Assembly: GCA_027063755.1 (NCBI GenBank)
Contig: JAMORD010000182.1
Coordinates: 1-18,815, forward strand
DNA from: a bacterium
GTDB lineage: Bacteria; Coprothermobacterota; Coprothermobacteria; Coprothermobacterales; JAADFF01
Length of the DNA: 18,815 bases
Direction: 5' to 3'
Part shown: in pieces, positions 1 to 18,815 of the stretch
Layout: each line of letters begins with the position of its first letter
Numbering within the stretch: the first letter of the stretch is position 1
Notes under the pieces: model-generated
Databases searched by the model: none
Told to the model about the DNA's origin: nothing
The model's input: the letters and a program-made list of their open reading frames with translations, nothing else
Made by a program: the position numbers and the translations under genes

Positions 1-337
1 GTGGGGTAAAGGTGCATGGGAAGAGATGAACAGAGGGGCTTATGTCAAGGTGCCTAAGTGGTACTTTGACATCTTTATGAGATGGATTACACCTATCTAC
101 ATCGCTGTTATTCTACTGTTCTCCACTATTGACTACGCTAAAGGTGGATACTTCTCATTCAATCCAGATACATTGGTGAAGTATTTGAAAGTTGATCCTA
201 AGCTTGGTCCTTGGGTTCTTACAGCCCGTATTGTGATTATTGTAGTGTTGATAGTTGGTTTCATTGTCAGCTACAAGTCTATCAAGAGATCCTATGGTGA
301 GGAAATTGCCCAGGGCAAGGTCCTCATTCGTAGATAA
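1..337 (+). CDS. Sodium-dependent NSS-family transporter, C-terminal end (partial)
   Basis: The reading frame is open from base 2 to the TAA at 335-337, so the gene starts upstream of the window and only about the last 111 residues are visible. The start of the visible part (WGKGAWEEMNRGA, then KVPKWYFDIFMRW) resembles the C-terminal portion of bacterial neurotransmitter:sodium symporter (SNF/NSS, LeuT-like) proteins. There an amphipathic stretch is followed by the last helices beginning with 'ITPIY'. Two hydrophobic segments can be seen (about bases 86-140 and 212-270), followed by a basic cytoplasmic tail ending in LIRR. These proteins import amino acids or related amines with Na+; the substrate cannot be judged from this fragment. 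The gene is followed 14 bp later by a small membrane protein gene on the same strand, probably co-transcribed. An in-frame ATG at base 26 is probably an internal Met. Confidence 0.8.
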   Translation, partial: WGKGAWEEMNRGAYVKVPKWYFDIFMRWITPIYIAVILLFSTIDYAKGGYFSFNPDTLVKYLKVDPKLGPWVLTARIVIIVVLIVGFIVSYKSIKRSYGEEIAQGKVLIRR

Positions 338-351
338 GGGGGTGACCCATT

Positions 352-594
352 ATGGCATGGATAGGATTAATACTATTTTTAGGTGGTATTGGGTATGGTT
401 GGGTTGCCAAAAATATCTGGGTTAAATTGCTGTCTGCATTTGTTGTCGGTGGCCTTGGCTGGTATATGACTATGATGGCACTGGGTATGTCTAAGTCATC
501 TGCTGCTTTCATGTCTTTGGCATGGGCTTTTATATTCTGGTTTGTTGATGCTACAGTGCCAACGCTGACAGCAATTGATGCATCTGGTAAATAA
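352..594 (+). CDS. Small three-helix membrane protein next to NSS transporter
   Basis: An 80-residue, very hydrophobic protein with three likely membrane segments (about residues 3-19, 25-47 and 51-75) and few charges. The ATG at 352 is preceded by a strong ribosome site (AAGGGGGTGA, 336-345), and the gene begins 14 bp after the transporter stop, so it is very likely expressed with it. I do not recognise a family. Some bacterial NSS transporters are encoded with a short membrane partner (for example MetS with MetP, which is smaller than this), so an accessory or stabilising subunit is a reasonable inference from position only. It could instead be an unrelated membrane protein. A terminator follows after 22 bp, closing the two-gene unit. 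Confidence 0.75.
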   Translation: MAWIGLILFLGGIGYGWVAKNIWVKLLSAFVVGGLGWYMTMMALGMSKSSAAFMSLAWAFIFWFVDATVPTLTAIDASGK

Positions 595-607
595 GTGAAC
601 TGTTATC

Positions 608-616
608 TGGTAGAAT
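608..616 (+). promoter_or_regulatory. Candidate extended -10 promoter overlapping the terminator
   Basis: TGG-TAGAAT (608-616) fits an extended -10 element (TGn followed by a hexamer one mismatch from TATAAT). Initiation 6-8 bases downstream would start the RNA inside the 5' arm of the terminator, so the transcript could not form the hairpin and would read into the gene at 665. No good -35 hexamer is seen at the usual distance. This is inference from motif and geometry. Confidence 0.35.
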
Positions 617-650
617 AAAGCCGTGGGTTATACCCACGGCTTTTTCTTTT
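617..650 (+). terminator. Rho-independent terminator after transporter unit
   Basis: The arms GCCGTGGGT (620-628) and ACCCACGGC (632-640) form a perfect 9-bp stem with a 3-nt loop, extended by A-T pairs at the base and followed by TTTTTCTTTT (641-650). It ends the transporter/small-protein unit. The ribosome site of the next gene begins at the very next base. Confidence 0.92.
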
Positions 651-664
651 AGGAGGTGACATAT

Positions 665-1459
665 GTGTCTGTAAATGTGAAAAAGGGGAAACTTTTGGAT
701 ATTCTGGCTGAATATAAAGTCAAAGTTGAAACATCTCCGTTACTAACAGACAAGCAGAAAGAGAAACTGTTGAAAAAGTGGGAAGTTGTCAAGAAGAAGT
801 ATGAGAGTTCAGAGTTTGTGAAAAAATTTGATGATAGGCTAAATGAGGTGTATAAAGGTGTGATAAATTATTGGGAGAATAAACTTTACCCTATTCTTGA
901 AACAGATTCTCCAGAAAAGATATTAGAAATACTAACAGAAGTGATGGGAGAAAAATCAGTAAAAAATTTGGAGAAAATGCTGAATAAGAATCCCAGTGAT
1001 GTTGTGTACAAGATAGCGATGTCATTTCTCACATATCTTGAAGGGGCACTTTACGATTTTTCAGCAAAGAAAAAAGAGCTTGATACCCTGTATACATGGA
1101 CAACGATATTTGGCATTACTTTCTTTTTGGGACTTCCTGCATCTGGTCTTTTTGATAAGATCTCATTTATCACAGCTATGATCTTTGTTCTTCCCTTCTT
1201 TGCAGGCAGAGGAGCATTGAAAAGACGCTCAAAGTCAGGTTGGTTTTTGTTAGCTTTAATGGTTCCTATGGGGCTCTTTGCCGGTGCCATGACATTGCGA
1301 AATGTGATTTACACCCCTGTGATACAGCAAGTTTTGTCTTATCAGAACATTATTAGTAAAATCTTGGTGTTGTCAATGGTTATAGCCGGAGTTTTGCTAT
1401 TCTTTGTATCAATTTATTACGCTTATCTCATGTGGCGATACAGAGATGCGTTTGTTTAA
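665..1459 (+). CDS. Unknown protein: charged N-terminal half, multi-spanning membrane C-terminal half
   Basis: A 264-residue protein that I do not recognise. The longest frame begins at GTG 656, but that codon lies inside the AGGAGG ribosome site (651-656); GTG 665 sits 8 nt after it and is the likely start. Residues 1-145 are rich in Lys and Glu and look helical, possibly coiled-coil and cytoplasmic. From about residue 148 there are roughly four hydrophobic segments, with a basic loop (GRGALKRRSKSG) after the second. The C-terminus ends with YYAYLMWRYRDAFV. The stop overlaps the next gene (YihY-like) by 14 nt, which suggests translational coupling and perhaps a shared membrane role. It is the first gene of the 665-6132 cluster. 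Confidence 0.8.
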   Translation: MSVNVKKGKLLDILAEYKVKVETSPLLTDKQKEKLLKKWEVVKKKYESSEFVKKFDDRLNEVYKGVINYWENKLYPILETDSPEKILEILTEVMGEKSVKNLEKMLNKNPSDVVYKIAMSFLTYLEGALYDFSAKKKELDTLYTWTTIFGITFFLGLPASGLFDKISFITAMIFVLPFFAGRGALKRRSKSGWFLLALMVPMGLFAGAMTLRNVIYTPVIQQVLSYQNIISKILVLSMVIAGVLLFFVSIYYAYLMWRYRDAFV

Positions 1460-2384
1460 TATAGATAGCACAAAGAAAAAGTGGTATTACAGAAGCTGTT
1501 TGATTTTATCAAAAATAAGTAATGATAGGTTGGGTATATCGGCTGCAGCTATTGCTTATTTTACCTTTTTCTCGTTGATTCCGTTGTTATTGGTATTTTT
1601 ATGGTTTTTCTCATTGTGGGGAGCTGATTCATTGAAGGCGATAGTTATGAATGGTATTCCTAAATTGGTACCAATCTCGGGGGATTTGCTGGAAAGAATT
1701 GTACAGGAAGCCATGTCTATTAGATTATGGGGATTTTTGGGAATCATTCCTCTTGCATGGGCAGGAACCTCTTTGTTTTATATTATAGAAATGATGATTA
1801 ATTCAGTATGGGGGTTTCCTTCAAAAGGAATTTTCAAAGGGCGTTTGTGGGGAACTGTTGTTGTGTTTGTTTTTCTGCTGTTTGCTGTATTTCAACCTGT
1901 TCTGTTGTATGTATCTCGTGTATTTCAGCTCTTTGAACAAATGCTTGGTGTTAGTAGTAATTCTTTTATTGTTTGGATGTTTTCCGGTATGGACAGATGG
2001 CTCCTTATGTTTGCGGTATATAGTGTGATCTACTATATGACTCCTGCAAAGAAGGTCGGTGTAAAGTATGCGATGATTTCTTCAACTGTTGCCACTATAG
2101 GAACAGTTATTTTAGAATGGATATTTCTTTCCTATATCACTGTAGGTAAATTTTTCCAAATGTACAGGCTTATAGCCGATGTCATGTTCCTTCTGTTTTG
2201 GTTTTATCTGATGGGGTACATTATCCTTGTAGGGGCCGAGGTTGGTTATTTTGTTTATCATAAAAACAGAGGTGATTTATGGGATGAACTTGCTAAGTTT
2301 AGCGATAAATGCAGCCTTGCAGGGAGGGAAGATAGCCAAAAATTACTTCAGGAGGCCTCTGGAGTATCGTCAGAAAAGTCCTGA
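1446..2384 (+). CDS. YihY/UPF0761 (BrkB-like) family inner-membrane protein
   Basis: 312 residues from ATG 1446; this start lies within the end of the preceding gene and fits the family's usual N-terminus better than the longer frame from 1404. The segment GISAAAIAYFTFFSLIPLL (from about residue 30) is the hallmark N-terminal motif of YihY/BrkB-like proteins. It is followed by about five further hydrophobic segments, a conserved-looking RLWGTVVVF segment, and a final helix ending in GAEVGYFVYH. The family spans the inner membrane; older 'ribonuclease BN' names are misassigned and its function is not settled. The last 33 or so residues (DLWDELAKFSDKCS onward) are hydrophilic and are encoded by DNA that is also the start of the next gene. 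They look unlike a conserved domain and may simply be read-through of the overlap. Confidence 0.85.
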   Translation: MRLFNIDSTKKKWYYRSCLILSKISNDRLGISAAAIAYFTFFSLIPLLLVFLWFFSLWGADSLKAIVMNGIPKLVPISGDLLERIVQEAMSIRLWGFLGIIPLAWAGTSLFYIIEMMINSVWGFPSKGIFKGRLWGTVVVFVFLLFAVFQPVLLYVSRVFQLFEQMLGVSSNSFIVWMFSGMDRWLLMFAVYSVIYYMTPAKKVGVKYAMISSTVATIGTVILEWIFLSYITVGKFFQMYRLIADVMFLLFWFYLMGYIILVGAEVGYFVYHKNRGDLWDELAKFSDKCSLAGREDSQKLLQEASGVSSEKS

Positions 2385-3054
2385 TGATTTTGTTTCTGAG
2401 GCCGATATGGCTGTAGAGCAAACTATAAGAGAAATTCTTTTAAGTGCCAAAGGTATAGGTTGGCATGGTGAGGAAACGGGAGAGAGTGGTAATTCCCAAG
2501 AGTATTGGCTTGTCGACCCAATAGATGGCACAGCCAATTTTATTAGAGGTGTTCCCATTTATGCTATATCTATTGCCCTTATGGAGAGGAATATTCCTAA
2601 ACTTGGTGTGATTTATTTTCCAGAAAGAGAGGAATTATTTTATGCAGAGATTGGCAAAGGTGCTTATATGAACGGTAGACCTATAAAGGTATCCGGTCGT
2701 ACCAAACTTGAGGGAAGTATTATTGCCACAGGTTTCCCTTTCAGAAAAAAGTATCTGTTTGATAGCTATACTCGTGTATTTACCACGCTATACCCCTATA
2801 TAGGCGATTTGCGTCGCATGGGGGCCGCAGCCATAGACCTTGCCTACAGTGCAGCCGGTATATTTGATGGATTTTTTGAATTTGGTTTGTCTTCATGGGA
2901 TATTGCAGCTGGGATTCTCCTTGTAAAAGAGGCTGGTGGCAGTGTGTATACATTTGCCGGTAGCGATATATGGGATACAGGCAATATTATTGCAGGTTCT
3001 CCTATTATTTCATCTGATATTAAGCATATGATAGATATGGCACTGGGTGATTAA
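2284..3054 (+). CDS. Inositol monophosphatase family phosphatase
   Basis: 256 residues from ATG 2284, which follows AGAGGTGA at 2269-2276; a longer frame from 2242 lacks support. It is a Mg2+-dependent, Li+-sensitive-type sugar/inositol phosphate phosphatase. Motifs in order: KSPDDFVSEAD (31-41), GEETGES with the metal-binding Glu residues (62-68), WLVDPIDGTANF (75-86) with the metal-binding Asp residues, and SSWDIAAG (203-210) with the C-terminal metal Asp, followed by EAGG. The segment RRMGAAAIDLAYSAAG (178-193) is like the archaeal/thermophile enzymes that act on both inositol-1-phosphate and fructose-1,6-bisphosphate, so the substrate remains open. The first 101 nt lie inside the 3' end of the YihY-like gene in another frame. 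The N-terminus is nevertheless clearly IMPase-like, so the overlap is real. Confidence 0.93.
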   Translation: MNLLSLAINAALQGGKIAKNYFRRPLEYRQKSPDDFVSEADMAVEQTIREILLSAKGIGWHGEETGESGNSQEYWLVDPIDGTANFIRGVPIYAISIALMERNIPKLGVIYFPEREELFYAEIGKGAYMNGRPIKVSGRTKLEGSIIATGFPFRKKYLFDSYTRVFTTLYPYIGDLRRMGAAAIDLAYSAAGIFDGFFEFGLSSWDIAAGILLVKEAGGSVYTFAGSDIWDTGNIIAGSPIISSDIKHMIDMALGD

Positions 3055-3055
3055 T

Positions 3056-4063
3056 ATGGCGAGAAAAAAAACGCAGACATACACAGCCCTTGATGCTGTC
3101 AGTGATATCAAAAAAGGCAAAGTTCATCATCTATATGTTCTTAAAGGGGCAGAAGTATATTTTCATGATATTGTCATTAAATCTATGAAGAATTGGGCAG
3201 AGAAACATGGTATAGATGTAGAAATTATATATGCCGATGAGATTTCTTCTGCTCCTGAAAACACCGGTGGCGGAGGCATGTTTTCCTCTGGTAAGCTGTA
3301 TATCATTAAATATTGGCAAACGCCGAAAAATAAGAAAGTGCTTGCCTCATGGGAGAGATTTTTTATAGACGATGAAGATCTGTATTATGTTGTCTCAATA
3401 GATACATCATCACGCTCTGGTTTTACAATTAAGACCATAGAGGATAGGGTTGATGTATCATGTGTTCCACTGAAAGGGCGTTCGCTAAAGGCATTTATTA
3501 AAGCTGCTATTAAGAAAAGGGGAAAAGACATTACGGGTACAGCCCTTGAGATGCTTGTCTCCTTATCTGGTGGGAAACTTAGTCTTATTGTGACAGAGCT
3601 GGATAAACTGGATCTCATAGAAGAAAATGTCATTACAGAAGATATCATATCAAGATATTTTGCCCTGCAAGCAGAGGGTAATGTATTTGTGTTTTGGGAT
3701 GCACTGTGGAGTGGAGATGCCGGTGTTGCCGGTGAAATGAAACAGGCAATTTTATTGTCTGGTACACCTCCTGCCCAGATATTGGCTACAATTGCCACAT
3801 TTATTAGGGGAGTACTTGAGGTAGGTCAGCTAAAGCACAAAGGCTATTCTGTAAAAGAGATAGCCTCTATGACCTCAAAGAATCCCTACTATATTGGTAA
3901 ATTGCTGGGTATATACGATACCATAGGTGTAGAGGGAGCAATATCTTTGTTGAACAAGCTCTATGAGCTTGATAAAGGTATTAAAACAGGTGAGATAACA
4001 GATATAGATGCCCTTGACGCCATATTGTCGTATATTGTATCTTTACGGGGGATAGGTTTATGA
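3056..4063 (+). CDS. holA: DNA polymerase III delta subunit
   Basis: 335 residues; ATG 3056 lies 1 nt after the previous stop, with GGGTGAT upstream (a GTG at 3047 is an alternative). HolA is the clamp-loader wrench that opens the beta sliding clamp. Visible features: an N-terminal 'HHLYVLKGAEVYFHDIVI' start typical of the delta fold, KLYIIKYWQ and FIDDEDLYYVVSI strands of the degenerate RecA-like domain, and 'LKGRSLKAFIKAAIKKRGK' leading into the helical second domain. After that come the 'SGGKLSLIVTELDKL' helix pair, which is the most diagnostic delta segment, and a C-terminal collar domain (ILATIATFIRGVLEV ... YELDKGIKTGEITDIDALD). Sequence divergence is high, as usual for this subunit. 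The stop overlaps the protease ATG (ATGA), so the pair is probably coupled in translation. Confidence 0.88.
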   Translation: MARKKTQTYTALDAVSDIKKGKVHHLYVLKGAEVYFHDIVIKSMKNWAEKHGIDVEIIYADEISSAPENTGGGGMFSSGKLYIIKYWQTPKNKKVLASWERFFIDDEDLYYVVSIDTSSRSGFTIKTIEDRVDVSCVPLKGRSLKAFIKAAIKKRGKDITGTALEMLVSLSGGKLSLIVTELDKLDLIEENVITEDIISRYFALQAEGNVFVFWDALWSGDAGVAGEMKQAILLSGTPPAQILATIATFIRGVLEVGQLKHKGYSVKEIASMTSKNPYYIGKLLGIYDTIGVEGAISLLNKLYELDKGIKTGEITDIDALDAILSYIVSLRGIGL

Positions 4064-5469
4064 AAAGAAAATTGTTTGTAGTAATGGGTATACTACTTAT
4101 TTTATTGGCCCTTATGAGCATAAATCGTGTAGGGGCATGGAATGTTAATATTATTGAGTTTTATCCAGATAGTGGTGTTGTAAAACTCAATGGTGAGACA
4201 GTACCCACTGCGTCAAGACCTATTATTGTCAATGACCGCTTGTATGTGCCTATTCGTACAGTATCCAATCTTATTGGTGCTACCATTACTTGGAATGCTA
4301 CGGATAGATATGCCACGATGTATGTTCCCGATTTTATCTCTATGTTGACTGAACTTGATGCAAAAGAGGAAGAGATAGCCGATTTACGAGCCCAGGTAGA
4401 TAGTGTGGGGGTATACGGCGATGTTTTGAAATTAATAACTGGTAAATATCTGTATAAAAACGAAGTTTCCCTCCAATCTCTAACTTATAGTGCTATTAAA
4501 GGTGCCATAGCCTCTTTGCATGATAAATATACCCGTTTTTTCACCCCTGACGAGGTATCTAAGAGAAAGGTTTTGTTGAGTGGCAATGTCCAGAGGGTTG
4601 GTATTGAGCTCACTCGCTCGTCTGGAAAATATATCATTTTAGATGTCATAGAAGGTTCTCCTGCATACTATGTGGGGCTTATGCCAGGTGATGTTGTTAA
4701 GGCTATTGATGATGTGTATGTAAGAGATATGCCATACGACGATGTCAAAATGATGTTGTCTTCTACCAGTAGCAGAGAAGTAAAATTGGATATTATCCGT
4801 AATGGTACCCCTATGACATTCAATGTGGAAACATCGCATATTTCTACAAGTGACTTTTCATATGAACTCATGTCTATAGACGGAAAGAGCGTTGCATATA
4901 TACGCATAAAATCTATGGATGCCGATGTTACAGAGAAAATGGATGAGGCTTTGAAGAAAATATTCTTTACCCATCGTGGAGAGGCCGATGCGTACATTAT
5001 AGACCTAAGGGGCAACTTTGGTGGAGATTTAGATGCTGCACGCTCTCTGCTGGGATTTTTCCTTGGGGGTAAGAAGGTATTCACCCTGATAGATAATGAT
5101 GGCGAAGAAACACCTGTATATGCTCCTGTTAGTCAGTGGATGCTTTCAGGGGATAGACCTGTATATGTGCTTATTGACGAGGGGACGACATCATCTGCAG
5201 AAGTTTTTGCCATGGCTATGAAATCTTATGGGAGGGCTATCTTGGTAGGGCAGACGACATATGGCAAAGGTGTAGCATCTAGTGTATATGAGCTTAGTGA
5301 TGGTAGTATGCTTGTTTTAACTTCATATGAAATTGTTGGTCCTAAGGGTGAGATGCTTAATGGTGCTGGAGTACTTCCCCATGTATGGGCAATGACCCTA
5401 TATGCTAAAGATGAGGCTATAAATCTTTTTAAGAAGAGTGTCTTACATCCATCAGATTTGGGGAGATGA
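4060..5469 (+). CDS. Secreted S41 (C-terminal processing) peptidase with copper-amine-oxidase-like N-terminal domain
   Basis: 469 residues. Residues 1-25 form a signal peptide or membrane anchor (MKRK, then a long hydrophobic core). Residues about 30-90 match the copper amine oxidase N-terminal/stalk domain (RLYVPIRTVSNLIGA, then TWNATDRYATM), common in envelope proteins of thermophiles and Clostridia. A short charged, probably coiled-coil linker (95-117) follows. Next are the CTP cap region (KYTRFFTPDE, 156-165), a PDZ domain (about 172-260, VIEGSPAYYVGLMPGD) and the protease core. The likely catalytic serine is S378 (GTTSSAE) and the lysine K403 (TTYGKG), 25 residues apart as in E. coli Prc and B. 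subtilis CtpB. It should act outside the membrane on unfolded or tagged proteins. It is co-transcribed with holA and the downstream HAD gene. Confidence 0.93.
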   Translation: MKRKLFVVMGILLILLALMSINRVGAWNVNIIEFYPDSGVVKLNGETVPTASRPIIVNDRLYVPIRTVSNLIGATITWNATDRYATMYVPDFISMLTELDAKEEEIADLRAQVDSVGVYGDVLKLITGKYLYKNEVSLQSLTYSAIKGAIASLHDKYTRFFTPDEVSKRKVLLSGNVQRVGIELTRSSGKYIILDVIEGSPAYYVGLMPGDVVKAIDDVYVRDMPYDDVKMMLSSTSSREVKLDIIRNGTPMTFNVETSHISTSDFSYELMSIDGKSVAYIRIKSMDADVTEKMDEALKKIFFTHRGEADAYIIDLRGNFGGDLDAARSLLGFFLGGKKVFTLIDNDGEETPVYAPVSQWMLSGDRPVYVLIDEGTTSSAEVFAMAMKSYGRAILVGQTTYGKGVASSVYELSDGSMLVLTSYEIVGPKGEMLNGAGVLPHVWAMTLYAKDEAINLFKKSVLHPSDLGR

Positions 5470-5472
5470 TAT

Positions 5473-6132
5473 ATGAAATGGCATGATATAGAAGTTGTTT
5501 TGGATACCGTTGTTATAGAAAGAAAACCTATTGTTGTTCTTGATCTTGATGATGTTGTGTTTGATACCATGAATGCTATTGTTAGATATGTCAATGCTAC
5601 ATATGGTAGAAATTATGAACTTAGTCATGCCAGGCGGTGGAGTATAGCCTATGCACCATGGGTAAAAGATGGCACTGTGCCATATCAAGAAGCAGTTCAT
5701 ATATTTAGAAAAGTGGCAAAAGCCATGATTCCACTAAGAGACGGTGCGAAAGATGGCATACTATATATGCAGGAACATGGTGCTCAGATACTGTTTCTTA
5801 CCAAGCGTACCCTATATATAGAAGATGCTGCAAAGAAGAATCTTGCCATGTATGGACTGGGTGATTTTCCATTTATTAATGCCCCCTTTGAAAAAGGTGG
5901 TAAGGAGAGAGTACTTAGAAAACTTTTTATGAAGGCTGGGCGTATATTAATGTTTGTTGATGACAGTCCTCACAATCTTGAAGAAACTCACCGCATGGGG
6001 TTTCCTGTCGTTCGCTGGGATATGCCATACAATAGAATGGCCCCTTGTGACTTTGCTGTATCTTCCTGGCGTGAACTTATTCTACTCTTTGAATATTTGA
6101 TGAATAAATACCACAGATTATTCTTTGCATAA
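5473..6132 (+). CDS. HAD-family 5'(3')-deoxyribonucleotidase-like phosphatase
   Basis: 219 residues starting 3 nt after the protease stop, with GGGAGATGAT as ribosome site. The HAD core is plain: VVLDLDDVVFDT (21-32) holds nucleophile D24 and acid D26; ILFLTKRT (106-113) supplies the motif II Thr (T110); lysines at 141-144 fit motif III; FVDDSPHN (161-168) is motif IV with D163/D164. The helical cap between the first two motifs (about 35-95) is like the NT5C / 5' nucleotidase deoxy (cytosolic type C) family, which dephosphorylates nucleoside monophosphates. The substrate is inferred from the family only. The first 17 residues extend beyond the usual HAD start. It is the last gene of the cluster; no clear terminator follows. 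Confidence 0.78.
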   Translation: MKWHDIEVVLDTVVIERKPIVVLDLDDVVFDTMNAIVRYVNATYGRNYELSHARRWSIAYAPWVKDGTVPYQEAVHIFRKVAKAMIPLRDGAKDGILYMQEHGAQILFLTKRTLYIEDAAKKNLAMYGLGDFPFINAPFEKGGKERVLRKLFMKAGRILMFVDDSPHNLEETHRMGFPVVRWDMPYNRMAPCDFAVSSWRELILLFEYLMNKYHRLFFA

Positions 6133-6148
6133 ACTTCTACATATGCAA
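6125..6148. repeat. Inverted repeat between nucleotidase and aminotransferase genes
   Basis: TTGCATA (6125-6131) and TATGCAA (6142-6148) are perfect 7-bp inverted copies 10 nt apart, just upstream of a TATAAT box. There is no T-tract, so a terminator is unlikely; the position suits an operator for the aminotransferase promoter. The left arm overlaps the nucleotidase stop. The binding role is inference. Confidence 0.35.
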
Positions 6149-6155
6149 TGTAGGG

Positions 6156-6161
6156 TATAAT
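6156..6161 (+). promoter_or_regulatory. Candidate -10 box for aminotransferase gene
   Basis: A perfect TATAAT at 6156-6161, 47 bp before the ATG. No convincing -35 hexamer is found 16-18 bp upstream. The expected start point falls at or near a short palindrome, GGGGATTCCCC (6168-6178). Confidence 0.5.
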
Positions 6162-6207
6162 AAATAAGGGGATTCCCCAAATATAATTTTATGGGAGGGA
6201 TATGTGT

Positions 6208-7452
6208 ATGGCGGGTTTTCTTGATGCAGAGAAGATTCTTAGTAGTAGGGCGAAGTCTTTAAATCCATCAGCCATAAGAGAGATTTTTAAATACACTGGT
6301 GTCAATGGAATTATTTCACTTGCCGGTGGATATCCAGAGCCGGGACTGTTTCCGATAGATAAGATCAAACAGGCGGTTAACTCTGCCATAGATAAGTATG
6401 GTCCAAAAATGATGCAATATTCTCCTACGCAGGGCGTACCAGAATTTCTTGAGTATCTTCGCTGGTTTATGAGGGAAAAAGAAGGGTGTCATCACTGTGA
6501 TGAAGAGGCTATTATGGTTGTTAGTGCTTCTCAGCAGGCATTGAGCTTACTTGCCCAGGTTCTCGTTGATCCCGGAGATATCATTATTGTAGAGGAACCC
6601 ACATATGTTGGTGGTCTCGTAGCGTTTCGCTCCATGCAAGCTCGCTTTGTAGGAATTCCTATGGATGACAACGGCATGGATATGGATATTCTTGAGCAAA
6701 AGCTGAAAAAGCATCGTGCCAAGGGTGATCCCGTCAAGGCCATCTACACTATTCCAACATTCCAAAACCCGGCAGGTTATATGATGAGTGTAGAGAGAAG
6801 AAGAAGGATTGTAGAGCTTGCCAAAGAATATAATGTGCTCGTCATAGAAGATGATCCTTATGGCTATCTTGTATATGAAGGCGAGCGACCTCCAACAATT
6901 AAGTCTTTTGACGATGGTTCTACTGTTGTTTACCTTTCTACATATTCTAAGACGCTTATTCCCGGATTCAGACTAGGCTTTGCCGTTGGTCACCCAGAAA
7001 TTATAAGAAAAATGGTTGTTGCTAAGCAGGCTGCCGATCTCTGTACATCTGCATTTGTTCAGTATGCAACCCTGGAATATATGAATCTTGGTTTCTTTGA
7101 AGAGCACCTTGAGACTCTTAGAGAAAGTTACGGTGTAAAAATGAGGGTTATGCTTGATGCCTTGCAAGAGCATTTTGGCGATGTAGAAGGTGTCAAGTGG
7201 TCTATGCCTAAAGGTGGGTTCTTTATTTGGATGGAGTTGCCTGAGTGGGTAGATACATACGAAATGTTTAGGTACTCTGTTGATGCCGGTGTTGTTTATG
7301 TCTATGGTTCTGCATTCTATCCATATCCTGAGCTTGGCAAACGCAACACACTGAGACTGAACTTCTCACTGCCAACAGCTGAGGATATCAAGGAGGGTAT
7401 TAAGCGGCTGAGACGGGCTTACGAGAAATACAAAGAAGATAGGGCAATGTAA
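6208..7452 (+). CDS. PLP-dependent aminotransferase (fold type I, 2-aminoadipate/MocR-like group)
   Basis: 414 residues from ATG 6208; an in-frame ATG at 6202 is only 3 nt from the GGAGG (6194-6198), while 6208 has 9-nt spacing and is preferred. PLP-enzyme landmarks: QYSPTQGVPEFLEYL near the N-terminal part, SASQQALSLLAQVLVDPGD, the VEEPTYVGG loop, FQNPAGYMMS with the cofactor-contacting Asn, VIEDDPYGYLVY with the Asp that pairs with the pyridine nitrogen, and STYSKTLIPGFRLGF with the Schiff-base lysine K248. RLNFSL near the C-terminus should hold the substrate-carboxylate Arg. Relatives include LysN (2-aminoadipate), aromatic and kynurenine aminotransferases, often broad in range, so the exact substrate is open. 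It stands alone between a promoter-like region and a terminator. Confidence 0.92.
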   Translation: MAGFLDAEKILSSRAKSLNPSAIREIFKYTGVNGIISLAGGYPEPGLFPIDKIKQAVNSAIDKYGPKMMQYSPTQGVPEFLEYLRWFMREKEGCHHCDEEAIMVVSASQQALSLLAQVLVDPGDIIIVEEPTYVGGLVAFRSMQARFVGIPMDDNGMDMDILEQKLKKHRAKGDPVKAIYTIPTFQNPAGYMMSVERRRRIVELAKEYNVLVIEDDPYGYLVYEGERPPTIKSFDDGSTVVYLSTYSKTLIPGFRLGFAVGHPEIIRKMVVAKQAADLCTSAFVQYATLEYMNLGFFEEHLETLRESYGVKMRVMLDALQEHFGDVEGVKWSMPKGGFFIWMELPEWVDTYEMFRYSVDAGVVYVYGSAFYPYPELGKRNTLRLNFSLPTAEDIKEGIKRLRRAYEKYKEDRAM

Positions 7453-7465
7453 ATCTTTTATTAGA

Positions 7466-7473
7466 TGTAGAAT
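7466..7473 (+). promoter_or_regulatory. Candidate -10 (TAGAAT) just upstream of terminator
   Basis: TG-TAGAAT at 7466-7473, followed by AAA, directly precedes the terminator arms, the same arrangement as at 608-650. Initiation near 7480 would drop much of the 5' arm and allow transcription of the Ogg gene. No good -35 is visible. Motif-level evidence only. Confidence 0.3.
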
Positions 7474-7476
7474 AAA

Positions 7477-7509
7477 TGGGAGGGGAGGGGTAACCCTCCT
7501 CATTTTTTG
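7477..7509 (+). terminator. Terminator after aminotransferase gene
   Basis: GGGAGGGGAGGGGT pairs imperfectly (one or two bulged G) with ACCCTCCTC across a short TAA loop, followed by ATTTTTT. The G-rich arm could pair in more than one register. The ribosome site of the next gene follows at once (7514-7520). Confidence 0.75.
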
Positions 7510-7526
7510 TAAAGAGGTGGATAGAT

Positions 7527-8186
7527 GTGTATCGTAAAGATGTTATAGATATGTGGAGAGAAAAATATTCGGAGATAAAGGATATTATTGAGACACGACT
7601 TAATGAATTTTCCGATATTTGGAGACATGCAGATGATGAAAGGCTATTTGCGGAGTTTATTTTTTGTCATCTTACCCCTCAGAGTAAAGCCAAGGTGTGC
7701 TGGCGAGCAGTAGAGTGTTTAAGGAATAAAGATTTCCTACTACACGGAGAAGAAGAGGAAATAAAGAGCTGTCTTGTTGGAGTGCGTTTTAAAAATAACA
7801 AAGCTGGTTATATTGTCAGGTCTCGTGAGCAGTATTGGAATTATCCTGGCGGCTTTAGACAGTTTCTTGTGGATATTGGTCTTCCAGACGATGTGATGTC
7901 TGCCAGAGAATATCTGGTGAAGCATGTGAAGGGCATGGGATACAAAGAGGCAAGCCATTTTCTGCGTAATATTGGGTTTGGTAAAGATATAGCGATACTG
8001 GATAGGCATATACTGAAAAATCTTGTGAGAGTTGGTGCTATTCCGAAGGTGCCTAATTCTTTGACAAGGAAACGCTACCTTGAGATAGAAGGATTTATGA
8101 GAGAACTTTCGCAGAGTATAAGCATACCTATGGACCATTTGGATCTACTCTTATGGTATCTTGAGGCTGGAGAAGTATTTAAGTAG
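7527..8186 (+). CDS. Archaeal-type 8-oxoguanine DNA glycosylase/AP lyase (Ogg2)
   Basis: 219 residues; GTG 7527 follows AGAGGTGG (7513-7520) at good spacing, and an ATG at 7551 is possible but less well placed. It is a base-excision-repair enzyme that removes 8-oxoguanine and cleaves the strand at the abasic site. The helix-hairpin-helix segment KGMGYKEASHFLRNIG (135-150) carries the Schiff-base lysine K140, and DIAILDRHIL (154-163) carries the catalytic Asp D159, both laid out as in the Ogg2 family described from Methanocaldococcus and Thermotoga. The N-terminal half (WRHADDERLFAEFIFCHLTP) is also typical of that family. Its length fits Ogg2 (about 200-220 residues) and not human-type OGG1. 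Its stop overlaps the convergent PhoU-like gene by 8 bp with no terminator between them. Confidence 0.9.
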   Translation: MYRKDVIDMWREKYSEIKDIIETRLNEFSDIWRHADDERLFAEFIFCHLTPQSKAKVCWRAVECLRNKDFLLHGEEEEIKSCLVGVRFKNNKAGYIVRSREQYWNYPGGFRQFLVDIGLPDDVMSAREYLVKHVKGMGYKEASHFLRNIGFGKDIAILDRHILKNLVRVGAIPKVPNSLTRKRYLEIEGFMRELSQSISIPMDHLDLLLWYLEAGEVFK

Positions 8187-8790
8187 TATGTATCTCTTTA
8201 AGGGCATCAAGGTATGTCTGCTTTAGTTTTATTGTTTCTTTTGCAGTATCTCCCAGTAGTTCTATATGCCTTGATATTCGTCCCAGCATAATCATTGAAC
8301 TACTGGATATATCTTCTTCTTCAAGAACCTCGGTAATCTGGCGATATTGGATATCTATAACCATATCTCTCTGCTCTGGTTTGAGTTTGAACGGAGCAGA
8401 AAGTGGTATCAGATCGCCATATGTTTCTTTGAGAATCTCAAGCATCTGTTTCATGACAGATGCAGTGTATCCTGGTATACTGGGTAGTTCCCTGAGCATA
8501 CGGATATTAGATAGTATCAGGTCACTACTCTCTTCAATTTTTAATGCTAATTCCAACAATGTCAAAATAGCCAATATTTCTGTTTCGTTACATGTAAGGG
8601 CAAGGTGTTTGATGCTAAGCTTGTATATGTCTGCCAGTTCATCATCTATAAGATCTTCTATATGATCTATTTCCATAACATTTTCATCTTGTCCACTCAT
8701 ATCAAGAAATACAATAGTCTTATCAAGTTGTTTTTGGAGAAGTGATATGTTCATAATGACATGTCTTTCAAGTGGATTTTTCCACTTCAC
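8179..8790 (-). CDS. PhoU-like helical protein of a two-component operon
   Basis: 203 residues, almost entirely helical and acidic. The start is GTG at 8790, with GGAGG (8802-8798) 7 nt upstream on the minus strand; it overlaps the kinase stop by 4 nt (GTGA), so the two are coupled. Two halves each hold an E-x3-D signature at the end of a helix: IEESSD (85-90) and HIELLGD (175-181, E177/D181). The second resembles the metal-binding 'ErigD' motif of PhoU domains. PhoU proteins damp PhoR/PhoB signalling and phosphate uptake. Membership here rests on this repeat pattern, on length and on its place after a PhoB/PhoR-like pair. It could instead be an unrelated helical regulator. No Pst transporter genes lie nearby. 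Confidence 0.55.
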   Translation of the reverse strand: MKWKNPLERHVIMNISLLQKQLDKTIVFLDMSGQDENVMEIDHIEDLIDDELADIYKLSIKHLALTCNETEILAILTLLELALKIEESSDLILSNIRMLRELPSIPGYTASVMKQMLEILKETYGDLIPLSAPFKLKPEQRDMVIDIQYRQITEVLEEEDISSSSMIMLGRISRHIELLGDTAKETIKLKQTYLDALKEIHTT

Positions 8791-9884
8791 CGCTTCTCCT
8801 CCGCAGGTGGTAGTTTAATCTGGAAAATGACACCTTGAGGTTGAGCCTGTAATATATCTATTTTGCCATTGTGCCATCTGACAACTTCTTTTACAATCAT
8901 CATGCCAAGACCCAAACCGCCTTTTTCTTTGCCTTTGCCACGGGTGACATACTTATCAAATATTTGCTTTTTCATGTCCTCAGACATGTTTTCACCGTGA
9001 TTTTCAACCTCAAGTACGACATACCCACTATCGTCAGTATAAGCCCTTACAATAATTTTCTCACCTTCTGGTGAATACTTCACACTATTGTCTATGAGGT
9101 TTAGTATAAGACTTTTCAGTAAACTCTTACTTCCCAGTACAGGTGGTATCGGTTCTTTGAGGTCGTATACAATCTGAATGTTTTTATCTCTAACGATAAA
9201 GCCATATTGCCAGAGGCTGTCTTTGATGAGCTGGGCAATATCTACTTTACCTGTTTTCATAGGGGATATGCCCCTATCAAGTCTAATAAGTGATATAAAG
9301 TCTTCTACAAGATGATATAGCCTGTCTATTTCCCACTTCAGCTTCTGGATTGTGTCAAGCATATCGGGCGTTTCTGCATAGTCCTCAAGATGTTCAACTA
9401 TGAGACTCATAGCAGTAAGAGGAGTACGCAGCTCATGAATGATACGCTGAAATACTTCTACCTCTTCACTCTTTGCTGCTTCGGCTGCATTGCTAACATG
9501 TCCCACAATACCATGGTCAACTCTAAGGAGGAATATCTGGGCCTTTTTTACTCCCAAAAGTTCCTTTTTTATAAGGGAAACACTGGCTGTGGTAAATTTT
9601 TCTTTGCTAAGAATCTTCTCTGCTGTTTTCAGCACTTCATAGTCAGGAATGATGTCGTGGAGTGGAGCGGGAACGGGAAAATCTTCTTCTAAGATTTCTG
9701 TAAATTTGGGGTTTTTGTATACAATATTGAGTTCTTCATCTAAAAGAAACACACCAAATGGTAAATGTTCAACAACATCAATAATAGATGTCTCTCCTAA
9801 TACTTGTCTTATCTCCGAGCGAGCCTCTTCATTTGCTGAAAATGGGCGGGAGATGTTATCTCCCGCCTTTTTCCACCATGGCAT
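8787..9884 (-). CDS. Cytoplasmic PAS-domain sensor histidine kinase (PhoR-like catalytic part)
   Basis: 365 residues with no membrane segment, so a soluble sensor. Residues about 33-95 look like a PAS domain (VVEHLPFGVFLLDEELNIVYKN). The HisKA dimerisation helix starts near 142 with VFQRIIHELRTPLT, phospho-acceptor H150. The ATPase domain follows: N box LNLIDNSVKYSPEGE (261-275), G1-like ENHGENMSEDM (295-304, with the usual DNG.G degraded to ENHG) and G2 GGLGLGMMIVKEVV (322-335). The ATG is 5 nt after the response-regulator stop and has no obvious ribosome site, so translation probably depends on coupling. A perfect terminator-like hairpin lies within codons 6-14. The partner is the upstream response regulator. 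Confidence 0.93.
   Translation of the reverse strand: MPWWKKAGDNISRPFSANEEARSEIRQVLGETSIIDVVEHLPFGVFLLDEELNIVYKNPKFTEILEEDFPVPAPLHDIIPDYEVLKTAEKILSKEKFTTASVSLIKKELLGVKKAQIFLLRVDHGIVGHVSNAAEAAKSEEVEVFQRIIHELRTPLTAMSLIVEHLEDYAETPDMLDTIQKLKWEIDRLYHLVEDFISLIRLDRGISPMKTGKVDIAQLIKDSLWQYGFIVRDKNIQIVYDLKEPIPPVLGSKSLLKSLILNLIDNSVKYSPEGEKIIVRAYTDDSGYVVLEVENHGENMSEDMKKQIFDKYVTRGKGKEKGGLGLGMMIVKEVVRWHNGKIDILQAQPQGVIFQIKLPPAEEKR
9844..9872 (+). terminator. Perfect terminator-like hairpin inside the kinase gene (plus-strand orientation)
   Basis: GGCGGGAGAT (9845-9854) and ATCTCCCGCC (9858-9867) form a perfect 10-bp stem with a 3-nt loop, followed on the plus strand by TTTTT (9868-9872). It would stop plus-strand transcription running antisense to the kinase and regulator genes. 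On the sense (minus) strand it has an A-run before it and only CATTTTC after it, so it would be a weaker terminator or attenuator there. Confidence 0.6.
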
Positions 9885-9889
9885 AGCTG

Positions 9890-10615
9890 TTATCTAATCT
9901 TTTCAACAGGTTTTCCGAAGCGATAACCGACTTTTCTAACAGTGAGGATATACTCTGGATTATTGGGATCTTCTTCAATCTTGTTTCTTAGCCAGTGAAT
10001 GTGTACATCAAGTGTACGGGCATTGCTCATGAAGTTGCCCCAAATCTCTTTAAGCAGCCACTCTCTTTCAAGTACCTCGGGGGCCTTGAGCATGAGAATC
10101 TTAAGAAGCTCAAACTGCTTGCGTGGCAGATGTCTAACCTCTTCTCTACCATCTCTTTCCACGATAACCTGATGTGTCTTAAGGTCAAGAATAAGACCTG
10201 GTGCCCTAAGCTGGCTGATATTTGACATGTTGAAGCGATAACCATGATGTGCTCTTCTCAGCACTGCCTTCATACGGGCAAGTAGCTCAATAAGAGAAAA
10301 TGGCTTGGTGATATAGTCATCAGCACCAATCTCCAGTCCCTTCACCTTGTCAATGTCGGCATCTCTTGCTGTGATGATAATGATAGGTACATCAGATTCT
10401 CTTCTAATCTCACGGAGAACATCCATACCATCCTTCAGTGGAAGATAGAGGTCAAGAAGTATCAAGTCAGGTCTATCTGCCTTAAATTTCTCAATGGCCT
10501 CATTACCATTCATGGCAGATACCACTTCATAACCTTCATCGGTAAGTACCCTTCTTAGCTGCTCCAAGATAGCGTCATCATCTTCTACAAGTAGAATCTT
10601 TGTCTTTGCACTCAT
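9890..10615 (-). CDS. OmpR/PhoB-family response regulator
   Basis: 241 residues from ATG 10615, with GGAGGGAG upstream on the minus strand. The receiver domain occupies residues 5-122: acidic pocket EDDD (11-14), phospho-acceptor D55 in LILLDLYLP, T82 in IITAR, and K104 in the conserved YITKPFSLIELLAR. The C-terminal winged-helix DNA-binding domain (about 140-238) shows LPRKQFELLKILM, the recognition-helix region NARTLDVHIHWLRNKIEED, and the wing TVRKVGYRF. It is a phosphorylation-controlled DNA-binding transcription factor, paired with the kinase that follows in the same operon. The nearby palindrome upstream of its promoter is a possible autoregulatory site (inference). Confidence 0.96.
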   Translation of the reverse strand: MSAKTKILLVEDDDAILEQLRRVLTDEGYEVVSAMNGNEAIEKFKADRPDLILLDLYLPLKDGMDVLREIRRESDVPIIIITARDADIDKVKGLEIGADDYITKPFSLIELLARMKAVLRRAHHGYRFNMSNISQLRAPGLILDLKTHQVIVERDGREEVRHLPRKQFELLKILMLKAPEVLEREWLLKEIWGNFMSNARTLDVHIHWLRNKIEEDPNNPEYILTVRKVGYRFGKPVEKIR

Positions 10616-10680
10616 TTTTACTCCCTCCTTTTATTTATACTCCTTTAACCAGAAATGTTATAAACTCCCTGCTTAATATC

Positions 10681-10709
10681 ATTATACAAATATTATCCGA
10701 TTTCGTCTA
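10681..10709 (-). promoter_or_regulatory. Candidate promoter of the regulator-kinase-PhoU-like operon
   Basis: On the minus strand a perfect TATAAT (plus-strand ATTATA, 10681-10686) lies 17 nt downstream of TAGACG (10709-10704), a 4-of-6 match to the -35 consensus. It is 65 bp upstream of the regulator ATG. Confidence 0.6.
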
Positions 10710-10723
10710 CTACTTTAAGTAGT
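10709..10723. promoter_or_regulatory. 15-bp palindrome abutting the -35 of the regulator promoter
   Basis: ACTACTTTAAGTAGT is symmetric about T10716 (7+1+7). It touches the -35 of the minus-strand promoter and lies between two divergent promoters, so a regulator bound here could affect both the two-component operon and surE. The binding protein is not known. Confidence 0.4.
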
Positions 10724-10750
10724 TTGATATGACTATTTTACTGTTATTGT

Positions 10751-10779
10751 TTATAAAGACAATATCTTTCGTGTATAAT
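10751..10779 (+). promoter_or_regulatory. Candidate surE promoter
   Basis: Perfect TATAAT at 10774-10779 with a weak -35 (TTATAA, 10751-10756) 17 nt upstream. An alternative -35-like TTGTTT lies at 10747-10752. The ribosome site GGAGG follows 9 bp after the -10 box, so the leader is very short. Confidence 0.55.
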
Positions 10780-10801
10780 GGCCAAGTAGGAGGCGATGTA
10801 T

Positions 10802-11560
10802 ATGAAGATAATGGTGACAAACGACGATGGTATATGGGCAGAAGGTATTAATACCTTAACGCAGTCATTAATAGATAAAGGCTATGATGTTGTAGTTGTG
10901 GCTCCTGACAGACCCAAAAGTGCATCAAGTCATGCTATTACTTTGGATATGATTTTACCTCTAAGGGAGGTAAAAATGCCCTGCGGTTGCAAGGGATATG
11001 CTGTTGTCAATGGTTCTCCATCAGATTGTGTACTGATAGGACTTGGAGACATTGTTAAAGATGCCGATATACTGATCTCAGGTATTAATCATGGTGCCAA
11101 TGTGGGGCACGATATTATCTACTCTGGAACTGTAGCGGCTGCTATAGAGGGTATACTTCACGGTGTGCCATCTATAGCTATATCTGTTGATTCATGGGAA
11201 GGGCAGTTTGTTGATACGGCGGCCAAAATTCTCATAAACTTGCTTGACAAAGGAATGAAAGATATCCTATCTACAGAATTTGTGCTAAATATAAATGTTC
11301 CAGCTTCTTCCATTGACGATATAAAAGGTTATAAACTGGCTCGTATGGGAAGTAAGGCTTTTGAAGACTGGGTTGTCAAGAGGGTTGATCCCAGGGGGAG
11401 GGTGTATTACTGGCTTGATGGTAGACCTGTATATGAAGATGCAGAGGATACCGACATATGGGCTGTAAAACATGGGTATGTTTCTATTACACCTATTTCA
11501 CTTGATATGACAGGCTACCAGTATATAGATGGCATAAGAGAGTTCTTACAGACAATATAG
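10802..11560 (+). CDS. surE: 5'/3'-nucleotidase SurE
   Basis: 252 residues. ATG 10802 is 8 nt after GGAGG (10789-10793); the upstream in-frame ATG at 10796 is only 2 nt away and is unlikely. SurE removes phosphate from nucleoside monophosphates and short polyphosphates using a divalent metal. The N-terminal MVTNDDGIWAEGI carries the metal-binding D8/D9. APDRPKSASSHAIT holds the metal-binding S40. NGSPSDCVLIG (70-80), SGINHGANVGHDIIYSGT (93-110, N96 to the metal) and AAAIEG are all standard. The length fits the family (about 250). It is a single-gene unit with its own promoter and terminator, convergent with uppP. Confidence 0.97.
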   Translation: MKIMVTNDDGIWAEGINTLTQSLIDKGYDVVVVAPDRPKSASSHAITLDMILPLREVKMPCGCKGYAVVNGSPSDCVLIGLGDIVKDADILISGINHGANVGHDIIYSGTVAAAIEGILHGVPSIAISVDSWEGQFVDTAAKILINLLDKGMKDILSTEFVLNINVPASSIDDIKGYKLARMGSKAFEDWVVKRVDPRGRVYYWLDGRPVYEDAEDTDIWAVKHGYVSITPISLDMTGYQYIDGIREFLQTI

Positions 11561-11562
11561 AT

Positions 11563-11590
11563 AAAGGGGCCTTATGGCCCCTTTCCTTTT
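11563..11590 (+). terminator. Terminator between surE and uppP, probably bidirectional
   Basis: AAAGGGGCC (11563-11571) and GGCCCCTTT (11576-11584) form a perfect 9-bp stem with a TTAT loop, followed by CCTTTTT on the plus strand. It overlaps the end of the convergent uppP frame. On the minus strand only a short T-rich stretch follows, so that direction may be weaker. Confidence 0.88.
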
Positions 11591-12366
11591 TAGTGCATTT
11601 TTACAAAGTAGTAAACGATAAGGAAAATACCCAATGCGCTCCTGTATATGGCAAATGGCCTCAGGCCGAACTTTTTAATGATATTTCTTAGTAGTATGAG
11701 TGAGATAACTCCTACAACAAATGACACACTGGCCCCGATCCAGAATGCCGATGTAATAGCCTCACCGGAGGATGCTAAATCTTTTAGGGCAAGTAAAAAT
11801 GCCCCACCTACTGTAGGGATGGATAGATAAAACGAAAAGCGAAAGGCCTCATCACGGGATAGCCCTAACAGAGAGGCACCAACAATGGTAGAGCCTGAAC
11901 GGGATGTACCGGGTATAAGGGCAAATGCTTGGAAGATACCCACAACAAATGCCCCCAATGGGGAAAGTTCTTCCATCTTTTTATTTTGCCATCTTTCATC
12001 GGCTATGAGCATGAGAATAGACCATATGATTAGTGACAGAGCGATAATAAGAAGGTTTCCCCTAATAAGATTTTCTATGGTATCTTTAAATGCTACACCA
12101 ATTATGCCGGCTGGGATAATACCTATGAGAATGAGCCACAATATCTTGGGATGTTTTTTTATGTCTACATATAGGGCATAACCTAATACTACCAGCGTAG
12201 CCAGCAGTGTAGCACCGTGTAAAAATACATCATATGCAAGACCAGGATCTGGAATACCCAGTAGGTCTCTGATAATGATAAGATGTGCTGAGGAAGAGAT
12301 GGGTAGAAATTCGCCTATACCTTGAACAATACCCAGTATAATTGCTTGCCATATTGTCAGATGCAT
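11590..12366 (-). CDS. uppP: Undecaprenyl-diphosphatase UppP (BacA)
   Basis: 258 residues; ATG 12366 with GGGAGGG 8 nt upstream on the minus strand. It is an integral membrane enzyme that dephosphorylates undecaprenyl pyrophosphate to recycle the lipid carrier for peptidoglycan and other envelope polymers, which implies a walled bacterium. The two catalytic motifs are intact: QGIGEFLPISSSAHL (15-29) with the Glu-rich/Ser region, and ALIPGTSRSGSTI (after about residue 150) with the catalytic Arg/Ser. About seven or eight hydrophobic helices fill the rest, and the length matches the family. It is transcribed alone, divergent from the cobalamin adenosyltransferase gene and sharing a 72-bp promoter region. 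Confidence 0.97.
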   Translation of the reverse strand: MHLTIWQAIILGIVQGIGEFLPISSSAHLIIIRDLLGIPDPGLAYDVFLHGATLLATLVVLGYALYVDIKKHPKILWLILIGIIPAGIIGVAFKDTIENLIRGNLLIIALSLIIWSILMLIADERWQNKKMEELSPLGAFVVGIFQAFALIPGTSRSGSTIVGASLLGLSRDEAFRFSFYLSIPTVGGAFLLALKDLASSGEAITSAFWIGASVSFVVGVISLILLRNIIKKFGLRPFAIYRSALGIFLIVYYFVKMH

Positions 12367-12396
12367 ATCAAATCCCTCCCATTATGTATTCGGCTA

Positions 12397-12402
12397 TATA
12401 AT
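12397..12402 (+). promoter_or_regulatory. Candidate -10 box in the uppP/adenosyltransferase divergent region
   Basis: TATAAT at 12397-12402 within CTATATAATAACC, 37 bp before the adenosyltransferase ATG. No clear -35 is seen for it. A minus-strand CATAAT (plus 12382-12387) could serve uppP. No B12-riboswitch-sized leader fits in this 72-bp gap. Confidence 0.4.
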
Positions 12403-12438
12403 AACCTTACTATTTTATATCTAAGGGGGGATCTGTGC

Positions 12439-12987
12439 ATGGGTGAAAAGAAAATTACAGGAAAGGTGCAGGTATATACGGGCAACGGTAAGGGTAAAAC
12501 GACTGCTGCCATAGGTCTTACCACAAGGGCATTAGGACATGGCAAGAAAGTTCTGTTTGTTAGTCTTATGAAAGGACCTGCCTATACATATGGAGAGGAG
12601 AAGACATTTGATGCACTTCAGAAGGCAGGTTTTCCTATAGTGCACAAGAAATTTGGCACAGACTACTTTGTAGATCCTAATAATCCCGATGAAAAGAGCA
12701 TAGAGGAGGCCAAGAAGGGGTTGCAGTTTGTCTTGGATATGATGGAAAAAGAGCACTTTGATATTGTTGTAGTAGATGAAATCAATGTTGCCGTGAAGTT
12801 TGGTTTGCTAAGTATAGACGATGTCAAGAGCCTTATAAAGGCTAAACCCGAAGATACAGAGCTTATTTTAACAGGTAGATATGCTCCGGATGAGGTAAAA
12901 GAAATGGCCGACCTTGTGACAGAGATGTGTGAGGTTAAGCATTATTTTCATGCCGGTGTGCCAGCACGAGAAGGCATTGAGTACTAA
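12439..12987 (+). CDS. Cob(I)yrinic acid a,c-diamide adenosyltransferase (BtuR/CobO type)
   Basis: 182 residues from ATG 12439, preceded by GGGGGG (12425-12430); the longer frame from 12322 runs into the divergent uppP gene and is not credible. The enzyme transfers the 5'-deoxyadenosyl group of ATP to the cobalt of corrinoids, in the cytoplasm. VYTGNGKGKTTAAIGL (from about residue 11) is the modified P-loop that binds ATP in reverse orientation. FVSLMKGP, DIVVVDEINVAVKFGLL (Walker-B-like) and the C-terminal HAGVPAREGIEY are all typical of the CobA/CobO/BtuR family. No other B12 synthesis genes are nearby; it may serve salvage. A strong terminator follows. Confidence 0.94.
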   Translation: MGEKKITGKVQVYTGNGKGKTTAAIGLTTRALGHGKKVLFVSLMKGPAYTYGEEKTFDALQKAGFPIVHKKFGTDYFVDPNNPDEKSIEEAKKGLQFVLDMMEKEHFDIVVVDEINVAVKFGLLSIDDVKSLIKAKPEDTELILTGRYAPDEVKEMADLVTEMCEVKHYFHAGVPAREGIEY

Positions 12988-12992
12988 AAGTA

Positions 12993-13022
12993 AAGGGGCA
13001 CCATCGGGTGCCCCTTATTTTC
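12993..13022 (+). terminator. Terminator after adenosyltransferase gene
   Basis: AAGGGGCACC (12993-13002) and GGTGCCCCTT (13007-13016) form a perfect 10-bp stem with an ATCG loop, followed by ATTTTC. Confidence 0.9.
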
Positions 13023-13036
13023 TTCCGCCGGCGGAA
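13023..13036. repeat. 14-bp GC-rich perfect palindrome
   Basis: TTCCGCCGGCGGAA is identical on both strands. It lies just after the adenosyltransferase terminator and 23 bp from the rpmB stop. With no loop or T-tract it is a poor terminator by itself. Function unknown. Confidence 0.6.
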
Positions 13037-13059
13037 CTTAAAGAAAGAAATGAGATACA

Positions 13060-13260
13060 TTAGGCAAATACAACTTTGCCCTCTTTAAGCAGTCTCTTGT
13101 AGCACTTCATACAGACCTTAATGGTCTTCTTCTTACCATTCTCAATGATTCTGACCTTTCTCAGGTTTGCCTTAAAAACTCTCTTTGTTCTCCTATTGGA
13201 GTGAGACACATTATGGCCTGTGATAGTGCCTTTTCCACATATATCGCATCTGGCTGCCAT
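13060..13260 (-). CDS. rpmB: 50S ribosomal protein L28 (zinc-ribbon form)
   Basis: 66 residues from ATG 13260, with AGGAGGTGG 7 nt upstream on the minus strand; the longer frame to 13347 is not supported. The N-terminus ARCDICGKGTITGHNVSHSN and RRTKRVFKANLRKVR are diagnostic for L28, a small rRNA-binding protein of the large subunit. It is the cysteine-containing form: C5/C8 and C50/C53 make two CxxC pairs that should bind zinc. It is monocistronic and divergent from the nuoE-like operon. A 72-bp gap with a palindrome separates its stop from the adenosyltransferase gene end. Confidence 0.97.
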   Translation of the reverse strand: MAARCDICGKGTITGHNVSHSNRRTKRVFKANLRKVRIIENGKKKTIKVCMKCYKRLLKEGKVVFA

Positions 13261-13297
13261 CTTATCCACCTCCTGATGTCTATACAAGTCAAAGGCT

Positions 13298-13326
13298 ATT
13301 TTACCACGAACAAGAGCTACACGCAA
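13298..13326 (-). promoter_or_regulatory. Candidate rpmB promoter
   Basis: On the minus strand TTGCGT (13326-13321) is followed after exactly 17 nt by TAAAAT (13303-13298), about 38 bp upstream of the rpmB ATG. The -10 matches well and the -35 modestly. Confidence 0.5.
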
Positions 13327-13353
13327 GATGCAGATATATTGTAGCACAAAATA

Positions 13354-13392
13354 TTGACTTCTAAAGTTAAGGTATATGAATTAAATTAAGGT
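13354..13392 (+). promoter_or_regulatory. Candidate promoter/operator region of the formate dehydrogenase operon
   Basis: TTGACT at 13354-13359 is a good -35, but the best -10 options are imperfect (TATGAA at 13375-13380 with 15-nt spacing, or TGAATT at 13377-13382 with 17). Two direct copies of TTAAGGT (13367-13373 and 13386-13392) lie 19 bp apart across this region, a spacing of nearly two helical turns that could suit a regulator. The whole 195-bp rpmB/nuoE gap holds no gene. Confidence 0.3.
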
Positions 13393-13441
13393 GTTTCCTA
13401 CATTTTGAACTTTTGCTACCATAGTCGTAGACAAGAACCTT

Positions 13442-13447
13442 AGGAGG
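13442..13447 (+). promoter_or_regulatory. Ribosome site that decides a TTG start for nuoE
   Basis: AGGAGG at 13442-13447. The frame's first start-type codon (GTG 13447) overlaps this site, so ribosomes placed by it would use TTG 13456, 8 nt downstream. Confidence 0.75.
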
Positions 13448-13455
13448 TGAGTATC

Positions 13456-13965
13456 TTGCCAGACAAGTTAACTTATGAGGAAATAGTAAAGAAGCATATA
13501 GAGAGAAAAGGTAAAACTACAGAAGTTATTTTACCTGTTCTAGAGGAGATTCAGGAGACTTACGGCTATCTGCCCCGTGAGGCCATGGAGTATCTTGCAG
13601 AGGCTTTAAAAATTTCACCTGCTGTTGTATACAGTACAGCTACTTTTTATCACTTCTTCTCACTTGAGCCAAAGGGTGATGTCATCATTAGGGTGTGCCG
13701 TGGAACGGCATGTCATGTTATGGGAAGTGGCATTATTATGAACGAACTTATGGATGAGTTGGGACTTCAGGGGGAGGGAACAACCCCCGATGGTAAGTTT
13801 ACTCTGGAATCTGTAGGTTGTATCGGTTGTTGTAGTACCGGACCCAACATGGTTGTTGTGAGGAATGGTAAGGAAGAAATATTTGGATATCTCACACCTC
13901 AGAAGGCTCGTGAGGTTGTGAAGAAGATTAAAGAGCAGATACAGTCTCAGGGTGTGGGGGTGTAA
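13456..13965 (+). CDS. NuoE-like [2Fe-2S] subunit of NADH-linked formate dehydrogenase complex
   Basis: 169 residues from TTG 13456. It is a thioredoxin-fold ferredoxin like NuoE, HndA or HydC. An N-terminal helical region (LPVLEEIQETYGYLP, 26-40) precedes the fold. The [2Fe-2S] ligands are C81 and C86 (CRGTACHVMG) and C122 and C126 (GCIGCC), the C-x4-C ... C-x3-C pattern. It carries single electrons to or from the flavin subunit encoded 3 nt downstream. Together with the next two genes it forms a three-subunit soluble complex (inference from gene order, as in HydABC hydrogenases and NAD-linked formate dehydrogenases). No membrane NuoA/H/J/K/L/M/N genes are present in the visible part. Confidence 0.93.
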   Translation: MPDKLTYEEIVKKHIERKGKTTEVILPVLEEIQETYGYLPREAMEYLAEALKISPAVVYSTATFYHFFSLEPKGDVIIRVCRGTACHVMGSGIIMNELMDELGLQGEGTTPDGKFTLESVGCIGCCSTGPNMVVVRNGKEEIFGYLTPQKAREVVKKIKEQIQSQGVGV

Positions 13966-13968
13966 GCG

Positions 13969-15861
13969 GTGAGGTATACATTTGAGACTTTAGAAAAGAT
14001 AAGAGGCGAGTATAGAGAACGCATAGAGATAAGGAAAAAGAGAACACTGGAGCCGGGGAAGAAATATATTCTGACATGTGGTGGTACATCATGTCTTAGT
14101 ATTGGTGGTGAAAAACCTACATATCAGCTTTTTAAAGAGATAATAGAAAAAGAGGGGCTTGAGGATAAGATAGAAGTTGTTAATGTTGGTTGTATGCGTA
14201 TGTGTTCTGAAGGTCCCCTTGTGGCCATGTATCCCGGTGGTGTTTTGTACACTAAAGTAAAAGATGAGGAGACGGCCAAGCAGATAATAGATGCCGCTCT
14301 CAGCGAAAATCCATATGTAGAAGGACATCATTATAAAGACCCTCTAACGGGAGAGATTATTCACCACATGTGGGAAATTCCATTTTTCAAATATCAGGAA
14401 AGTGTTGTGCTGGAAAGAGTAGGTCTTATAGACCCAACAAGTGTTGAAGAGTATATAGCCACTGGAGGCTATTTCGGCCTTGCCCGTGCCCTGAAGATGT
14501 CTCCCGATGATGTGATACAGGAAGTTTATAATAGTGGACTAAGGGGGCGTGGTGGTGCAGGATTTCCTACAGGGCTGAAGTGGAAATTTGCCAGACAAGC
14601 ACAAGGTGAGCCCAAATATGTTATTGCCAATGGTGATGAGGGAGATCCCGGTGCATATATGAATAGGGCAGAGATGGAAGGAGCCCCATTTGCTCTTATA
14701 GAAGGTTTGACCATTGCTGGATATGCCATAGGTGCTTCTAAGGGGTATATATACACAAGGGCAGAGTATCCCCTTGCAGCACATCTTCTTGAACATGCCA
14801 TCAAAGTTGCCAAAGAGAAAGGTCTTTTGGGAGAGAATATCTTAGGTACAGATTTTTCCTTTGATATAGAGGTATTTAAAGGTGCCGGTGCCTTTGTGTG
14901 CGGTGAGGAGACGGCCCTTATCGCCTCTATTGAAGGTAAAGCAGGAAGACCAAGACCAAGACCACCATTCCCAGCCCAGAAAGGGCTTTTTGGTAAGCCT
15001 ACAATTATTAACAATGTTGAAACCCTCATGAATGTTGCCCTCATAATGGAAAAAGGGGCGGATTGGTTTAGACAGTTTGGTACGGATAGAAGTCCCGGTA
15101 CCAAAGTGTTTGCCCTTGCCGGTTCGCTAAATGTCAGTGGTCTTGCCGAAGTATCACTTGGTACGCCAATAAAAGTGTTACTTGAAGATATAGGTAGAGG
15201 TGCACCGGAAGGCCATACATTGAAGGCCGTTCAGCTTGGTGGTCCTTCTGGTGGTTGTGTGCCCACAGAGCACTTTGATGCTCCCATAGATTATGAGAGT
15301 CTCGGTTCTCTTGGTGCTATTATGGGTTCTGGTGGTGTTATTGCCCTTGATGAGACTTCTTGTATGGTTGATGTTGCAAAGTTTTTCATTGAATTTACAA
15401 AGAATGAGTCTTGTGGCCAGTGTACACCATGCCGAGATGGACTTGTAGAGATGTATGATATTCTTGACCGTATCACACAGGGCAAAGGAACTATGGAGGA
15501 TCTGGAAAAATTGGAAAAGATGGCTGTGACGGTAAAAAATACCTCACTGTGTGGTCTGGGACAGACGGCTCCGGGACCAGTTCTTTCTACGCTGAGATAC
15601 TTTAAAGATGAGTATATAGCCCACATTGAAGAAAAAAAGTGTCCTGCAAAGGCGTGCTTGCCACTGATTGAATATTACATTGTGCCTGAGGCATGTAAGG
15701 GATGTACCATTTGTGCCAAAAACTGTCCTGTTGGTGCTATTTCTGGTGAGCCGGGTAAATTGCATGTTATTGACCCTGAAGCCTGTGTGAAATGTGGCAC
15801 ATGTATGGCTGTATGCCCATTTGATGCCATTATTAAGATTGATGCCTTTGGAAAGGAGTGA
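13969..15861 (+). CDS. NuoF-like NADH/FMN subunit with extra Fe-S domains (HydB/HndC type)
   Basis: 630 residues; GTG 13969 after GGGGGTG, 3 nt past the nuoE stop. Domains: an N-terminal thioredoxin-like [2Fe-2S] domain (C37, C42, C75, C79); the FMN- and NADH-binding core with GLRGRGGAGFPTGLKW (190-205), GDEGDPGAYMNR (222-233) and GAGAFVCGEETALIASIEG (305-323); the SLBB region; the [4Fe-4S] site ESCGQCTPCRDG with C482, C485, C488 and a distant C528; and a C-terminal two-cluster ferredoxin (C576-C586 and C606-C616). This layout is that of HydB/HndC-type subunits of soluble, often electron-bifurcating complexes, rather than plain respiratory NuoF, which lacks the terminal extras. It is the NAD(H) entry point of the complex. 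Confidence 0.95.
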   Translation: MRYTFETLEKIRGEYRERIEIRKKRTLEPGKKYILTCGGTSCLSIGGEKPTYQLFKEIIEKEGLEDKIEVVNVGCMRMCSEGPLVAMYPGGVLYTKVKDEETAKQIIDAALSENPYVEGHHYKDPLTGEIIHHMWEIPFFKYQESVVLERVGLIDPTSVEEYIATGGYFGLARALKMSPDDVIQEVYNSGLRGRGGAGFPTGLKWKFARQAQGEPKYVIANGDEGDPGAYMNRAEMEGAPFALIEGLTIAGYAIGASKGYIYTRAEYPLAAHLLEHAIKVAKEKGLLGENILGTDFSFDIEVFKGAGAFVCGEETALIASIEGKAGRPRPRPPFPAQKGLFGKPTIINNVETLMNVALIMEKGADWFRQFGTDRSPGTKVFALAGSLNVSGLAEVSLGTPIKVLLEDIGRGAPEGHTLKAVQLGGPSGGCVPTEHFDAPIDYESLGSLGAIMGSGGVIALDETSCMVDVAKFFIEFTKNESCGQCTPCRDGLVEMYDILDRITQGKGTMEDLEKLEKMAVTVKNTSLCGLGQTAPGPVLSTLRYFKDEYIAHIEEKKCPAKACLPLIEYYIVPEACKGCTICAKNCPVGAISGEPGKLHVIDPEACVKCGTCMAVCPFDAIIKIDAFGKE

Positions 15862-15866
15862 GTGCG

Positions 15867-18815
15867 GTGGAGTATGTAAATATAAAGATTAATGGAATAC
15901 CTGTAAAGGCCAAAAAAGGTGCCAATGTTCTTGACACTGCCATTGAGAATGGGTTTTATATTCCACATCTGTGCCATGAAAAAGGGCTTTCTCCTGTTGG
16001 TGTGTGTCGCATGTGTGGTGTAAAAGTTAAGATTGGTGATAGATGGCTGAATAAAAATGGCACAGGACCACAGTCTATGATTGTTACTGCTTGTACCACT
16101 GAAGTTCAAGAGGGTATGGAGGTTTTCATAGATACCCCTGATATCTTAGAGTATCGCCGTCAGATTATGGAAATGAATATGACCCATCACTGTGGTGATT
16201 GTATAGGTCCGTGTATTGATGCATGTCCCGCCCACTCCGATATTCCTACATACCTTAGGCTTATAAAAGAAGGTAAATACCATGAGGCCGTTGCCGTAAT
16301 GAAAAAGTCTTATATATTGCCTGCTGTTCTTGGTAGGGTGTGTCCCGCTTTTTGTGAGCAGAAATGTCACAGAGGGGAACTTGAAGGTGCCGTTTCTATT
16401 AGACAGGCAAAGAAGTTTGCAGCAGATAGAGACCTTGAAGATGGTCCATGGATGCCTCAACTTCCTCCCTTTAATGGTAAGAGGGTTGCGGTCATAGGTG
16501 GAGGTCCTGGTGGTTTGTCTGCTGCTTATTATCTTAGACTAAAAGGCTATGAGGTAACAATATTTGAGAAGATGCCCAAACTTGGTGGCATGCTTCGTTA
16601 TGGCATTCCTGAATATAGGCTGCCCCGTGAGGTGCTTGACAAAGATATAGCCACCTCTCTCCTTTATGGCATACATGTAAAGACCGGTGTTGAGGTAGGA
16701 AAAGACATATCATTTGATGAAATTCGCTCCCAGTTTGACAGCGTTGTAATAGCCACCGGTGCATGGAAATCAAGAAAGATGAACATTCCCGGTGAAGATT
16801 TGCCCTATGTACAGGTAGGTGTAGACTTTATTACCAAGTTCCACAATGGTGAGAAGGTAGAGGTTGGTAAAAAAGTACTGGTTATTGGTGGTGGAGATGT
16901 GGCGATGGATGTTGCCCGTATCTCCCGCCGTCTTGGTGCCGATGTGACTGTTGTATATCGCCGTAGCAGAGCGGAAATGCCAGCCCACGATATAGAGGTC
17001 CTTGAGGCAGAGGAAGAGGGTGTGAAATTTGAGTTTCTTGCCACACCTGTGGCATTCCACGAGGGTGGCAAAGTAGAACTTGTGAGAATGAAATTGGGAG
17101 AGCCCGATGAAAGGGGTAGGAGAAGACCTATACCCATAGAAGGCTCTAACTTCTTCATGGAAGCCGATAGTGTGTTTATTGCCATAGGCCAGAAACCTGA
17201 TGGTAGCCTCTTAGAAAAATTGGGTATTGAAACAGATAGAGGCTATGCAAAGTATGACAAGCACACACTTCAAACCTCTCTTGGTGATGTGTTTATCATA
17301 GGCGATGCCGCTATGGGGCCACGCACAGTTATTGAGGCTATAGCACAGGGTAGAAAGGCAGCCGACATGGTAGATATGTATCACAAGGGTAAGCTTGACC
17401 TTGTGAAGAAGGCATTTAATGAGCCGTGGAAGTACATAAATGAGATTTACTCTGACAAGGAAATAAAGGACCTCATAATGGAGTGGAAGCCTTATAACCA
17501 TTTCTACAAAGAAGGTGAAATAGACTATAGTCATATCAAACCCGCTGAGAGATTGCCTCATAAGCGTAGACCCGCTGAAGAGAGGGTTAAAGACTTTGGT
17601 GAGATAGAGATTCCTTATACAGAAGAAGAAATTAGAGGAGAAACCTCCCGCTGTATGGAGTGCGGCTGTGATGCTGTAGATAGATGTCAGCTCAGAGAGT
17701 ATGCCACATTCTTTGCTATAGATTACGAAAACATTGACCACAAACCACGTAGTGGTGAGAAAGATACATCATCTGCTGTTATAGAGATTGACCCCAAGAA
17801 ATGTATTCTGTGTGAAAAGTGTATCAGGGCTTGCCAGGAGGTAACAGGTCTTGGTATTCTTACCCTTGCAAAGAGAGGAAAGGATACGCAAGTTGTTGCA
17901 TGGATGGGTGATCCTCTTGGGGAGACGGCATGTGTATCCTGTGGTAACTGTCTGCAGGTATGTCCTACCGGTGCCATTATCAAAAAGAGGGTTGATGAGC
18001 CTAGAGAAAGGTACTATCGCACAGAGACAGTCAGAACAACATGTCCTTATTGTGGTGTAGGATGTCAGCTTGAGGTTAGAGTTCAGCCTGAGGAAAGAAA
18101 AGTTGTAGAGGTTTACGGTGTGCACGATGAAAAAGAGGTCAATGGTACTATTGGTGAAACATGTGTCAAGGGTAGATTTGGCCTTGACTTTATCAATTCT
18201 CCCGATAGGTTGACAAAACCACTGATAAAGAAAGAAGGCAAGTTTGTTGAAGTATCTTGGGACGAAGCACTATCCTATGTGGCACAGCGTCTTACCGAGA
18301 TTAAAGAGAAGTATGGCCCTGATGCCATAGGTGGTTTTGCATCTGCCAAGTGTACCAATGAAGAAAACTACCTCTTCCAGAAATTTATGCGTGCGGTCAT
18401 TGGCACCAACAATGTTGATCACTGTGCAAGACTATGCCATGCATCTACTGTTACAGGTCTTGCCCGTGCCTTTGGCTCCGCTGCAATGACCAATACCATA
18501 CCAGATCTTGCCCTTGATGCAAATGTCATATTTGTTATAGGCTCCAACACAACCGAGACACATCCGGTAACCTCTTACTACATCAGAAAGGCACATAGAA
18601 ACGGTGCAACCCTCATTGTTGCCGACCCAAGGAAGATAGACCTTGCCAGAGAGGCAGATATATTCCTGCAGCTGAAACCTGGTACAGATATAGCCCTTAT
18701 CGGTGCCATGATGCATGTCATCATCAGAGATGGTTTGTGGGATAAGGAGTTTGTCAAAGAGAGAACACTGGGATTTGAAGAAGTTGCCCAGACTGTTAAG
18801 GATATGACCCCAGAG
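15867..18815 (+). CDS. Fused [2Fe-2S] - GltD/NfnB-like NAD(P) oxidoreductase - molybdopterin formate dehydrogenase alpha subunit (3' truncated)
   Basis: GTG 15867 starts 5 nt after the NuoF-like stop (GGAG at 15855-15858 as ribosome site). The frame stays open to the window edge: 983 residues, with several hundred expected beyond. Order: NuoG-like [2Fe-2S] domain (1-90; C36, C47, C50, C76); Cys-rich GltD-type N-terminal segment (C109-C120, C159-C167); FAD site VIGGGPGGLSAAYYL (209-223); NAD(P) site VIGGGDVAMDVARI (339-352); GDAAMGP (479-485); a Cys patch CMECGCDAVDRC (596-607); two [4Fe-4S] clusters (C646-C656, C689-C699); then the FdhA catalytic domain with its own cluster (C726, C729, C733, C766) and DHCARLCH (851-858). 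There C857 (TGC) replaces selenocysteine as Mo/W ligand. The expected reaction is formate/CO2 interconversion coupled to pyridine nucleotides. The formate substrate is inferred from the motif; a related molybdoenzyme is possible. Confidence 0.9.
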   Translation, partial: MEYVNIKINGIPVKAKKGANVLDTAIENGFYIPHLCHEKGLSPVGVCRMCGVKVKIGDRWLNKNGTGPQSMIVTACTTEVQEGMEVFIDTPDILEYRRQIMEMNMTHHCGDCIGPCIDACPAHSDIPTYLRLIKEGKYHEAVAVMKKSYILPAVLGRVCPAFCEQKCHRGELEGAVSIRQAKKFAADRDLEDGPWMPQLPPFNGKRVAVIGGGPGGLSAAYYLRLKGYEVTIFEKMPKLGGMLRYGIPEYRLPREVLDKDIATSLLYGIHVKTGVEVGKDISFDEIRSQFDSVVIATGAWKSRKMNIPGEDLPYVQVGVDFITKFHNGEKVEVGKKVLVIGGGDVAMDVARISRRLGADVTVVYRRSRAEMPAHDIEVLEAEEEGVKFEFLATPVAFHEGGKVELVRMKLGEPDERGRRRPIPIEGSNFFMEADSVFIAIGQKPDGSLLEKLGIETDRGYAKYDKHTLQTSLGDVFIIGDAAMGPRTVIEAIAQGRKAADMVDMYHKGKLDLVKKAFNEPWKYINEIYSDKEIKDLIMEWKPYNHFYKEGEIDYSHIKPAERLPHKRRPAEERVKDFGEIEIPYTEEEIRGETSRCMECGCDAVDRCQLREYATFFAIDYENIDHKPRSGEKDTSSAVIEIDPKKCILCEKCIRACQEVTGLGILTLAKRGKDTQVVAWMGDPLGETACVSCGNCLQVCPTGAIIKKRVDEPRERYYRTETVRTTCPYCGVGCQLEVRVQPEERKVVEVYGVHDEKEVNGTIGETCVKGRFGLDFINSPDRLTKPLIKKEGKFVEVSWDEALSYVAQRLTEIKEKYGPDAIGGFASAKCTNEENYLFQKFMRAVIGTNNVDHCARLCHASTVTGLARAFGSAAMTNTIPDLALDANVIFVIGSNTTETHPVTSYYIRKAHRNGATLIVADPRKIDLAREADIFLQLKPGTDIALIGAMMHVIIRDGLWDKEFVKERTLGFEEVAQTVKDMTPE

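Follow-up and report, generated by a model that had tools for sequence, protein, structure and literature searches.

A putative Bfu-type flavoenzyme complex whose A subunit combines an NADP(H) module with an apparently intact formate dehydrogenase end

The closest solved relatives of the protein described here, identified by sequence and fold searches, are the A subunits of Caldicellulosiruptor saccharolyticus Nfn-ABC (PDB accession number 9bov), Sporomusa ovata Stn (8oh5) and Thermococcus sibiricus NfnABC (9n5u). StnABC (8oh5/8oh9) and the C. saccharolyticus Nfn-ABC are, like our locus, three-gene sets with NuoE- and HydB-like subunits. Their StnC-type A subunits contain a NuoG-like [2Fe-2S] domain, a GltD module at a split Fe-S motif and a formate dehydrogenase (FDH)-like end, and our protein shares these parts, the insertion site and the corresponding cluster ligands. 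In Stn, the electrons of NADPH pass from FAD through clusters C7, C6, C5, C4 and C3 to StnB, and clusters C1–C2 belong to a dead side branch within the inactive FDH domain; these two clusters were regarded as an evolutionary remnant, non-functional and without a clear role (PMC10482914). StnC is 1172 amino acids long with a catalytically inactive FDH domain, whereas the type described here, 1406 amino acids in its sister copy, has every active-site residue tested intact. The A subunit of T. sibiricus NfnABC, an Nfn-Bfu enzyme, is the best PDB match for our protein (residues 2–740); it is 963 amino acids long and, unlike our protein, has only part of the C-terminal domain and lacks an FDH site.

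Other described systems share different parts of this arrangement. The predicted Type 1 Fdh-Bfu, for example that of Carboxydothermus hydrogenoformans (Schut et al. 2022), has a BfuBC core and an FDH-bearing A subunit, but no GltD/NADP(H) module is described in it. FdhFeFe-Bfu of Clostridium autoethanogenum resembles the complex proposed below in that a BfuBC core serves two mid-potential substrates, formate and H2; there, however, H2 is served by extra subunits and no GltD module is described in the A chain (PMC9304861). Earlier work treats Nfn-Bfu and Fdh-Bfu as distinct types and also recognises a dual FDH/FeFe-hydrogenase type (Schut et al. 2022; PMC9304861). Fdh3 of Thermococcus onnurineus couples a W-FDH to an NfnB-like NADP(H) protein, as in the type described here, and its formate:NADP+ and ferredoxin activities were demonstrated; its NfnB/GltD-like part is a separate polypeptide, however, and no NuoE/NuoF bifurcating core is reported for the purified complex (PMC8965080). 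In ANME-1, HdrA is reported to carry an NfnB-like insertion (PMC9012536). In the literature covered, mostly the main texts of open-access papers, we found no description of one A subunit in which FDH and NADP(H) sites are both intact.

The stretch of DNA analysed, hereafter the window, is 18,815 nucleotides long and constitutes the complete contig C182 of a fragmented metagenome-assembled genome (G000; ~1.5 Mb in 251 contigs, 88% complete). Three genes in the same direction on the + strand, to which all coordinates below refer, end the contig (13447–13965, 13969–15861 and 15867–18815). The third runs past the contig end, with the 5' 983 codons of about 1403 present and the last ~420 residues of the protein absent. 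An ORF scan showed its frame to be stop-free from GTG 15858/15867 to 18815, and GTG 15867 is a plausible start codon because AAAGGAG ends ~8 bases 5' of it, directly past the stop of the upstream gene. A sister genome (G001) contains the same three genes, all complete, and its full-length fusion protein of 1406 amino acids is 97% identical to the window copy. In that genome the fusion gene is followed by a formate/nitrite-family (FNT) transporter gene (PF01226, 1.8e-76) and then by a gene for a MobA-like protein. In G000 the FNT transporter and MobA-like genes lie on another contig, C168, at whose end the FNT gene, next in order, begins; the missing 3' part of the fusion gene therefore corresponds to an assembly gap between C182 and C168. 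The sequence sought past 18815 is thus supplied in full by the sister copy, and G000 itself continues beyond the gap on C168.

A gene that leaves the end of a contig in so fragmented an assembly might be a chimera or hide a gene boundary, yet we assign this explanation a negligible probability. The second genome presents the same junctions with full flanks, and several other phyla show the same architecture. The dN/dS ratio between the two copies is 0.04 (dS 0.48, dN 0.019), which excludes a chance frame and indicates strong purifying selection, and the identity of the domain junctions in two assemblies makes a chimera or frameshift very unlikely; all three were rejected as explanations of the open frame. 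The fusion gene is real and conserved. An earlier sequence-only reading, that a single polypeptide is encoded from GTG 15867 to the edge with no frameshift or gene boundary inside 15867–18815, is borne out by the stop-free frame and the complete copy.

The two genes upstream encode the predicted partners of the fusion protein. The first product (13447–13965, 172 amino acids) is a NuoE/HydC/StnA-like [2Fe-2S] thioredoxin-fold subunit (BfuC; PF01257, 9.9e-46), and among solved structures it is closest to C subunits from bifurcating enzymes (9bov_C, 9n5u_C and 7p5h_C). The second (13969–15861, 630 amino acids) is a NuoF/HydB/StnB-like FMN subunit (BfuB) with Complex1_51K, NADH_4Fe-4S and C-terminal Fer4 domains. 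It aligns nearly end to end with 7t2r_B (1.9e-223), 9n5u_B, 7q4v_B and 8oh5_B, and carries N-terminal [2Fe-2S] cysteines and a C-terminal 2x[4Fe-4S] region, extra clusters that are missing from non-bifurcating homologues of the B subunit (Schut et al.). An FMN subunit with extra Fe-S domains beside a NuoE-like [2Fe-2S] subunit is the defining feature of Bfu enzymes (Schut et al. 2022), and the A subunit itself bears the third-substrate catalytic domains, GltD and FDH on one chain, as in Type 1. By their sequences, the two genes appear to complete a BfuBC electron-bifurcating core, and ferredoxin is therefore a likely further partner. A NuoF tree gave no firm placement of the window NuoF. The sequence-only reading had left out both genes.

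The fusion protein (15867–18815) comprises a NuoG-like [2Fe-2S] domain, a GltD/NfnB-like FAD-NADP(H) module, bis-[4Fe-4S] domains and an FDH domain; the corresponding Pfam order is Fer2_4, Fer4_20, Pyr_redox_2, Fer4_Nqo3, Molybdop_Fe4S4 and Molybdopterin. The N-terminal [2Fe-2S] domain (15867–16178; Fer2_4) has ligands Cys36, Cys47, Cys50 and Cys76, which are kept in all relatives compared. It is followed by a [4Fe-4S] motif (16188–17687) that is continuous in ordinary FdhA as HxxxCxxCxxxxxC but is interrupted here within HxxxC-xx-C by the GltD module, such that His108 and Cys112 precede the insert whereas Cys601 and Cys607 follow it. Aligned to FdhA, the inserted module spans residues 113–600 (16203–17666), close to the residues 105–610 estimated earlier, and is identified by Fer4_20, by Pyr_redox_2 (3.7e-45) and by a Foldseek match to NfnI (5jca_L). 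Both nucleotide motifs expected of a GltD/NfnB-like module are intact: the FAD-binding GxGxxG (GGGPGG, in the context IGGGPGG; 16497–16514) and the NADP-binding GxGxxA (GGGDVA, then YRR; 16887–16904). The pair Arg365-Arg366 (16959–16964) is also intact in the alignment; in the NfnB-like Fdh3B an Arg pair is proposed to hold the 2'-phosphate of NADP (PMC8965080). The cluster cysteines of the module are Cys116, 120, 159, 163, 167, 596 and 599 by alignment.

This arrangement coincides with that of the described Stn/Nfn-Bfu enzymes, in which the GltD module lies within a NuoG-like subunit at a split HxxxC...C motif beside NuoE- and HydB-like genes; it departs from the described members compared in that their FDH-like C-terminal domain is dead or truncated. 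Ordinary NAD-linked FdhA (Rhodobacter capsulatus FdsA, 6tg9, and L029–L031) shares the [2Fe-2S], ferredoxin-like and FDH domains, with up to 60% identity in the FDH half, but is about 900 amino acids long and has no GltD insert, as the sequence-only reading held, and a plain NAD-linked FdhA was rejected as an identity for our protein. That reading had also described the protein as FdhA plus an insert; the FDH-type path with an insert stands, but the layout is rather that of StnC/Nfn-Bfu with an intact FDH end. Its proposal that a flavin/NAD(P) site lies in the FDH-type electron path gains support from the position of the insert inside an Fe-S motif, which implies a predicted second nucleotide site.

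Beyond the insert, a ferredoxin-like 2x[4Fe-4S] domain (17778–17978; Fer4_Nqo3, 8e-09) retains eight conserved cysteines and the FDH proximal [4Fe-4S] domain (18024–18200; Molybdop_Fe4S4, 1.4e-13) aligns Cys726, Cys729, Cys733, Cys766 and Lys768. The N-terminal part of the molybdopterin domain follows (18207–18815; PF00384, 1.4e-38) and contains the active-site Cys857-His858 (18435–18440), in the sequence DHCARLCH; four fusions of other lineages (L026, L027, L028 and L054) have DHCARLUH, with Sec-His, and the pair is absent from the StnC-like proteins compared. The FDH hallmarks in the window, namely Cys857-His858, Lys768 and the four proximal cysteines, are thus intact. The FdhA active site had been placed in the window, which holds for the Cys-His pair, but only part of the catalytic domain lies there and the conserved FDH Arg (Arg1054 of the G001 protein) is past its end, seen only in the sister copy. 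The complete G001 protein scores 964.6 bits on the NCBI Fdh-alpha equivalog TIGR01591 (cut-off 666.25); the window copy, with part of the FDH domain only, scores 357.6 bits. A structure model, suggested earlier as a check, was built with AlphaFold for residues 1–1190 of the G001 copy, but its confidence was low (mean pLDDT 61, pTM 0.37) and no cofactor geometry was therefore taken from it.

The molybdopterin site might act on a substrate other than formate, given the diversity of the DMSOR superfamily and a clade known from sequence alone. We regard this as highly improbable: the Fdh-alpha cut-off is exceeded by a wide margin, the FDH-type Cys/Sec-His and RGQNNVQGACDM motif are present, and a formate/nitrite transporter gene adjoins. 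A different objection is that the complex is an Stn/Nfn-Bfu transhydrogenase of NADPH, NAD+ and ferredoxin whose FDH domain is structural or serves assembly, with little or no formate activity. Architecture and cluster inventory do match StnC, and the FDH-like domain of Stn, though inactive, is needed in assembly, so an intact sequence alone is no proof of function. FdhD, moreover, was not found in any of the four related genomes G000, G001 (93% complete), single-contig G002 and G004. FdhD is usually required for sulfuration of FDH, as in E. coli, and its absence lowers our confidence in full FDH activity; it was likewise not found in four Sec-type fusion carriers and is present in six other carriers. 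We nonetheless hold a dead FDH domain to be improbable, since the Cys-His pair, Arg and Lys are all intact, the FDH half is 55–60% identical to ordinary FdhA and 23–31% to StnC-like ends, purifying selection is strong, and FNT transporter and MobA genes adjoin the fusion gene in the sister genome.

The reading that we prefer, and consider rather probable, is that the products of the three genes form a Bfu-type flavoenzyme complex with a HydBC core and a StnC-like A subunit whose FDH end is live, linking formate/CO2, NADP(H), NAD(H) and ferredoxin. We infer the metal, cofactor occupancy, electron path, direction and bifurcation of the complex as follows. Formate oxidation, or CO2 reduction, would take place at a Cys-ligated Mo/W-bisPGD site, and the electrons of formate would pass by the proximal [4Fe-4S] and ferredoxin-like clusters to the NuoG-type chain. 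The FAD in the inserted GltD module would exchange hydride with NADP(H), and the clusters of this module would enter the same chain via the split [4Fe-4S]. The chain would lead to FMN in the HydB/StnB-like subunit. There the enzyme would handle NAD(H) and ferredoxin by bifurcating or confurcating electrons, gated by the NuoE-like subunit, so that the mid-potential formate/CO2 and NADP(H) would be coupled to the NAD(H)/ferredoxin pair. The shared formate/NADP(H) wire is suggested by ligand sets as in Stn together with a side branch that ends in an intact FDH site. The potentials of formate (~-420 mV) and NADPH (~-380 mV) lie between those of ferredoxin and NADH (table, Schut et al.); both could therefore drive bifurcation, or exchange mutually, and direct formate:NADP+ turnover may also be possible. 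To the more specific proposal of a dual-input bifurcating enzyme, in which live formate/CO2 and live NADP(H) sites would share an Fe-S wire into the BfuBC core and equilibrate formate, NADPH, NADH and ferredoxin, we give even odds. If this proposal is true, the FDH branch here would correspond, in functional form, to the dead branch of Stn.

The complex might instead be a non-bifurcating NAD(P)-linked formate dehydrogenase that merely equilibrates formate with NADPH and NADH. Fdh3 of T. onnurineus performs formate:NADP+ turnover with separate subunits, and fusions that stand alone without NuoE/NuoF exist, several adjoining folD, so the A chain may act alone as a formate:NADP+ oxidoreductase. 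We judge this unlikely for our locus, where the NuoF-like subunit retains the N-terminal [2Fe-2S] and C-terminal 2x[4Fe-4S] clusters that non-bifurcating homologues lack.

As for the metabolic setting, the G000 genome encodes fhs and MoaA. No Prismane/CODH family match was found in G000 or G001, and Wood-Ljungdahl acetogenesis was rejected on this ground. Together with the adjacent FNT transporter and fhs in G000, this suggests that fermentative production or use of formate is more likely. A link from formate through NADPH to glycine reductase (Grd) was also rejected; GrdB was not found in G000 or G001 and is present in G002 and G004.

The distribution of such fusions was assessed in 386 genomes, covering 325 genera, each represented by one or more good genomes. 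Full-length FDH-active fusions occur there in G000 (as the truncated copy), in G001 and in three genomes from a single further family, where the active-site residue is selenocysteine. A wider scan of an 84,980-species collection with two short patterns only, which makes the fusion counts a lower bound, adds fusions in Poribacteria, Dehalococcoidia, Thermodesulfovibrionales, Thermoplasmata, another Chloroflexi, a Euryarchaeote and Fibrobacteria. The earlier expectation that similar fusions exist elsewhere thus proved right, and fusions of GltD to molybdoproteins of the DMSOR family appear in a domain survey (PMC6147048). FDH-active GltD fusions are recurrent but rare, found in about ten uncultured lineages as a lower bound, mostly without bifurcating genes. 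No NuoE/NuoF was found directly upstream of a fusion outside the genus of the window where flanks were readable; the upstream flanks of L028, L056 and L060 are short. The predicted bifurcating role rests on operon structure within one genus. The folD gene adjoins fusions L055, L056 and L057 and a methylene-THF reductase gene lies near L058, which suggests that these fusions are stand-alone NADPH-dependent CO2 reductases or FDHs of the methyl branch. Downstream of the L058 fusion lies a separate NuoE, NuoF-GltD and FdhA set; this other arrangement, a NuoF-GltD fusion followed by ordinary FdhA, also occurs in L138 and, truncated, in L137 and L139.

Both the FDH tree and the existence of two insertion sites indicate that the FDH-active fusions arose more than once. 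By alignment, the GltD module of L058 and L060 lies at another site, between two ferredoxin-like clusters, so at least two insertion events took place. In the FDH tree the window lineage groups with the ordinary FdhA L029 (88 bootstrap/96 SH-aLRT), apart from the main fused clade (100/99). A single origin of all ten FDH-active fusions was rejected on this tree (AU p ~1e-70); 0% of bootstrap trees unite all fused proteins. In the GltD tree the window module groups with the Nfn-Bfu-like L146 (~980 amino acids; SH-aLRT 96), apart from the fused clade (99). Constraining the window protein and the main fused clade to one group gave only marginal AU values (p 0.057 for FDH and 0.096 for GltD), so that a separate origin of the window fusion is favoured, not proven. 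The simplest reading would be that in the window lineage an Nfn-Bfu front was joined to an FdhA back. A tree of the dead FDH domains of StnC had long branches and was uninformative on kinship.

The window type looks like a variant within the Bfu/Stn kind, with an apparently intact FDH where Stn has a dead one. Stn is an enzyme type so far known only with a dead FDH part, and the protein described here looks like the working form; an Stn architecture whose FDH branch is apparently alive gives a direct point of comparison for the former role of the Stn domain, or for its capacity once regained. Should both sites be active, a single complex would connect formate, NADPH, NADH and ferredoxin and provide a formate:NADP+ route that might serve to regenerate NADPH or reduce CO2. 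GltD, FDH and HydB modules have been combined repeatedly and in varied orders, a clear example of modular evolution among the redox enzymes of anaerobes.

The same modules also occur in another arrangement, in which NuoE is followed by a NuoF/HydB-GltD fusion of ~1030 residues and then by an ordinary FdhA, lacking the GltD insert. In the NuoF/HydB-GltD fusion, GltD replaces the C-terminal 2x[4Fe-4S] region. This arrangement is seen at loci L138 (fusion at 3740-6823, FdhA at 6836-9523) and L058 (7694-10795), with cut copies at L139:4105-6411 and L137:3264-4784.

The position of GltD within the FDH fusions also varies. At L058:2189-6295 and L060:386-4375 it lies between two ferredoxin-like [4Fe-4S] clusters rather than in the split His/Cys motif, which makes this a second, independent insertion site. 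At L045, the FDH domain of an ordinary FdhA (1459-4212) groups within the fused clade of the FDH tree and a GltD-ended ORF (4163-5341) lies directly upstream; the pair is possibly a fission product of the fusion.

FdhD (PF02634) was not found in genomes G000, G001, G002, G004, G032, G179, G317 and G386, which comprise carriers of intact FDH fusions, partly of the selenocysteine type, and their relatives.

Stand-alone GltD-FDH fusions adjoin folD (L055:2087-7645, L056:256-5355 and L057:4956-10044) or a methylene-THF reductase (L058:476-6295). The folD gene 5' of the L056 fusion seems broken into two frames in the MAG (256-1163), apparently by a frameshift or sequencing error. The folD and methylene-THF reductase neighbours suggest that in the stand-alone fusions a single chain serves the methyl branch as an NADPH-dependent CO2 reductase.
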